A stretch of DNA of 64,000 nt from Sulfuricurvum sp. (GTDB lineage Bacteria > Campylobacterota > Campylobacteria > Campylobacterales > Sulfurimonadaceae). Of the stretch, positions 1 through 64,000 are shown piece by piece. The position numbers and the translations under genes are program-made. How positions within the stretch are numbered: the first letter of the stretch is position 1; each line of letters starts with the position of its first letter. The notes beneath the pieces are model-generated. The model made no database searches and was not told the DNA's origin. It saw nothing but the letters and a program-made list of their open reading frames with translations. Location: contig NZ_JAQUHV010000008.1 of the NCBI RefSeq assembly GCF_028681615.1, positions 1-64,000 on the forward strand. The letters run 5' to 3'.

Positions 1-137
1 TGATCATCCACACTCTCATAACGAGGACGAACTTCCCCATTCACTTTTGCATCGCTAAAGAGGGTAAAACCGTCTGCACTCAGTACATTCGGCAACAAGG
101 TTAATACAGCTACTGCTGATAGTGTGACTTTTTTCAT
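1..137 (-). CDS. Outer-membrane porin-like protein (N-terminus only)
   Basis: Only the first 45 codons are inside the window; the gene continues past position 1. The ATG is at 137-135 on the minus strand. The peptide starts MKKVTLSAVAVLTLL and has a Sec-type signal peptide ending near LSA-DG. A stretch with KVNGEVRPRYESVDD follows, typical of the first beta strand of Campylobacterota porins and alginate-export-type outer-membrane proteins. It lies downstream of nrtD on the same strand, separated by a structured repeat, so it may be a separate transcription unit. The exact porin family cannot be told from so short a piece. Confidence 0.6.
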   Translation of the reverse strand, partial: MKKVTLSAVAVLTLLPNVLSADGFTLFSDAKVNGEVRPRYESVDD

Positions 138-166
138 ATATGAATCCTTAGTATAGTTTATTACAC

Positions 167-243
167 AAACGGAGCAAAGCCCCGCTTTGTTACGCTAACG
201 CTGAGTTTTGCTCGGCGCAATGCCCATGCACGCAAGCGTGCAT
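167..243. repeat. Dispersed structured intergenic repeat, copy D
   Basis: This stretch fills most of the nrtD-porin gap. It contains the core GGAGCAAAGCCCC (171-183) inside an imperfect hairpin closed by ACAAA/TTTGT, then a GCTGAG/CTCGGC hairpin, and a perfect ATGCACGC-AA-GCGTGCAT hairpin at 226-243 just beyond the nrtD stop. The core is shared with copies near 21.3, 34.5 and 46.6 kb. The last hairpin could also serve as the nrt operon terminator, but no clear U-run follows it on the minus strand. Confidence 0.6.
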
Positions 244-244
244 T

Positions 245-1045
245 TTATTCATCTTCTTTTGCAAATTTCGAATAGAGAAACTCGATAATCGCGCCACGGC
301 ATCGAAGATACTCTTCGTTATGCTGTAATTCCAAACGATTGCGGGGACGCGGAAGATTGACTTCCAGCACTTCTCCGATCGTCGCTTCGGGGCCGTTGGT
401 CATCATGATGACGCGGTCGCTCAGAAGGACCGCTTCATCGACATCGTGAGTGATGATGATGACGGTATTGCCTGTTTGCATCTGAATCCGCATCAAATGA
501 TCTTGCAGATTGGCGCGTGTGAGCGAATCGAGCGCTCCGAACGGCTCATCCATCAACAGCACTTTCGGCTCGATGGCGAGGGCTCTGGCGATTCCGACAC
601 GCTGTTTCATCCCGCCGCTGATCTCACCGGGGAATTTGTCTTTGGCATGGTCGAGATTGACCATTTGGATATATTTCATCACGTGATCGCGGATTTCGCT
701 GTTGCTGAGATCTTTGCCCAACACTTTTCGTACGGCCATCTCGATATTTTGATAGACACTGAGCCACGGGAGGAGCGAATGGTTTTGAAAGACCACGGCA
801 CGTTCCGGTCCGGGTGCCGTAATATGTTTGTCTTCCAACAGTATGGTTCCGTTACTGATCGTATCCAAGCCGGCTATCAGATTGAGAATCGTCGATTTTC
901 CGCAGCCAGAGTGCCCGATAATCGAAACGATTTCATTTTCTTTAATCTCGAGTTTGACATCCCGAAGTGCGACATACTCTTTTCCTCCGCCCAAAGGGAA
1001 GATTTTATCGACATGATCGATTTTTAAAAATGGTTTTACACTCAT
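245..1045 (-). CDS. nrtD: Nitrate ABC transporter ATP-binding protein (NrtD-like)
   Basis: A 266-residue ATPase that powers nitrate (or closely related anion) import across the inner membrane. It shows Walker A GHSGCGKST at residues 44-52, the Q-loop (VVFQNHSLLPW), the signature ISGGMKQRVGIARA, Walker B LLMDEPFGALD and the switch histidine in IIITHDVDEA. Family assignment rests on similarity to the single-domain NrtD/SsuB/TauB group and on its neighbours. It overlaps the nrtB stop by 4 bases (ATGA-type), so the two are translationally coupled. Taurine or cyanate transport is the main alternative, but the NrtA-type binding protein upstream argues for nitrate. Confidence 0.9.
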   Translation of the reverse strand: MSVKPFLKIDHVDKIFPLGGGKEYVALRDVKLEIKENEIVSIIGHSGCGKSTILNLIAGLDTISNGTILLEDKHITAPGPERAVVFQNHSLLPWLSVYQNIEMAVRKVLGKDLSNSEIRDHVMKYIQMVNLDHAKDKFPGEISGGMKQRVGIARALAIEPKVLLMDEPFGALDSLTRANLQDHLMRIQMQTGNTVIIITHDVDEAVLLSDRVIMMTNGPEATIGEVLEVNLPRPRNRLELQHNEEYLRCRGAIIEFLYSKFAKEDE

Positions 1046-1833
1046 GCCCGTCCTCGCTTTCGATAATCAAAGAAATCGGCAATCACACCCATGATGCCAT
1101 CCAAAATCAGCCCTATCACCCCGACGATCGCAATTCCGATGATGATCGAGTGATAGTTTAGGTTGTTGTATTCATCCCAGATCCAAAACCCGATTCCTAT
1201 ACCGCCGGTGAGCATTTCAGCTGCGACAATAACGAGCCATGCAATCCCCAGTGAGAGCCGCATTCCCGTAAAAATAAACGGAACCGCAACCGGGAGGATG
1301 ATCTGAAATACTTTCTCAAACGGCGTCAGCTGCAACACTTTTGCAACGTTGAGATAATCCTCGCTTACACTTCTCACCCCAAGTGCCGTGTTGATGATAA
1401 TCGGCCAGATCGAGGTGATAAAAATGGTTGTGATTGCAGTCAGGTTAATATCTTTGAACACAAAAAGAAGCAATGGCAGCCATGCCAACGGTGAAACCGG
1501 CTTAAGTATCTGAATAAACGGGTTGAATGCGATAAACGCATTTTTGCTCATCCCGATCAATAGACCTAAAGGTACTCCGACAAGAATTGCCAGAGCGAAT
1601 CCGCCGAATACCCGCTCAAGAGAGTTGAGTACCTGCCAGCCTATCCCTTTGTCATCCTCATTGTTGATATAAAACGGATCGGCAAATACCTCTTTCGCGA
1701 CATCGTAGGTTTCACTCGGAGTCGGAAACTGTTCGACATGGCTTGCCAGTGCCGACCATCCCGCGATGATGAGTACGAGTACGAGCAGAGGAAGAACGAT
1801 CCTCTTGCCCAATTCAAACGCTTTTGAATTCAT
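1042..1833 (-). CDS. nrtB: Nitrate ABC transporter permease (NrtB-like)
   Basis: A 263-residue inner-membrane permease of the BPD type with about six hydrophobic segments. The cytoplasmic coupling loop lies around LNVAKVLQLTPFEKVFQIILP, which matches the EAA-type motif that docks on the ATPase. The first 20 residues form the N-terminal membrane segment after a short basic start. It sits 10 bases downstream of the nrtA stop and overlaps nrtD, giving a compact nrtA-nrtB-nrtD operon on the minus strand. Periplasmic delivery by NrtA is expected. Confidence 0.9.
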   Translation of the reverse strand: MNSKAFELGKRIVLPLLVLVLIIAGWSALASHVEQFPTPSETYDVAKEVFADPFYINNEDDKGIGWQVLNSLERVFGGFALAILVGVPLGLLIGMSKNAFIAFNPFIQILKPVSPLAWLPLLLFVFKDINLTAITTIFITSIWPIIINTALGVRSVSEDYLNVAKVLQLTPFEKVFQIILPVAVPFIFTGMRLSLGIAWLVIVAAEMLTGGIGIGFWIWDEYNNLNYHSIIIGIAIVGVIGLILDGIMGVIADFFDYRKRGRA

Positions 1834-1843
1834 GACTCAGCCC

Positions 1844-3226
1844 TTATTTGATGTATTTAGGATTGGCACATCCTGCCGGACCGTATGGGCATACGTATGC
1901 AGGCTGGAGTGTTTTGACTTTCCACGTATTGGCTTTGGCTAAAGCGGTTTTGGAAACTTTGGCATGATTGACTTTGGTGTCATAGATATAATCCACGGCA
2001 TGATTGGGGTCAAACACTTTGCCGTCAATGAACTTGTTATATTGGTCTTTACCGTCGATTTTCCACGGAGAAGCCGGCAGAGAATATCCAACGCTTTTTG
2101 CCGCTTTGGCAAACAAATCGGGACGGTAAACCGCTTCGACTGTTTTTTTCATATCGATTGGCTTATCGATTTGTCCCCAGCGGATCATTTGGGTCAAATA
2201 CCACATTCCATGGCTGTAGAACGGATATGCCGCATAATCGTTGGCAAAGACGTTAAACATCGGATTCGGTTCGCTTGGTTTGCCTTTTAGGAACTGAAAT
2301 GTTCCGGTCATGGAGTTGTCGATAATGTCTTTGGGTGCATTGACGTACTCTTTTTTAGAGAGGATGGCGGAAGCCTCTTTTCGGTTATCCCATGAAGCAT
2401 CGAGCCATTTTTGCGCCTCGATGATCGACTGCATGACGGCTTGGGTAGTTTCCGGATTTTTGTCGGCAAACGATTTGGTCGACATCAAAACTTTTTCGGG
2501 TTTGTTATTCCAAATGTCATAGTTGGTTACCAAAGAAGACCCGAGATTTGCCATAACCGCCCGTTCATTCCACGGTTCACCGACACAATATCCGTCGATA
2601 TTTCCGGCTTGGAGGTTTGCTACCATCTGAGGCGGCGGAACAACTTTCAAGGTGGTATCGGCATCCGGATCAATCCCGCTCATAGCCATCCAGTAGCGGA
2701 TTTCATAGTTATGGGTAGAGACAGGGAATACCATACCGAATTCAAGCGGTTTATATTTTGCGCCTTCAGCGGCATGCTTGGCATCGATCAGTTTTTTGAG
2801 CGAAGCAGAGGTAACTGGGCGCTTGACCGCATCCAAACCGTATTTTTCCATTTGTGTGATGACATCGTTTCCGAAAGTGATCGCATTACCGTTGTAATCG
2901 AGGGAGAGGAGGGCATACATCGGTGTATTTCCGCTGATGCCGAGTGTCGCTGCTAACGGCATTCCCGCAAGTGCGTGGGAATAGTCGTATTCGCCGCTGA
3001 TCACTTTTTGCTGAATGCCGGCCCAGCCGCCGCCTTCTTTTACAACGTCAACGTTCAAACCGTGTTTGGCAAAGAATCCTTTCTCTTTTGCAATAACGAT
3101 CGGCGCACAATCGGTTAGGGCGATGAAACCGATTTTCAGATTTGTTTTTTCCGGTGCAGCCATCGCAATAGAAGCGGCGATGGAGAGTAGCAAAGCACCT
3201 TTTCCTAAAACATTCAAGCATTTCAT
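1844..3226 (-). CDS. nrtA: Nitrate ABC transporter substrate-binding protein (NrtA-like)
   Basis: A 460-residue periplasmic solute-binding protein of the NrtA/CmpA family. I place the start at 3226 because ATAAGGAGTT precedes this ATG and a Sec signal peptide ([25 protein letters not shown]) follows directly. The reading frame stays open another 57 codons upstream, but that part covers the promoter and looks non-coding. Family hallmarks are [22 protein letters not shown] near the mature N-terminus, [12 protein letters not shown], and [12 protein letters not shown]. It is the first gene of the nrt operon, and its promoter region carries the operator-like box shared with narK. Confidence 0.92.
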
Positions 3227-3253
3227 ATCGAACTCCTTATTAAGACTATTTTG

Positions 3254-3321
3254 TCTGAAATAATTGTAGAGTAAAAAGTCCGAAATAGAATGCAGTCTAT
3301 TGTTTAAAAAATAAACAATAG
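3254..3321 (-). promoter_or_regulatory. nrtA promoter with inverted-repeat operator shared with narK
   Basis: Read on the minus strand, a perfect 10-bp inverted repeat with a five-base A/T spacer lies at 3297-3321 (arms CTATTGTTTA and TAAACAATAG). About 28 bases downstream comes CTACAATTATTTCAGA (3269-3254), which includes a -10-like TACAAT. No good -35 hexamer is visible. The same two blocks at nearly the same spacing occur upstream of narK (12760-12822). I infer that an activator or repressor binds the palindrome; its identity is unknown. Confidence 0.6.
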
Positions 3322-3475
3322 TATGATTATTATTTATAGTTTTATTGTTTTGTATTTCTATCAGCGGATATTGCTGTGATTTAACCCATCTCTGCATACA
3401 AGTTAAGTTATAATTTAAACATGCAGGGATAGATTATAGAAAATAAAAATATGTCAAAACGAGAAGGAGAGTGTT

Positions 3476-4870
3476 TTGTTCCATAAATATGAAATTGTTG
3501 AACGGCAAAATAATGCTCTCCAAAAACTTAATGAAATTGCCGCTATATCCAACCTGGATCCGAAGGAGACATTACTTCAAGCACTCATTGTCGGGAAAGA
3601 GTATTTCGGTCTGGAGTTTGCTATTGTCAGTCATATTGTCGGTGAAAATTATACAGTTGAAGTTCAATCGTCGCCGACAGATACCCTGTATGACGGGCAA
3701 CTGTTCGCACTTGGTTCTACATATTGTAAAACGACATTGGAAATAGATGACGTTCTCGCCATTACCGATGTTACAAAGTCACAATATGTCGGTCATCCAT
3801 GTCATAAAGAATTTGCTCTCGTATCTTATATCGGTGCGCCCGTCAGAGTGAATTCTGAAATATACGGAACAATCAATTTTTCTTCACCGAACGGCAGATA
3901 TTTGGAATACGATGAAATCGATTATGAATTTATGCGGTTATTAGCACGATGGGCTGGATCTTTTTTGGAGCGGAAGTTCGCACTCGATGAATTGTATTTT
4001 GCCAAAAAACGGTTTGAAATGATCTTTGAAAATAATGCTTCCGGTATTTTTGTGGTTAATAACAGTGGTCAGATCATGATGGCGAATAGACGTTTTTGCG
4101 ACATTATCGGATATTCAAAGGATGAATTGTTAGGGCAGAATACACAGCTTATTCATATTACTCAGGAATCGTATGAAACCGTCAAAGAAAAATTTAGCGT
4201 AGCGCACAATAATCTGTCACTAAAACTTGAATATACACTCAAAAGAAAAGATCAGAAATATATTGATTGCGAGTTTTTTGGTGCACCAATAGAGCTTGAG
4301 AAACAAAGTGTAGGGATTGTATGGAGTATTTTAGATATTACAAGTGAAAAAAAGCTTCAGCATCAGCTCGAAGAGCAAGCTTCTACGGATTATTTGACCG
4401 GATTGTTTAATCGAAGATATTTTACTGGCCGTTTGGAAGAAGAAATTTTTAGAGTACAGCGTAATAAAAATAATGCTACCGCTTTAATGATGCTGGACTT
4501 AGATAAATTCAAAAATATCAATGATACTTTCGGACATCTGGCCGGTGATGAAGTATTAAAAAGATTCACGAGTATTTTAAAAAGAAATTTACGTAAAACG
4601 GATATTTCAGGTAGAATCGGAGGAGAAGAGTTTGCTGTGATTTTACCTGATACGACAATAGACAGAGCAGTTGTCTTAGCCAACCGGATTCGAGAAGAAG
4701 TATCCAATCATACGGTAAAGTATGGTAGGGAGAAAATAATTTTTACGGTGAGTATCGGCCTGACAGTATTGTCGTATGAGGACAGTAATTTTGATACTGC
4801 TTTGGCCCGTGTTGATAATGCATTGTATTCGGCCAAAATGAATGGGCGTAATAGAGTCGAGCAAAAATAA
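3476..4870 (+). CDS. GAF-PAS-GGDEF diguanylate cyclase
   Basis: A 464-residue soluble signalling protein predicted to make cyclic di-GMP. The order is an N-terminal GAF domain (about 10-165), a PAS domain (about 175-295, with MIFENNASGIFVVN) and a C-terminal GGDEF domain. The active-site loop is GGEEF at about 382-386, so it should be catalytic. RKTD lies five residues before it and matches the inhibitory I-site RxxD. There is no transmembrane segment. The start is TTG at 3476, chosen because AGGAGA lies just upstream; there is no in-frame ATG nearby. It is divergent from nrtA and convergent with the Rrf2 gene. The GAF ligand is unknown. Confidence 0.9.
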   Translation: MFHKYEIVERQNNALQKLNEIAAISNLDPKETLLQALIVGKEYFGLEFAIVSHIVGENYTVEVQSSPTDTLYDGQLFALGSTYCKTTLEIDDVLAITDVTKSQYVGHPCHKEFALVSYIGAPVRVNSEIYGTINFSSPNGRYLEYDEIDYEFMRLLARWAGSFLERKFALDELYFAKKRFEMIFENNASGIFVVNNSGQIMMANRRFCDIIGYSKDELLGQNTQLIHITQESYETVKEKFSVAHNNLSLKLEYTLKRKDQKYIDCEFFGAPIELEKQSVGIVWSILDITSEKKLQHQLEEQASTDYLTGLFNRRYFTGRLEEEIFRVQRNKNNATALMMLDLDKFKNINDTFGHLAGDEVLKRFTSILKRNLRKTDISGRIGGEEFAVILPDTTIDRAVVLANRIREEVSNHTVKYGREKIIFTVSIGLTVLSYEDSNFDTALARVDNALYSAKMNGRNRVEQK

Positions 4871-4902
4871 GAGTTGATAGCGAGTCTAGCAGTTAGGTTG
4901 TT

Positions 4903-5328
4903 TTAAATCCGTTTTACTTTTCGTAAAGTGACGTCATCCGTAATATCACTTAAGCGCATTGCTGCATACATCTCCAGCATCTCTTGTCTCCATATATCCC
5001 ATTGGGCATGCAGGGCACACGGTTTTTCCGCTTCACAATCTCCGATCCCCAAAACGCAGGCATCAAAAAAGGTGGTTCCGTCCACGGCTTCTATAATGGA
5101 TAAGAGTGTAATTTCCGAAGCTTCGCGTGCGAGCGTGACACCGCCTGTCGCACCGCGTTGAGAGATTAGAAGATGTGCATGGACCAGTTTCTGAAGCGAT
5201 TTTGCCAAAAAAGGGAAGGGAAGATCGAGCGCGTCACTGATCACTTGTATTCGATGGAATTCTCCTGCCGGTTTGGTTGAGAGCCATACTGCGGCTCGGA
5301 TCGTATCTTGACAAGCGGAAGAGAGCAT
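4903..5328 (-). CDS. Rrf2-family transcriptional regulator
   Basis: A 141-residue winged-helix regulator. The N-terminal helix-turn-helix is seen in AVWLSTKPAGEFHRIQVISDALDLPFPFLAKSLQKL, and the wing in ISQRGATGGVTLAR. Three cysteines at about 91, 98 and 104 have C-x6-C-x5-C spacing, close to the iron-sulfur ligands of NsrR and IscR. This suggests an Fe-S cluster that senses nitric oxide, oxygen or Fe-S status. No Fe-S assembly gene is adjacent, so an NsrR-like role in a nitrate-using organism is plausible but unproven. It is convergent with the diguanylate cyclase gene. Confidence 0.88.
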   Translation of the reverse strand: MLSSACQDTIRAAVWLSTKPAGEFHRIQVISDALDLPFPFLAKSLQKLVHAHLLISQRGATGGVTLAREASEITLLSIIEAVDGTTFFDACVLGIGDCEAEKPCALHAQWDIWRQEMLEMYAAMRLSDITDDVTLRKVKRI

Positions 5329-5422
5329 TGAAAACCTTTAAACTGTTTTGGAGGGTAATTGTGACATATAAAAAGAAATTTTGGGTAAGAGATAGGAATA
5401 ATATCGAAGAGAGAACTAAGTT

Positions 5423-6169
5423 GTGATCAGTAAAATGCGAATCATGCAAAAAATTATTATCAATCAAAAATATTACGGTTCCATTGAAATCGAAGAAAAT
5501 GATGAAGCGAAACGCGTTTTATCCAAAGTCAAAAATGCTTTCGGTGCAGGAAAAACGATGGAAATCGGACTTATTTTTCCTCAGTACAAGCTCAAAGCAT
5601 TGGAAAATTACCAAAAAGGGGGAGCGAGACAGGAACTCGCCGATATCGATCTCTATATCGCTCTGGGAAAAGTGTTGAAATTTGACACCGCCGATGCCGA
5701 AAAGCTCAAAAACAAGATCGAACTGATCAACGATATTGCCCATAACCACTACAATATTTCGAAACGTCTCACGTTGATCAACAAAGTAAAAGCGACTCAG
5801 AACAGAGGAGATTATCTGTTTTGGGATATTGAAAACTTTTCGAATATCGGATCACTTTTTAATGACGTCATCGAGAAATTCGATATTCCCGATAACCGTA
5901 TTTATGTTGCAGCTAATCCCGACTCGCTCTATTTGTATAAAAGCCAATGGGAAGCGGATTTGTACGACTATAAAAAGACGCTTCAGTCGTTTAATTTCAC
6001 CAAATGCGATCACGGCAAAAACGTAGCCGATGATATTTTACTGGGACACTTTCAAAAGCTTTCACTCCGCAATGCAAATGCCTATCTGATGACGTTTGAC
6101 CGTGAATTGAAAGAGCGGTTTGTCGCTGAGTGCCATCCGAGCAATAATCTTTATATTTTGGAAAAATAA
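5423..6169 (+). CDS. NYN/PIN-like domain protein, possible nuclease
   Basis: A 248-residue protein in two parts. Residues 1-125 are a charged region I do not recognise. From about 130 a NYN (PIN-like) fold is suggested by YLFWDIENFSNIGSLF (D135 and N138), then KNVADDILLGHF (D203/D204) and MTFDRELKERF (D226), which give the spaced acidic residues expected of a metal-dependent ribonuclease. The assignment is by eye. The start is uncertain: GTG at 5423 has GAGAG about 8 bases upstream, and ATGs at 5435 and 5444 are alternatives. It is convergent with the next gene, the two stops being 2 bases apart. The substrate is unknown. Confidence 0.65.
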   Translation: MISKMRIMQKIIINQKYYGSIEIEENDEAKRVLSKVKNAFGAGKTMEIGLIFPQYKLKALENYQKGGARQELADIDLYIALGKVLKFDTADAEKLKNKIELINDIAHNHYNISKRLTLINKVKATQNRGDYLFWDIENFSNIGSLFNDVIEKFDIPDNRIYVAANPDSLYLYKSQWEADLYDYKKTLQSFNFTKCDHGKNVADDILLGHFQKLSLRNANAYLMTFDRELKERFVAECHPSNNLYILEK

Positions 6170-6171
6170 GA

Positions 6172-9100
6172 TTACGGCAGCGTCGGATTTAATACATATG
6201 CTTTAAATTCCTGTGCGGGGAGCGGTTTGCTAAAATAATATCCCTGCACTTCTTTACAACCGTTTTCACGCAGCAGTGAAAGCTGTTCAGCGGTTTCGAC
6301 TCCCTCTGCAATCGTAATCATATTGAGACTATTCGCCATATTGATGATCGTTTGTACAATGCTTTTATCTTCTGAATTTTCAGTTATGTCATGGATGAAA
6401 GATTGATCGATTTTGAGTTTATAGACCCGGAATTTTTTGAGGTAGTTGAGTGAAGAGTACCCGGTTCCGAAATCATCGATCGACATCCGTATTCCATGAC
6501 TGTCAAGCTCCTTCATCAACTCGATAGCATGAAGCGGATTCTCCATTGCGATTCCTTCTGTCAATTCGAGTTCCAGATAGTGTGTCGGCAGCTGAAGCTC
6601 ATCGAGGATACTTAAGATCAATGAAACGAGTTGGGGATGACGGAACTGGATAGCGGAGAGATTGACGGCCATTAGAAAGGGCTCTATTCCCTCAGAAATC
6701 CACGATTTTAATTGTCCGAGTGCACGACGAAGAACCCATTCTCCGATCGTGACGATTTGTCCGCTCTCTTCGGCAATCGGTATGAATTCTACGGGTGAGA
6801 TCATTCCAAATATCGGATGATTCCATCGTAAAAGAGCTTCTGCCCCGACAATTCCCCCTGTCTCAATCGATATTTGAGGCTGATAATAGAGTTCCAGCTC
6901 ATCTCGTTTAACAGCATTGCGAAGGGCATTTTCGAGTTCAAGATTGCGAGTAGAACGTGCCTGGATTTCAGGTGTGACGAACCGATAGCAATTTCGTCCA
7001 TCGTGTTTGGCCCGATACATTGCGGCATCGGCAGATTGGAACAGTAATTCTGCATTCTTTCCGTCGATTGGGTAGAGCGCAATCCCGATAGAGGGGGTAA
7101 TGGTAAGTTCATGCTGCTGAATATAATACGGTTCTGATATGACATCGATAATTTTTTCAGCAACGTGGGCCGCTCCGTCAGCATCGGTACCCGGGAGGAG
7201 GATGACAAATTCATCTCCTCCTTGTCGGGACAAGGTGTCTTCATCACGCACAATGGACTGTATACGTTTTGAGACTTGGATGAGTAAATCATCACCGATA
7301 GAATGCCCCAGAGAATCGTTGATGTTTTTAAAATGATCCAGATCCAAAAAGAGCAGGGCTACAGGTTCCTGTGCACGGTAAGCAATACTGATGGCATATT
7401 TCACTCGATCATTGAGGAGAGTACGGTTCGGCAGTTCGGTGAGGGAATCATAATGGGCCAGCCATTGCACTTTCTCTTCAGCCAATTTTTGGGCTGTAAT
7501 GTCTTGGACAGAACCTTGAATCTGGGTGATTTCTCCACTTTCCCGGATCGCTGATGCGATCATTCTAACCCATTTTTGGTTCCCTTTTTGGGTCGTCATT
7601 TGGAGTTCCAGCTCGCGTGAAACTCCATCACGAATGATTGTATCCAGAGCCGTCTGTGCTTTTTCTCGCCATGGTCCATGAAAAATACTCAGCCCTGTCG
7701 CTAATGTAACTTCATCGGAAGGCTCTAAGTCATAAATAAGAGACGCCTCTTTTGTCCAGATACCGAGTCCATTTTTAAGGTTGATTTTCCATCCGCCGAT
7801 ATGGGCTGCGGAACTCATCTCCTCCAGGAGTTTTTCTGTTTTGAGTAAATCGGCATTGGCTTTTTTCCGTTTTGTTTCACGATCAAAATTTTCCATCGCA
7901 AAGCTGATATCCATCGCCATCTCGGTTAGCAGTTCCTGACTGGATTGATCAAAAGCATCAGGTTTATCCGCATAGACGGTAAATGCCCCTATCACTTTCC
8001 CATTCAGATGAATCGGCAATGCGGCAGAGCCCTTCCATCCTGCATTGGCACCACGTTCATGCCACGGTTCGGTAACGGGATCGTTTAAAAAATCCTGACA
8101 CCAATAGGGACGGTTTTCACGTATCGCCGTCCCGGTCGGCCCTTTACCGGATGGAATATCGGCAAGAATGGATATCTCAATACCCTCCAGATAATGATGG
8201 GTATCTCCATAGGAAGCGGCTACTCGGACATACTCACCGCTTGAATCGATGAGAGCGATCCATGCCATAACGATACCGTTATCCGAAACGATCCCTTTAC
8301 ATACTTCTATGAAAAGTTCTTCCGGAGTTTCGGCACGGACAATTGTTTTATTACAATGGCTGAGGGCCCCATACAGATTCGAGAGCTGTTGATTACGCAT
8401 TTCATGGTTATAGTGGACGGTAATATCACGTGCAATTCCCAGAATTCCGAGGAGCGTTCCTGTTTCGTCACGCATCGGAGTTTTGATTGTTTCGAGCAGT
8501 GCACGATGGCCGTCGTCGGCAAAGGTTACCCACTCTTCATTGATACTCAGACCATTTTTTTCCATTGCCAAACGGTCTTTTTCACGGAAGAAATCTGCCA
8601 GCTCCGCATTGACGAAATCGTAATCGCTTTTGCCGACGATCTCATCCTCTTTTGCCCCGAAAAAGCGTTCAAACATAGGATTGCAGAGTAAGTAGACGCC
8701 ATTGATATCTTTTAGCCATATAAGATCGGGGATGGTATTGAGAAGCGTATGGAGTTCATTTTTGGTTTTTGCAATTTCAAAGGTACGTTCTTTGACCCTC
8801 TGTTCGAGATAATGTCGGTAACTTTTCAGTTCAGTGTATTGTTTGGCAATGTATCCGAAGAGCAGAGAGATGAAAATTCCTAATGCGGCTTCAATGGAAA
8901 TAATCCATTTATTGTACCATCCGTTTGTAGGGGTGATAGCAAGCTTCCATTGGGCATTCGGGACATGGATGGTGGTTTCAATCGGCTGGTCCAATGTTCC
9001 AGTTTTGGATTGGGCAATAACTTGAGGCAGCCGTGTTTGCGGATGAATTCGGGTGAGCACGTAGTCATACCCCTCTTTGTTCAAAACGGTAAATTCAAGA

Positions 9101-9654
9101 ATTTCCGGGAAACGGATAACGATAATGACAAAGCCCCAAAACTTTTTTTCTTCGCCGGTATAAACGGGAAGTCTGCCGACAAGTCCTTTTCCCCCTTGCA
9201 CAAGATTGAGAGGTCCGGCCAATGTTATCTTTCTGGTTTTTAGTGCGAGGAGAGCCTCATTTTTCTGTATGGGGTCAGTTAACAGATTAAAACCTATCGC
9301 TTTTTCATTCCCTGAAAGAGGTGCGACTTGTGAAATGACTCCATTCGGTGCAAGCGCGATTTCAGAGATCAGAGGATAATTGACGATCAACTCTTCACAA
9401 ATCAATTTGAAATTCGGAACACTCCCCATTTGTTGGATCATGGCGGCAAAAGGGTACGTCAATGCGAGTCTGCGCTCGATTGTTTTTTCAAACTGATTCG
9501 CTTTTGCAATGGCTACTTCTTTTGTAATGGCCCGCTTTTGTTGAAAACGGGTATCTTCAATTTTCCAAATTATTGCTATCGATACAAAGGCGCTAATGAG
9601 GAATATAAATATCCCTGCACTCCACCCTTTTTTCCGATATAAAGAAATCCCCAT
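6172..9654 (-). CDS. Membrane sensor with PAS-GAF-PAS-GGDEF-EAL domains
   Basis: A protein of about 1160 residues for cyclic di-GMP turnover. It has a membrane segment near residues 10-30, a periplasmic sensor region of CHASE-like layout (about 35-255), a second membrane segment near 260-280, PAS (about 310-430), GAF (about 440-610), PAS (about 620-745), GGDEF and EAL. The GGDEF loop is intact (RQGGDEFVILLPG, with an RxxD I-site upstream), and so are the EAL catalytic elements (AEALLRW, NLSAIQF, LELTEG, IDDFGTGYSS, LKIDQSFI, AEGVE, VQGYYFSKP). Both activities are possible. I chose the ATG at 9654, preceded by AAAGGGAAG, over the upstream TTG at 9690. Confidence 0.9.
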   Translation of the reverse strand: MGISLYRKKGWSAGIFIFLISAFVSIAIIWKIEDTRFQQKRAITKEVAIAKANQFEKTIERRLALTYPFAAMIQQMGSVPNFKLICEELIVNYPLISEIALAPNGVISQVAPLSGNEKAIGFNLLTDPIQKNEALLALKTRKITLAGPLNLVQGGKGLVGRLPVYTGEEKKFWGFVIIVIRFPEILEFTVLNKEGYDYVLTRIHPQTRLPQVIAQSKTGTLDQPIETTIHVPNAQWKLAITPTNGWYNKWIISIEAALGIFISLLFGYIAKQYTELKSYRHYLEQRVKERTFEIAKTKNELHTLLNTIPDLIWLKDINGVYLLCNPMFERFFGAKEDEIVGKSDYDFVNAELADFFREKDRLAMEKNGLSINEEWVTFADDGHRALLETIKTPMRDETGTLLGILGIARDITVHYNHEMRNQQLSNLYGALSHCNKTIVRAETPEELFIEVCKGIVSDNGIVMAWIALIDSSGEYVRVAASYGDTHHYLEGIEISILADIPSGKGPTGTAIRENRPYWCQDFLNDPVTEPWHERGANAGWKGSAALPIHLNGKVIGAFTVYADKPDAFDQSSQELLTEMAMDISFAMENFDRETKRKKANADLLKTEKLLEEMSSAAHIGGWKINLKNGLGIWTKEASLIYDLEPSDEVTLATGLSIFHGPWREKAQTALDTIIRDGVSRELELQMTTQKGNQKWVRMIASAIRESGEITQIQGSVQDITAQKLAEEKVQWLAHYDSLTELPNRTLLNDRVKYAISIAYRAQEPVALLFLDLDHFKNINDSLGHSIGDDLLIQVSKRIQSIVRDEDTLSRQGGDEFVILLPGTDADGAAHVAEKIIDVISEPYYIQQHELTITPSIGIALYPIDGKNAELLFQSADAAMYRAKHDGRNCYRFVTPEIQARSTRNLELENALRNAVKRDELELYYQPQISIETGGIVGAEALLRWNHPIFGMISPVEFIPIAEESGQIVTIGEWVLRRALGQLKSWISEGIEPFLMAVNLSAIQFRHPQLVSLILSILDELQLPTHYLELELTEGIAMENPLHAIELMKELDSHGIRMSIDDFGTGYSSLNYLKKFRVYKLKIDQSFIHDITENSEDKSIVQTIINMANSLNMITIAEGVETAEQLSLLRENGCKEVQGYYFSKPLPAQEFKAYVLNPTLP

Positions 9655-9739
9655 TACTCTACTTCCCTTTAGCCGCATTCGTATTAACAACTATTATAAC
9701 ACCGTTTTTTTAAAACCTGTTTGCAGAAAAAACTAATAA

Positions 9740-11380
9740 TTATTTAGATACATACAGTATGAATGTGGCTATTTCCAATGCAAGGAGGATAAAAAATCCG
9801 ATTTTATAAAACAAGACAGGAGAGCGTTCGATGAGAGGTGTCTCTTTGCTAAAGAAGGGTTTGACTTTTTCAGGTGCCTTCAGCTCGTAAAAAAACTCGG
9901 AATAATGTCCATAGCGCTGATCGGGTGTGATGGCAATAGAGCGCATAATGATGGAGTCGAGCCAAAGTGGAATATTACTATTGAGTTTGACCGGGCGTTT
10001 GGCGGTTTTAAACGTCGGGGTTTGAAACGGTTCGATTTCACCGTAGGGCAGTTTGCCCGTGAGCGCCCAGTAGAGGGTGACTCCGATCGAAAAGATTTCG
10101 GTCGATTCGTTGATGATGCTTCCGCTAAAGCGTTCCGGAGCCAAATAGGAGGGAGTACCGGCACGGGAATTGGTCGAAAAGATCTCGACGATTGATCCGA
10201 AATCGACCATTTTAAAAGTGACTCCCGATTCACCCTCTTTTGTGTTTACGAGGATATTTTCAGGTTTAATATCTCCGTGAACCAGACCTAAATGGAGTAA
10301 ATGGGCTTCGGCACGGTGGAGAAATTTTCCTAATTCAATCGCATTATCGACCGAAAGAGGGCGATTTTTGACGTAATCGTTTAAATTGATCCCCTCCACG
10401 AGATCCATCATGTAATAGCGCATGCTGCGTTCATTAGGAACCCATGCATGACCGAACGCTTTATGTGAGATTTGTTTTGCCGTCCACGCTTCACGTACGA
10501 ATTCGTCCAATGCCTGCTCATCGTCGGTACGCATCGGAAATTTCATCACAAAGAGCTGTCCATCTTTTGACACTTTCCAGATACGTCGGTGCTCCATCAT
10601 GGGTGAGAGGAGCGTATAACCGTCGATAACGTCACCCTCATAGAGTGATTCCGGAATCAGCAAAGGGATGTTTTTAATGGCGTGCAGCGGATCGAGCCCT
10701 TCGATCCGAAAAATCTGCAGACTCATATCATCCCGATCGTGCAGTTTACCGTTTTGTGAAGCATGATTGATAATGGTACCGGCACCCAGACCTTGGTGTA
10801 CCAGATCACTGAAACTCTTTTCATCGATCAGATTGTAGACACCGTCACTGCATAGAACCAGTGTATCTCCAATGGCTACAGGGGTAGATACGACGTGCAA
10901 GTCGATGTTTTCACTCAGACCGCAGGCTTGGGTCAGGACATGAGACATATACTCATCATCCATCGTATGATCGGTGCTGAGACGTTGAAAATCTCCCTCG
11001 GGTTTCAAGAGATAGATTCGGGAATCTCCGAGGTTGAGAGTATAAAGCGTCTCACCTTCGATTACAGCGAGGCAAAGGGTCGTCAATAACTCGATTTGTC
11101 CGTATTGTGCAATCGACTCTTTGAAGAGAAGACCGTTGATGTGACGGGTAAAAACTTCCATTATTTTTGGGATATCCCACGCTTTCGGACGGGACTTAAA
11201 CTGATCAATGAAAAATTTTACGGTCTGTCTTGCTGCAGTACCGCCGCGTTTGGCACTGCCTACACCGTCGCACAGTACCGATACTAAAACCGAATTATCG
11301 ATGATGGTATAGGCACATGCGTCATCCCCGGTGGAACCGTCTTTCGGAAGAATATGTTCACTTGATTGCAGTTGCAGCAT
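9740..11380 (-). CDS. PP2C phosphatase / Ser-Thr protein kinase fusion
   Basis: A 546-residue bifunctional signalling protein. Residues 1-228 are a PP2C phosphatase with metal-binding signatures GDD (18-20), CDGVG (37-41), LGDSR (117-121), CSDG (177-180) and DRDD (215-218). Residues 250-510 are a Hanks-type kinase with VMKFP (Lys280), HGDIKPEN (368-375), DFG (393-395) and APE (414-416). The glycine-rich loop is weak. A membrane anchor closes the protein (about 525-543). The start at 11380 has AAGGG upstream; an upstream GTG in frame is less likely. It follows narK by 76 bases on the same strand, as related kinases do in some proteobacterial nitrate-assimilation clusters. Its target is unknown. 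Confidence 0.88.
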   Translation of the reverse strand: MLQLQSSEHILPKDGSTGDDACAYTIIDNSVLVSVLCDGVGSAKRGGTAARQTVKFFIDQFKSRPKAWDIPKIMEVFTRHINGLLFKESIAQYGQIELLTTLCLAVIEGETLYTLNLGDSRIYLLKPEGDFQRLSTDHTMDDEYMSHVLTQACGLSENIDLHVVSTPVAIGDTLVLCSDGVYNLIDEKSFSDLVHQGLGAGTIINHASQNGKLHDRDDMSLQIFRIEGLDPLHAIKNIPLLIPESLYEGDVIDGYTLLSPMMEHRRIWKVSKDGQLFVMKFPMRTDDEQALDEFVREAWTAKQISHKAFGHAWVPNERSMRYYMMDLVEGINLNDYVKNRPLSVDNAIELGKFLHRAEAHLLHLGLVHGDIKPENILVNTKEGESGVTFKMVDFGSIVEIFSTNSRAGTPSYLAPERFSGSIINESTEIFSIGVTLYWALTGKLPYGEIEPFQTPTFKTAKRPVKLNSNIPLWLDSIIMRSIAITPDQRYGHYSEFFYELKAPEKVKPFFSKETPLIERSPVLFYKIGFFILLALEIATFILYVSK

Positions 11381-11410
11381 GAAAACCCTTGATTGGATAG
11401 TTGACCTTAG

Positions 11411-11437
11411 CACTCAATGGGCTTTGCTCATTGAGTG
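11411..11437 (-). promoter_or_regulatory. Strong hairpin between narK and the kinase/phosphatase gene
   Basis: CACTCAATGGGC-TTT-GCTCATTGAGTG forms a 12-bp stem with one G-T pair and a three-base loop. It lies in the 76-base gap after the narK stop. There is no U-run on the minus strand, so complete Rho-independent termination is unlikely. It may stabilise the narK message or reduce read-through into the kinase gene. The apex (GCAAAGCCC on the minus strand) resembles the core of the dispersed repeat. Confidence 0.55.
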
Positions 11438-11456
11438 TGTTGGATCGGATAATGAA

Positions 11457-12734
11457 TTAAATCCGGGCACCTGCAGTCGCACCCCATGTTGTTCTCCAGC
11501 GGGTTTTGACCAAGGAGATCCCTGATATCGCCAGCATGACGAATCCGGCAAAAATCAAAAATCCGGCAGCGTAGCCATCAAATGCACCCTGCGACCAACC
11601 GAACGTTTTGATCAATGCCGATCCGCCCAAGCCGCCTGCCGCACCGATGAGCCCCGTCATGATACCGATATCTTTACCGAACCGTTGCGGGACGAGCTGG
11701 AATACCGATCCGTTTGCCATCCCGAGATTTGCCATGATCAAAAACATGACCGTAATCGCTGCCCAAAACGGCAAATGGATCAATGCCGTGATAAGTGATA
11801 GTAATACAATACTACCATAAAATACGTAGAGGGATTTAATGCCTCCCATTTTATCGGCGATAGCTCCGCCGACCGGACGAAGTACTGCACCGGCAAAGAT
11901 GCAAAGTGCTCCGAAATATCCTGCCATTACTTTGACATTATCTTCATTTAACATATCCAGACCGATTGCGGACATATCGCTTTGATAGGTGTTCATCAGA
12001 TAGACTTTCATATAGTTGGCAAATCCGACAAACCCTCCGAATGAGACGGCATAAAAGAGGTTAAACCACCATGTGTCTTTATCGCGAAGCAACTTCATAT
12101 AATCTTTGAATTTTTTCGGATTCGGTCTATAGACGCTTAAGGGTGCATCTTTCGCCAAGAACACATAGGCGATGAAAATAATTGTCGATAGAATCCCGCC
12201 GACCAGAAAGACCGACGGCCATCCCCAGACTTGTGCGATTTTCGGTGCAAACAAAAAGTCGATGACGACACCGATATTTCCCGCACCCGCAATACCCAAA
12301 ACAACCCCTTGCAATCGCGGTGGATACCACTGTCCTGCTTGCGGAAGAGCAACGGCAAACGACGCACCGCCGAATCCGAGACCGAGCGCTACCAGAAGCA
12401 ACTGATTATAGGTAATTGCATCGGATTGGAAAAATGCGAAAAAGAGGGTAAAAATGACGATCAGCTGTGAGCCGAGAGCCGTCTTCTTCGGTCCGAATTT
12501 GTCCACGAAAAATCCGAGAAGAATCCGAAGCAATGCACCGGATAAGATAGGAAGGGCAAGCAAGGTTGCAATCTGAGCATCATTAAGAGCATTGCCTGCA
12601 GCACTAAGGGTCTCATTAATCTCTGTTGCCAATGGACCGAGCATCGTCCACATCATAAAACTAAAGTCGAAATACAAAAAGGCAGCCAGCAGCGACGGCC
12701 AGTGCCCCTCTTTTTTTAATTCACCGAATTTCAT
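11457..12734 (-). CDS. narK: NarK-type nitrate/nitrite transporter (MFS)
   Basis: A 425-residue major facilitator transporter with about 12 membrane segments. It shows the nitrate-signature regions of NarK/NasA: GIAGAGNIGVV in the first half and GMANGSVFQLVPQRFGKD in the second. The cytoplasmic loop GFFVDKFGPKK is the usual MFS A-motif. The start at 12734 has GGAGTG a few bases upstream; the frame stays open for 22 further codons across the promoter, and I rejected that extension. It is the first gene of a unit with the phosphatase/kinase fusion and has an operator-like box shared with nrtA. It may work in nitrate uptake, nitrate/nitrite exchange or both. Confidence 0.93.
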   Translation of the reverse strand: MKFGELKKEGHWPSLLAAFLYFDFSFMMWTMLGPLATEINETLSAAGNALNDAQIATLLALPILSGALLRILLGFFVDKFGPKKTALGSQLIVIFTLFFAFFQSDAITYNQLLLVALGLGFGGASFAVALPQAGQWYPPRLQGVVLGIAGAGNIGVVIDFLFAPKIAQVWGWPSVFLVGGILSTIIFIAYVFLAKDAPLSVYRPNPKKFKDYMKLLRDKDTWWFNLFYAVSFGGFVGFANYMKVYLMNTYQSDMSAIGLDMLNEDNVKVMAGYFGALCIFAGAVLRPVGGAIADKMGGIKSLYVFYGSIVLLSLITALIHLPFWAAITVMFLIMANLGMANGSVFQLVPQRFGKDIGIMTGLIGAAGGLGGSALIKTFGWSQGAFDGYAAGFLIFAGFVMLAISGISLVKTRWRTTWGATAGARI

Positions 12735-12759
12735 CTTCACTCCATTTAGGATTTTTTTA

Positions 12760-12822
12760 TCTGAAATAATTGTAGCACTCTTGTGAAATAAAACAATCAA
12801 TATATTGATTAAAAAATAATCA
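12760..12822 (-). promoter_or_regulatory. narK promoter with operator box shared with nrtA
   Basis: On the plus strand TATTGATTAAAAAATAATCA (12803-12822) differs from the nrtA box (3298-3317) at only two of 20 positions, and those changes keep the TGWTTA/TAAWCA symmetry. The 16-base block TCTGAAATAATTGTAG (12760-12775) is identical to 3254-3269 and includes a -10-like TACAAT on the minus strand. A second, perfect 16-bp palindrome, AATCAATATATTGATT, overlaps the box at 12795-12810. I infer co-regulation of narK with the nrt operon. Confidence 0.6.
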
Positions 12823-12909
12823 TATTGAATTATGACTTTGAAAAGAGGTTCATTGTTTATGCGTTAATACTTTCAGCGCTACTATTCTGCTAAAAAGTAA
12901 GGAACTGAA

Positions 12910-13218
12910 ATGTCGAACAAACTATTACTCTCATGTATTGCTGTAGTATTTATAAACGCGGGTGCGGAAGCCGGGCAAATTGACGGCAATGCGGTACTGG
13001 GAAGTATGCTAGGTGCAGGTGTAGGCTCTGCCGTGGGTTCATCTGCCGGAGGTAAAGACGGTGCAATCATCGGCGGAGGTGTAGGAGGTGCTCTCGGAGC
13101 AGCTCTCGGCAGCAGCAAGGAACCCTCAAGGGTAAATAATCGGTACTATTATCAGGATGAACATAGAAGACATCACAGAGAACATTATGGATATCGTTAC
13201 GGACATGATCGAGATTAA
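12910..13218 (+). CDS. Small secreted glycine-zipper protein
   Basis: A 102-residue protein with a probable signal peptide (MSNKLLLSCIAVVFINAGAEA), a glycine-zipper segment (about 30-75, with repeats such as GAGVGSAVGSSAGG and GGGVGGALGAALG), and a basic, His/Tyr/Arg-rich tail (about 80-102). Glycine zippers pack helices in membranes and occur in outer-membrane lipoproteins of the SlyB/Rcp type, but no lipobox is clear here. GGAACTG lies before the ATG. It reads alone, divergent from narK. The function is not known; surface-associated structural roles are typical of such proteins. Confidence 0.7.
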   Translation: MSNKLLLSCIAVVFINAGAEAGQIDGNAVLGSMLGAGVGSAVGSSAGGKDGAIIGGGVGGALGAALGSSKEPSRVNNRYYYQDEHRRHHREHYGYRYGHDRD

Positions 13219-13290
13219 AAATGTGAATTTTTAACGTTTCACGAACATTTTCAGGGTATAGTATAGGAATTAGATCGAAAGGAGCATCAT

Positions 13291-13728
13291 ATGCTTAGCG
13301 AATTCAAAAAATTTCTTATCTCGGGAAATGTGGTCGATATGGCGGTCGGGTTTATCTTTGGGGCAGCCTTTGCAACGGTTGTTAAATCATTAGTCAGTAA
13401 TGTGATCATGCCGCCGGTCGGACTGTTGATGGGCGGTGTCGATTTTTCATCGTTGTTTATCGCACTTGACGGTAAAGAATACCCGTCATTATCGGCTTTG
13501 GATGCGGCCGGTGCTCCGGCAATCAAGCTGGGCGTTTTTTTCAATGATGCCATTTCGTTTACCATTCTAGGTTTTGTCATGTTTATGATGGTAAAAGCCT
13601 ACAATAAACTCAAAGCTGCCGAACCGGAAGCGGAACCGGCTGCACCGACGACAAAAGTATGCGCAGAATGTGCGATGGAAATTCCTCTCGCGGCAAAAAC
13701 CTGCCCTTACTGCAAAAGTGCGCAGTAA
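13291..13728 (+). CDS. mscL: Large-conductance mechanosensitive channel MscL with zinc-ribbon tail
   Basis: A 145-residue channel subunit that opens under membrane tension to release solutes during osmotic downshock. The N-terminal helix (EFKKFLISGNVVDMAVGFIFGAAF) and TM1 gate are typical; TM2 is around FFNDAISFTILGFVMFMMV. After the usual acidic linker it ends in a CxxC-x10-CxxC zinc ribbon (Cys124, 127, 138, 141), a tail that many classical MscL proteins lack. AAAGGAGC precedes the ATG. It is convergent with the next gene, 11 bases between stops. Confidence 0.95.
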   Translation: MLSEFKKFLISGNVVDMAVGFIFGAAFATVVKSLVSNVIMPPVGLLMGGVDFSSLFIALDGKEYPSLSALDAAGAPAIKLGVFFNDAISFTILGFVMFMMVKAYNKLKAAEPEAEPAAPTTKVCAECAMEIPLAAKTCPYCKSAQ

Positions 13729-13739
13729 ACAGGGTTTGT

Positions 13740-14306
13740 TTAAGCGGTAGTGTCTAGTATACTGCCGCCTAAAGCGGTAATTTTTTCATCGATTTTAGCC
13801 AGAGCTTTATCGAGAGTCTGATAGGAGATATCAGGCAGCTTTCCTCCCCACATTTTTTCAGCTTCATTAAACCCGTTTATAATCCCTTCTCGTCCGGCTT
13901 TGAGTTTATCAACGTTGTCTCCACCGCCGTTTAGGACAAAATCACTGAGCCGTGCAGAGGTTTGTGTGATGCCGAAATACCCATCTTCACTTACCAATGC
14001 TTTTGCTTCATCCGGTGTCATATCCGAAATGGCTTTCCCGGTATATCCGATGGCGTTGTAATCAATCGATTTCAAAATATCTTTAATCTTGTTCAGATCA
14101 AATGGGGCGCTTTGTGCCTCTAAATTCCCGGCGGAGTAGGTTTCAACTGTTTGGCTGAATTGGACCAGGTACGCCTGAGAGAGTGCTTTTGCGGATATTT
14201 CGCCGCTTTTTACTTTCTCTTTGAAATCCGCTTTATCGGTTTCAGTGAGTGTCACACCGCTTTGTGTGTACGGATTGATAGTGGATTGTGATGTTCCGAT
14301 TTGCAT
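13740..14306 (-). CDS. Conserved protein of unknown function
   Basis: A 188-residue protein with no signal peptide and no membrane segment. It begins MQIGTSQSTINPYTQSG, is rich in Lys, Asp, Ala and Ser, and has predicted helices around residues 25-55 and 155-180. A central glycine-rich turn (LNGGGDNVDKLKAG) lies near residue 130. From memory, similar Campylobacterota proteins are sometimes labelled 'hydrogenase-4 component G', but I see no hydrogenase gene nearby and no metal-binding motif, so I do not adopt that name. It lies 39 bases downstream of the macB permease gene on the same strand and could be co-transcribed. AAAAGGAGC precedes the start. Confidence 0.7.
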   Translation of the reverse strand: MQIGTSQSTINPYTQSGVTLTETDKADFKEKVKSGEISAKALSQAYLVQFSQTVETYSAGNLEAQSAPFDLNKIKDILKSIDYNAIGYTGKAISDMTPDEAKALVSEDGYFGITQTSARLSDFVLNGGGDNVDKLKAGREGIINGFNEAEKMWGGKLPDISYQTLDKALAKIDEKITALGGSILDTTA

Positions 14307-14345
14307 AAATGCTCCTTTTGGAGTGTATATAACTATATCGGCAAA

Positions 14346-15557
14346 TCACTCATGACGTAAAGCATCGATCGGATTTAGGCGCGCCGCTTTACGGGCAGGA
14401 AAATAGCCGAATACGATTCCGACAATTGTCGAAAAGAAAAAAGCGATAATGACAATTGAGGTATTAAAGACGAACGGCAGGTCAAAATAGAGGTTGATGC
14501 CGATTCCGATGCCTATCCCTAATATCATACCGATGATTCCTCCCAGTGAAGAGAGTACGACCGCTTCTACCAAAAATTGAAGCAATACCTCATGCTCCAA
14601 TGCACCGATTGCGAGCCGTATCCCGATTTCACGTGTTCGTTCGGTAACGGAAACGAGCATAATATTCATAATCCCGATCCCTCCGACGAGCAGACTGATT
14701 GCTGCGACGGCACCGAGTAATAAGGTGAGCATTTTGGTTGTGGATGAGAGAGTTTGGACTACTTCACGGAGATCTCGGACATTGAAATCATCTTCATCTC
14801 CTAAATGTATGTGACGACGTTCCCGTATCAAGGCTGTAACACCGTTTTTTATATTTTCAACACTGGAAGCATTTTTGGCGGAAAGCATGATGGTCGCAAT
14901 TTCCTGATTACCGCTGATACGGCGTTGAAACATTCGGATCGGGACGACGATGACATCATCTTGATCCGATCCGAACATAGAGGCTCCTTTAGGGTGGAGC
15001 AGTCCGACGACCTGACATGAAAAGTTTTCAAGACGGATCGAAGCATCCAGAGGATTTTGATCACCGAAAAGTTCTTTTCGGATCGTTTCTCCGATTACAC
15101 AAACGGCTTTTCCCCCCTGAAGTTCGGCGGCAGTAAAATTTCGTCCCGATTCAAACGTCCAATCTTTAACGATAAAATAGTCGTTGTTGCTACCGTCGAT
15201 GGAGGTAGAATAGTTTTGATTCCCATATACGACCTGCATCCCTTTTGAAGAGACGGGAGCTACCCCTTTTAGCCCGCCGATTTCACGAGAAATTGCCGTA
15301 ACATCATCATGGGTAAACCGTTTTGCCGTAGCATCTCCGCCGCCCGGTCCGTGACGGTCTTGTCCGGGGCGGATGATGAGCATGTTGCTGCCGAGTTTGG
15401 AAATACTGTTGGTGACGTAGGCCGTTGTGGCATCTCCCAACATGACCATCGCGATAACCGATGCAACCCCGATTACTATCCCCAGTGTTGTCAAGACGGA
15501 GCGCATGACGCTGCGGCGGATTTCACGAAGTGCTAAAATAAAGGCATTCCAAATCAT
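14346..15557 (-). CDS. MacB-type ABC transporter permease (FtsX family)
   Basis: A 403-residue inner-membrane subunit with one N-terminal membrane helix (about 20-40, LTTLGIVIGVASVIAMV), a large periplasmic core domain (about 50-270) and three C-terminal helices (about 275-395) of the FtsX fold. This is the mechanotransmission permease of MacA-MacB-TolC export. The ATPase, usually fused in MacB, is encoded separately just upstream; the two genes overlap by 4 bases. The substrate could be a peptide, macrolide, siderophore or lipoprotein-linked compound; sequence alone does not say. Confidence 0.88.
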   Translation of the reverse strand: MIWNAFILALREIRRSVMRSVLTTLGIVIGVASVIAMVMLGDATTAYVTNSISKLGSNMLIIRPGQDRHGPGGGDATAKRFTHDDVTAISREIGGLKGVAPVSSKGMQVVYGNQNYSTSIDGSNNDYFIVKDWTFESGRNFTAAELQGGKAVCVIGETIRKELFGDQNPLDASIRLENFSCQVVGLLHPKGASMFGSDQDDVIVVPIRMFQRRISGNQEIATIMLSAKNASSVENIKNGVTALIRERRHIHLGDEDDFNVRDLREVVQTLSSTTKMLTLLLGAVAAISLLVGGIGIMNIMLVSVTERTREIGIRLAIGALEHEVLLQFLVEAVVLSSLGGIIGMILGIGIGIGINLYFDLPFVFNTSIVIIAFFFSTIVGIVFGYFPARKAARLNPIDALRHE

Positions 15558-16261
15558 GGGATTGCCTTATGTTCGGTATTGTCGATAACACCGTCTCGAA
15601 AGTGGATCGTACGGGTTGCATAGGCGGCCATGTCGCTTTCATGGGTTACCATGATGACCGTAATGCCGTGATCGCGGTTAAACGAACTCAGCAGTTCCAT
15701 CACCTCTATACTTTTCGCCGTATCGAGATTACCGGTCGGCTCATCTGCAAGCAATACCAACGGATTGGTAACAATAGCCCGAGCGATGGCAACACGCTGC
15801 TGCTGCCCGCCGGAGAGTTCTCCGGGAGTATGATGAGCAACTTTTTCAAGCCCGACACTGAGAAGTGCCTCCATACCCGTTTTACGGCGTTCTGACGCGG
15901 GAACCCCCCGATACAGAAGCGGAAGCTCCACATTTTCAATAGCGGACGTTTTGCCCAATAAATTGAAACCTTGAAAGATAAATCCGATGTAGTTGCGTCG
16001 CAATATCGCCCTCTGATCACGGCTGAGTGAACCGACGTCTATCCCTTCAAAAAGGTATTGCCCCTCGCTCGGAGTATCGAGGCATCCTATGATGTTCATG
16101 GCTGTCGATTTTCCCGACCCGCTTGGCCCCATGATCGCTACAAACTCACCCTGATATATTTTCAGATCCACTCCGCGCAGAGCATAGGCAGTGGCGTCCC
16201 CCGTTCCGTAATATTTTTTGGTTCCTCTAAGTTCGATGACCGGAGTATCAGAGTGTGTCAT
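15554..16261 (-). CDS. MacB/LolD-type ABC transporter ATPase
   Basis: A 235-residue nucleotide-binding subunit. Walker A is GPSGSGKST, the signature [14 protein letters not shown], Walker [13 protein letters not shown], and the switch histidine lies in VIMVTHESD. The N-terminal [12 protein letters not shown] and the [17 protein letters not shown] stretch after the Q-loop are typical of MacB and LolD ATPases. It is 2 bases downstream of the macA-like stop and overlaps the permease gene, so the exporter subunits are translated together. It pairs with the permease to form a split MacB. Confidence 0.92.
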
Positions 16262-16263
16262 GG

Positions 16264-17478
16264 TTATTCTTCAACTCCGGTGATGATTTGATCTCCGATT
16301 TTCAACGATGAACTCTTAACAATACTCATGATTCCGTTGGATTGTCCGATATCGACTTTGATTTTTACAGGAGTTTTGTTTTTTAATATCCAAACATAGT
16401 TTCCTTTGTCGTCTCCATTCGTAGCATGTTTTTTCTTATCATTTTTGTCAGTGGCGGGAGGGGTAAACCGCAATGCCGCATTAGGGACTACCGGAACATT
16501 TTTAAATAGGCCGGTAATAATAGACGCATTGGCAGTCATTCCGGGACGTAAAAGAAGATCATTATTTTGAACTTCCACGACCGCTTCATACGTGACGACA
16601 CCGTTGACGATTTCAGAGTTCATCCGCAATTGAGTAATTTTACCTTCGAACACCCGATTAGGATAGGCATCGACACTGAATTGCACTTCCTGATTCTCTT
16701 TGACACCGCCGATATCAGCTTCATCAACACTGACGATCGCTTTCATCTTCGTTAGGTCTTCGGCAAGTGTAAACAAGACCGGAGTCTGCATCGATGCGAC
16801 GACGGTTTGTCCTGGTTCTATTTTTCGGCTGAGAACGATCCCCTCGATCGGAGAAACCACGACCGCTTTTTTGAGATTATCTTGATCGGTTTTAAGCTGG
16901 GCGAACGATTGGGCAACCTGTGCTTTGGCGGCAGCAAGTCCGGCTTTCGCCTGTTCGAGGGCAGTTAAGGCAGATTGCATATCTTTACGGGAAGGATAAT
17001 TCCCCTGAGTGGATGCATACATTTTTTGCACCCGATCGTTTTCGATGACTGCATTATCCAAAGTAGCTTTGGCACTTTGTTCATTAGCCTGAAATTTCAT
17101 CCAGTTGGATTTAGAACTGGTTTCAACCGCCATAAGTTTGGTCGTATCCAGCCTTGCCATTGGTTGGTTGACATGTACACGGTCATTGTAGTCTACCAGT
17201 ACCTCGCTAATGGTTCCGGAAACCTCAATCCCGACATCTACGGTATTCGTCGGCTCTAAATTACCGGTAGCGGAGACTGATGTAGTAAGATCCTGAGTTT
17301 TGTAAGGGACAGTGATAAAAGCAACGTCATCTTTTTTGTTTCGCTTCATTTCGATTACGATTGCAGCACCGATCACCAGAAGCAAGAAGAGGGCAATAAA
17401 GATTTTTTTCCATTTCTTCGGAGCGGGGTTCTCTCCCAGTCCGAGTGTCTTTTCGATGGTATCAGAATTTTTGGTCAT
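16264..17478 (-). CDS. MacA-like periplasmic adaptor (membrane fusion protein)
   Basis: A 404-residue adaptor with one N-terminal membrane helix (about 26-45, IFIALFLLLVIGAAIVI), a barrel-sandwich (lipoyl-like) domain split around an alpha-hairpin coiled coil (about 110-205, with AKATLDNAVIENDRVQKM and ALEQAKAGLAAAKAQVAQ), then beta-barrel and membrane-proximal domains. It bridges the MacB-type transporter and the TolC-like channel. A polar insert with TDKNDKKKHATNGDDKGN near residue 355 is unusual. It overlaps the TolC-like stop by 4 bases and is 2 bases from the ATPase gene. Confidence 0.9.
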   Translation of the reverse strand: MTKNSDTIEKTLGLGENPAPKKWKKIFIALFLLLVIGAAIVIEMKRNKKDDVAFITVPYKTQDLTTSVSATGNLEPTNTVDVGIEVSGTISEVLVDYNDRVHVNQPMARLDTTKLMAVETSSKSNWMKFQANEQSAKATLDNAVIENDRVQKMYASTQGNYPSRKDMQSALTALEQAKAGLAAAKAQVAQSFAQLKTDQDNLKKAVVVSPIEGIVLSRKIEPGQTVVASMQTPVLFTLAEDLTKMKAIVSVDEADIGGVKENQEVQFSVDAYPNRVFEGKITQLRMNSEIVNGVVTYEAVVEVQNNDLLLRPGMTANASIITGLFKNVPVVPNAALRFTPPATDKNDKKKHATNGDDKGNYVWILKNKTPVKIKVDIGQSNGIMSIVKSSSLKIGDQIITGVEE

Positions 17479-18695
17479 AACTGTAGCTCCTGAGAATGGC
17501 GTGTCATGGTGTAGAGAGTTGCTAATTCGATTTGAATATTGATTTCATTGATACTGATCTCGAGTTCTTCAATGGCTTTGGTGTTTTGAATGGTTTGCAA
17601 ATCATAGCCGGCTTTGTACCCGGCATCGACAGCCGCTTTAGTCGCATTAATCAACTCTGCGTAAGAGGTGAGATTGTCTTTGGTGATGGCAATAACACGT
17701 TGATAGCTCGATATATGTTCGATCGATTGTTCGTATTGCCCGTCCATTTGTCGTTTGATATCGGCCGCTTCAGCCTGCTGTTTGAGATAAAGGCTTTGTG
17801 CTTCTTGGGTGGCGGCGGATGCATTATACGCCAGCGGCATTGACAGCTGTAATCCCATATCGTAAAAACCTCCGTTATAGTTGGCTGAGGGGAGATCATT
17901 CGAATTAAAGCGTTGTAATCCGGCATCGGCAGAGAGGGTCAGTTTTGGGAGATAAGAAGTTTTTATCTGACCGTATTGCTGAGCACTGCTTCTGCTTTGT
18001 GCCTGAGCATAGCGAAAGTTCCAACCTTCATCCAAAAAATCGTTTTTCTGCATGAGGGTGAAGGTTGGCAAATGGATACTTTCAATAGGGCGGTCACTTA
18101 GTTTTAGTATTTCGAGACGCAATTGAGAAAGGGTAAATCGGATAGCTGTATTGTTTTTGAGCTCACTGCTTTGGTTCATCAAGGCATTATTGAGCAAAGT
18201 GATATCGATATCTCCCGCTTCATATTGCTTTCGTTTGAGATAAATTTCAATTTTGCCGTTTTTGAGTTTAAGTTCGCTTTGTTCGAGCAACAGGGTGTTT
18301 TTTCGGAAATTCAGCACATTGGTAATCAGCTGCTGATTGACTCCTGCAATATCTTTATGCATACTGATCGTATCGGCATCTTTTTTACTTTCCGCATAAT
18401 CAATCGAATAGGTAATACCTCCCGAACGGAAGATATCCTGTGCAATTCCTGCCGATACGTTTTGCCGGGTATCATGCATCGACGTTGAGGCTGATTTTTC
18501 ATAGGTATTTGAAGCTTTCAGATTGATGGGAGCGAGCCAGTCGTACCGGAGCTTTTCGTATCCTGAATCAATTTGCTGCTGTTGCTGTTCATACATACGC
18601 TGCTTCTCCGGTGAGAGAAGTGACATATCATCTGCATTTGCAGATATAACCAGTAACACGGTGGTGATAATAGGAAGTGTAAATCGATTTTTCAT
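17475..18695 (-). CDS. TolC-family outer-membrane efflux protein
   Basis: A 406-residue outer-membrane channel subunit with two long helical-hairpin halves, as in TolC. The signal peptide is MKNRFTLPIITTVLLVISANA. I start at 18695, just upstream of that signal and after AGGATC; an ATG ten codons earlier (18725) lacks a ribosome binding site. The halves carry the usual Gln/Asn-rich heptads (for example QAQSRSSAQQYGQIKTSYLPKLTLSADAG written here only in part: SSAQQYGQIKTSYLPKL). It leads the operon tolC-like, macA-like, ATPase, permease and is divergent from the TonB-dependent receptor. Confidence 0.85.
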   Translation of the reverse strand: MKNRFTLPIITTVLLVISANADDMSLLSPEKQRMYEQQQQQIDSGYEKLRYDWLAPINLKASNTYEKSASTSMHDTRQNVSAGIAQDIFRSGGITYSIDYAESKKDADTISMHKDIAGVNQQLITNVLNFRKNTLLLEQSELKLKNGKIEIYLKRKQYEAGDIDITLLNNALMNQSSELKNNTAIRFTLSQLRLEILKLSDRPIESIHLPTFTLMQKNDFLDEGWNFRYAQAQSRSSAQQYGQIKTSYLPKLTLSADAGLQRFNSNDLPSANYNGGFYDMGLQLSMPLAYNASAATQEAQSLYLKQQAEAADIKRQMDGQYEQSIEHISSYQRVIAITKDNLTSYAELINATKAAVDAGYKAGYDLQTIQNTKAIEELEISINEINIQIELATLYTMTRHSQELQL

Positions 18696-18756
18696 GATCC
18701 TATTGTAGTCCAATTTGAGTAACATCTAGGTAACATTTATGTTAATGGAATTTAAA

Positions 18757-18805
18757 TCGTATCTAAAAATTAATGGGGTATTAACCGATACGACTCTTCT
18801 ATAAT
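18757..18805 (+). promoter_or_regulatory. Promoter and nested inverted repeat of the TonB receptor gene
   Basis: A -10 box TATAAT lies at 18800-18805, 54 bases before the GTG start. Just upstream, TCGTATC (18757-18763) and GATACGA (18787-18793) form an inverted repeat enclosing a second one, TTAAT-GGGGT-ATTAA (18770-18784). Together they cover the -35 region, the expected place for an operator. The gap is shared with the divergent efflux operon, so one regulator could control both. No Fur-box consensus is evident. Confidence 0.5.
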
Positions 18806-18858
18806 TTATTGGATAAAATACAAACATTTTATATCTCTTATAACTTTCAGGAAAGACT

Positions 18859-20925
18859 GTGAAACATCGTTTACTATTTCCCATCTTACTCACATCCGGT
18901 ATGAGCTTTTCAAGTGTATGTGCCCAAGAGATTCTGCAACTGGATAAAATCGAAGTTCAAGACACGGTTCAAACTCTCGAAGAACGCAAAGAAAACTCGA
19001 TCGCCAAACGGATTATCCGCGGTGAAGAACTGACCCAATACGGTGATCAAAATGCCCTTGAAATTCTCAAAAGGACGCCCGGTGTGACGATTCCGGAAGG
19101 AAAAACGAAAAAAGGGGCTCCGGGTAAAGGGTATACGGTTGTCCTCATAGACGGAGAGGAAGCCTCAACCGGTTCAAAACGGAGCCCAAATCCTTTGGAA
19201 CAAATATCTCCGGATATGATTGAACGTATCGAAATAATGACCAACGGTTCGGCAGAATATACGGCTGAAGCGATGGGTGGGATCGTCAATATCGTCCTTA
19301 AAAAACCAAAATCGAAAGGTGCGACGAAAGCTAAACTGACCGTAGGATCCTATAAAGATCGGCCTTTAGCGACACTGTATGCCCAAAGAGAAGGAAAGAT
19401 AGATACCTTTTCATATATTGTCAATGCGACTGTAACGGACAATAAAAAAACGGATACGGAAAATATCGATACCTATACGGCATCGGCACAGCATGAAGTC
19501 CGTGATGATAAGTCGCATGACAAGATGCTCAATGTGACGACAAAACTGATTTATACCCCATCGTCAAAAGAAAAATATACCTACGACGGTACGTTGTCTC
19601 TTAGAAATACTCAAACCGATACGGATGATAGTACGTCTGCGTCAACAAACACGGTTCGCAAAAATACCGATAAAGCCAATGATGTGATGATCTGGTCCAA
19701 GCTAGGGGGTGAATACCATCTATCAGGCAGTGAATTACTGGAATGGAAACTCAAATTTCATCAAAATAACGAAAAAGGGGAGAACTCTTCCGAGGAGATA
19801 ACGCCGACACCGAGCTTAGCGACTCAAAATGACACTACGTTATTGCGTTTTTACGGGGCTAGTACCGATTATTCGGTTGCCAAGGACGATCATTTTATAA
19901 AAACGGGTATTGAGTTAAAACACGTATACCAAGACAATGAAGTGAGGCTCAATACGGGAACCGTATCCGTAAGTGAATTAACATTGAGTGAAAACCGGGG
20001 GGCTGTCTATATCCAGGATGAGATCAGCAGCGGCGACAACCTGGTTATAACTCCGGGCATTCGATATGAGAATGTATCGCGTGATTTTGGAACGACATCG
20101 AAGATCGATTATGTGGCTCCGTCCTTTCATCTGCTGTATAAACTGACATCGAATGATAATATCCGCGCAAGCATCGCTAAAACGGTTAGATTGCCGAGAT
20201 TAAACGATTTAGCCGCGACCTTGGTAAGCTCACTCTATCAAAATGATATTCATCACCCCGATCACATCGGAAATCCGGATCTGAAAGAAGAGCAGGCTCT
20301 CAGCTATGAGCTTAGGGGAGAACATTTTTTCGGGGAGAACGGGATTGTCAGTATCGGCGGTTTTTATAGAAATATCACCGATAAGATTGAAACGACGACG
20401 ACATTTGACAGCGGAAGCGGCAGATATCTTGCCCGGCCGTACAATGCCGGCAATGGGCAGCTCTGGGGCAGCGAATTTGAACTGAAGAAGTCCCTTGATG
20501 CACTGGCAGAGGGTTTGGGGATTTTTGCCAACGCAACGTATCAAGACTCCAGCATTACGGCCAACGGAGTAACGCGTCCGATCAAACAGACCTCAAATTT
20601 TCTTTATAACGTCGGTGTCGATCATACACTCAAAGCGTATAGATTAACGTACGGTGCCGCCTATCGCTATGTCGGCGGATATGACGATCCTATTGATGAA
20701 AATGGTTTTTCCGAGTCGCAAAAAGGGTATGGCGTATTTGATCTGTATGCGACCAAACGTCTTAATTCGACGTTTAAATTGGGGTTAAATCTGAAGAACA
20801 TTACGTCAAATACGATTGCATCCACCTCAAAATATTACGATACGTCAGGAACGTTAATCGAAACTCAAATCGATAAAGAACATTCATCGCCGCAAATTTT
20901 GCTCTCGCTTGAAGGGCGTTGGTAA
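18859..20925 (+). CDS. TonB-dependent outer-membrane receptor
   Basis: A 688-residue receptor. It has a signal peptide (MKHRLLFPILLTSGMSFSSVCA), a TonB-box-like segment near LDKIEVQDT, a plug domain (about 40-150, with ALEILKRTPGVTI, IERIEIMTNGSAEYTAEAMGGIVNIVLKK) and a C-terminal beta-barrel ending in LLSLEGRW with the terminal aromatic. Such receptors import iron-siderophores, haem, B12 or other large ligands with energy from TonB-ExbBD. The ligand cannot be told here; the divergent MacAB-TolC-type exporter could hint at a secreted chelator, which is inference. The start is GTG with AGGAAAG upstream. Confidence 0.93.
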   Translation: MKHRLLFPILLTSGMSFSSVCAQEILQLDKIEVQDTVQTLEERKENSIAKRIIRGEELTQYGDQNALEILKRTPGVTIPEGKTKKGAPGKGYTVVLIDGEEASTGSKRSPNPLEQISPDMIERIEIMTNGSAEYTAEAMGGIVNIVLKKPKSKGATKAKLTVGSYKDRPLATLYAQREGKIDTFSYIVNATVTDNKKTDTENIDTYTASAQHEVRDDKSHDKMLNVTTKLIYTPSSKEKYTYDGTLSLRNTQTDTDDSTSASTNTVRKNTDKANDVMIWSKLGGEYHLSGSELLEWKLKFHQNNEKGENSSEEITPTPSLATQNDTTLLRFYGASTDYSVAKDDHFIKTGIELKHVYQDNEVRLNTGTVSVSELTLSENRGAVYIQDEISSGDNLVITPGIRYENVSRDFGTTSKIDYVAPSFHLLYKLTSNDNIRASIAKTVRLPRLNDLAATLVSSLYQNDIHHPDHIGNPDLKEEQALSYELRGEHFFGENGIVSIGGFYRNITDKIETTTTFDSGSGRYLARPYNAGNGQLWGSEFELKKSLDALAEGLGIFANATYQDSSITANGVTRPIKQTSNFLYNVGVDHTLKAYRLTYGAAYRYVGGYDDPIDENGFSESQKGYGVFDLYATKRLNSTFKLGLNLKNITSNTIASTSKYYDTSGTLIETQIDKEHSSPQILLSLEGRW

Positions 20926-21041
20926 TTGACGATAAAATAAACCAATATCCAACCTTAAAACGTCATTTTAGGGGGGATTCATTAACCGATTCTAGGCTAA
21001 TATGGTTACTATTCTTACACTACAATCACGAGGAGATACCT

Positions 21042-21239
21042 ATGGTAGACAACGAGCCGACATTAAGTTCAATTGAGGACTACGACAACCTAAAAGGGCC
21101 AAAAAAAACGATAGTTTGGACGGTTATTATCAGCGGATTATTGATCGGGTTGATTTTCTGGGGAGCCAAGAGTTATTTCGGCAATGTGAATGATTCAATC
21201 CCGGTACAGGATTCAATCGGTAAAGTACCCGTAAAATGA
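21042..21239 (+). CDS. Small single-span membrane protein, unknown
   Basis: A 65-residue protein with a strong ribosome binding site (GAGGAGA, 6 bases before the ATG). It has a polar N-terminus (about 1-22), one membrane helix (about 23-43, TIVWTVIISGLLIGLIFWGA) and a short polar tail, suggesting N-in topology. The frame is open further upstream into the receptor gene, but no start there has a good ribosome binding site. I do not recognise a family. It follows the TonB receptor by 116 bases on the same strand. Small membrane proteins in this position could modulate a transporter, but nothing shown here proves that. Confidence 0.6.
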   Translation: MVDNEPTLSSIEDYDNLKGPKKTIVWTVIISGLLIGLIFWGAKSYFGNVNDSIPVQDSIGKVPVK

Positions 21240-21265
21240 TGGTAAAATTCTCCTTTTAATTTTTT

Positions 21266-21340
21266 GAACGCTAACGGAGTAAAACCCCGTTAGTCTACGC
21301 TGGCCGCTATGGCACTAAAGCTTGCCTCAAATGAGGCAGA
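21266..21340. repeat. Dispersed structured intergenic repeat, copy A
   Basis: This copy has a CTAACGG/CCGTTAG hairpin (21271-21293) around the core GGAGTAAAACCCC, then a 29-base conserved middle starting TCTACGCTGGCCGCTATGG, and a GCCTC-NNNN-GAGGC hairpin (21324-21337). Copy B at 34465-34538 is the same element in the other orientation. It lies between the small membrane protein and the M48 protease and ends 15 bases before the latter's ATG. Confidence 0.75.
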
Positions 21341-21354
21341 ATCTAAGGGATCGA

Positions 21355-22599
21355 ATGGTTTCATCAATTATCGGAATTTATACTTTTTATATTCTTGTTC
21401 GACTTTATGTCAGCGTAATGCAGATCGGGTATATCAATCAGATCAAGCGCAGAGGTGCAGTGCTCATGGGTGAGCGCGAATATCTGGATGCTGCAAATTA
21501 TGCTGTCGCAAAAGAAAAACTCGGAATGGTTGAAACGTTTGTCGAATTCGGTCTGTTTTTAATCTGGATCGGCGGTTTGATGCGCTGGCTGGATGAAGCA
21601 TTTGCGGTACAAAGCCAGAGCGTTCACGCCATTATCGTTGTCATGGGAATGATTGTGATCAATTCTTTGGTTCAACTCCCTTTCGGCTGGATTGCAAAAT
21701 TCAAAATCGATGCCCAATACGGCTTTAACCGCTCAACGGTTGCGCAGTTTGTCAAAGATACGTTGATCAGTTCTCTTTTGACGATTATTATCGGAAGCCT
21801 TATCGTATGGATTGTTTCGATGATTATCACTTCGAGTACACTGTGGTGGCTTTGGACGTTCGTATTTATTTTTGCGGTCGTGATCGCTATCAATATGTTC
21901 TTTCCGACGATCCGTGCACTCTTTTTTGACAAAGTAACCCCATTGGAAAATCCTGAGTTACGGGAGCAGATTGAGGCACTGATGGCTAAAACGGGCTTTG
22001 TCAGCAGCGGAGTTTTCATCAGTGACGCGAGTAAACGGGATGCTCGGTTGAACGCGTATTTCGGAGGACTCGGTAAATCAAAACGGGTCGTATTGTTCGA
22101 TACGCTGATCCAAAAACTCACTCCTTCGGAACTGATTGCTGTTTTAGGTCATGAACTGGGGCATTTCGCCCATGGCGATTTATACAAAAATATCGCGATG
22201 GTAGGGGCCATGCTGTTTGCAATGTTTGCGCTTTTCGGGAACCTCCCTGAAACGCTTTATATGGAGCTTGGTGTTGCCCAAAGCCCTCAGATTATTATGG
22301 TGCTCTTTATCCTTCTCCTCCCGGTCGTCAGTTTTGTCATGATGCCGCTCATGGGATTGGTAAGCCGACATAATGAGTACGAAGCAGATCGAAGCGGTGC
22401 AGAACTCGGCGGTGCGGAACATCTCGTCAATGCGCTGAAAAAACTGGTGAGTGAAAACAAAAGCTTCCCGCTGTCGCATCCTCTATACCGCTTTTTTCAT
22501 ACGACCCATCCTCCTGTCGTTGAACGTCTTCGTGCTTTGGGTGCAGATATATATGTTCACACTGACTCAGGATACGCCGATCCATGTCCAAAAGACTAA
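21355..22599 (+). CDS. M48-family (Ste24-type) membrane metalloprotease
   Basis: A 414-residue integral membrane zinc protease with about five to seven membrane segments. The zinc motif HELGH is at residues 266-270 and the third ligand is in EADRSG (Glu343). Overall layout matches Ste24/CAAX prenyl protease 1 rather than HtpX. Bacteria lack prenylated CAAX substrates, so a quality-control role in the membrane is the likely job. I chose the ATG at 21355 because AAGGGATC precedes it; an upstream in-frame start at 21322 lies inside the structured repeat. The 3' end overlaps prmC by 16 bases. Confidence 0.9.
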   Translation: MVSSIIGIYTFYILVRLYVSVMQIGYINQIKRRGAVLMGEREYLDAANYAVAKEKLGMVETFVEFGLFLIWIGGLMRWLDEAFAVQSQSVHAIIVVMGMIVINSLVQLPFGWIAKFKIDAQYGFNRSTVAQFVKDTLISSLLTIIIGSLIVWIVSMIITSSTLWWLWTFVFIFAVVIAINMFFPTIRALFFDKVTPLENPELREQIEALMAKTGFVSSGVFISDASKRDARLNAYFGGLGKSKRVVLFDTLIQKLTPSELIAVLGHELGHFAHGDLYKNIAMVGAMLFAMFALFGNLPETLYMELGVAQSPQIIMVLFILLLPVVSFVMMPLMGLVSRHNEYEADRSGAELGGAEHLVNALKKLVSENKSFPLSHPLYRFFHTTHPPVVERLRALGADIYVHTDSGYADPCPKD

Positions 22600-23417
22600 A
22601 AGAGCTCCATGCCGATGTGACGGCACGACTGGAAGGGGTTGTAGAATCTCCCCGTCGTGAAGCGGAACTTTTGTTGATGGCTTATCTTAAAAAAGATCAA
22701 CTCTATTTTATCACCCGTCAAGATGATGAGATCGATGATCAAGCGCCTTTGCTTTTAGAGTGGATCGAAAAACGCAGCCGCAATGTCCCTCTCGAATACC
22801 TTACGAATCGGGTCAGTTTTTACAGCCGTGAATTTTATATCGATGAGGGTGCACTTATTCCCCGACCTGAAACAGAGCATCTTATCGATGAAGTACTGGC
22901 ACGTGTTTCAGCTGATGAAGCGATAACCGTTGTCGAAGTAGGGGTAGGGAGCGGTATTATTTCGATCCTTTTGGCCTTACATCTCCCGAATGCCCGTTTT
23001 ATCGCCGTTGATATTTCGCCTCGTGCATTGGCGGTCGCACGACGCAATATAGAGGCATTTGGATTGAGTGATCGGATTGAACTGCGTGAGGGCGATCTTT
23101 TAGACGCTATCACCGAACAAATCGATTTGCTTGTCTCCAATCCCCCCTATATCGCTCAGGATGCCCCATTGGAAAGCAACCTTTCTTATGAGCCTCAAAA
23201 TGCCCTTTTCGGAGGGGAAATAGGGGATGAGATTATCCGCCGTTTGCTTGATGAGGTTTATAATCGCCGTATTCCTCTCTTTGTTTGTGAGATGGGATAC
23301 GATCAACGGTTAAAAGTCCAAGAATATCTTAGACGTTTTGCGGTAAAATCGTTAGATTTTTATACCGATTTAGCCTCGTTTGACCGAGGATTTGTATTAA
23401 AGGCACATCATGAATAA
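22584..23417 (+). CDS. prmC: Release-factor glutamine N5-methyltransferase PrmC
   Basis: A 277-residue SAM-dependent methyltransferase that modifies the GGQ glutamine of release factors RF1 and RF2 for efficient termination. The N-terminal helical domain (about 1-80) is followed by a Rossmann methyltransferase domain. SAM-binding VVEVGVGSGIISILLAL and the catalytic NPPY motif (LLVSNPPYIAQDAP) are intact. It overlaps the protease gene upstream and the DUF4149 gene downstream (8 bases), so four genes from 21355 to 24641 form one tight operon. Confidence 0.93.
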   Translation: MSKRLKELHADVTARLEGVVESPRREAELLLMAYLKKDQLYFITRQDDEIDDQAPLLLEWIEKRSRNVPLEYLTNRVSFYSREFYIDEGALIPRPETEHLIDEVLARVSADEAITVVEVGVGSGIISILLALHLPNARFIAVDISPRALAVARRNIEAFGLSDRIELREGDLLDAITEQIDLLVSNPPYIAQDAPLESNLSYEPQNALFGGEIGDEIIRRLLDEVYNRRIPLFVCEMGYDQRLKVQEYLRRFAVKSLDFYTDLASFDRGFVLKAHHE

Positions 23418-23892
23418 AAAAGCGTTAGTGGATGTAATCTATCTTTTATTGATCGCAATGACGGCAGGAGCCGTTCTAATCTTGGGCGCATTCGTTGCCG
23501 CAGTCGTCTTTCACTCTGAGATGTATTTGACACTGCCGCTTCTTTCTCGATACGAAGAGGGAAAAATTATGGGGGAAATCTTTCGCCGTTTCACCTACTG
23601 GGCTTATTTTATGACGGCTGTGATTGCAATCTATGAAGTCTCCCGATACAAAGTGATGCAAATCGACAAAATATCGATATTAAGTGCTTTGGGTTCTATC
23701 GGAACCCTCCTGTTATTCAGTGCCGTCTATACTCCTAAAATTTTGGAATACCAAACGCAAGGTGAAGCGGTGATGATGCAAAACTCTTTTGAATCATTGC
23801 ACAAAGCGAGTGAGATCGATTTTAAAATTCTCCTTGTGATGCTATTGATCCTGTTTATCCGCAGAGCCTATATTTTGGCGGTGAAAAAATGA
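23410..23892 (+). CDS. DUF4149-type four-helix membrane protein
   Basis: A 160-residue inner-membrane protein with four hydrophobic helices (about 8-33, 60-78, 90-110 and 135-155). The pattern fits the DUF4149/TMEM205-like family: the loop after helix 1 with VVFHSEMYLTLPLLSRYEEGKIMGEIF, and SFESLHKASEIDFK before the last helix. The family's role is unknown. It overlaps both prmC and mlaF by a few bases. In many genomes the gene before mlaF is mlaE; here this unrelated membrane protein takes the position. It has no MlaE-type fold that I can see. Confidence 0.75.
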   Translation: MNKKALVDVIYLLLIAMTAGAVLILGAFVAAVVFHSEMYLTLPLLSRYEEGKIMGEIFRRFTYWAYFMTAVIAIYEVSRYKVMQIDKISILSALGSIGTLLLFSAVYTPKILEYQTQGEAVMMQNSFESLHKASEIDFKILLVMLLILFIRRAYILAVKK

Positions 23893-24641
23893 TCCGCTTT
23901 GAAAATGTAACCAAAAGCTTCGGAAAGCGGGAGATCCTAAAAGGGGTCACTCTGGAGATCGAGAAGGGCAAGACCACTGTCATCTTCGGTGTCTCCGGCG
24001 GAGGGAAGTCTACGATTATCAAACATATCGTGGGGCTGTTAAAACCTGATAGCGGTACGATCACGGTTGACGGTATCCGTGTCGACAATGCCGATGAGAC
24101 GACATTACGAGCAATCCGGACGAAAGTAGGGTTTTTATTTCAAAGCGGTGCGCTCTTCGACAGTATGAACATTCGAGAAAATGTCGCATTCCCGATGCTT
24201 GAACATCAAAAATTAACCCCAAAAGAGTTAGAACGAAAGATTGACGAAAAGCTTACGATGGTCGGACTTGATCCTAAAATCGTCAAATCGCTCTATCCTG
24301 AAGAACTCAGCGGCGGGATGCGTAAACGGGTAGGGCTAGCCCGCACCCTCGCGCTGGAGCCGGAAGTCATTTTATACGATGAACCGACGTCAGGGCTCGA
24401 TCCGGTGACGAGTGACTTTATCACGCAGATGATCAACGGTCTGCGTGATGATATCGGTATGACCTCTATCCTCATCAGTCATGATATCGCTGAGAGTTTC
24501 AAAGCAGGGGATAATTACGCAATGCTCTTTGATGGCGTCATTGTTGAATCAGGAGATAAAGAGTCGTTTCAAAATTCATCCAATGAAGTAGTTCAGCAGT
24601 TTATCCACGCACGTGCCAAAGGGCCGATAGAGTTTCATTAA
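23889..24641 (+). CDS. mlaF: MlaF-like phospholipid transport ATPase
   Basis: A 250-residue ABC ATPase of the Mla/Mce type, which moves phospholipids between outer and inner membranes. Walker A is GVSGGGKST, with VGFLFQSGALFDSMNIRENVAFP after the Q-loop (the typical MlaF form), signature LSGGMRKRVGLARTL, Walker B VILYDEPTSGLDP and switch ISHDIAESF. It overlaps the DUF4149 stop by 4 bases. Neither mlaE nor mlaD is adjacent; an AT-rich accessory patch follows instead, so partners must be elsewhere or have been displaced. Confidence 0.87.
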   Translation: MIRFENVTKSFGKREILKGVTLEIEKGKTTVIFGVSGGGKSTIIKHIVGLLKPDSGTITVDGIRVDNADETTLRAIRTKVGFLFQSGALFDSMNIRENVAFPMLEHQKLTPKELERKIDEKLTMVGLDPKIVKSLYPEELSGGMRKRVGLARTLALEPEVILYDEPTSGLDPVTSDFITQMINGLRDDIGMTSILISHDIAESFKAGDNYAMLFDGVIVESGDKESFQNSSNEVVQQFIHARAKGPIEFH

Positions 24642-24651
24642 CATCCTCGTC

Positions 24652-24708
24652 ATTCCCGACCTGATCGGGAATCTACCTATCCCGTCATTCCGTGCCACGA
24701 CACGGAAT
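24652..24708. repeat. Pair of REP-like palindromes
   Basis: Two short palindromes stand in tandem: ATTCCCGA-CCTGA-TCGGGAAT (24652-24672) and ATTCCGTG-CCACGA-CACGGAAT (24687-24708), each preceded by GTC. The second recurs almost exactly at 34840-34872. They sit immediately after mlaF and can act as a terminator or as a REP-type target. The rest of the 24642-24882 gap is AT-rich with no further gene. Confidence 0.75.
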
Positions 24709-24882
24709 CCATCCTCCTTTTATCCCCCCTAAAGCAATAAATCACTATTATCTTTTAACATATAAACAGATTTGGTGTTTATTTATATAGTTAAATTCAA
24801 GTTCTGAAATATATAATGTCCATTAAATATAATAGTTAGGTATCCAGTGTGGTGTAATCTGAAAAAGAAGGAAGAGTAAATA

Positions 24883-25428
24883 GTGAAAAATATCTGGTTC
24901 ATAAGAATGGATAAAGATAACTGGAATGATCTTAATCTCACTTTTGAAACACCATTCATTCACAGTATGCATGGTAGCTGTGGGGACATAGCACTTGCAT
25001 TGGAGTATAAAGATGATATTTTTCCCAAACTTTCAATTAGTGAGCAAAGTTTGTCTAAGAAAATACTGTCAATCAAGAATACTCTCATAGAAAATGGTGC
25101 TTTTAATGAAACGCAGCTTGGTAAACAACGCTGTGATCTTGCAATTATCTATTGGCTTTCAAGAATGAAAATTGATGATATTGTATTTGCTAGAAATAAA
25201 CTTGGTGAAGTCTTTCTGTGTAAAGTCACTGGTTATGTGTCCGAAGATTTTTTTGTTTCTTACGGTTGTTTTCAACGACCTGTTAAAATTTTACAAAAAC
25301 TATCTGAATCCATGATGAACGGAGATATATGGCATCGAACACAAGGCCGTAAAACAATTGAACGTAATGCTAAGCCTTTTATTGCCAACCTAGTGAAGGA
25401 TCATTTAAATAATTATAATTTGGTGTAG
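24883..25428 (+). CDS. Unknown protein, possibly EVE/PUA-like reader domain
   Basis: A 181-residue AT-rich gene with a GTG start and AAGGAAG 8 bases upstream. The N-terminal KNIWFIRMDKDNW, the middle DIVFARNKLGEVFLCKVTGYV, and the segment FFVSYGCFQRPVKIL together resemble the EVE/PUA-like N-terminal modules found on Mrr-type restriction proteins, which read modified bases. That is a by-eye comparison and may be wrong. No nuclease domain is attached. It is the first of three unusual genes between mlaF and the dnaJ-like gene, with clearly lower GC than the core, suggesting horizontal transfer. Confidence 0.55.
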   Translation: MKNIWFIRMDKDNWNDLNLTFETPFIHSMHGSCGDIALALEYKDDIFPKLSISEQSLSKKILSIKNTLIENGAFNETQLGKQRCDLAIIYWLSRMKIDDIVFARNKLGEVFLCKVTGYVSEDFFVSYGCFQRPVKILQKLSESMMNGDIWHRTQGRKTIERNAKPFIANLVKDHLNNYNLV

Positions 25429-25529
25429 TGGTAAAAGCCTTTCTAGCTCCTAAGCTCCAACTTTGGAGTCTATAAATGAGGACATTGGGAACGATGGAAC
25501 GTTATGAATATAGACAATAAGGAAAATAT

Positions 25530-26108
25530 ATGGGATTAAAAATTCACTCAATTGCAGAAATTCCAGAAAACGTATCAAGAAGCTACTATTTATATGTGCT
25601 TGATTACTACAATTGGGATGAACCAATAGGTAATACTCTTCGTTCTAATTTTGACCGTATGGCAGAATTTGCTTCAAAAAATGATGCTGTAGTAATACAG
25701 CCTGTTGGAGAGAGTCATTTCTTTTCAGAGTTATTATCTTGGGAAAGCCTTAATGGTATGAAGCCTGAAGATATTCTTCCAGCAATAATGATTACTTCAA
25801 TCCATCCACAATACTTTTTAGAAAGAGACAATCAAACTGTTCGAAGCGGTTCACTGCCAAAAGATGAAATTGTATTTATTCAATTAAAAGGAATTTGTAA
25901 TCAACCTACTGATGTTCTAAAAATTATTGAACAGATATTTACAGATATCAAAGAAAAAAAAGAAATTAAGAATTTTCAAGTTAAAAGAGAGCAAAAAGCT
26001 GGCGTTGGAGGTGCACTTGTTGATTCTTTAATACTTGAACCAAATTTCGCTGGTGTTGGTGTTGACCTCAAGAAAGTATTTTCTGTATTCAAGCGAAAAA
26101 ATGCATAA
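25530..26108 (+). CDS. Unrecognised protein in the accessory patch
   Basis: A 192-residue AT-rich gene with AAGGAAA before the ATG. I do not recognise a family. The first 120 residues look like a compact alpha/beta domain (YYLYVLDYYNW, DAVVIQPVGESHFF, ILPAIMITSIHP, DEIVFIQLKGI). A charged helix follows (about 125-155, KIIEQIFTDIKEKKEIKNF), then a glycine-containing stretch (KAGVGGALVDS) and a basic tail (KKVFSVFKRK). No signal peptide or membrane helix is clear. It lies 101 bases after the preceding gene and ends before a strong terminator, so the two may be one unit. Confidence 0.6.
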   Translation: MGLKIHSIAEIPENVSRSYYLYVLDYYNWDEPIGNTLRSNFDRMAEFASKNDAVVIQPVGESHFFSELLSWESLNGMKPEDILPAIMITSIHPQYFLERDNQTVRSGSLPKDEIVFIQLKGICNQPTDVLKIIEQIFTDIKEKKEIKNFQVKREQKAGVGGALVDSLILEPNFAGVGVDLKKVFSVFKRKNA

Positions 26109-26118
26109 TAAATCACTG

Positions 26119-26155
26119 GAGCCAATAAATTACACTTTGGGCAATTTATTGGCTC
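26119..26155 (+). terminator. Strong hairpin terminator
   Basis: GAGCCAATAAATT (26119-26131) and AATTTATTGGCTC (26143-26155) form a perfect 13-bp stem with an 11-base loop, followed by ATTTTAAAT. It lies 11 bases after the 192-residue gene and should end transcription before the DUF1643 gene. Confidence 0.8.
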
Positions 26156-26187
26156 ATTTTAAATGTTAGAGGAATAAAGGCATAAGT

Positions 26188-26715
26188 ATGATAAAAGAAG
26201 AAATCATTTATGCATCAGCAGAATTTTCTGATGATAAACTTTATAGATATTGGCTAAAAAGAGTGTGGGATGAAGATAAAGAAATTGGTGTATTTATAGC
26301 ACTTAACCCATCAAAAGCTACCGAATTAAAGTGTGATCAAACTATTTGTAATATTACTAATTTAGCTCTACAATGGGATTGGGGAGGATTCTACCTTTTA
26401 AATCTATTTGCTTTTAGGTCTACCGAGAAAAAACTAATGTTAATCAATCAAAATCCAATTGGAGAAAAGAATGATGAGATGATTGAAGCAATATGTAAAA
26501 GATCAAATAATATTGTTTTATCATGGGGAGAAGAAAAACCGAAACTAGTCAAAGATAGAGCAAGTAAGGTCAAACAAATTTTAAACAATATTAATAGAAA
26601 TGTTTTGTGTTTGTCAGAAAATGCTGGGAGTGGATATCAGCATCCATGTATAATCAAAGTTGAAGATTTTAAAGAGCCTAGGGTTACAAGCATCAATCAA
26701 AATGCTGGAAAATAA
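26188..26715 (+). CDS. DUF1643-family protein
   Basis: A 175-residue protein with the DUF1643 pattern: YRYWLKRVW near the start, then IALNPSKATELKCDQTICN, GGFYLLNLFAFRSTEKKLM, NQNPIGEKNDEMI and IVLSWGEE. The conserved NPS...D-T and N-x-F-x-x-R-x-T residues suggest a nucleotide- or nucleic-acid-related enzyme, but no activity is known to me. The family often appears in phages and mobile regions. AGAGGAATAAAG precedes the ATG. Low GC matches the two genes before it, although a terminator separates them. Confidence 0.8.
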   Translation: MIKEEIIYASAEFSDDKLYRYWLKRVWDEDKEIGVFIALNPSKATELKCDQTICNITNLALQWDWGGFYLLNLFAFRSTEKKLMLINQNPIGEKNDEMIEAICKRSNNIVLSWGEEKPKLVKDRASKVKQILNNINRNVLCLSENAGSGYQHPCIIKVEDFKEPRVTSINQNAGK

Positions 26716-26834
26716 AAATAAAAAAATAGGGTCATGCCTTGAGATAGGGGTCAGCTATTCAATCTTAAATTTTTAGGATATCGAAAAAAGAGGACGAAGC
26801 TAGAATAGCATTTACTTAAGAAAATAAAACATTT

Positions 26835-27125
26835 TTATCTTCCCCCAAACTTCTTTGCCCACCACTCTTGCGGGGTGAGGGTCTGCTCTTTTAAAAAGCT
26901 TTCTTCGAGATTATATTCATAGTTGGAACAGTATTCGAGCATTGTGGCGTAAGCTTCATTGATTTGCGTACTCATCGCGTGAGCGGTTTCGGGATCATCA
27001 GGGTGTTTGTCGGGATGCCATTGCTGCATCATGGCTTTGTATCGGGATTTGATATCGAAGAGGGTGGATTTGTCGTGAAGGCCAAGGAGCGTTTTGGCCT
27101 TCATAAGGGAGTCAAAAGAGAGCAT
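26835..27125 (-). CDS. Small J-domain (DnaJ-like) protein
   Basis: A 96-residue protein made mostly of one J domain (about 8-70). The helix II/III loop HPD is present in MMQQWHPDKHPDDPETA, so it should stimulate an Hsp70 ATPase such as DnaK. It lacks the Gly/Phe-rich and zinc-finger parts of full DnaJ. The C-terminus (TPQEWWAKKFGGR) is short and basic. It lies 12 bases after the ftsZ stop on the same strand and is likely translated from the same message. No specific client is evident. Confidence 0.85.
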   Translation of the reverse strand: MLSFDSLMKAKTLLGLHDKSTLFDIKSRYKAMMQQWHPDKHPDDPETAHAMSTQINEAYATMLEYCSNYEYNLEESFLKEQTLTPQEWWAKKFGGR

Positions 27126-27137
27126 GGAGAGTGGGAA

Positions 27138-28274
27138 TTAGTCTTTTTGTTGACGCATAAACGTCGGTACATCCAAGAAATCTTCGCTGTAATCACCATT
27201 GGCTACCATTGCAGGGCGGATAACGACACGAGGTTTTGCTGCGGCTGCGGCAAGAACTTCTTTGTTTTCAAATTCGCTGTTGTTAATTCCCATCGCGGCT
27301 TTTTTATCAAAACCGGTAGCAACCAACGTGATACGGATAAAGTCTTTATCCAAGTTAGCATCGGTAGTCGTACCGAAGATAACGTCTGCTGATTCATCAA
27401 CACTGTTATGGACGACGTCCATCGCAGCAGAGAGTTCCATAAACGGAAACTCAGGATGCATACTGAAGTGTACCAATACACCGAGTGCGCCGTTAACTGA
27501 CATGTTGTCGAGCAATGGAGATTCGATCGCATTTTTGATCGCTTCGTATGCCGCGTTTTCACCTTTGTATTCACCCACACCCATAAGAGCCAAACCACGG
27601 TGGCTCATAACGGTTTTCAAGTCGGCGAAGTCGAGGTTGATGTCATTGTCACCGCTGGCGAGGATAACACCTGATGTACCGCTGACGGCACGTGCAAGAA
27701 CACTGTCAACAATGCGGAAACTCTCTTTGATACCGAGTTTCGGATCGATGATAGAGAGAAGTTTGTCATTCGGGATAACAACGATACAATCGGATTCGTT
27801 TTTAAGCTCTTGCAAACCGTCTTCCGCAAGTTTAAGACGTTTTTTACCTTCGAATGAGAACGGTTTAGTCACGACAGCAATCGTTAGCGCACCCACTTCT
27901 TTAGCGATTTTCGCAATGATCGGAGCTGCACCCGTTCCGGTTCCGCCGCCGAGACCGGCTGCCACGAATACGATGTCCGCACCCGCTAATGCACGAGCAA
28001 GGTCTTCATAACTTTCAAGCGCCGATTCTTTACCCACTTCGGGCTTCATCCCTGCACCCAAACCTTTAGTCAGTTTTGCACCCAATTGGATTTTGGTTGC
28101 AGCACTGCCTTGTTCCAAAACCTGAGCATCCGTATTTGCTATGATCAACTCGATACCCGGAATTGCCTCTTTAAGCATATAGCCGATCATATTTCCACCG
28201 CCGCCGCCGACACCTACTGCTACAATGCGTGCTCCCGTGAGAGTTGTTGATTCTTCAATTGAAAATGGTTCCAT
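27138..28274 (-). CDS. ftsZ: Cell division GTPase FtsZ
   Basis: A 378-residue tubulin-like GTPase that forms the Z ring. The G-box tubulin signature is GLGGGTGTGAAPI, with AVGVGGGGGNMIGYM at the N-terminus and the T7 synergy loop NLDFADLKTVM. The C-terminal linker is short, ending in the conserved peptide EDFLDVPTFMRQQKD, which binds FtsA and other partners. It lies 18 bases downstream of ftsA in the order ppiD-like, ftsA, ftsZ, dnaJ-like. AAGGAGC precedes the start. Confidence 0.98.
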   Translation of the reverse strand: MEPFSIEESTTLTGARIVAVGVGGGGGNMIGYMLKEAIPGIELIIANTDAQVLEQGSAATKIQLGAKLTKGLGAGMKPEVGKESALESYEDLARALAGADIVFVAAGLGGGTGTGAAPIIAKIAKEVGALTIAVVTKPFSFEGKKRLKLAEDGLQELKNESDCIVVIPNDKLLSIIDPKLGIKESFRIVDSVLARAVSGTSGVILASGDNDINLDFADLKTVMSHRGLALMGVGEYKGENAAYEAIKNAIESPLLDNMSVNGALGVLVHFSMHPEFPFMELSAAMDVVHNSVDESADVIFGTTTDANLDKDFIRITLVATGFDKKAAMGINNSEFENKEVLAAAAAKPRVVIRPAMVANGDYSEDFLDVPTFMRQQKD

Positions 28275-28292
28275 GCTTGCTCCTTGACGTGA

Positions 28293-29705
28293 TTAAAATA
28301 GTTGAGTTGCCCAATTCCAAAACTTGGAAATTGGGTTTGGTTGTTCGGTTTGGACAGGTTTATTCGACCCGATGTTAACCATTTTTTGAGTTTCCGCCTT
28401 CTTCTCTTCCCTCACAGGAGGCGGTGTTGCTGCCGCCGGTGATGGAGTAGAAGCTGAAGCAGGGTGCTCAAATTTTGGCGCCTCTTCGTGGATTGGATAG
28501 TGAGCTTGAGCAGCCTGCGGCTCTTCGCCGGTATGGCGCATACGACGGTTAACGTCTATCTCGTACGGAGTATAGTTACCGGCCATGTATTTGACCAGTC
28601 CGACCGCTCCCGAATAGGAAGGATCTCTGAGGGTATCAAAAAGACCGCCGACATCGGTCGGTTTTGCCAAACGTACCGGCATGTTGTCCAATATCGCTAC
28701 GGCAAGTTCGCGAAGACCTTCAATTTTGGTAAAACCACCGGTTAGAACAACACCGGCTCCCATATGATCTTTGAGTCCGCTTTTCTCAATCGACTGAGCG
28801 ATAATCATCAAGGTCTCTTCTACCCGAGCATAGATAACGTTATGGACGACTTCAAGAGAAACTTCATGGGTAGAAGTCTCATCGCCGATAACCGGAAGTT
28901 CGATCAAATCATTGCTAGGAGCATAGAGTGAACCGTAGCTGATTTTGACATTGTCCGCTGTATGAAGCGGTGTATGCAATGCCATCGATAAATCGTTGGT
29001 GATATGGTTTGAACCGACACCGAGGAAGTCGTTGTAGCGGATAGCGTGTCCGGAGTGGATAACGATGTTGCTCGTATTTCCACCCATATCGACAACTGCC
29101 GCTCCGAGTTCTTTTTCATCATTATTGAGAACGGCGATAGCAGATGCGTAGCCGCTGAGTACAACGCTCTCGACATCGACACCGGCAGCTTTGACCGCTT
29201 TGCGCAAATTGTTGAGATTCGATTTTTGTGTTGTAATAATATGGGTTTCAACTTCAAGACGTGAAGCATTCATCCCCAATGGGTCTTCAATGAAATCTTG
29301 GTCATCGACTTTGAAGTTGTACGGGAGGGCATGCAGTACTTCAAATTCGTTAGGGATATTGGCATTGTAGAGTGACGTGTGCATGACACGTTGAATCTCA
29401 TTAAGAGTGATCTCTTTGTTTGGGATATTGACGATACCGCTGGAATTGAGACTTTTGGTGTAGGCGCCGGAAATAGTTACGACAGCACTGCGAAGCTCAG
29501 TTCCCGCAACCCGTTTAGCATCATTCAACGCGCTCTTGATCGATTTGGATGCAAGCTCGATATTGGTGATGCTTCCTTTGCGAAGACCTTGTGCTTTTGA
29601 GATACCGGCTCCGATTATTTGTGCAACGTTATCGTCATCGATTTCCGCGATGAGCGCACAAACTTTTGTTGAGCCGATATCAATGGCTAAAACGGTTCGT
29701 TTCAA
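28293..29705 (-). CDS. ftsA: Cell division protein FtsA
   Basis: A 470-residue actin-like protein that tethers FtsZ to the membrane. The N-terminal phosphate-1 region is VLAIDIGSTKVCALIAE, and the second ATP segment is AAVVDMGGNTSNIVIHSG. Compared with the roughly 420 residues of E. coli FtsA it has an extended Pro/Ala/Glu-rich linker (about 395-450) before a C-terminal amphipathic helix (NPISKFWNWATQLF), the membrane anchor. It is 1 base from the ppiD-like stop and 18 bases before ftsZ. Confidence 0.97.
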   Translation of the reverse strand: MKRTVLAIDIGSTKVCALIAEIDDDNVAQIIGAGISKAQGLRKGSITNIELASKSIKSALNDAKRVAGTELRSAVVTISGAYTKSLNSSGIVNIPNKEITLNEIQRVMHTSLYNANIPNEFEVLHALPYNFKVDDQDFIEDPLGMNASRLEVETHIITTQKSNLNNLRKAVKAAGVDVESVVLSGYASAIAVLNNDEKELGAAVVDMGGNTSNIVIHSGHAIRYNDFLGVGSNHITNDLSMALHTPLHTADNVKISYGSLYAPSNDLIELPVIGDETSTHEVSLEVVHNVIYARVEETLMIIAQSIEKSGLKDHMGAGVVLTGGFTKIEGLRELAVAILDNMPVRLAKPTDVGGLFDTLRDPSYSGAVGLVKYMAGNYTPYEIDVNRRMRHTGEEPQAAQAHYPIHEEAPKFEHPASASTPSPAAATPPPVREEKKAETQKMVNIGSNKPVQTEQPNPISKFWNWATQLF

Positions 29706-29706
29706 A

Positions 29707-31173
29707 TCAAATCCCCTCTACATAGATTTCAACTGGGTACTTGCTCTCAAGTGCTTTGATCAGCCCTTGATCCAACAAGCTCCCTTTGAGCTTGAGCACG
29801 GTGTTTTCATCCGCTATTGTTTTGTCTTGAAGCAACTTTTGTTCCAAAACGTTATAGATTATAACATTTCCGCTTTCAAGGGTAACAAAACCTTGTTTTT
29901 GTTTGGATGTAAAGAGTTTTGTGAGGAACTCTGATCCCTCGGTGCTGCTCAATCCGGCTAATTTAGCACCATCCGCATGGGTGACGAAATCACTGGTAGT
30001 CCCTGTGAATGTTTTATAACTGTTTTGAGCTAACTCTTGAAGTTTGGTTTTTTTCGCTTCGTTAAGATAGAGTGCACTAACATCTGTTTTCGCCTCTTCA
30101 AATGTTTTGGTGCGGGCAGGATTCATTTTTTCAAGTTTGACGATGATGTATTCGTTTCCGTTTTTACGCGGTTTAAGATACGGTTTTTGATCATCCAGGG
30201 TAAGAATCTCTTTGGTGAGCTCAGGGCTAAACGGTGATGAAGATGCTGTGATAGTGGCTTTTTGCGCAACGATTCCGGATTTCAATGCACCTTTTTTGTA
30301 ATCAATGTAAAGACGGAGAGATTCTTTTTCCGTTGCTTTGTCGCTTAATGCGGCAATAATTTGTCCTTTGGCATCGGCGAGAGAAAGGACTTTGCCGGAA
30401 GTGTCTTTTAGCAGCTGGCGGTTCATATCATAATAATCACTGATCTCTTTTTCACTCGGTGATACGGATTGATGTGCTTGCGTTACATAAGCAACCTCAT
30501 AGCTCGGTTCTGTTTTGAACTCTTTTTGGTGTTTTTCCCAGAATGCTTTGAGCTCCGCATCATTTGCAGTGAGGGTGATCATATTAGGTGTGAGAACTTT
30601 ATAGTTGATTTTATCTGAAACGCCCAAGGCACTTTCAAAAGTTTTTTCTTCGATCGGTTTCGTACCGGATGCAAGAAGATAGAGTGTTTTTTGAATCAAA
30701 AGATCTTTTCTCATCAACTCTTCGTATTCTTTGATCGTTAAATGATTTTGCTTTAACGTCTCTTCATAGATACTTTTGCTAAACGTGCCGTCTTTCCCAA
30801 AACTAGGCTGAGACTTGATAACGTTCAAAAGTTCCGTATCGGTGACGATGAGTCCGTAACTGTTGGCAAGATTGAGAATGAGAGCCTGATTGACAAGTTG
30901 ATGAAGTGCTTGGCGTTGAAGACCGAATTGTTTGGCCTGTTTTTCGTCAAATTTTCCTTGGAAAAGCTGATTGTATTGGTTAAAGATATTCGAATAGCTT
31001 CTTTGCAGTTCTGCAGCAGTGATGGAAACATCTCCTACTTTGGCAACAGCGCCGGACTTGTTTCCGTAACTGTATTGCCCCCATCCGACGAATCCGGCTC
31101 CGATAAAGGCAATGGTGGAGATCCAGATCGTAATGACCAGGTATTTTCGGTGGCGTTGCATCCAAGTAATCAT
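29707..31173 (-). CDS. PpiD-like periplasmic peptidyl-prolyl isomerase
   Basis: A 488-residue inner-membrane-anchored chaperone. One N-terminal helix (about 10-30, YLVITIWISTIAFIGAGFV) is followed by a SurA/PpiD N-terminal chaperone domain (KVGDVSITAAELQRSYSNIF, ALHQLVNQALILNLANSYG, DGTFSKSIYEETLKQNHL) and a parvulin-like region in the second half that looks divergent. PpiD proteins help newly exported proteins fold at the Sec translocon. It leads the ppiD-ftsA-ftsZ unit and is divergent from bioA. Whether the isomerase site is active is uncertain. Confidence 0.88.
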   Translation of the reverse strand: MITWMQRHRKYLVITIWISTIAFIGAGFVGWGQYSYGNKSGAVAKVGDVSITAAELQRSYSNIFNQYNQLFQGKFDEKQAKQFGLQRQALHQLVNQALILNLANSYGLIVTDTELLNVIKSQPSFGKDGTFSKSIYEETLKQNHLTIKEYEELMRKDLLIQKTLYLLASGTKPIEEKTFESALGVSDKINYKVLTPNMITLTANDAELKAFWEKHQKEFKTEPSYEVAYVTQAHQSVSPSEKEISDYYDMNRQLLKDTSGKVLSLADAKGQIIAALSDKATEKESLRLYIDYKKGALKSGIVAQKATITASSSPFSPELTKEILTLDDQKPYLKPRKNGNEYIIVKLEKMNPARTKTFEEAKTDVSALYLNEAKKTKLQELAQNSYKTFTGTTSDFVTHADGAKLAGLSSTEGSEFLTKLFTSKQKQGFVTLESGNVIIYNVLEQKLLQDKTIADENTVLKLKGSLLDQGLIKALESKYPVEIYVEGI

Positions 31174-31291
31174 ATTAAACGATCCTATTGTAAAATTCAG
31201 ATATTCTATTCAGTTTACCATTAAACTTGGATGAAAATAGTAGACGACTAACACATGTTATCATATTATAACTCAATTGAAGAGGTTTCGG

Positions 31292-32602
31292 ATGAATAAT
31301 TTAGAGATGTCAAGCCGTGATTTAAACGTTTTATGGCATCCATGCACGCAAATGAAAGATCATGAAACGATCCCGCTTGTCCCCATTTCAAAAGGGGATG
31401 GTATATATTTACACGATTTTGACGGAAACCGTTATATCGATGCCATCAGCAGTTGGTGGGTCAATCTCTTCGGGCATTGCAATCCGTATATCAACGGAAA
31501 AATTATCGAGCAGCTTTCCAGACTCGAACATGTCATTTTGGCAGGTTTTACCCATGAGAGTGTCATCCGTCTTTCGGAGCGTCTTGTCGCTCTTGCACCG
31601 GAGGGGCTAACGCGTTGTTTTTATGCGGATAACGGTTCAAGTGCGATCGAAGTGGCTTTAAAAATGAGTTATCATGCCCATAAAAATCGGGGAGATGACC
31701 GAAGTCTATTCGTATCTCTCAGCGACAGTTATCACGGGGAGACGCTAGGTGCTCTTTCTGTCGGAGATGTAGCCCTCTATAAAGAGACGTATGAGCCGTT
31801 ATTGATTCGTGCGATTCAAACCCCTTCACCCAAAGATCAGACACCGGAAGCGGCGTTGGAAGCCGCACAAGCATTTCGAAATCTGCTGCAGGAACGTGGA
31901 GCGGAAATTTCGGCATTGATCGTTGAACCGCTGCTCCAAGGGGCAGGGGGGATGAAAATGTATCACCCACTGTTTCTTTCGGAAGCCAAAAAAATCGCTC
32001 AAGAATTCGGTGTCCATTTTATTGCCGATGAAATATTGGTCGGATTCGGTCGGACCGGAAGCATGTTTGCGTGTGAACAGGCGGACATTACCCCTGATTT
32101 TTTGATTCTTTCAAAAGGGCTTACGGGAGGGTATCTTCCGCTTTCGGTTGTTATAACGACAGAAGATATATATGGTGCTTTTTACTGCGATTATGATCCT
32201 GCACGCTCTTTTCTACACTCACACAGTTATACCGGAAATGCACTTGCCTGTGCCGCTGCCAACGCGACATTGGATCTCTTTGAAAACGATAACGTGATAG
32301 TAAAAAATCAAGAAACGATAGCCTATATGGGAGAACAGCTGGGCCGGTTTGGCGTGTTTGAATGTGTAAAAGAGATTCGTCAATGCGGTATGATCGGAGC
32401 GATTGAATTGCAAGGATTTGAACCGGGTGAGCGCATCGGTTTGAAAATACATCAACACTGTCTGCAAAAAGGGGTTTTGATCCGTCCGTTGGGGGGTGTC
32501 ATCTATGTGATGCCTCCTTACATCATCTCTCCCGAAGAGCTAAAACATGTTTTTGATGCGATAGAAAGTGCTTTGAGAATGATTTGTGCTAGCAACGCAT
32601 AG
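31292..32602 (+). CDS. bioA: Adenosylmethionine-8-amino-7-oxononanoate aminotransferase BioA
   Basis: A 436-residue PLP-dependent class III aminotransferase that makes 7,8-diaminopelargonate in biotin synthesis, using SAM as amino donor. BioA hallmarks are WHPCTQMKDHE near the N-terminus, DAISSWWVNLFGHCNP, ADNGSSAIEVALKM, and the PLP lysine in FLILSKGLTGGYLPLS, with FADEIL-like LIADEI region (FIADEILVGFGRTG). I start at 31292 because AGAGG lies 9 bases upstream; a TTG 15 bases earlier is less likely. A LysR gene follows 12 bases later. Confidence 0.95.
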   Translation: MNNLEMSSRDLNVLWHPCTQMKDHETIPLVPISKGDGIYLHDFDGNRYIDAISSWWVNLFGHCNPYINGKIIEQLSRLEHVILAGFTHESVIRLSERLVALAPEGLTRCFYADNGSSAIEVALKMSYHAHKNRGDDRSLFVSLSDSYHGETLGALSVGDVALYKETYEPLLIRAIQTPSPKDQTPEAALEAAQAFRNLLQERGAEISALIVEPLLQGAGGMKMYHPLFLSEAKKIAQEFGVHFIADEILVGFGRTGSMFACEQADITPDFLILSKGLTGGYLPLSVVITTEDIYGAFYCDYDPARSFLHSHSYTGNALACAAANATLDLFENDNVIVKNQETIAYMGEQLGRFGVFECVKEIRQCGMIGAIELQGFEPGERIGLKIHQHCLQKGVLIRPLGGVIYVMPPYIISPEELKHVFDAIESALRMICASNA

Positions 32603-32614
32603 GGAGAACTAACT

Positions 32615-33496
32615 ATGTTTACATTACGTCAGTTGGAAATTTTTGGTGCAATGGCCCAATCGACCCGCGTTATTGATGTCGCAGAGCAATTAGGCATGAG
32701 CCCCTCAGCCGTTTCCATGGCGGTGCGTGAACTAGAAAAAGAGCTGGGCGATGTACTGTTTGAACGGATAGGGAAACGATTGATGCTCAATGAGCGCGGA
32801 CGCTATTTTTTTGAGAATTCCGAAGAGATTTTGGAACGCTCACAGCAGTTGTATGAGCACTTCCGAGCCGATTCGAGCGGAGGACATCTGTATATCGCCG
32901 CGAGTGTCACAATCAGTAACTATCTTCTTCCTAAATGGATTGGTAACTTTCGATCTACGCATGAACAGGTTAGAGTATCGCTCAAAACCGCCAACAGTAC
33001 CGAGGTTATCAATATGGTACGTGAAGGGATCTGCGATTTAGGGTTTATCGAGGGGCATTTTAGTGATGGAGAACTCGTATCGGAGTCGTTGATGACCGAT
33101 GAACTTGTCGTGGTCGGAAATGACCCCACCCTTACAGAACGGGACTATTTTATCGATGAATTGGTCCGAAAACGGTGGATTTTACGGGAACGCGGATCCG
33201 GGACCCGAGAAATCTTTCTCTCGCACATCGCTCCGATCGATAAAGAGCTGAACATCGATATGGAATTTGAAAACAATGAGGCGATAAAAGGGTATTTACT
33301 CAATGACCGGCATGCACTTTCGTGTTTGCCTCGTATCAGCATTGTTGAAGAACTCAAAGAGGGAAAAATGTTTGAAGCCCGTATTAAAGCCCATAGCTTT
33401 AAAAGAGAATTTCGTATGGTATGGCGTCAGGAGAAGAAAATGAGCCGTATTATCAGCGATTTTAAACGATATGTTAGTGAGCTTAAGCTATCATAA
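32615..33496 (+). CDS. LysR-family transcriptional regulator
   Basis: A 293-residue regulator with an N-terminal winged helix-turn-helix (about 1-60, LRQLEIFGAMAQSTRVIDVAEQL, SPSAVSMAVRELEKELG) and a C-terminal periplasmic-binding-like effector domain (about 90-290). It is encoded 12 bases after bioA and 26 bases before rsmH on the same strand, so it is co-transcribed with biotin and cell-wall/division genes. Effector domain features (TANSTEVINMVREGICDLGFIEG) resemble the CysB/CbbR-like subgroup, but the target is unknown. AGGGAGAAC lies before the ATG. Confidence 0.9.
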   Translation: MFTLRQLEIFGAMAQSTRVIDVAEQLGMSPSAVSMAVRELEKELGDVLFERIGKRLMLNERGRYFFENSEEILERSQQLYEHFRADSSGGHLYIAASVTISNYLLPKWIGNFRSTHEQVRVSLKTANSTEVINMVREGICDLGFIEGHFSDGELVSESLMTDELVVVGNDPTLTERDYFIDELVRKRWILRERGSGTREIFLSHIAPIDKELNIDMEFENNEAIKGYLLNDRHALSCLPRISIVEELKEGKMFEARIKAHSFKREFRMVWRQEKKMSRIISDFKRYVSELKLS

Positions 33497-33522
33497 CGGC
33501 CAATAAAACCAAAGGTTACGCA

Positions 33523-34455
33523 GTGCAGGAAACGCCTCATATCCCCGTCCTTTATCGCGAAGTTATCGACGCGTTTGCTCCGTGTGAAAAAGGAAAACTC
33601 GTCGACTGTACGATGGGATACGGCGGACACTCGTCGTTATTGCTCGATAACAAACCCTCACTCTCTTTGATCGGCATCGATCAAGATCCGACGGCGATCG
33701 CTTTTTCATCACAGCGTCTTGCCCCTTATGGAGATCGTGTCGAGATACGTCAAGGGCGTTTTTCAGAGGTTGCGGCAGAGGTAATGAAAGAAAACGGGGA
33801 AAAAATTTGCGGTATTTTAGCCGATATCGGGGTTTCTTCTTTGCAGCTTGATCAGCGGGAACGGGGCTTTTCGTATGAGAGCGATACCCTCGATATGCGT
33901 ATGAATCCGAATGCAGAACTGAGTGCTTCCGAGGTTGTCAATGAGTATTCTCAAGGGGCATTGGAAAACATTTTACGCGAGTACGGCGAAGTGACCAATG
34001 CCCGAAAAGTGGCGGAGACGATTGTTCAGCGCCGACCGTTCGCATCGGCAAAAGAGCTTTCTCAGGCGATTTTTCATTTGATGCCCAAGGGCAAAAAAAT
34101 CCATCCTTCGACCCTCGTGATGCAGGCAATTCGTATTGAAGTCAACGATGAGCTGGGTGAATTGACCCGATTGCTGGATGCTATAGAGACATCATCGATC
34201 AAACATTTGCGCGTTGCGATTATTACGTTCCATTCTTTGGAAGACCGGATCGTCAAAAACCGCTTTTCGAAATGGGCAAAAAACTGTATTTGTCCCGATG
34301 ATGCGATGCGATGTACCTGTGGGAACAATCACTCCATCGGAAAAGTGATCACCAAAAAACCGCTAACGGCACAGGACGATGAACTTCGTGCCAATTCGCG
34401 AAGTAGAAGCGCAAAATTACGAATATTTGAGATCCGAAGAGGGCTTTCAGAATGA
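33523..34455 (+). CDS. rsmH: 16S rRNA m4C1402 methyltransferase RsmH (MraW)
   Basis: A 310-residue SAM-dependent methyltransferase acting on C1402 of 16S rRNA in the decoding centre. Family marks are HIPVLYREVIDAF, VDCTMGYGGHSSLLL, GILADIGVSSLQLD, ERGFSYESDTLDMRMN and the C-terminal TFHSLEDRIVKNRF. The start is GTG at 33523 with AAAGG 8 bases upstream. It is usually the first gene of the division and cell-wall cluster; here an ftsL-like gene follows after a structured repeat, but ftsI and murE do not. Confidence 0.96.
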   Translation: MQETPHIPVLYREVIDAFAPCEKGKLVDCTMGYGGHSSLLLDNKPSLSLIGIDQDPTAIAFSSQRLAPYGDRVEIRQGRFSEVAAEVMKENGEKICGILADIGVSSLQLDQRERGFSYESDTLDMRMNPNAELSASEVVNEYSQGALENILREYGEVTNARKVAETIVQRRPFASAKELSQAIFHLMPKGKKIHPSTLVMQAIRIEVNDELGELTRLLDAIETSSIKHLRVAIITFHSLEDRIVKNRFSKWAKNCICPDDAMRCTCGNNHSIGKVITKKPLTAQDDELRANSRSRSAKLRIFEIRRGLSE

Positions 34456-34464
34456 AAGTAGATG

Positions 34465-34538
34465 TCTGCCTCGAAGAGGCTAGCTTTAGTGCCTTAGCGG
34501 CAAGCGTAGACAGAGGGATTTTATTCCTCTGTTGTTCA
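34465..34538. repeat. Dispersed structured intergenic repeat, copy B
   Basis: This is copy A's element in reverse orientation. GCCTC-GAA-GAGGC (34468-34480) comes first, then the conserved middle with AGCTTTAGTGCC and AGCGTAGAC, then hairpin CAGAGGGA-TTTTA-TTCCTCTG (34511-34531). Compared with copy A the stem bases differ on both sides but still pair. It fills the rsmH-ftsL gap, so it is probably transcribed within a coding message. Confidence 0.75.
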
Positions 34539-34552
34539 AAATGGAAAATAGT

Positions 34553-34831
34553 ATGAGCGAAAAGCACGATATTTTAGAAGAGACCCAGCATATCATCTCT
34601 CCCGATGAATCGATGGGGCCGATTTTTTTACGGAATGTTTTTGTAGGTATATTTTTGGTGTTAGTGATCGTTTTTCCTAAAATTTTTATCAACACCCAAA
34701 TCTATTTTAAAAGCCGTGAGATATCAACACTCACGCATGAACATGATTCTCTGATGGAAGAAAATCGTCTTATCAAAGCTAAAGTGGAATTAATGAAATA
34801 CAAAAGTCAGATTTCGGATACGCTCTTTTAG
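34553..34831 (+). CDS. FtsL-like small division membrane protein
   Basis: A protein of about 92 residues with a cytoplasmic N-terminus (about 1-25), one membrane helix (about 26-48, NVFVGIFLVLVIVFPKIFI) and a periplasmic leucine-zipper-like coiled coil (about 50-85, ISTLTHEHDSLMEENRLIKAKVELM). This topology and its position right after rsmH match FtsL, which forms a complex with FtsB and FtsQ in the divisome. Sequence similarity in this family is always low, so the call rests mainly on position and shape. The start could also be the ATG at 34541. Confidence 0.65.
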   Translation: MSEKHDILEETQHIISPDESMGPIFLRNVFVGIFLVLVIVFPKIFINTQIYFKSREISTLTHEHDSLMEENRLIKAKVELMKYKSQISDTLF

Positions 34832-34839
34832 ATTGCTCT

Positions 34840-34872
34840 CCCGTCATTCCGTGCTACGACACGGAATCTATC
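34840..34872. repeat. REP-like palindrome, second copy
   Basis: CCCGTC followed by ATTCCGTG-CTACGA-CACGGAAT (34846-34867) differs from the copy at 24687-24708 by one loop base, and the flanks are also alike (CCCGTC before, CYATCC after). It lies between the ftsL-like gene and the brnT/brnA pair and may terminate the division operon. Confidence 0.75.
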
Positions 34873-34902
34873 CCCAATAACTCATTTTATTTTTAAATTT
34901 GG

Positions 34903-34908
34903 TATACT
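34903..34908 (+). promoter_or_regulatory. Likely -10 box of brnT
   Basis: GGTATACTATTAGTATG places TATACT only 6 bases before the brnT ATG. There is no ribosome binding site in the gap, so the transcript may start at or next to the ATG (leaderless). Confidence 0.45.
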
Positions 34909-34914
34909 ATTAGT

Positions 34915-35178
34915 ATGAAATTTGAATATGATAGCAACAAAAGTAAAGTAAATAGAGAAAAACATGGGATTGACTTCGATGAAGCACAACATCTATGGCT
35001 CGATGAAAATTTACTTGAAGCTCCTTTGAACTTTCCTGATGAAATGCGTTTTATATGTATAGGAAAAATCGGGGAAAAACACTGGTCTGCTGTTATAACG
35101 TATCGGTCAGAAATGATTCGAATAATTTCCGTGAGACGATCACGGCAAGTGGAGGTAGAATATTATGAAAACAGCTAA
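34915..35178 (+). CDS. brnT: BrnT-family toxin
   Basis: An 87-residue ribonuclease toxin of the BrnT family. Typical marks are FEYDSNKSKVNREKHGIDFDEA at the N-terminus (here FEYDSNKSKVNREKHGID), EMRFICIGKIGEKHWSAVITYR in the middle, and RIISVRRSRQVEVEYYEN at the end. BrnT toxins cleave RNA and arrest growth until neutralised by the partner. It overlaps the antitoxin gene by 14 bases, with the toxin first as is usual for this family. It is probably leaderless, as the -10 box lies 6 bases from the ATG. Confidence 0.92.
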   Translation: MKFEYDSNKSKVNREKHGIDFDEAQHLWLDENLLEAPLNFPDEMRFICIGKIGEKHWSAVITYRSEMIRIISVRRSRQVEVEYYENS

Positions 35179-35392
35179 AGAATTTGACGAAGCATTTGAT
35201 AATGGCGAAGATATAACTGAGTTTGTGGATTGGTCTGCATCACGTCGGCCTAATTTGGAGCAAAAACGGGTGAATCTTGATTTGCCTGTATGGATGATTG
35301 AGAGACTCGATTATGAAGCAAAACGGCTTGGTGTTGCCCGACAAGCAATTATGAAAATGTTTTTAGCTCAACATTTGGAAAAAACTGGGTGA
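35165..35392 (+). CDS. brnA: BrnA-family antitoxin
   Basis: A 75-residue antitoxin. The C-terminal half has the ribbon-helix-helix pattern VNLDLPVWMIERLDYEAKRLG followed by VARQAIMKMFLAQHLE, which binds the operon promoter and represses it; the acidic N-terminus (EFDEAFDNGEDITEFVDW) wraps the toxin. GGAGG lies 9 bases before the ATG, inside the brnT gene, so translation is coupled. The pair is expected to be autoregulated. Confidence 0.9.
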   Translation: MKTAKEFDEAFDNGEDITEFVDWSASRRPNLEQKRVNLDLPVWMIERLDYEAKRLGVARQAIMKMFLAQHLEKTG

Positions 35393-35556
35393 ATTCTAGA
35401 TATTTCTTTTCCATTCCCAAGATGTTTGGGGATGTCGATCTGATTTAACCCCTTTATTTTAAAATCCAACCTCTCCTGAAATTCATTCAACATTCATCTT
35501 TTTCTTCTATATTTTTTTCTCTAACTCTTTTTTTACAGACCTAAGAATTCAGATGG

Positions 35557-35562
35557 TATAAT
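35557..35562 (+). promoter_or_regulatory. -10 box before the DUF2018 gene
   Basis: TATAAT lies 31 bases before the ATG, with a T-rich stretch and TTTACA about 19 bases upstream. Campylobacterota sigma-70 promoters often have a good -10 and a weak -35, and this fits. The region 35393-35556 is AT-rich with no gene. Confidence 0.65.
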
Positions 35563-35593
35563 CGCCCTCTTAAATTGATACTTTGGAGATACG

Positions 35594-35878
35594 ATGTATA
35601 ATTTGTTTGAAGACGAAGACGATATTTTCCAAGGTTCGCCGAAAAGTAAGTTTTTAGATATCGTTTACAACGCAAATCGCGATTTGGTTCAAAATGAACT
35701 TGAGCGTTTGATGACGCGTATGGCGGCTATGGAACTTATGCTGCAAGAAGCACACGGCGAAGATGCAATTGAACGTATCCTTAAAACGATGCAGTTTGAG
35801 CGTGCGGATGAAGTCGATATGATGACAAAAAATCTTTACATCATTTCGGTTGGAAACGTTTTAACTCAAAACGAGTAA
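35594..35878 (+). CDS. DUF2018 (HP0242-type) protein
   Basis: A 94-residue helical protein. The pattern NLFEDEDDIFQGSPKSKFLDIVYNANRDLVQNELERL, continuing to NLYIISVGNVLTQNE, fits DUF2018, a family found in Campylobacterota whose H. pylori member HP0242 folds as a small entwined (knotted) helical dimer. Its role is unknown. It is the first gene of the operon that leads to polyprenyl synthase and hemA. GGAGATACG precedes the ATG. Confidence 0.85.
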   Translation: MYNLFEDEDDIFQGSPKSKFLDIVYNANRDLVQNELERLMTRMAAMELMLQEAHGEDAIERILKTMQFERADEVDMMTKNLYIISVGNVLTQNE

Positions 35879-35885
35879 GCAGTAG

Positions 35886-36290
35886 GTGAAAAGATATTTT
35901 GTATTTTTGTTGCTGAGCAGCGGGTGGTATCTGCACGCTGCTCCGTGGAAAGAATTAAAAAATTTTAATCTTAAAAAAGACCAAACGGCTATCGTGTCGG
36001 TCAAAACTGCAGGGTTGGACCGTAATTTGAGCTTTCGTTGGACGCTTTATACGGACAAAGCCTTGGTAGTGCATGAGAAGTTTGACCGGATCGTGGGACA
36101 GCATATTTTATATGAAGGGCATAACGACAGCTTTCGAAAGCGTCTGTTGCCTCCTAAATACAGCGAAACGGACGTACCGTACGTCCTTGTTGTATTTAAA
36201 AAATACGATGAAGTAAATCAAACAGTACAGTTTGACTTTTTACTGTTTGACAAAGAAACACAGGTAAAATTGGATTATTTAACGAAATGA
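35886..36290 (+). CDS. Conserved secreted protein of unknown function
   Basis: A 134-residue protein with a signal peptide (MKRYFVFLLLSSGWYLHAAP) and a small mostly beta domain (VSVKTAGLDRNLSFRWTLYT, YVLVVFKKYDEVNQTVQFDFLLFD). It starts with GTG 7 bases after the DUF2018 stop and ends 14 bases before the polyprenyl synthase gene, so it is part of that operon. I recognise no domain. The two cysteine-free, lysine-rich halves suggest a periplasmic protein. Confidence 0.72.
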   Translation: MKRYFVFLLLSSGWYLHAAPWKELKNFNLKKDQTAIVSVKTAGLDRNLSFRWTLYTDKALVVHEKFDRIVGQHILYEGHNDSFRKRLLPPKYSETDVPYVLVVFKKYDEVNQTVQFDFLLFDKETQVKLDYLTK

Positions 36291-36304
36291 GTATAAAGTA
36301 GGGT

Positions 36305-37195
36305 ATGTTGGAACGGGTAGAAGCGATAATAGGACAATTAGTGGATGAAGTCGGATACGCCAAAGCGAGCGAGCTGTTCGCTACACTTTCAGGCGGTAAG
36401 CGTCTTCGTGCACGTTTGATTCTGACAATTGCCCCTGCGGCTCCTACCGCTCCGCTTCTCGGTGCGATTGTCGAGTTGATCCATGCAGCAAGTCTGCTCC
36501 ATGACGATGTGATCGATGATGCGATGCTTCGCCGAGGCGTGCCGTCGGTGAATGCCACGCATGGGAGTAAAATTGCAATCATGCTCGGCGATATCCTCTA
36601 CTCCAAAGCTTTCAGCGAACTGACCTCATTTGACCCTTCCATCGCCCGTACTATCGCCGAATCGGTTACGAAACTCTCTGTAGGAGAGATGATGGACGTT
36701 GAAATGGCAACGGCTTTCAATACGGATCGCGATCTGTATCTGAAAATGCTTTATCTCAAAACGGCGACACTGATCGAATCGTGTGCATTCAGCGCGGCTG
36801 TCTTGGCAGGTGAAGATGCAGATGCGTATGCAACGTACGGTAAAAATTTGGGATTGGCGTTTCAGATCGTCGATGACATTTTAGATATTACGGCAGATGA
36901 AGCGACACTCGGGAAACCTTCTCTCAATGATTTTTCGGAAGGGAAAGTGACATTACCGTATATCGATCTGTATGAACGTTTAAACGAGGATGAGAAAACA
37001 CGTCTTGTCGGCAGCCATTGCAAAGTTTTGGATGAGGATGAAAAAGTGTGGATTCGATCCAAGATGGATGAATTTAAAATTATCGAACGCTCATACGGCT
37101 ATGCCCGTGCATTATGCGACGAGGCGATCGAAGCAATCGGCGATAATGCGCCATTGCGCGCTATTATCGAAACCGTTATTCAGAGAAATCATTAA
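36305..37195 (+). CDS. Polyprenyl diphosphate synthase (IspB-like)
   Basis: A 296-residue trans-prenyltransferase that extends farnesyl diphosphate with isopentenyl diphosphate. The first Asp-rich motif is LLHDDVIDDAMLRRG, the second FQIVDDILDIT, and GGKRLRARL binds diphosphate. Bulky residues before the first motif are absent, consistent with a long product used for the quinone side chain. Menaquinone synthesis fits the downstream ubiD gene. It abuts hemA, whose ATG follows the stop directly. Confidence 0.9.
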   Translation: MLERVEAIIGQLVDEVGYAKASELFATLSGGKRLRARLILTIAPAAPTAPLLGAIVELIHAASLLHDDVIDDAMLRRGVPSVNATHGSKIAIMLGDILYSKAFSELTSFDPSIARTIAESVTKLSVGEMMDVEMATAFNTDRDLYLKMLYLKTATLIESCAFSAAVLAGEDADAYATYGKNLGLAFQIVDDILDITADEATLGKPSLNDFSEGKVTLPYIDLYERLNEDEKTRLVGSHCKVLDEDEKVWIRSKMDEFKIIERSYGYARALCDEAIEAIGDNAPLRAIIETVIQRNH

Positions 37196-38488
37196 ATGCA
37201 CTATTTGATTATCAGCTTTTCCCATAAAAACTCTACCATCGCCATACGCGAAAAACTCGCATTTGTGGATGAGATCCAGCAAGTCAAATCGATGGAAAAA
37301 CTCAACAGTTCTCCCGCTATCAGCGAATCGATGATCCTCTCTACCTGTAACAGGGTAGAGATATTCTGCAGTTGTAACGATACCGACGCTGCCAGTGAAG
37401 CGGTATTTGAACTGTTATGCGGCCGTTCGGGAATGTCTCGTGAAGACCTGCACAGCCGTGCCGATATTTTCGATGATGAGGGGTGTATTCATCACCTTTT
37501 CAGCGTCGCGAGTTCACTGGACTCGATGGTTGTGGGTGAGACCCAGATCGCGGGACAGCTCAAAGATGCATTCAAACTTTCGCAGGAAAACGGTTATTCG
37601 GCGCAAAAACTTTCTCGTGCCATGAATTACGGATTTAAATGTGCCGCAGAAGTTCGTAATGCGACGAATATCTCTTCCAAACCGGTTTCCGTAGCGAGTG
37701 TAGCCGTTGCAAAAGTCAAAGAGAGCGTCGGTGATTTAAACGGTAAAAAAGCCTTGGTTATCGGTTCAGGTGAAATGTCGGTTATCACATGCAAGCACCT
37801 GAGTGCCCAAGGGGTTGAAGTGACCCTGATGAACCGTACATTCGAGAAAGCCGAAGCGATTGCGGCAGAGTGCAATGCAAGGGTGAGAGCGTATGAAGAG
37901 CTTGCTTATGCAATTAATGAAAACGAGCTTTTGTTTACCGCGACCGGTTCGCTCCAGCCTATCATAACCGAAGAGATGGTGAAACCGTGTTCGTATGATC
38001 GCTATTGGTTTGACATGGCGGTTCCGAGAGATATCGAATGTGATCCTGAGATTTGGGGAATCCATCTCTTTAGTGTGGATGACCTCAAAGAGATCGTAAA
38101 TGAAAATATTGCGTTGCGTGAAGATGAAGCAAAACTCTCGTATGTGATTATTCGACGTCACGTCGTCGGATTTTTTGAATGGCTGAAAACACTCTCGATT
38201 GAGCCGCTTATCAAAAGCTTGTATGTCAGAGCGTATCGTGCTGCAGCAAATGAGACAGCACGCGTTATCGAAAACGGCTACATTCCAAAAGAGCATGCGG
38301 ATGCGGTTCAAAAAGCGACCGAACAAGCGTTGAAACGCTTTTTGCATCCGTTTGCTCAGCGTATGCGTGACGGTTCGGATGCGATGCGTGTAGATGCCCT
38401 GATCGAATCAATGAGTTTTTTGATGGAACAAGATGAAGGCGAAGAGATGAGCCAAACCAGCTGTAAATATTACCCTAAAGGAAAATAA
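37196..38488 (+). CDS. hemA: Glutamyl-tRNA reductase HemA
   Basis: A 430-residue enzyme that reduces glutamyl-tRNA to glutamate-1-semialdehyde, the first committed step of haem synthesis by the C5 route. The catalytic cysteine is in [11 protein letters not shown], with [13 protein letters not shown], the NADPH segment [14 protein letters not shown], and [10 protein letters not shown]. It follows polyprenyl synthase without a gap and shares one base with proS (38488). hemC lies four genes on, so haem genes are spread through this operon. Confidence 0.97.
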
Positions 38489-40191
38489 TGCGTTTTTCAA
38501 AAGCCTATATCCCAACGACAAAAGAGTCCCCGAAAGATGCCCAGCTCCCGAGTCATATCTATCTTTCCCGTGCGGGATTCGTAGCACAGGTCGCGAGCGG
38601 TCTGTATAACTTTTTGCCGTTGGGAAAACGGGTGCTTCGTAAAATTGAGAATATCATTAATGAAGAGATGGCTGCATGCGGTGCTTTGGAAGTGGATTTG
38701 AGCTTTGTCACTCCGGCAGAACTCTGGCAGGAGAGCGGCCGGATTGAAAAATTCGGTAAAGAGCTGCTCCGTTTCCGTGATCGCAAAGATAACCTTTTTG
38801 TCCTCGGGCCTACCCATGAAGAGATGATGGTGAGTATCGTCCGTAACCGTGTTACGAGCTATAAACAGCTTCCGCTCAATGTCTATCAGGTAAAAACCAA
38901 ATTCCGCGACGAAGCCCGTCCGCGATTCGGTCTTATGCGTGCACGTGAATTTGTGATGAAAGACGGTTACAGCTTTCATGCCTCGACGGAGGACTTGGAT
39001 CGTGAGTTTGATGCAATGGAAGCGGCGTACAAACGTATTTTGGAACGTTTGGGTCTGAATTTCCGTATTGTAGAAGCCGACAGCGGTGCAATCGGCGGTA
39101 CAGGTTCAAAAGAGTTGATGGTATTGGCGGATAGCGGTGAAGATACACTTGCCGTATGCGATACCTGCGAATACGGTGCCAATGTCGAAGCGGCACGCCG
39201 TGCACCGCGCAGTGTGATCCCTGAAGCACCTCAGGCTGATTTTAACCGTTTCAAAACGCCGAATGTCAAATCGATCGAGGATTTGAGCAACTTTTTCCAT
39301 GTCGATCCGTATTACACGCTCAAAGCGGTCGTAATGCGTGCCGTGTACACGGAGGGGAGCGAACCGGTATGTTTCTTTATCCGCGGATGCGATGAACTCC
39401 AAGAAGTAAAAGCCCGTAACAGCGTCGGTGCGATCGATTTGGTGGATATTACCGAAGCGGAACTGGTCGAAATCGGTTTGGTTCCTGGCTTTATCGGACC
39501 GTTGGATCAGGATAAAATCCGTTTTGTCATGGACAACGACACCCGCAATGCAGCCTCAATGATTTGCGGTGCAAATGAAATGGATTACCATTTCGTCGGT
39601 GTAGATTTGAGTGTTATGAACGACGCACCGTTTGCGGATCTGGTAACGGTTCAAGTGGGTGACGGATGTCCTCATTGCGGCGGTAAAATGGAACATACCA
39701 AAGGGATAGAGGTTGGACATATTTTCAAACTCGGTACCGTTTATTCCGCACCGCTGAAAGCGGAATATCTGGATGAAAACGGACGGTCTCAGCCGTTTAT
39801 CATGGGAACCTACGGTATGGGTGTCAGCCGTCTTGTCGCGGCCGTTATCGAGCAGCATCATGATGAAAAAGGGTGTATCTGGACCCATGCGACGGCTCCG
39901 TATCTGGTGAACGTTATGGTCTCGAATATCAAAGAAGAGTCTCACATGGCGTATGCGGAAGAGTTGTATGCCTCTTTACAAAAATGCGGTATTGAAACAA
40001 TTTTGGATGACCGCAAAGAGCGGTTCGGATTTAAAATGTCCGATGCCGAATTGATCGGATTCCCGTTCACGGTCATTGTCGGTAAAGAGCTTGAAAACGG
40101 TTCGGTACAAATTATGATCCGTGCCACACGTGAGATCATTACCGTAGAAGCTGCACATGTCTTAGAAAAAATCCAGGAATTACGAGGATGA
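38488..40191 (+). CDS. proS: Prolyl-tRNA synthetase ProS (bacterial type)
   Basis: A 567-residue class II synthetase of the bacterial architecture, with an editing (INS) domain inserted between motifs 2 and 3. Motif 2 is [21 protein letters not shown] (here written [17 protein letters not shown]), and motif 3 lies in [13 protein letters not shown]. The C-terminal anticodon-binding domain holds [19 protein letters not shown]. It follows hemA with a one-base overlap and precedes fxsA with a four-base overlap. Confidence 0.97.
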
Positions 40192-40595
40192 TCTACTTTC
40201 TGATCTACCTTTTTTTAGAGGTGGTCGTAACGGTGGAGATTGCTTCCCGTATCGGTGGCCTTGCCACTTTCCTCGAAATCGTTTTGAGTGCATTCTTGGG
40301 GATTTTTTTATTGATGAATTTTCGTCATACCCTCAGTGAGAATCTTTTTGCGCTTCAAACGCGTCAAATCACGATGGAGAGTTTTACCAAACGGAATATG
40401 ACGGGACTTTTAGGCGCGATTCTTTTGATCGTCCCCGGATTTTTAAGTGACATTATCGGAATCTTGATGCAATTTTCTCTTTTCAGTTCGCTTATCATTA
40501 ACCGTTTTTCGCGAAAATACCCCACACAAACCAAATCAAAGGATGACAATGTCATTGATGCCGAAATTATCAACGATTCTACTACTCTCCGCTAG
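40188..40595 (+). CDS. fxsA: FxsA-family membrane protein
   Basis: A 135-residue inner-membrane protein. It has a hydrophobic start ([23 protein letters not shown]), a second segment ([16 protein letters not shown]) and a third ([19 protein letters not shown]), typical of FxsA, plus a polar tail. In E. coli FxsA affects F-plasmid exclusion of phage T7; its normal role is unknown. It overlaps proS by 4 bases and the next gene by 47 bases. ACGAGG lies before the ATG. Confidence 0.85.
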
Positions 40596-41385
40596 TTTGA
40601 TGGCGGCTACTGATGCCGAAGTAGTCTCATTTTTGAAAAAAGGGATAGGGGGAAATCCGAATATCTCTAATCTCCAGATTGATGTAGCAGGTAAACAAAA
40701 TCTCTCAGGTGTGAGCGGATGGCAGACCTATTTTATCACTATCGAAGCAGACGTGAAGCAGGGGAACGATGTTCGCCATATCAATCAAAACGCCACTTAT
40801 TTTGTCAATGGCAATACAATAGCTCCGGAATTTGTCAATATTAAAACCGGAGAACGATACAATGATATTGTTGCACCTGATTTTAATAATGCGTATTATA
40901 CTAAAGCGAACCGTATCAGCGGAGATGCCAATGCTCCTCATAAAGTAGCGGTTTTTTCTGATCCGCTTTGTCCGTTTTGCCGCAAATATGTACCGGATGC
41001 ACTAGCCTATATGGAAAAATATCCTAAAACGTTTGCCGTCTATTATTACCATTTCCCTTTAGCAGGATTGCATCCAGCCTCTGTTGCTCTTACCAAGGCT
41101 GCTATCGCGATCGATCAAAACGGGACAGACAATGCGGTTTTAGGGCTCTATAAAGTAGATATTAACCCTAACGAAAGAGATGAACAAAAAATTCTCGATG
41201 CCTTTAATAAAACGTTTGGAACCAAAGTAACGGTTGCCGATATTCGACGCCCGTCAGTGGTTAAACAGTTCGAATTTGACCAAAAGGTGGCCCAATCCAT
41301 GATGGTTGCGGGAACACCGACGGTTTTCTTTGACGGTCAAAAAGATCCTTCGAAAAACAAATATAAAGAGATTAAGGTTAAGTAA
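40549..41385 (+). CDS. Periplasmic thiol-disulfide protein (DsbC/DsbA-like)
   Basis: A 278-residue protein with a signal-like N-terminus ([17 protein letters not shown]), an N-terminal beta-rich region (about 25-115) and a C-terminal thioredoxin-fold domain with the active site CPFC (141-144) in VFSDPLCPFCRKYVP and a cis-proline in AGTPTVFF. The domain with an inserted helix group (LTKAAIAIDQNGTDNAVLG) is DsbA/DsbC-like. It should oxidise or isomerise disulfides in the periplasm. The start could be ATG at 40543, 40549 or 40558; I chose 40549 because AAAGGA lies 6-7 bases upstream. Confidence 0.85.
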   Translation: MSLMPKLSTILLLSASLMAATDAEVVSFLKKGIGGNPNISNLQIDVAGKQNLSGVSGWQTYFITIEADVKQGNDVRHINQNATYFVNGNTIAPEFVNIKTGERYNDIVAPDFNNAYYTKANRISGDANAPHKVAVFSDPLCPFCRKYVPDALAYMEKYPKTFAVYYYHFPLAGLHPASVALTKAAIAIDQNGTDNAVLGLYKVDINPNERDEQKILDAFNKTFGTKVTVADIRRPSVVKQFEFDQKVAQSMMVAGTPTVFFDGQKDPSKNKYKEIKVK

Positions 41386-41388
41386 TTC

Positions 41389-42330
41389 ATGAAAAAACTC
41401 ACCATTGCAACTCGCGGAAGCAAACTCGCCCTTTGGCAGTCCAACCATATCAAATCGGTAATTGAATCGAATTTTAGTGATGTGGAAGTAGAACTCAAAA
41501 TTATTATCACTTCCGGGGATAAAATTTTGGATGCGCCGTTGGCAAAAATAGGCGGTAAAGGGTTGTTTCTCAAAGAGATCGAAGAGTCAATGCTTCGAGG
41601 CGAGGCGCAGATGGCGGTTCATTCCCTTAAAGACGTTCCGACAGTTATGCCCGAAGGGCTTCTTTTATCTGCAATCACAACTCGTGAGGATGTACGGGAT
41701 GCAATGCTGAGTGAAAAATATCCTGATATCGCATCGCTTCCGCAGGGTGCTGTTGTCGGTACCTCTTCCTTGCGCCGTCGTATGCAGTTGGTGAAACAGC
41801 GTCCCGATTTGGTCATCAAAGATTTGCGCGGTAACGTCGATACACGAATCCGCAAGCTCATAGAGGGGGAATTTGATGCGATTATCCTCGCAGCTGCAGG
41901 GATTAACCGCCTCGGTTTTTCTCATCTCGTGACCTATTTTTATCCGATCTCTCTCGAAGAGATGATCCCCTCTATGGGACAGGGCGCATTAGGGATTGAA
42001 ACCGTAAATGAGCCGTGGGTTTTAGAAATTGCGGCCTTTTTGGAAGATCGAAACAGCCGAATTGAGACGAGTATCGAGCGAGGATTTGTCGATACGCTGC
42101 AAGGCGGTTGCCAAGTACCGATCGGTGTGAGTGCCCGAGTGCAGGAAGATGGCAGTGTTGTCGTACGATCACTTCTCGGACTTCCTGACGCTTCTGAAGT
42201 GATGGGCGAAATGGTGACGTTATCTCAGGATGAAACATCTCGCGCGGGTGAAGCGATGGCAGAGCGTTTGATTGCTCAGGGAGCGATGGAATTATTACAT
42301 CGTGCCGAAGTTATGGCAAACGAGGCTTAA
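41389..42330 (+). CDS. hemC: Porphobilinogen deaminase HemC
   Basis: A 313-residue enzyme that links four porphobilinogen units into hydroxymethylbilane. Hallmarks are ATRGSKLALWQSNHIK, KIGGKGLFLKEIEESML, MAVHSLKDVPT, GTSSLRRRMQL, DLRGNVDTRIRKL and the dipyrromethane cofactor cysteine in LQGGCQVPIG. It starts 3 bases after the Dsb-like stop and ends 3 bases before ubiD, which points to a single long operon from 35.6 to 44.2 kb. Confidence 0.97.
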   Translation: MKKLTIATRGSKLALWQSNHIKSVIESNFSDVEVELKIIITSGDKILDAPLAKIGGKGLFLKEIEESMLRGEAQMAVHSLKDVPTVMPEGLLLSAITTREDVRDAMLSEKYPDIASLPQGAVVGTSSLRRRMQLVKQRPDLVIKDLRGNVDTRIRKLIEGEFDAIILAAAGINRLGFSHLVTYFYPISLEEMIPSMGQGALGIETVNEPWVLEIAAFLEDRNSRIETSIERGFVDTLQGGCQVPIGVSARVQEDGSVVVRSLLGLPDASEVMGEMVTLSQDETSRAGEAMAERLIAQGAMELLHRAEVMANEA

Positions 42331-42333
42331 TCC

Positions 42334-44154
42334 GTGACACTGCATAAAACAATTGATCTATTAAAATCCAAAGATGAATTGCGTATCATTGATACACCTC
42401 TTGATATAGCGTTGGAAATTCCCCATTTGGCATATGCCGAAGTAAAAAAAGAAAACGGCGGCAAAGCCCTTCTCTTTACCCATCCGGTTGACAAAGCTAC
42501 CGGCAAAAAATTTGACATTCCTGTCGTGATGAATCTGTTCGGTTCGTTTCGCCGTACCGAACTTTTGTTCGGCCGCGAAGTCGAAGGGGTAGCGGCAGAG
42601 ATCGAAAAGCTTCTGCATATGAAGCCGCCGCAGGGACTTAAAGAGAAAGTCGGCATGCTCGGTGACCTGTTTGCGATGAAAGATATTTTCCCGAAAAAGC
42701 TGAAAAAGCGCGGAAGTTGTCAAGAAGTTGTAAAACAAGGCGATGAAGTTAATTTGTACGATTTACCGATTCTGACTACGTGGGAAGAAGACGGCGGACC
42801 CTTTATTACGATGGGACAGGTATATACCCAGAGTTTAGACGGTGCAGTGGTCAATCTGGGGATGTATCGTTTACAGGTGTATGATAAAAATCATCTCGGA
42901 ATGCACTGGCAGATTCATAAAGACTCATCACACTTTTTCGACCAATACCAGCGTGCTGGTAAAAAAATGCCTGTTTCGATCGGAATCGGCGGTGATCCGC
43001 TTTATACCTGGTGTGCAACGGCACCTCTGCCGTATGGTGTTAATGAATTGCTGTTGTATGGTTTGATCAAAAAAGAGTCTCCAAAACTGGTTGAATCGAT
43101 TACAACACCTTTGTATATTCCCGAAGATGTCGATTTTGTCATCGAAGGGTGGGTTGATCCGGAAAAATTTGTCCTTGAAGGACCTTTTGGAGATCATACG
43201 GGCTATTATACGCTTGCGGAGCATTATCCCGTCATGGAAGTCAGCGCGATTACGAGCCGCAAAAATCCCTATTATTTGGCGACCGTTGTCGGTAAACCGC
43301 CTCTAGAAGACAAATACATGGGTTGGGCAACCGAACGGGTATTCTTGCCGCTTTTAAAAACGAATGCAGCTGATCTGATCGATTATCATATGCCGGAGAA
43401 CGGTGTTTTTCATAATCTGATTTTGGCAAAAATGAAACCGTTGTATAAAGGGCATGCGAAACAGTTTATGCATATTTTTTGGGGCTCAGGACAGATGAGT
43501 TTTGTCAAACATGCTCTCTTTTTCGGGGAAGATGCCCCGAAACTTACGAATTATGAAGCATTAATTACCTATGCATTGAATCGCTTTATCCCAAAATGCC
43601 TTTTTATTTCAGAGGGGATTACCGATGCACTTGACCATTCCAGTCCCGAGTCATTGGTCGGAGGCAAATTGGGGATTGACTTTACTGCATCACATTCACC
43701 GATTGCTCCTGAATCAATCGACAGCTCTGCATTGACGGAACATTTCCAAAATCTTATTCCGGAAGTTACAGCTCTTACGCAATATATGCGTCATACCGCT
43801 AACCCTATAACGGTGGTAAGTATTCGTAAAACACGTTCGTTAAAAGAGTGTTTTAGTGCGTTGGAAAGACTTGCATCGTTTGTCCGAATCGTTATTTTTG
43901 TGGATGAAGAAAAAAATGATATTCATAACCCTTATATGCTTCTTTGGCGGGTAACGAACAATATGGATGCCGCACGTGACGTGTACCGGTCTGAGTCGAT
44001 CGTTGCGATTGACGGGACTACGAAAACGGTTGTGGATTCTTTTGAACGTGAATGGCCGGGTGATGTCGAATGTACCCCATCGGTTGTGGAACGTCTTAAA
44101 TCACTTTCACTCTGGGATTTAGATCCAAAACTAGAGAAAAAATATCAGCTCTGA
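42334..44154 (+). CDS. ubiD: UbiD-family prenylated-FMN decarboxylase
   Basis: A 606-residue decarboxylase that uses prenylated FMN. Family marks include GGPFITMGQVYTQ, NLGMYRLQVYDKNHLGMHWQIHKDSS, VIEGWVDPEKFVLEGPFGDHTGYY and YMGWATERVFLPLL. In Campylobacterota this role is usually in menaquinone synthesis by the futalosine pathway, matching the polyprenyl synthase upstream; that is inference. The prenyl-FMN maker UbiX is not in the window. The start is GTG with CGAGG upstream. Confidence 0.9.
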   Translation: MTLHKTIDLLKSKDELRIIDTPLDIALEIPHLAYAEVKKENGGKALLFTHPVDKATGKKFDIPVVMNLFGSFRRTELLFGREVEGVAAEIEKLLHMKPPQGLKEKVGMLGDLFAMKDIFPKKLKKRGSCQEVVKQGDEVNLYDLPILTTWEEDGGPFITMGQVYTQSLDGAVVNLGMYRLQVYDKNHLGMHWQIHKDSSHFFDQYQRAGKKMPVSIGIGGDPLYTWCATAPLPYGVNELLLYGLIKKESPKLVESITTPLYIPEDVDFVIEGWVDPEKFVLEGPFGDHTGYYTLAEHYPVMEVSAITSRKNPYYLATVVGKPPLEDKYMGWATERVFLPLLKTNAADLIDYHMPENGVFHNLILAKMKPLYKGHAKQFMHIFWGSGQMSFVKHALFFGEDAPKLTNYEALITYALNRFIPKCLFISEGITDALDHSSPESLVGGKLGIDFTASHSPIAPESIDSSALTEHFQNLIPEVTALTQYMRHTANPITVVSIRKTRSLKECFSALERLASFVRIVIFVDEEKNDIHNPYMLLWRVTNNMDAARDVYRSESIVAIDGTTKTVVDSFEREWPGDVECTPSVVERLKSLSLWDLDPKLEKKYQL

Positions 44155-44259
44155 CGCTTTATTTCCCCTTTTTTAGGGGCATTGAATTAAGCAATTTATT
44201 AGAATTAGTAATGTAATATAGACGATTTAAATAATAATTAATAGGGAAAGATAATTAAG

Positions 44260-44595
44260 ATGCGCAAGTTTTATGCTACAGTAGCGATTACACTTTTGGC
44301 CAGTTCTACCCTTCTTAATGCAGCCACGTATAAAGGGCAAAAAATTTACATCGAATCTTGTAAATCATGCCACGGCGGCGGTCAAGCGTTAGCTGCATCT
44401 AAAAAACAGCGTGTTTGGTCTAAAATAATGGATAATAAAGGTGAAAAACTTGCCCAAATCCATCTTTCCTCCAAAAAAGCAGAAGCTTCTTGGGCTTACT
44501 TTAATGACCGTGGTTTTACAAAAGACGCACGTCATCTTGAAGATTTCCTGGTCGAATACGCCGGGGACAGCGGTAACGTTCCTGCCTGCAATTAA
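44260..44595 (+). CDS. Small periplasmic c-type cytochrome
   Basis: A 111-residue protein with a signal peptide (MRKFYATVAITLLASSTLLNA) and one haem-binding motif CKSCH (Cys34, Cys37, His38). The usual distal methionine of class I cytochromes is not obvious: the only mature Met is in SKIMDNKG, and His is found in QIHLSS and ARHLED. It is followed by a clear terminator and sits alone, with GGGAAAG before the ATG. It may carry electrons in the periplasm; the partner is unknown. Confidence 0.87.
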   Translation: MRKFYATVAITLLASSTLLNAATYKGQKIYIESCKSCHGGGQALAASKKQRVWSKIMDNKGEKLAQIHLSSKKAEASWAYFNDRGFTKDARHLEDFLVEYAGDSGNVPACN

Positions 44596-44602
44596 ACAAT
44601 CC

Positions 44603-44622
44603 ATCATCCTTTAAAGGATGAT
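44603..44622 (+). terminator. Rho-independent terminator after the cytochrome gene
   Basis: ATCATCCTTT and AAAGGATGAT form a 20-base perfect palindrome 8 bases after the stop, followed by TTTCTTCT. Confidence 0.75.
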
Positions 44623-44678
44623 TTTCTTCTAATCCAAACTTCGCTAAAATACCCCACTTTTTATTCATCGGAGCTATT

Positions 44679-46085
44679 ATGGAAAAAATGTGGTCAGGAC
44701 GTTTTACGCAAGATGCGTCAACCCTTTTAGAAAAATTTAACGCCTCGATCATGTTTGATCAAAAACTGTATCGTGAAGATATAGAAGGCTCTGTCGCACA
44801 TGCACAAATGCTAACTCATCAAGGAATTTTGAGCCGTGAGGAATTGACTGCAATCGAGAGCGGTATGGCTCAGGTATTAAGCGAAATAGAATCAGGTTCG
44901 TTTGAATGGAAAATTGGTGATGAAGATTTGCACATGGCCATCGAAAAGCGCCTTACTTCAATTATCGGTGAAGCAGGAAAAAAACTTCATACCGCGCGCA
45001 GCCGTAACGATCAGGTTGCCTTAGATTTTCGCCGCTTTGTTCTTCGTAAAAACGGGGAAATAGTCGAACAAATCAAATCGCTCATGAGGGCGATAGTTGA
45101 TATCGCACGTGAACATACGACAACTTTATTGCCGGGTATGACGCATTTACAGCATGCTCAGCCGATTAACTTCGCTTTCCATCTCTTAGCGTATGCTTCA
45201 ATGTTTAAACGCGATTGTGAACGATTTGAGAGTTCTGCCGCACGTAACAATATCTCCCCTATCGGATGCGCAGCACTTGCCGGGACACCTCATAATATCG
45301 ATCGCGAAATGACGGCTAAGTTGCTCGGGTTTGATGCGGTGAGTATTAATTGTCTTGATACGGTAAGCGATCGTGATTTTGCATTGGAAATTTTGTTCAA
45401 TATTTCGACGTTGATGATGCATATTTCACGGCTTGCGGAAGAGATTATCCTTTGGTCGAGTTATGAGTTCCGTTTTGTCGAACTTTCCGATGCCTATTCG
45501 ACCGGAAGTTCTATTATGCCGCAAAAGAAAAATCCCGATGTCCCGGAACTTCTACGAGGAAAAACAGGGAGAGTATTCGGTAATCTAATGGGCCTTTTAA
45601 CCGTGATGAAAGGGCTGCCGCTCGCCTATAACAAAGATACTCAAGAAGACAAAGAGGGGGTGTTTGACAGTGTGGAAACGGCAGAAATTTCCCTTGAAAT
45701 CTTGCGGGAAGCATTGAAAACAATGACCGTCAAACCGCAAAATATGGCTCGGGCATGTAAACTTGGGCATTTGAGTGCGACCGATTTGGCCGATTATCTT
45801 GTCGAACATTGCGATGTTCCGTTCCGCGAAGCGCACCACATTACGGGGCGAGCGGTAGCCCGTGCCGAAGTGTTGGGAATCGATTTGAGCGATATCGAGT
45901 ACCATGAACTTTATGCCATTGACAGCCGTATCAAAGAGGATGTTATCGCTTATTTGGCAATCGAGCATTCGATGAATGCCCGAACGTCCCAAGGCGGAAC
46001 GGCTGAGCTGCGAACGTTGGAGCAAATACTCTATTTTGATCATTATCTCAATGCACATGGATACGATTCAATCGCCGATTCATGA
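44679..46085 (+). CDS. argH: Argininosuccinate lyase ArgH
   Basis: A 468-residue enzyme that splits argininosuccinate to arginine and fumarate in the last step of arginine synthesis. Hallmarks are MWSGRF at the start, [30 protein letters not shown] and the fumarase/aspartase signature [12 protein letters not shown]. It is read alone, 84 bases after the cytochrome gene, with GGAGC before the ATG. Confidence 0.97.
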
Positions 46086-46120
46086 TGATCGATTCTAAAC
46101 ATTAAAAGAAGGAAAAATTT

Positions 46121-46585
46121 ATGAAAATTACCGTTTCACACCTAGACGCAATGCGTTTTGAAGCAAAAACCGAAAAAAGCAGTTTTATTATCGACTGTCC
46201 CCAAATTTCACCGATCGAATATTTTTTGAGCGGATTGATCGGCTGTACTGCGACCGATATTGTGATGCTTCCACAAAAGCAGGGGTATGAAGTAAAAAAT
46301 TTAGAGGTTTCGGGAGAGGTCGTTCGCAACGAGGAAGCCCCGCGTAAATTTAATACTCTTCATCTCGAATACCGCTTTGACTCTAATGCTGACGATACGC
46401 TTGCAGCACGTTGGGTGATGGCAAGTGTTGAAACCTATTGTTCAACGATCAACACGATCCGCGATACGACAAAAATCACCTATACGATACTCCATAACGG
46501 TAATACGATCCGTGAAAACGAAGAGATGATCAGCGGCGGCGGAAACAGTGTTGATTTCGGATCGCTTCAAGGGTGTAACGCTTAA
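46121..46585 (+). CDS. OsmC-family protein (peroxide-resistance type)
   Basis: A 154-residue protein of the OsmC/Ohr/YhfA superfamily. It has SGLIGCTATDIVMLPQKQGYEV and a later cysteine in VETYCSTI (the pair of reactive cysteines typical of the family), with SPIEYFLSG before them. Ohr and OsmC reduce organic hydroperoxides; the YhfA subgroup role is unknown. The spacing here favours the YhfA-like branch. AAGAAGGAA lies before the ATG. It is convergent with the HIT gene. Confidence 0.85.
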   Translation: MKITVSHLDAMRFEAKTEKSSFIIDCPQISPIEYFLSGLIGCTATDIVMLPQKQGYEVKNLEVSGEVVRNEEAPRKFNTLHLEYRFDSNADDTLAARWVMASVETYCSTINTIRDTTKITYTILHNGNTIRENEEMISGGGNSVDFGSLQGCNA

Positions 46586-46619
46586 ATTAAAAGTGTAGGT
46601 GGGCTTTCCTCCGAGGGAA

Positions 46620-46664
46620 ACACAGTGTTAACCTAGCTGTGTGGGGCTTTGCCCCGCCAGCGTT
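46620..46664. repeat. Dispersed structured intergenic repeat, copy C
   Basis: ACACAG (46620-46625) and CTGTGT (46637-46642) form one hairpin directly followed by GGGGC-TTT-GCCCC (46643-46655) and GCCAGCGTTTT. On the minus strand this reads ACGCTGGCGGGGCAAAGCCC, matching copy A in the core. It lies between convergent genes (OsmC and HIT) and could terminate both. Confidence 0.6.
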
Positions 46665-46668
46665 TTAG

Positions 46669-47025
46669 TTAAAAGAAATCTTTCGGATCGGCATCGGCAA
46701 AATGTCCCCAATGTAATTTTGCACCGCCGACAATGTGAAAATGGAGATGTTTCACTTCTTGTCCTCCGTTTTCTCCGATGTTACTGATAATACGGTATCC
46801 GCTTTGATCGATTCCGAGTGTCTTGGCGACTTCTTGCATAAAAATTCCCATTTTACCCATTACATCTCCCGGAATATCGTTAAAACTGTCGTAATGAGCT
46901 TTAGGTATAGCCAAAACATGGACAGGAGCTTTGGGATTTATATCGTGAAAAGCATAAAACTCGTCGTTTTCGGCAACAGTATTGGATGGGATTTCTTTGC
47001 TAACGATTTTACAGAATAGACACAT
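46669..47025 (-). CDS. HIT-family nucleotide-binding protein (HINT-like)
   Basis: A 118-residue histidine-triad protein. The triad HLHFHIVGG lies near residue 96, and CLFCKIVSKEIPSNTVAENDEFYAFHDI opens the protein with a CxxC pair. HINT proteins hydrolyse adenosine 5'-phosphoramidates. It is read alone on the minus strand, divergent from pheS across a 158-base gap. AGAGG lies before the start. Confidence 0.92.
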   Translation of the reverse strand: MCLFCKIVSKEIPSNTVAENDEFYAFHDINPKAPVHVLAIPKAHYDSFNDIPGDVMGKMGIFMQEVAKTLGIDQSGYRIISNIGENGGQEVKHLHFHIVGGAKLHWGHFADADPKDFF

Positions 47026-47097
47026 AATAAACCTCTTTTTTAGTGCTATTGTAGCATATGCTTTATCCCTTGAAGCTATTTATAAAAGAGATTTGAC

Positions 47098-47183
47098 TAC
47101 AATATCCCCTAGATTGAAAGCCCTTTCAGAAATAATGATAATGTGTTTTTAGCTTTCAGAAAATCATCAATGGAGACTCTATT
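47098..47183 (+). promoter_or_regulatory. pheS promoter and leader
   Basis: TTGACTACAAT gives a -10-like TACAAT at 47098-47103. The roughly 75-base leader contains TTGAAAG (47114-47120) and two downstream copies of CTTTCAG (47123-47129 and 47153-47159), which can pair in alternative ways. Between them, ATG-ATA-ATG-TGT-TTT-TAG (47135-47152) is a five-codon reading frame ending in Phe. An attenuator-like leader is possible but unproven. Confidence 0.4.
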
Positions 47184-48176
47184 TTGCAAGAGTGGTATGA
47201 CGCTATAAAATCGGCCGACTCGATTGATAAAATCGAAGAGATTCGGATCGCCGTTTTCGGAAAAAAAGGGGTAATGAACGCTGAGTTCGCCCGTATGAAA
47301 GATATTCCAGACACCGAAAAAGGGATGTTCGCCAAAGAATTGAACATCCATAAAGAGGGGTTGAATGCTTTGCTGGTAGAGCGTAAGCTCGTATTGTCCA
47401 TGGAGCATTTGAAAGAGACAATGAAAGCGGAAGCGATTGATGTCAGTCTCTACTCCACGACCACGGAACGCGGTTCACTCCACCCTGTGATGGAAACAAT
47501 GGACCGCATCGTAGACTATTTTATTGCTATGAATTTTTCGGTTCAAACCGGCCCTATGGTAGAAGATGATTTCCATAATTTCGAAGCATTGAATCTTCCT
47601 AAATATCATCCAGCACGTGATATGCAGGATACTTTTTATTTTAAAGATGCAAAGCTTCTGCGTACTCACACCTCTCCGGTACAAATTCGTACGATGCTCA
47701 GCACCAAGCCACCTATCCGAATGATTGCACCGGGATCCGTATTCCGTCGTGATTATGACATCACGCATACACCGATGTTTCATCAGGTAGAGGGATTGGT
47801 TGTTGAAGAAGCGGGGAAAGTATCGTTTGCGAATCTCAAATTTATTTTGGAAGACTTTTTGAAAACGATGTTCGGAGATGTCAATGTCCGTTTCCGTCCA
47901 AGCTTTTTCCCGTTTACGGAACCTTCGGCTGAAGTGGATATCAGCTGTATTTTCTGCGGTGGAGACGGGTGCCGTGTGTGCTCAAAAACCGGCTGGCTTG
48001 AAGTACTCGGGTGCGGTATTGTCGATCCGAATGTCTTTAAAGCAGTCGGATATGAGAATGTCAGCGGATATGCGTTCGGTTTAGGGGTTGAGCGTTTTGC
48101 AATGCTGATCCACCGAATCGGTGATTTACGCTCTTTATTTGAGGGAGATACGAGATTATTGGAGCAGTTTAGATGA
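47184..48176 (+). CDS. pheS: Phenylalanyl-tRNA synthetase alpha subunit PheS
   Basis: A 330-residue catalytic subunit. Class II motifs are seen in [48 protein letters not shown] (motif 2), and [12 protein letters not shown] (motif 3); the phenylalanine pocket is near [10 protein letters not shown]. It carries a small CxxC pair and further cysteines ([13 protein letters not shown]), likely a zinc site. The start is TTG at 47184, supported by GGAGA 8 bases upstream. It overlaps pheT by 4 bases. Confidence 0.96.
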
Positions 48177-50503
48177 TCGTTACAAAAAATTGGTTAAATG
48201 AATGGATCGATCTATCAGGTGTGAGTACGGAAACGTTACTCAAAACATTTAACGCTATCGGTCTCGAAGTCGATCGTCATGAGACGATCCGGGTTCCGGA
48301 CGGAGTTGTTATCGGATATGTAGAACAATGTGAAAAACATCCCGATGCGGATAAACTGAATGTCACTCAGGTGAATGTCGGTAACGAAATGCGTCAGATC
48401 GTTTGCGGAGCATCCAATGTGCGTGCCGGTATTTATATCGCATTGGCAACGGTGGGTGCAGAACTTCCGGGTAACTTGAAAATCAAAGAAGCAAAACTCC
48501 GAGGCGTTGAATCGCACGGAATGATTTGTTCAGCTAAAGAGATCGGATTACCTTCTTTGGGTGAGGGGATCATGATCCTTGATTCAAGTATCGGTGAATT
48601 GGTCCTGGGGAAAAATTTGAATGAATACGGTTCATTCAATGACGAGCTAATCGAGATTGAACTTACGGCCAATCGCGGTGACTGTTTAAGTATACACGGT
48701 ATCGCACGTGATCTGCGTGCAGCCCTTTCAAAGCCTCTTAGAGAAGTCAATCATAAAGAAAAACAAGACGGACGTTTAGGCATCGGACGTATTTTGCAGC
48801 TCCATCACAATGAAACTTTTGATACCGATCTTTTGTTCGGAGCGGTTGAGGTAAAAGAGCTGAAAGTTCCTTTTGCTATTGCTTTGCGTTTAGCCCTCAT
48901 TGAAGAGACGTATAATACTGCCGTTGATGCGTTGCTGTTGTATTCGACACAAAGTACAGGAGTGATTTTACGAGCTTATCCGTTTGAAAAATTCGGTGAA
49001 CCGGATACCAAAGGGGTAATCACCCTCGAAAATGATGAAAATGGATATGCTGCACTTTATGGAAAAGAAAAAGTTTGTGTAATCGGTGTTTCACAAGAAA
49101 AAGATGCCCACTTTAAGGCTGAATCCGGTTTGGCAATCATTGAAGCGAGCTATATTGCTCCGGACATCATTGCGAAAAAAATGGGAGATAAAAAAATTCC
49201 GAGCTGTCCTCATTACTATCGCTCTTCACGCGGGAGCGAGCCGAAAATTGAGATGGGTATTCGATACGCTACCGAATTATTTGAAAAATATTCGCCTTCG
49301 CAGGTATACGGTGGAAATATAGAACTTCTCTCGTCGTATGAGCCCCGTATTATCAGTATCGCTGAGGAAGAATTCGAATCGTTTATCGGTTTGAAAATTG
49401 ATAAAACGACGATTACGCAGATTTTCAAAAACTTAGGGATGGATATCGGTACACCGAAAGGGTCTACTTTTGCTATTTCGGTTCCAAAATTTCGTCATGA
49501 TATTGTGAATAAACAAGACATCATCGAAGAGATTGTCCGTATCGTCGGGATTGACAATATCCCTTCCAAACCGCTTGTGTTTGCCGAAGCAAATCAAATG
49601 AGTGACGATTTGGCGGAGTACAAAAAAACACGGATGTACCGTCATCGTGCCGCTCAAAGCGGATTTTATGAGAGTGTCCATTTCGTATTTAACGAGCGTG
49701 TTCAGGTAGAAAAATTCGGATTTGTCTGTACAGAAGCATCCAAAGAATTGCTCAATCCTATTACGGCAACGTTTGATACGCTTCGTCCGACATTGCTTGT
49801 CGGGCTGTTAAACTCGGCATCCGCTAATGTGAAAGTGAATCAAAAAAAGATCGCTTTGTTTGAAACGGGGATGGTTTTCGATCCGGAGCGTAACGAGTCC
49901 AAACGTATCGCTTTTATCGTTTCAGGAGCTATGGAGAGTGAAAAAATTGCGAATGCCGGAAAGCCTGCAGTCGTTGATTTTGCTTCATTTACAAAATTGA
50001 TTTCAGACGTTGCAGGTTCATTTGAACTGGTGTCGCATACGCCAACCCATACTTTGGCTCATCCGTATGTATGTGCCAAAGTGGTCATCGGCGGCGTTGA
50101 TGCAGGTGAGCTTTTCCGCCTTCATCCGTCGGTGGAGGAAGAGTTCGATTTACCACAAACTTTTATGTGTGAGCTGAACGTCGATTCTCTTCCGTTTGGA
50201 CTCATTGAAGCACAGCCGTATTCAAAATATCAGGCATCATTTAGGGATTTGAGTCTTCTCGTTTCAAAAGAGCTTACGTATGAACGTATTAAAGCCGTTA
50301 TTGAAAAAGGCGCTTCTGCCCAAATCCGTCGGTTTTATCCGGTAGATCGTTATGTCTCTGAGAGTTTGGGAGATCAAATGAGTTTGACGTTGCGATTTGT
50401 ATTGCAATCTGATGAAAAAACATTGGAAGAAGAGGATATTACAGCCGCCATGGATGGAGTATTGACTACCTTGCGTGAAGAACTGGGAGTAAATTTGCGA
50501 TGA
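48173..50503 (+). CDS. pheT: Phenylalanyl-tRNA synthetase beta subunit PheT
   Basis: A 776-residue subunit with a tRNA-binding OB domain (about 40-150, [20 protein letters not shown]), the B3/B4 editing domain (about 200-360), B5 (about 390-460, [20 protein letters not shown]) and a C-terminal ferredoxin-like anticodon-binding domain ([16 protein letters not shown]). It pairs with PheS as an alpha2-beta2 enzyme. It overlaps pheS and aroA by 4 bases each. Confidence 0.96.
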
Positions 50504-51777
50504 TGCGTGCAAAAGTTTTCGCTGCTTCTTCTTTTGCTTTTAAAAGCGATGCTATCGCTCCGGATAAATCGATTTCCCATCGTTGTGCAATGTTCGCACT
50601 CTTAGCGGAAGGTGAGAGTCGGATTGAAAACTTTTTACGTGCTGAAGACACCCTAAATACCCTCAAGATTGTAGGTCATCTCGGTGCCGAGATTCACGAT
50701 GACGGAAATGTCATTATGATCCGTTCAAATGGAATCCGAGAGACTGCTGAAATTCTTGATTGCGGGAACTCAGGTACAGGGATGCGTCTCTTCTGCGGGC
50801 TATTGTCTTCTGCAGAGGGTCATTTTATCCTTACGGGTGATGAATATCTCAAACGTCGTCCGATGAAACGGGTTACTCAGCCGCTGAGAACGATCGGTGC
50901 AAAACTTGACGGACGCAAAAACGGCGATTTGGCTCCTCTTTCCATTCGCGGAGCGTCGCTTAAAGCATTCGATTACGTCTCTCCGATCGCTTCTGCTCAA
51001 GTCAAAAGTGCGATGATGCTTGCCGCACTCCGTTCCGACGGAGTATGTACGTTCCGAGAACCGGAACTCAGTCGCGATCATACGGAACGGATGCTTAGAG
51101 GCATGGGGGCACGCGTTGAGGTAATCGGTCTTGAGACGAAGATTTGGCCGCTTGAGCAGCTTCTTAAACCTCTTGATATCCGTGTTCCTGCCGACCCGTC
51201 CAGCGCATTCTTCTTTGCGGTAGCCGCAGCTATTATTCCTGGCGCTTCTGCAGTGATTGAAGGGGTGACCCTCAATCCTACCCGAATCGAAGCATTTAAA
51301 GTGTTAGAACGGATGGGTGCCGACATCACTTACACGATTACGGATGAGCGGTATGAGCCTATCGGTATGATAAGTATTAAAAGTTCGCCTCTTCATGCTG
51401 TAACGGTAGAAGAGAATATTGCGTGGCTTATCGATGAACTTCCAGCGCTTTCAATTGCGATGGCGTGTGCCGAAGGGAAAAGCATCATCAAAAATGCCGA
51501 AGAATTAAGGGTCAAAGAGTCTGACCGGATTAAAACGGTAGTCGATAATCTGAATCTTTGCGGAATTCTGACCGAAGAATATCCTGACGGATATGCCGTA
51601 ATCGGCGGAGAGATGAAAAGTGCAACAGTAAACAGTTACGGAGATCATCGTATCGCAATGAGTTTTCTGATCGCCGGGTTGAAATGCGGTATGGAAGTGG
51701 AGGATGTCGAATGTATCAATACATCGTTTCCAAACTTTTTTGACCTTTTAGGGATGTGTACCAAGGTAGAAAAATGA
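50500..51777 (+). CDS. aroA: EPSP synthase AroA
   Basis: A 425-residue enzyme that makes 5-enolpyruvylshikimate-3-phosphate in aromatic amino acid synthesis. Motifs are [44 protein letters not shown], and LRVKESDRI with [10 protein letters not shown]. It has GTGT-free class II-like sequence (NSGTGMR), which I note only as seen. It overlaps pheT and ispH by 4 bases, placing aromatic amino acid supply beside PheRS. Confidence 0.95.
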
Positions 51778-52607
51778 AGATCGAATTAGCTGAAAGTTAT
51801 GGATTTTGTTTCGGTGTAAAACGGGCGATTAAAATTGCTGAAGAGAATCGAAACGCTTCAACGTATGGCCCTTTAATTCATAACGCAAATGAAATTGACC
51901 GATTAAAAAATGATTTCAATGTGGCTTTGAGCGAAAATTTGGATTCATTTAAATCAGGCGATACTGCCGTGATCCGTACGCACGGTATCCCGAAACAAGA
52001 GCTTTCTTTGCTGCATGAGCGTCAGGTCAATGTAGTTGATGCGACATGTCCGTATGTGACTAAACCGCAGCAGATTTGCGAGGAGATGTCTGCTCAAGGG
52101 TACGATATTGTCATTTTCGGAGACGAAACACACCCTGAAATCAAAGGGGTTAAAAGTTATGCGAACGATTATGTTTATGTTGTCAACAGTCCGGATGAAA
52201 TAGACGCGCTCCGATTACGCGAAAAAGTGGCAACGGTAGCGCAAACAACCCGTAAAATAGAAGAATATCAGCAAATTGTCGGAAAATTGATGGCCACCCA
52301 TAAAGAGGTACGTGTTTTTAATACGATCTGCAATGCAACCTTTGACAATCAGGATGCGGTGCGTACATTAGCACAGAAAGCCGATGTTATGATCGTTATA
52401 GGGGGAAAAAACTCTTCCAATACGAAACAGCTTCACTCAATATCACAAGAATTTTGCCCCGACAGCTACCATATCGAGAGCCAAGATGATTTAAAAGAAG
52501 AGTGGTTCAAAGATAAAAACTTTTGTGGAATCAGTGCCGGCGCTTCAACACCGGATTGGATAATAGACGATGTTATCGCTAAAATTAAGACCTTGACAAA
52601 CTCCTAA
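51774..52607 (+). CDS. ispH: 4-hydroxy-3-methylbut-2-enyl diphosphate reductase IspH
   Basis: A 277-residue iron-sulfur enzyme for the last step of the MEP isoprenoid pathway. It begins [19 protein letters not shown] with cluster ligand Cys12; the others lie in [11 protein letters not shown] and [15 protein letters not shown] (IRTHGIPK) and [11 protein letters not shown] are typical. I start at 51774, which overlaps the aroA stop as ATGA with AAGGTAG upstream, rather than at the ATG six codons earlier. Confidence 0.96.
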
Positions 52608-52644
52608 ATTCTGTACCCTAAACTTAAAACAAGCATTTTTTCGC

Positions 52645-52650
52645 TATAAT
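52645..52650 (+). promoter_or_regulatory. -10 box of rpsA
   Basis: CGCTATAATC contains TATAAT 30 bases before the rpsA ATG, after a T-rich stretch. AAGGGAATAGGC forms the ribosome binding site just before the start. Confidence 0.65.
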
Positions 52651-52680
52651 CAGCCAATTTTTAGTTACAAGGGAATAGGC

Positions 52681-54336
52681 ATGGCTTTCGATAACGAATC
52701 GTTCGAAGAAGAAAATTTTGCTGAGATGTTAGAGGCATCTTTCAAAGAGCAAGAATCTACACGCATTACAGAAGGTGAAGTAGTAGAGATCCAAGAGAGT
52801 GACAACCGCGCGTTGGTAGGCGTCGGTGAAAAACTCGAAGGGATCCTTTCACTGGATGAAATCCGTGATGCTCAGGGGAATCTTCTTTTTAACGTCGGCG
52901 ATAAAATTATGGTAATGGTAATGGGTCACTACAATGAGCGCCCAAAAATTTCGTATAAAAAAGTGCTTGAGCAAGAAAAAACGCTCGCATTCATCAATGC
53001 ACACAAAGACGATTTCGAGTCGGTTGTGATCGAAGCGTTGGTGACCAAGAAAAACAAAGGTGGATACCTTTTGGAAGCGGATGATGTCCATTTCTTCCTT
53101 CCTCGTTCACTCGCTGCGTTCAAAGAGACCGATCAAGTTGTCGGTAAAACAATCAAAGCTCAAGTGGTCAAAGTTGACCCGGCTGAAGCGTCAATCGTCG
53201 TATCTCGCCGCAAACTTTTCAATGACGAGCGTAAACGTAAAAAAGAAGTAATCGATGCATTGATGGAAGAGGATAAAGTTATCCAAGGTACCGTCAAAAA
53301 AATCACAAGTTACGGTATGTTCGTAGATGTCGGCGGAATCGACGGGTTGGTTCATTACAATGAAATCAGCTACAAAGGGCCGGTTAACCCTTCTAAACTT
53401 TACAAAGAGGGTGATGTCGTTAACGTAAAAGCGATTGCATACGATAAAGACAAACGTCATCTTTCACTTTCAATCAAAGCGGTTCAATCCGATCCGTGGC
53501 AAGAAGTTGAAGAAGCGTTGGAAGAAGGTGACACTATCACTGTAACCGTCAGCAACATCGAACCGTACGGTATTTTTGTTGACCTCGGGAACGATATCGA
53601 AGGGTTCTTGCATATCTCTGAAATCACATGGGATAAAAACATCAAACACCCGAAAGATTACCTCACAGTCGGTCAAGAGATCGATGTTGAAGTTATCGAA
53701 ATCAACTCTAAAACACACAAATTGCGTGTGTCATACAAACGTCTTCAACCAAAACCTTTTGAAGAATTTACCAAAAAATTCAAAGAGGGTGATGTTGTAA
53801 AAGGGACTGTTACATCATTGACCGATTTCGGTGCATTTGTTAAAGTCGGCGGTGTAGAGGGATTGTTACACAATCAAGATCTTTCATGGGACAAAAATGT
53901 CAAATGTAAAGACACTCTCAAAGTCGGTGATGAAATTGAAGTGAAAATTGCAAAAATCAATGCGGATGACGAAAAAATCTCATTGAACCGCAAATCACTT
54001 GAAGAGTCTCCGATCGATCAATTCGCAACCAATCACAAAATGAACGAAGTGGTAAAAGCGACCGTTCGTGATGTAAAAGATTTCGGTGTATTCGTTTCAT
54101 TGGAAGGTGGAGTTGATGCTCTTATCCGTAATGAAGACCTTTATCCTTTGATCCCTGAAGAACTTGAAATCGGTCAAACAATCGAAGCAGCTATTTTGGT
54201 TATCGATGCTAAACGCGACCGCATCCGTCTTTCAGTTAAAAAACTTGAGCGTATTAAAGATCAAAAAATGTTGGATGAAATCAACGATAACGATTCACAC
54301 AGCCTCGGTGATTTGATTAAAGACCAATTGAAATAA
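52681..54336 (+). CDS. rpsA: 30S ribosomal protein S1
   Basis: A 551-residue RNA-binding protein that helps load mRNA on the 30S subunit. It has six S1 motifs, starting near residues 35, 110, 195, 280, 365 and 455; recurring elements include ITSYGMFVDVGGIDGLVH, IEPYGIFVDLGNDIEGFLH and LTDFGAFVKVGGVEGLLH. The acidic N-terminus (FEEENFAEMLEASF) contacts S2. It is followed 5 bases later by an anchored protein and then serA. Confidence 0.97.
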   Translation: MAFDNESFEEENFAEMLEASFKEQESTRITEGEVVEIQESDNRALVGVGEKLEGILSLDEIRDAQGNLLFNVGDKIMVMVMGHYNERPKISYKKVLEQEKTLAFINAHKDDFESVVIEALVTKKNKGGYLLEADDVHFFLPRSLAAFKETDQVVGKTIKAQVVKVDPAEASIVVSRRKLFNDERKRKKEVIDALMEEDKVIQGTVKKITSYGMFVDVGGIDGLVHYNEISYKGPVNPSKLYKEGDVVNVKAIAYDKDKRHLSLSIKAVQSDPWQEVEEALEEGDTITVTVSNIEPYGIFVDLGNDIEGFLHISEITWDKNIKHPKDYLTVGQEIDVEVIEINSKTHKLRVSYKRLQPKPFEEFTKKFKEGDVVKGTVTSLTDFGAFVKVGGVEGLLHNQDLSWDKNVKCKDTLKVGDEIEVKIAKINADDEKISLNRKSLEESPIDQFATNHKMNEVVKATVRDVKDFGVFVSLEGGVDALIRNEDLYPLIPEELEIGQTIEAAILVIDAKRDRIRLSVKKLERIKDQKMLDEINDNDSHSLGDLIKDQLK

Positions 54337-54341
54337 ATACA

Positions 54342-54827
54342 ATGCGACGAGCTGCATATTGGCTGTTTCCTCTTATAGCCACAGCTGTTGCAGTCTTTAT
54401 CGTCATATTTATGATTCAAATCAATCCTGCCGCTCCCGCATTAAAGGCGGGTTCAGATGAAGGAGAAAAAGATGTTTCGCTGCATCTTAATCCTGAAATC
54501 GGGAATTGGATTGACCGATTCTCCACTACAACGGAGAAAGACTATTTTTATCCGGTAAATGAAGTAACTTTAAAACTCGATACGGGTGGAGAAAATAGTG
54601 TTTTAGGCGTGTACCGGCTTACCGCACCGGTTAAGAATGCGAAAGAACTTTCTTTTGTAAAAAAAGAGCTCAACAAAAGTGCACTTCGCTATATTGTACA
54701 CGAAGAGGGCGACGCGATGTCCCTCACGGTTGATTCAACTGACCAAAATAAACTTGCATCCCTTGTAACAAAACTAAAAACCTACCAAATCACGGCGACA
54801 GTATCGCCGTACACAGAGGAAAAGTAA
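54342..54827 (+). CDS. Membrane-anchored protein of unknown function
   Basis: A 161-residue protein with one N-terminal membrane helix (about 6-28, YWLFPLIATAVAVFIVIFM) and a periplasmic domain of about 110 residues. The rest is a mixed alpha/beta fold (VTLKLDTGGENSVLGVYRL, LRYIVHEEGDAMSLTVDS). I recognise no family. It starts 5 bases after rpsA and shares one base with serA, so it is part of the rpsA-serA operon. Confidence 0.7.
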   Translation: MRRAAYWLFPLIATAVAVFIVIFMIQINPAAPALKAGSDEGEKDVSLHLNPEIGNWIDRFSTTTEKDYFYPVNEVTLKLDTGGENSVLGVYRLTAPVKNAKELSFVKKELNKSALRYIVHEEGDAMSLTVDSTDQNKLASLVTKLKTYQITATVSPYTEEK

Positions 54828-56413
54828 TGGAAAAATTTAAAATTGTCGTATGTGATCATATTCATGAAGAGGGTTTGAATATCCTTCGTCGTGATGACAA
54901 AGTCGAAATGATTTTTGCTGCCGATATGGATAAAACTGCATTGTTGGATATGCTTGTAGATGCAGATGTGGCAATTACACGCAGTTCAACCGATGTAGAT
55001 GATAAATTTATCCAAGCCGGACGCGGACTCAAAGCAATCGTTCGTGCCGGTGTCGGTGTTGACAATGTTGATATTCCGGGATGTTCAAAAGAGGGGATCA
55101 TTGTTATGAACGTTCCTACGGCAAATACCATTGCTGCGGTCGAATTAACCATGACTCATATGCTCTCTTGTATGCGTATGTTCCCGTATTCTCACGATCA
55201 TTTGAAAAATCAACGCATCTGGAAACGTGAAAAATGGTACGGATATGAATTAAAAGGGAAAAAACTCGGTGTCATCGGTTTCGGTAACATCGGTAGCCGT
55301 GTGGGTATCCGCTCCAAAGCATTTGAGATGGATGTAATCGCGTATGACCCGTATATCCACCCGTCTAAAGCAACCGATTTAGGTGCTAAATATACGACAA
55401 ACTTTGATGATATTTTGGCATGTGACATCATTACGATCCATACTCCGAAAAACAAAGAGACTATCGGTATGATCGGTGCGGATGAAATCGCAAAAATGAA
55501 AGACGGAGTTGTATTGATCAACTGCGCTCGCGGTGGTTTATACGATGAAGATGCCCTTTATGAAGGTCTTAAATCAGGAAAAATCCGATTTGCCGGAATC
55601 GATGTATTTAACAAAGAACCTGCAACCGATAATAAACTTCTTGATTTGGATAATATCTGTGTCTCTCCGCACTTAGGGGCAAATACATTCGAATCTCAAT
55701 ACAATATCGGTGTGGAAGCAGCTCAGCAAGCGATTGAAGCGGCAAAAGGGATTGCGTATCCGCATGCATTGAATCTGCCTATTGATGAGACTAAAATCCC
55801 TTCATTTGTCAAACCGTTCCTCGAAATGGGACAAAAAATCGGTTTCTTGGCATCTCAAATGAATAAAGCACCGATTGTCTCGATCAAAGTAAGCGGTCGT
55901 GGTGATATTGCAGAGTACGTCAATTCACTCGCAACCTTTGTTACCGTTGGAGCTTTGGCTGATATTTCAGGTGATACGATCAATTACGTCAATGCTGATT
56001 TCATTGCTAGTGAGCGTGGCATCAAGATCGAAACGGAAGAACTTCCTGCAAGTCCTGTGTATAAAAATCTTGTTACTGTTAAACTCACTACCGATAAAAA
56101 TGTAATCGAAATTAGTGCGACGATGTTCAATGACGATGTTCAGCGTATCGTTGATATCAACGGTTTCGGTGTCGATGTTGAGCCGAAAGGGAATATGATT
56201 CTCTTCAAAAATACCGATGTACCGGGTGTTATCGGTCAAGTGGGCACACTACTTGCGGCACATGAAGTGAACATCGCCGATTTCCGTCTCGGACGTAATA
56301 AAAGCGGTGAAGCGCTTGCCGTTATCATTGTCGATTCTGTCGTCAACGATAAAACCCTCAAAGAACTTGCAGCGCTTAAAGCGTGTATCAGCGTTTCTTA
56401 CGCAAGAATCTAA
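54827..56413 (+). CDS. serA: D-3-phosphoglycerate dehydrogenase SerA
   Basis: A 528-residue enzyme for the first step of serine synthesis. The NAD-binding domain shows KLGVIGFGNIGSRVGI, with catalytic Arg (NCARGGLYDEDAL), Glu (IDVFNKEPA) and His (VSPHLGANTFES). An intervening domain (about 315-450) and a C-terminal ACT domain (about 455-528, FKNTDVPGVIGQVGTLL) for serine feedback are present, making this the long form. It ends the rpsA operon before a clear terminator. Confidence 0.96.
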   Translation: MEKFKIVVCDHIHEEGLNILRRDDKVEMIFAADMDKTALLDMLVDADVAITRSSTDVDDKFIQAGRGLKAIVRAGVGVDNVDIPGCSKEGIIVMNVPTANTIAAVELTMTHMLSCMRMFPYSHDHLKNQRIWKREKWYGYELKGKKLGVIGFGNIGSRVGIRSKAFEMDVIAYDPYIHPSKATDLGAKYTTNFDDILACDIITIHTPKNKETIGMIGADEIAKMKDGVVLINCARGGLYDEDALYEGLKSGKIRFAGIDVFNKEPATDNKLLDLDNICVSPHLGANTFESQYNIGVEAAQQAIEAAKGIAYPHALNLPIDETKIPSFVKPFLEMGQKIGFLASQMNKAPIVSIKVSGRGDIAEYVNSLATFVTVGALADISGDTINYVNADFIASERGIKIETEELPASPVYKNLVTVKLTTDKNVIEISATMFNDDVQRIVDINGFGVDVEPKGNMILFKNTDVPGVIGQVGTLLAAHEVNIADFRLGRNKSGEALAVIIVDSVVNDKTLKELAALKACISVSYARI

Positions 56414-56418
56414 CCTTA

Positions 56419-56434
56419 TTTCCCTTCGGGGAAA
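56419..56434 (+). terminator. Terminator after serA
   Basis: TTTCCC-TTCG-GGGAAA forms a hairpin with a UUCG tetraloop, 5 bases after the stop and followed by a T-rich tract (CTTCTTTAT). Confidence 0.8.
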
Positions 56435-56537
56435 CTTCTTTATACTTTCTTTATCTCTCTTACTATTATCCTGATACTTCACTGATAAAAATCAATCTAT
56501 AATCTATGTCATAGAAATCCTAATCAAAAGGGACGTT

Positions 56538-58358
56538 ATGACGTTGCAAGAACGTATTAAAAGTGAAATGATGGTAATCAAATCACTTGGTGTTGTGTAT
56601 GGAGATATAGGAACTAGTCCGATTTATACTTTTGCGGTTATTTTGTTGCTGGTTCAACCTACAAGTGAGACGATTTTCCAAATATTATCGATGGTATTTT
56701 GGACAATGTTGATGTTGGTTACCATTCAATATGCATGGTTAGCCACAAGTCTTTCCAAACGAGGTGAGGGTGGGACTGTCGTATTGGTACAACTTTTACT
56801 CCCTTACCTGAAAGGAACACGTGTTATTGCTATTGTGAGTGCATTGGGTTTTATCGGTATTTCATTAATGATAGGTGATGGAGTCATAACGCCTGCTATC
56901 AGTATTTTGAGCTCTGTTGAAGGGATTACACTGATACCAGGACTTGAGGATACTCCAAAAATCATTTTGCTTGTTATTGCTGCAGGTATTGCGTTAGCCC
57001 TTTTTGCTGTTCAGAAAAAAGGAGTTGAAAAGGTTGCCAGTGCATTTGGTCCTATCATGGTTGTATGGTTTTTCGCACTTGCCTTGGGTGGCGGGTATTA
57101 CCTCTTTCAATCCCCCGAAGTGTTAAAGGCGATTTCACCGTTTTATGCACTTGAATTTATCGTTCAACACCCTTATATTGCATTTGTGGTATTAGCTGAT
57201 GTGCTTTTGTGTGCTACAGGCGGTGAAGCGTTATATGCCGATATGGGACATTTGGGTCGATTACCGATACTCAAGGGATGGCTATTTGCCTCAGTGGCAT
57301 TACTGATCTCGTATTACGGACAAGGGGCATTTTTGCTCTCTCATCCTGAAGCAGCTAAAGCTCCATTTTTTGAACTCTATCATACTCTTGTTCCGACATT
57401 GTATGTCCCACTTCTATTATTAAGTGTTATCGCTACTGTGATCGCATCACAGGCAATGATCAGTGGTATTTTTTCGGTCTTGTATCAGGCAATGACAACA
57501 CGTATTTTCCCTCATTTTAATGTTAACTATACTTCCAATGAACTGCGTAGTCAAATCTATGTCGGTTCGATCAACTGGTTTTTATTCTTATGTGTGGTCG
57601 CAATGCTTTTTATCTTTGGCGAATCGGGCAAATTGGCTGCGGCATACGGATTATCTGTTGCTGGGGCAATGAGTATTACGGGTGTATTAATGAGTATGAT
57701 TTTTATGTATAAACGACAATATCTCAAAATGGGGGTTTCCATTATAGCGGGACTGACGAGTTTAGTGTTCTTCGTCTCCTGCTGGCTCAAAATTCCGCAT
57801 GGTGGGTATTGGTCGCTCGTCATTGCATCCGTTCCACTATTTATAGTGATTCTATATACTCAAGGTCAAAAACGGCTTTATGCCTCGTTTGTGCCGATTG
57901 ATAAGGATCACTTTTTAGCGGAATATCTCAAACGCTATGCACAAGGGTATCATGTCGAGGGAACAGCTCTGTTTTTTGCCCGAAATGCTGATTCGATTCC
58001 TGCCTACATCTCGAAAACGATGTTTCAAAACGGTATTATGTATGAGCGAAATATCATCGTAACGGTACACCCATTGTATGATCCACATGGTGTCACTAGT
58101 GAACTTTCCCCTATTGGTGAAGGGCTAGATCTGCTTAGTATCCGTTCGGGATATATGGAAACGCTAAATGTCGAAGCAATATTGCGAGAAAAAAATATTA
58201 ATGAACGGACAATTTTTTACGGAGATGAAGAGATCGTATCCGATAGTCTAATATGGAAAGTTTTCGCATTTATTAAAGATGTTTCTCCTAACTTTGTTAG
58301 CTTCTACCATTTCCCGCATGATAAACTAATCGGGGTTGCCCGTCGGGCAGAGATTTAA
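56538..58358 (+). CDS. kup: Kup potassium uptake transporter
   Basis: A 606-residue potassium/proton symporter with about 12 membrane helices and a cytoplasmic C-terminal domain. Kup marks include GVVYGDIGTSPIYTF near the N-terminus, SKRGEGGTVVLVQL, GDGVITPAISILSSVEG, GEALYADMGHLG and FSVLYQAM. Length matches E. coli Kup (about 622). A shortened KdpD-like kinase and KdpE-like regulator follow 24 bases later, which suggests local control by potassium or osmotic stress. Confidence 0.95.
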   Translation: MTLQERIKSEMMVIKSLGVVYGDIGTSPIYTFAVILLLVQPTSETIFQILSMVFWTMLMLVTIQYAWLATSLSKRGEGGTVVLVQLLLPYLKGTRVIAIVSALGFIGISLMIGDGVITPAISILSSVEGITLIPGLEDTPKIILLVIAAGIALALFAVQKKGVEKVASAFGPIMVVWFFALALGGGYYLFQSPEVLKAISPFYALEFIVQHPYIAFVVLADVLLCATGGEALYADMGHLGRLPILKGWLFASVALLISYYGQGAFLLSHPEAAKAPFFELYHTLVPTLYVPLLLLSVIATVIASQAMISGIFSVLYQAMTTRIFPHFNVNYTSNELRSQIYVGSINWFLFLCVVAMLFIFGESGKLAAAYGLSVAGAMSITGVLMSMIFMYKRQYLKMGVSIIAGLTSLVFFVSCWLKIPHGGYWSLVIASVPLFIVILYTQGQKRLYASFVPIDKDHFLAEYLKRYAQGYHVEGTALFFARNADSIPAYISKTMFQNGIMYERNIIVTVHPLYDPHGVTSELSPIGEGLDLLSIRSGYMETLNVEAILREKNINERTIFYGDEEIVSDSLIWKVFAFIKDVSPNFVSFYHFPHDKLIGVARRAEI

Positions 58359-58382
58359 CAATGGATGGTTTATAATTAAAAA

Positions 58383-59372
58383 ATGTATGCAATTATTCCC
58401 CCATTTTTGCTTTTGATCGTTCTTAGCTTTATCTCTAAGCTCTTTAGTGATGAACTACAGTTAGTCAACATAGGGATGATCCATCTAATTCCCATTCTCT
58501 ATGCTGCAATGCGGTTGGGACGTAGAGATACTCTGATCGTATCTCTCGCGTCTGTATTATCATTTAATTTCTTTTTTATCCCTCCAACATTAACGTTTAC
58601 GGTACATGATATGCGATATCTCTTTAGCTTTACGATTATGATTGCTGTCGGTCAAATCGTCTCATGGCTAAGTATACGTGCAGCAATTGCGAAAGAACTT
58701 GAGACTTCAGAGCGGCTGCAAGAGACATTACTAGGGTCTTTATCGCATGAAATTCGTACACCGCTTGCGGCAATTATGGGAGCATCTTCAGGGCTGCTAA
58801 CTGAAGAACTGGATCTGAATCCGGAACAAAAAAAAGAGCTTTACAGTACGATTGACAATGGTGCGCATCGGATGCAACGATTGATTGATAATCTCCTAGA
58901 TACCGCTCGACTTCAAAGTGGTATGTTAAAACTCAAAAGACAAGAGTGCGATATTAGTGAACTTTTGGGAAGCGCACTTTCTAAAACTGAGAATACTTTT
59001 CCGGCTACGTTAAATATCGAAAAGAAAATTTCTTCGATTTACGGGGATGCTGTTTTAATTGAGCAGGCACTTTTTAATTTACTGGAAAATGCTTTTAAAT
59101 ATGGCGATACAGTCACTGTTGCAATAGGACATGATCCTGATGGGGTTATGATCCGTATCTGCAATACGGGTTCAATTCCACCGGCGCATGAAGCTTCTAT
59201 GGCATGGAGAGCATTTTCAAGACTGAGTAATGTCCGTGGAGAAGAGGGGATCGGACTAGGGTTATATGTAGCATATCGAATCGCCAAAATGCACGGTGGG
59301 AGTGTGGAGACGATGAGTGATGGAATACAATTTTGCGCAACGATGAGACTTCCAATAAGAGGCGAGGTATGA
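58383..59372 (+). CDS. KdpD-like sensor histidine kinase lacking the N-terminal domains
   Basis: A 329-residue membrane kinase. Residues about 1-105 hold four short membrane segments of the DUF4118 type (VLSFNFFFIPPTLTF is typical of KdpD). HisKA follows with His122 in SLSHEIRTPLAA, then the ATPase domain with N box NLLENAFKYG and G box EGIGLGLYVAYRIA. Full KdpD is about 890 residues; the KdpD and universal-stress domains are missing. It overlaps the regulator gene by 4 bases and follows kup, not kdpFABC. Confidence 0.9.
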   Translation: MYAIIPPFLLLIVLSFISKLFSDELQLVNIGMIHLIPILYAAMRLGRRDTLIVSLASVLSFNFFFIPPTLTFTVHDMRYLFSFTIMIAVGQIVSWLSIRAAIAKELETSERLQETLLGSLSHEIRTPLAAIMGASSGLLTEELDLNPEQKKELYSTIDNGAHRMQRLIDNLLDTARLQSGMLKLKRQECDISELLGSALSKTENTFPATLNIEKKISSIYGDAVLIEQALFNLLENAFKYGDTVTVAIGHDPDGVMIRICNTGSIPPAHEASMAWRAFSRLSNVRGEEGIGLGLYVAYRIAKMHGGSVETMSDGIQFCATMRLPIRGEV

Positions 59373-60052
59373 AAGAGACGATTTTAATTATCGATGATGA
59401 CAGTGCAATTCGAAAACTGCTTGAAGTTTCACTTAGTGCGGCAGGGTATCATCCCGTTTGTATCGCGACGGGTAAAGAAGCACTCAATCGTGCAGCAATC
59501 GATGCTCCTGCACTGGTATTGCTTGATCTTGGGCTACCTGATATGGATGGCAAAGAATTCCTAATGCATTTTCGCGAATGGAGCCAAGCTCCCGTAATCG
59601 TCCTCTCTGCCCGCTCAGTTGAGAGTGAAAAAATAGCGGCGTTGGAGGGCGGATGTGATGATTATCTCACTAAACCCTTCGGAACAGGAGAATTACTTGC
59701 CCGTATTAAAGCGGCACTTCGTCGTAGTGGTAGAAATATCGGAGATTTTTCTTCCGCTCTCATTAGCAATAATCTCTCCATGGATATTGCTTCACATACG
59801 GTGATGTTGGATAACGAAGAGTTAAAACTGACACCTAAAGAGTTTGACCTCTTAAAAGTCCTAATGCAAAACAGTGGTAAAGTACTCACCCACGCATGGC
59901 TACTCAAAGAAATTTGGGGAGTGGGATATCAAAACGAGACCCACTATTTACGGGTATTCATTAACCAATTGCGTCAAAAGATTGAAATCGATTCTGCCCG
60001 CCCAAAGCGGATTATAACTGAGACAGGGATCGGGTATCGGTTTGTTGGATAA
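59369..60052 (+). CDS. KdpE-like response regulator (OmpR family)
   Basis: A 227-residue regulator with a receiver domain (about 1-120; acidic pocket ILIIDDDSA, phospho-acceptor Asp53 in LVLLDLGLPDMDG, Lys in YLTKPFGTGELLARI) and a C-terminal winged helix (about 130-227, KLTPKEFDLLKVLMQNSGKVLT, ETGIGYRFVG). KdpE-like wording (ETHYLRVFINQLRQKIE) supports the assignment. I start at 59369, coupled to the kinase stop as ATGA, with GAGG upstream; a start 12 codons earlier is less likely. It probably controls kup. Confidence 0.9.
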   Translation: MKETILIIDDDSAIRKLLEVSLSAAGYHPVCIATGKEALNRAAIDAPALVLLDLGLPDMDGKEFLMHFREWSQAPVIVLSARSVESEKIAALEGGCDDYLTKPFGTGELLARIKAALRRSGRNIGDFSSALISNNLSMDIASHTVMLDNEELKLTPKEFDLLKVLMQNSGKVLTHAWLLKEIWGVGYQNETHYLRVFINQLRQKIEIDSARPKRIITETGIGYRFVG

Positions 60053-60081
60053 GAGAAATTCTCCTTTTAGCCCCTCTTTGC

Positions 60082-60087
60082 TATAAT
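60082..60087 (+). promoter_or_regulatory. -10 box of the MutS7 gene
   Basis: TTTGCTATAATTTAAC contains TATAAT 28 bases before the ATG. The ribosome binding site is GGAG with a few bases before the start. Confidence 0.6.
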
Positions 60088-60115
60088 TTAACACTTTTTA
60101 GGATTCGGAGCGTTA

Positions 60116-63046
60116 ATGACTACGGAAGAGATCGGGGCGATACTAAACGATAAAAAAAAGCTCCTTTCCGAAATCTATTTCGAGCTTCAATCAGTATGTG
60201 AAGCCAAGTACGGTCCCGATACCCTCGTTATCATCGAAGTAGGCTCTTTTTTCGAGGTCTATGAGGTCAACAACGAAGAGATGAAGATCGGTAAAGCCAA
60301 AGAAGTTGCCGAATTTCTCAACATCCAGCTCACCCGTAAAAACAAAACGATTCTCGAAAACTCCATCCAAAACCCTCTCCTCGCAGGTGTTCCGACGGTA
60401 TCGATCGAACGGTATCTCAGCCGTTTGGTGCAGTCGAAAAAATACACTATTGTTCTCGTCCGTCAACAGGGTGAAGTTCCCCATATCCGCCGATACATCT
60501 CCAATATCATTTCACCGGGTACGAATTTCGATTACATCGCCGAAGCAAGCGAGAACTATATCGCTTCACTGTTGATCGATCAAAACAACGGTGTTTATTC
60601 TGTAGGGTATTCCGCTATCGATGTCGGAACGGGAAAAACACTTATTAATGAGATTCACGGAACACGAGAAGATAAAACGTATGCATTGGATGAAGTGTTT
60701 ACACTGCTTCAAAGCTACCAAACCTCTGAAGTGGTCGTGACGTTTTGTGCGGGGGATATCGACCGGGATGAAGTGAATCGTTATCTGGAGATCAAAAATC
60801 ATCACCGTACATCTGAAAACGAAAAACGGCTAAGGATTGATTATCAAAACGAACTGTTTGAACGGATTTATCAGATACGTTCTCTTCTAAGCCCTATAGA
60901 GTATCTTGATTTGGAACGTTATCCGTATGCTTCCGAATCGCTCTGCATCCTTATCAACGTCATTATCGATCACGATCCTGCGATTATCGAAAAAATGAAC
61001 CGTCCGACGTTTCTGGGAACCAACCGATACATGTATCTGGGGAATAATGCGGCGGAACAGTTGGGGATCATTTCGCGCGATCATGATGAGATGACGCTCC
61101 TCAAACTCATCGACAAAACGTCGACTGCAATGGGAAAACGGCTGTTGCGCGAACGGCTTTTGAACCCGATCTGCGATGTCAAGCTCCTCGAAGAGCGGTA
61201 TGATCTGATCGATAAGATGGGCGATCATATAGCCCCCTTTGAAACGAAGCTCAAAGAAGTATATGATCTGGAGAGGATCTTGCGCCGTCTCAAACTCGGA
61301 AAGCTTCATCCGTTCGAATTGGCCTATTTTTATGCATCGCTCAGTGCCGCAGAGAGTCTCTTTGTGGATGCGGACAGACTTGGCGTCAGGTACGATAAAT
61401 CGAGTGCTCAGGAGTGCCGTCAATGTGCCTCTGAGATAAGACGGATCTTTAATATCGAAGCGTGTGCGAAATTTCGGCGCGATCAGGTGGATGAAAATCT
61501 CTTTAACGAGGGGATCGATCCTTCCATCGATGCACTGGAACAATTACAGAGCAATAACCTCTCAAAACTGGATACGATCATCGAACATATCGATACCTTT
61601 TTCGAATCGGGCGGTTCTTATGCACAGGTCGGATGGCTGGAGAGCGAGGGGTATCATCTGCTGATGACCCGTAACCGTTATGTCAGTGTTGAAGACGCAC
61701 TTCATAACAGTTTTTTTACCCTGGACGGTCAGCACTACTTTTTCCGCGATTTTCAAGTGCGCAAACTCAAAACAGCGGTTAAACTCTCTTCGACCCTTTT
61801 GGATGAACTTTCCATCGAAAATGCCGGCGCCAAATCACGGATGGTTGCGCAGGTCAAAGAACGTTATCGGGAGCATCTCGAAGAGATTGAACGGCGCTTT
61901 TCCCATGCAATCGAGCATTTAATCTCATTTCTTGCCATCGTGGATGTTAGCTTGAGCAGTGCAAAATGCGCTAAACAATACCGCTACGTCAGACCGACGA
62001 TTGTTTCGTCTCCTAAAGCATTTATTGAAACGGTTGGACTGCGTCATCCTCTGATCGAATCGCGTGAAGAGAATGGTATTTTTGTTCCGAACGATCTTTT
62101 CTTGGGTGCGGTCGATCAGCATACCTATGAAGAACATACGACGATCGAAAACGGTGAAGATGTCAAAGGGGTCTTACTGTACGGGATCAATTCCAGCGGG
62201 AAGTCGTCGTTGATGAAAAGTATCGGTCTCTCGGTAGTGATGGCGCAGGGGGGATTCTTCGTCCCGTGCGCCATGATGCGGTTTTCTCCGGTCGATAAAC
62301 TCCTCACCCGTATCGTCTCCAAAGACAACCTTTACAAAGGGCTATCGACGTTTGCGGTCGAGATGCTGGAGCTGCGAAACATCTTTAACCGTGCGACGGA
62401 GAATACCCTCATTCTCGGTGATGAGATCAGCCACGGAACGGAGACAGAGTCGGCGCTGGCGATTGTGGCGAGTGCAATCCTCAAACTCCGTGAGATCGGG
62501 AGTATGTTTATCTTTGCGACTCATTTGCATCAGCTCTCTTCCTTGAGTGAAATCCAAAAAGCGCGTGAGATCGTATTGCTCCATTTGGGGGTCTATTACG
62601 ACGAGGCAAGCGACAAACTCGTCTATGACCGCAAGCTCAAAAGCGGAAGCGGTTCAACGCTGTACGGGTTGGAATTTGCCAAATCGCTTCATATGGATGA
62701 GACCTTTTTGAAAAAGGCGTATGAGATTCGCGGACGCATCACCGATAAAACGCATGAGGCGTCTATGTTGAAGCGTGAAAAGAAAAGCCGTTATAACAAC
62801 AAACTCTTTTTGACCAAATGTGCGTTGTGCGATGAAGCGGTCGATGAGGTACATCATATCGTCCCTCAGGCGAATGCGGATGACGGCGGATCGATCGGTC
62901 ATTACGGGATGAATCACCGCTATAACCTCATTCCGTTGTGTGCCAAGCACCATCGCCTCGTCCATGAGGGAAAAATTTCCATCCATGGATTTGTAATGGG
63001 CGAGGACGGTTTGAGACTCAGTTACAGCGAAAATACCGAACGGTAG
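60116..63046 (+). CDS. MutS7-type mismatch protein with C-terminal HNH domain
   Basis: A 976-residue MutS homologue. The N-terminal mismatch-recognition domain has [10 protein letters not shown] (Phe45, Glu47 as in the Phe-x-Glu motif); connector, core and clamp regions follow (about 130-620); the ATPase has Walker [10 protein letters not shown] (about 690-698), then [14 protein letters not shown], Walker [14 protein letters not shown] and FATHLHQL. At the C-terminus a zinc-bound HNH nuclease appears: CALC (about 901-904), [24 protein letters not shown]. This layout matches MutS7, known from Campylobacterota, giant viruses and octocoral mitochondria, and could allow mismatch binding and DNA cutting by one protein. 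Confidence 0.92.
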
Positions 63047-63048
63047 GT

Positions 63049-64000
63049 TTACGCCATCACTTTATGCATCGGGTGCGAGTAGGGCTGTATAAGCTGCATA
63101 TAAATTTTCGGAATGTCTAGGATCGAAATCATCTCATTTCCGAAATCTTCAGCACGATCGGGAATGATGACCGCTTTGGTCAGCGAATTTTCATTTTTCA
63201 AGATATTGCTGTAGTGGCTGATAGAGCGGATCGGGATTTCGGGACTGCTGTAAATAGCATCTACGGCCAATCCCAGATAAACGACCTGTTTCTCAAGCAC
63301 TGTTTTTACCAGAATGACAGTATCGCGTTCTTTGTCATATTTTTTCTCTTTTCCGAGCAATTTGGCAAGTGAAATAACGCTAATCATCCGTTTCTCATAA
63401 CTGATGACACCGAGATTGTATTCACTGGCGTGCAGGATTGAAGTGAGTTCTTGATGCGAAAGTGAACAGACCACATTTTTTGATTCGATTGCAAAGAGCG
63501 ATCCATCGACGAAAAAGGTAGAGATTTCAGTAGTCTCTTCGGTGCCGTTTGCTTTTGGATAGGTGTAGACACGCTGTGCAGGGGCTTCAGTTACAAGGAC
63601 TTGCATTTCACCGATAGGACGGTAGAGAAGTGCGATAAGATCGTTATCGTAGCCGTCGCTTTGTTTGTATTCCCGATATCCGTTTGAGCAGGTTGCGCCG
63701 AGTGCGTAATAGACCCCGTTATACGGGAGTATCTGTGCATCGCTTTGTCCCGGAGTCAGTTCCAAGATGGAAACCGGAAGAGGGAGAACCTCTCCTACGT
63801 TGATGGTTGACGATGTGGATGAGATGACGCGCCCGCTGCGATCGACAAAGAGGGCAAACATCCCCTCCGGGATGAGATGATTTTCATCTTTTGGGAGAGT
63901 GTCGTGCAGCATCGCTTCAAATTGAGATTCCGCATCAAAGACGATTCCGATCCCTCCGACATTTTCCTCATTGAAATTGCGGATGCAGGCATTATAGATA
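63049..64000 (-). CDS. CheW-domain chemotaxis protein, N-terminus outside window
   Basis: The reading frame stays open to the right edge, so the protein is truncated; 317 codons are seen. The C-terminal 150 residues are a CheW-like domain (DGSLFAIESKNVVCSL, GVISYEKRMISVISLAKLLG, VVYLGLAVDAIYSSPEI) that would couple receptors to CheA. Before it lies a sensor-like part (FALFVDRSGRVISSTSSTI, YNGVYYALGATCSNGYREYK), which resembles a Cache/PAS ligand domain. An ATG at 63912 is internal. It is convergent with the MutS7 gene, 2 bases between stops. Confidence 0.82.
   Translation of the reverse strand, partial: IYNACIRNFNEENVGGIGIVFDAESQFEAMLHDTLPKDENHLIPEGMFALFVDRSGRVISSTSSTINVGEVLPLPVSILELTPGQSDAQILPYNGVYYALGATCSNGYREYKQSDGYDNDLIALLYRPIGEMQVLVTEAPAQRVYTYPKANGTEETTEISTFFVDGSLFAIESKNVVCSLSHQELTSILHASEYNLGVISYEKRMISVISLAKLLGKEKKYDKERDTVILVKTVLEKQVVYLGLAVDAIYSSPEIPIRSISHYSNILKNENSLTKAVIIPDRAEDFGNEMISILDIPKIYMQLIQPYSHPMHKVMA

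Follow-up and report, generated by a model that had tools for sequence, protein, structure and literature searches.

The AT-rich patch between mlaF and dnaJ in this Sulfuricurvum sp. genome is very probably the integrase-less remnant of a sedentary chromosomal integron, and such remnants are a kind of element already known. An integron relic, not a transposon, is the most likely agent behind the patch because an attI-like site, one clear attC and cassette boundaries at GTT are present. In the patch itself, the attC, the attI homology, the cassette boundary of gene 2, the lack of a recognisable intI and the polymorphism of the site were established directly. By this reading an anonymous AT-rich patch becomes a defined object with a mechanism, and pieces of integron attI and attC persist, at a gap filled in 15 of 38 genomes, in a genus where no integrase can be recognised. 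The 192-aa protein of the second gene represents a conserved family that has no Pfam entry, appears to be moved by integrons across phyla and lies near TIR-type genes in several of the examined loci.

The GC content of the patch (24642-26834) is 32.5%, compared with 43.7% for the window, that is, the whole stretch of 64,000 nucleotides that was analysed, and only 0.2% of sliding windows of the patch length were equally low, every one of them overlapping the patch. The genes around it have higher values (mlaF, 47.1%; dnaJ, 46.7%; ftsZ, 47.5%). Three codirectional ORFs on the + strand occupy the gap between the convergent mlaF and dnaJ, and such codirectional AT-rich ORFs were counted for the integron reading; none of them is of transposase size. 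The original prediction of a three-gene, low-GC patch that opens with REP-like palindromes thus agrees with the composition and with the two palindromes at its left end. The motifs of its 3′ end, GGGTCATGCC and GGGGTCAG, putative transposon tails in the original prediction, occur once and twice, respectively, across the window, and an Rfam scan of 24500-27000 gave no match at E ≤ 0.1. The features are as follows.

24648-24673, no strand: REP-like palindrome 1, by pattern match; DNA folding of 24642-24720 predicts a hairpin (z -5.0)
24683-24709, no strand: REP-like palindrome 2, by pattern match; 92% copy at 34842-34868
24748-24838, + strand: attI-like region, aligning over 91 bp at 73.6% identity (E 7e-9) with the sequence on the attI side of the G238 genome's intI
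Between G24835 and T24836, + strand: predicted attI crossover (between ATAG and TTAG), within the attI-like region
24883-25428, + strand: ORF 1, 181 aa, GTG start, in the first cassette position
25446-25497, no strand: second palindromic repeat (GCTCC..GGAACGATGG), seen in the sequence; no attC match
25502-26165, + strand: complete gene cassette holding ORF 2, GTT to GTT (homology block with locus L078, 25498-26168)
25530-26108, + strand: ORF 2, 192 aa, of a conserved family that Pfam does not list
26103-26171, + strand: attC site, covariance model R1, 53 bits, E 6e-9, filters off; DNA folding z -3.6
26188-26715, + strand: ORF 3, 175 aa, DUF1643, directly 3′ of the attC
26716-26770, + strand: possible decayed attC of ORF 3, R1 13.1 bits, E 3.3; weak, not claimed

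The REP-like pattern was found seven times in the genome and not at all with the reversed control. Two further stretches of the window are low in GC, at 34501-35750 and 3251-5000, and the copy of palindrome 2 lies in the former.

The attC site was found with R1, a covariance model of 23 attC whose arrays flank integron integrases in five further class genomes. The model was built solely from attC of integrase-bearing relatives to avoid circularity, and its stem covaries beyond shuffled and slid controls. On the window, the opposite strand of the site scored 25 bits and the next-best place 13 bits, and the site is the sole R1 match of its own genome at E ≤ 0.01. Agreement with the model extends beyond the stem to the R″ and R′ boxes; against the integron reading, the R″ box in the window is TAAT instead of TAAC, and the patch has only one convincing attC. 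R1 matches were obtained in 13 of the 41 genus genomes and in 39 of 249 class genomes (E ≤ 1e-4), including 15 of the 17 that have an IntI match at E ≤ 1e-30, an overlap which assumes that the identical 249 genomes were drawn for the two scans. The remaining 24 of the 39 attC-bearing genomes, that of the patch included, lack an IntI match at that threshold. The attC of genome G024 are scattered on several contigs and those of G020 lie at two distant places. A hand-made hairpin scan for attC was dropped because it missed sites visible by eye. In integrase-bearing arrays of relatives we also observed repeated GC-rich palindromes of 136 bp (L110:4848-4983, L112:2213-2348, L112:8831-8966 and L111:430-565), bounded by TAAC/CAAC..GTTA and placed like cassettes without genes.

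The boundaries of the cassette were obtained by comparison with L078 (Epsilonproteobacteria bacterium tcs-49), which has the nearest relative of the 192-aa gene; there, a hairpin with TAAC..GTTA boxes stands on either side of the gene (z -4.1 and -7.1 by DNA folding). The alignment spans the homology block, and the two sequences diverge at GTT on both sides, indicating that ORF 2 fits an intact integron cassette, with both a 3′ attC and GTT boundaries. In favor of the integron reading, attC-like flanks were seen by eye around homologs in Methylobacillus, two Planctomycetes and Microbulbifer, and R1 matched weakly in two Planctomycete loci, L061 and L063, as well as at another place of the Methylobacillus locus. 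The R1 scan of the window gave neither ORF 1 nor ORF 3 an attC of its own at the level expected of a gene cassette. Both absences count against the integron reading; behind ORF 1, where R1 had no match, the repeat at 25446-25497 occupies the expected place of the attC, and similar repeats are found in the inserts of G024 and G017. The possible attC of ORF 3 begins at the first base past the stop codon.

The attI side was compared with G238, using the region from intI to the first cassette as reference stretch. A 27-mer of attI from this genome matched at 23 or more positions in 7 of 11 IntI loci (G238 included), at 26 in the leader of G012, which lies at the same gap, and at 25 in the leader of G033 at a different locus, and the best match elsewhere in the window was 19. 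Since the window copy itself matches at just 18 of 27 positions ungapped, which is in the background range, or at 24 by eye when one inserted base is allowed, the assignment rests on the 91-bp alignment and on the intermediates in G012 and G033. Against the integron reading stand this low ungapped score, with its inserted base, and the gapped local alignment, which halts at ATATAATGT, short of the crossover. The first cassette of G012 starts with TTAGATT and has the complement AATCTAAC at its far end, where R1 is weak (18 bits). One stretch of G020 has an attI-like site (22/27) with two attC downstream of it, and no intI over the cut-off was found in this genome. When the 27-mer was compared with 21 loci, L149 (25), L153 (22) and L045 (26) stood out and the other 18 scored 19 or less, indicating that most scattered attC sites are without a recognisable attI. 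Assignment of the whole leader as attI was rejected, as copies of its 5′ part (24710 to about 24790) are present at other places that have no attI core; this part (24710-24790) is a dispersed AT-rich repeat in 11 of the 41 genus genomes, often beside CGTCATTCCG palindromes, which also counts against the integron reading.

Of the parts of a complete integron, the patch has an attI beside the first cassette, a copy with one inserted base, and lacks intI: an integron integrase (TIGR02249) over the cut-off was found in none of the 41 genus genomes, its own included, whereas 14 of the 249 class genomes have one. A tblastn search of the window with the integrase of G238 detected no relic of intI, which is also against the integron reading. 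An integron-integrase-like match under the cut-off was observed in G035:C34:12258-13042 (L083; 86.9 bits, in two pieces). A promoter scan gave 12 sites against 9.5 expected, and for this reason a cassette promoter is not claimed; a 10-of-12 site lies in the leader at 24804-24833.

We next consider the same gap across the genus, for which 41 genomes were sampled. A dnaJ ortholog, convergent with mlaF in every case, was present in 38; the gap measures -4 to 115 bp in 23 of them and 483 to 4024 bp in the other 15. The proteins of ORFs 1-3 were absent from the fetched mlaF/dnaJ loci of the other 37 genomes (tblastn, E ≤ 1e-4). The original prediction, which called the patch accessory and named the mlaF-dnaJ interval of relatives as the place to check this, is therefore borne out more strongly than it was claimed, with the gap filled in 15 of 38 genomes and the three genes in none of the 37 others. 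The sister genome G024, whose dnaJ is 98% identical, has a different insert of 3.8 kb behind a similar leader, with an HNH gene that is type IV restriction-like (mREase_IV-like). The filled gaps and the different inserts in sister genomes together indicate a recurrent insertion site with turnover. In favor of the integron reading, attC occur in same-gap inserts of other genomes, namely two in G024 (65 and 49 bits) and one in G017 (31.5 bits); against it, the element is missing from the close relatives G023, G026 and G001, while related elements occur in G012 and G017, which are distant, so that its descent here is uncertain.

Other contents of these gaps were observed as well. A gene family of 106-121 aa (..ATEEAY..HRDFIRSVM..) occurs in the inserts of five genomes (L042, L045, L052, L055 and L056); its genes read towards mlaF, and two copies are present in G022. 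By eye, genes of L053, L054, L041, L043 and L149, which stand at or near such sites, have a toxin-antitoxin or RhuM-type look (RelBE-like, nucleotidyltransferase-HEPN-like or MazF-like). A hairpin-rich gap element of about 100 bp (..CTAACGC..GTTAACAC..GCAC) is common to L020, L024, L030, L035, L036 and L048.

In the mechanism that we propose, an integron integrase, now gone from the genome, would have placed cassettes singly at the G/TT junction of attI and attC. Behind the attI-like docking site would follow cassette 1 with the 181-aa gene, cassette 2 with the 192-aa gene and its attC, and cassette 3 with the DUF1643 gene. The attC of cassette 1 may have been lost or overwritten by the palindromic repeat and that of cassette 3 may have decayed, and with the integrase lost, attI and one intact and two eroded cassettes would remain, palindromic repeats having settled at the cassette junctions. 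Genes 1 and 3 were presumably acquired as cassettes, and transcription of the cassette genes would start at a promoter within or close to attI. The cargo likely has accessory stress or phage-related roles, each gene separately. Turnover between sister genomes that lack intI implies either recent loss of intI or an integrase acting in trans; we infer that intI was formerly present at the patch.

A published account (PMC8618304) traces integrase-less clusters to the loss of their intI, to off-target insertion or to rearrangement. Off-target (attG-type) insertion, by which the integrase of a passing phage, plasmid or donor cell added single cassettes where there was never an integron, is among them, and the lack of intI in all 41 genus genomes, the scatter of attC in G024 and G020 and the single attC of the patch are in its favor; nevertheless it appears unlikely, because an attG needs no attI, whereas attI-like sequence stands right before cassette 1 and also at the same gap in G012. 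An accumulation of AT-rich genes gathered by palindromic repeats and RAYT-like or IS ends, in which the likeness to attC is that of a terminator, has very little to recommend it and was already disfavoured: palindromes are present at the left end and at 25446-25497, and the attC stem by itself could serve as a terminator, but R1 matches the R″ and R′ boxes besides the stem, homology ends at GTT and no ORF is of transposase size.

The original prediction took the patch as the best candidate in the window for an undescribed defence or conflict cassette. That it is such an island, with all three genes acting jointly, is quite improbable, although the match of ORF 1 to PDC-S02 (E 3e-4), the TIR_2 domain in 5 of 43 neighbours of the 192-aa gene, the HamB-like helicase cassette alongside it in L078 and the HNH mREase_IV-like gene in the G024 insert speak for it. 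On the other side, the PADLOC search of known anti-phage systems gave no defence family that covers most of any of the three proteins, the 192-aa gene moves without the other two (no relative of ORF 1 or ORF 3 among the neighbours in 22 loci), and the cassette structure implies separate acquisition. The three genes look like separately captured cassettes, and nothing points to one system. A defence role of the cargo is plausible but unproven and has a modest probability; the TIR, PDC-S15 and HamB-like neighbours of the 192-aa family and the HNH gene of G024 lend it indirect support. The idea fits the 192-aa family best, rather than the patch as a single system.

Taken as an integron remnant, the patch resembles the sedentary chromosomal integrons of class members (G238 and G169), whose attC of 65-71 bp have the same boxes and stem and whose attI core, AATAAATAGTTA, is common to the patch; it differs from them in the loss of intI, in having 1-3 cassettes instead of about 10, and in its site between mlaF and dnaJ. 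Chromosomal integrons reportedly act as anti-phage libraries, as described in 2025 by Darracq and by Getz. With these libraries the patch shares the cassette platform, and its relatives carry in part cargo of the defence type, whereas it belongs to a different clade and has no integrase. Like a CALIN (cluster of attC sites lacking an integron integrase), it has cassettes with attC in a genome without intI; unlike a CALIN, it has one clear attC and retains an attI-like site. The IntegronFinder 2 description gives at least two attC as the default for a CALIN (PMC9024848), and by this default the patch falls short of a CALIN; it comes under just the older, one-attC definition. The titles and abstract openings of the Sulfuricurvum literature on integrons or gene cassettes describe no such element.

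The 192-aa family was found at 23 loci by tblastn among 84,980 species genomes, in several bacterial phyla and with 49-89% identity, one 25-residue fragment excepted. Its alignment of 21 rows has an invariant Y-x-L-D-Y-Y-N-W-D-E-P-I motif and invariant His and Glu residues; D25, H63 and H92 are among the invariant positions. The window copy had no Pfam match, and those of the 21 members were weak and scattered; there was no match in plasmids or viral contigs, the best E of the PDB profile search was 0.18, and PADLOC matched neither this protein nor ORF 3. The structure model, of moderate confidence (pLDDT 68.6), reached a best Z of 7.0, the top chains being mostly thioredoxin/PDI. Among the 43 neighbour proteins taken from 22 loci, 5 matched TIR_2 (E ≤ 1e-5), a raw count without a baseline rate; TIR-type neighbours were named in L063, L066 (Edaphocola), L070 and L080, with a weak TIR-like relative in L075, and in L066 the TIR gene stops one base before the 192-aa gene. 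A neighbour in L061 matched PDC-S15. Against a defence link, single scans of 20 neighbours gave no match for 7 of 10 in one set and 8 of 10 in the other. In L078, a two-gene unit (1820-5585) with a HamB-like helicase (E 6e-54) is enclosed by attC sites. It immediately precedes the 192-aa cassette and is upstream of a UvrB-type gene; PADLOC gave no match for the partner ORF, and the unit may be a cassette-borne defence system. We propose, tentatively and as a rather doubtful possibility, that the 192-aa protein is the first member of an anti-phage family, as yet undescribed and associated with TIR, of small alpha/beta proteins acting with or beside TIR enzymes, and that it is encoded by a cross-phylum integron cassette that persists here in an integrase-less relic.

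The original prediction that all three genes are of unknown or poorly known function needs one supplement: ORF 3 belongs to a Pfam family, DUF1643. ORF 1 is an orphan by these comparisons, having no homologs among 298 class genomes apart from its own, plasmids, phages, viral contigs and PDB sequences. PADLOC gave a partial match to PDC-S02 over residues 88-165, the sole one of the three proteins at E < 0.001, and a partial one to PDC-M47B (E 0.016), and Pfam one to PUA_4 (E 0.15); we assume a possible resemblance of its motif to a PUA/EVE-like domain.

ORF 3 is a DUF1643 protein (PF07799, 121.4 bits against a gathering score of 22.5, E 3.5e-35), a domain found in 11 of 200 class genomes. It also matches phrog_3230 (E 1.5e-37), and tblastn detected relatives in 97 of 50,697 phage records. 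As a single sequence it had no match in viral contigs or PDB sequences, and the PDB profile search had a best E of 0.88. Foldseek gave no match for its structure model, which is good (pLDDT 84.5), at E ≤ 0.001. On structural re-alignment, where all Z were below 8, UdgX chains took 14 of the top 15 rows (Z 5.6-6.2; Z 6.2 over 127 residues with an rmsd of 3.6) and a plant TIR domain had Z 6.3. The UdgX rows hint at a uracil-DNA-glycosylase-like arrangement, and at no more.
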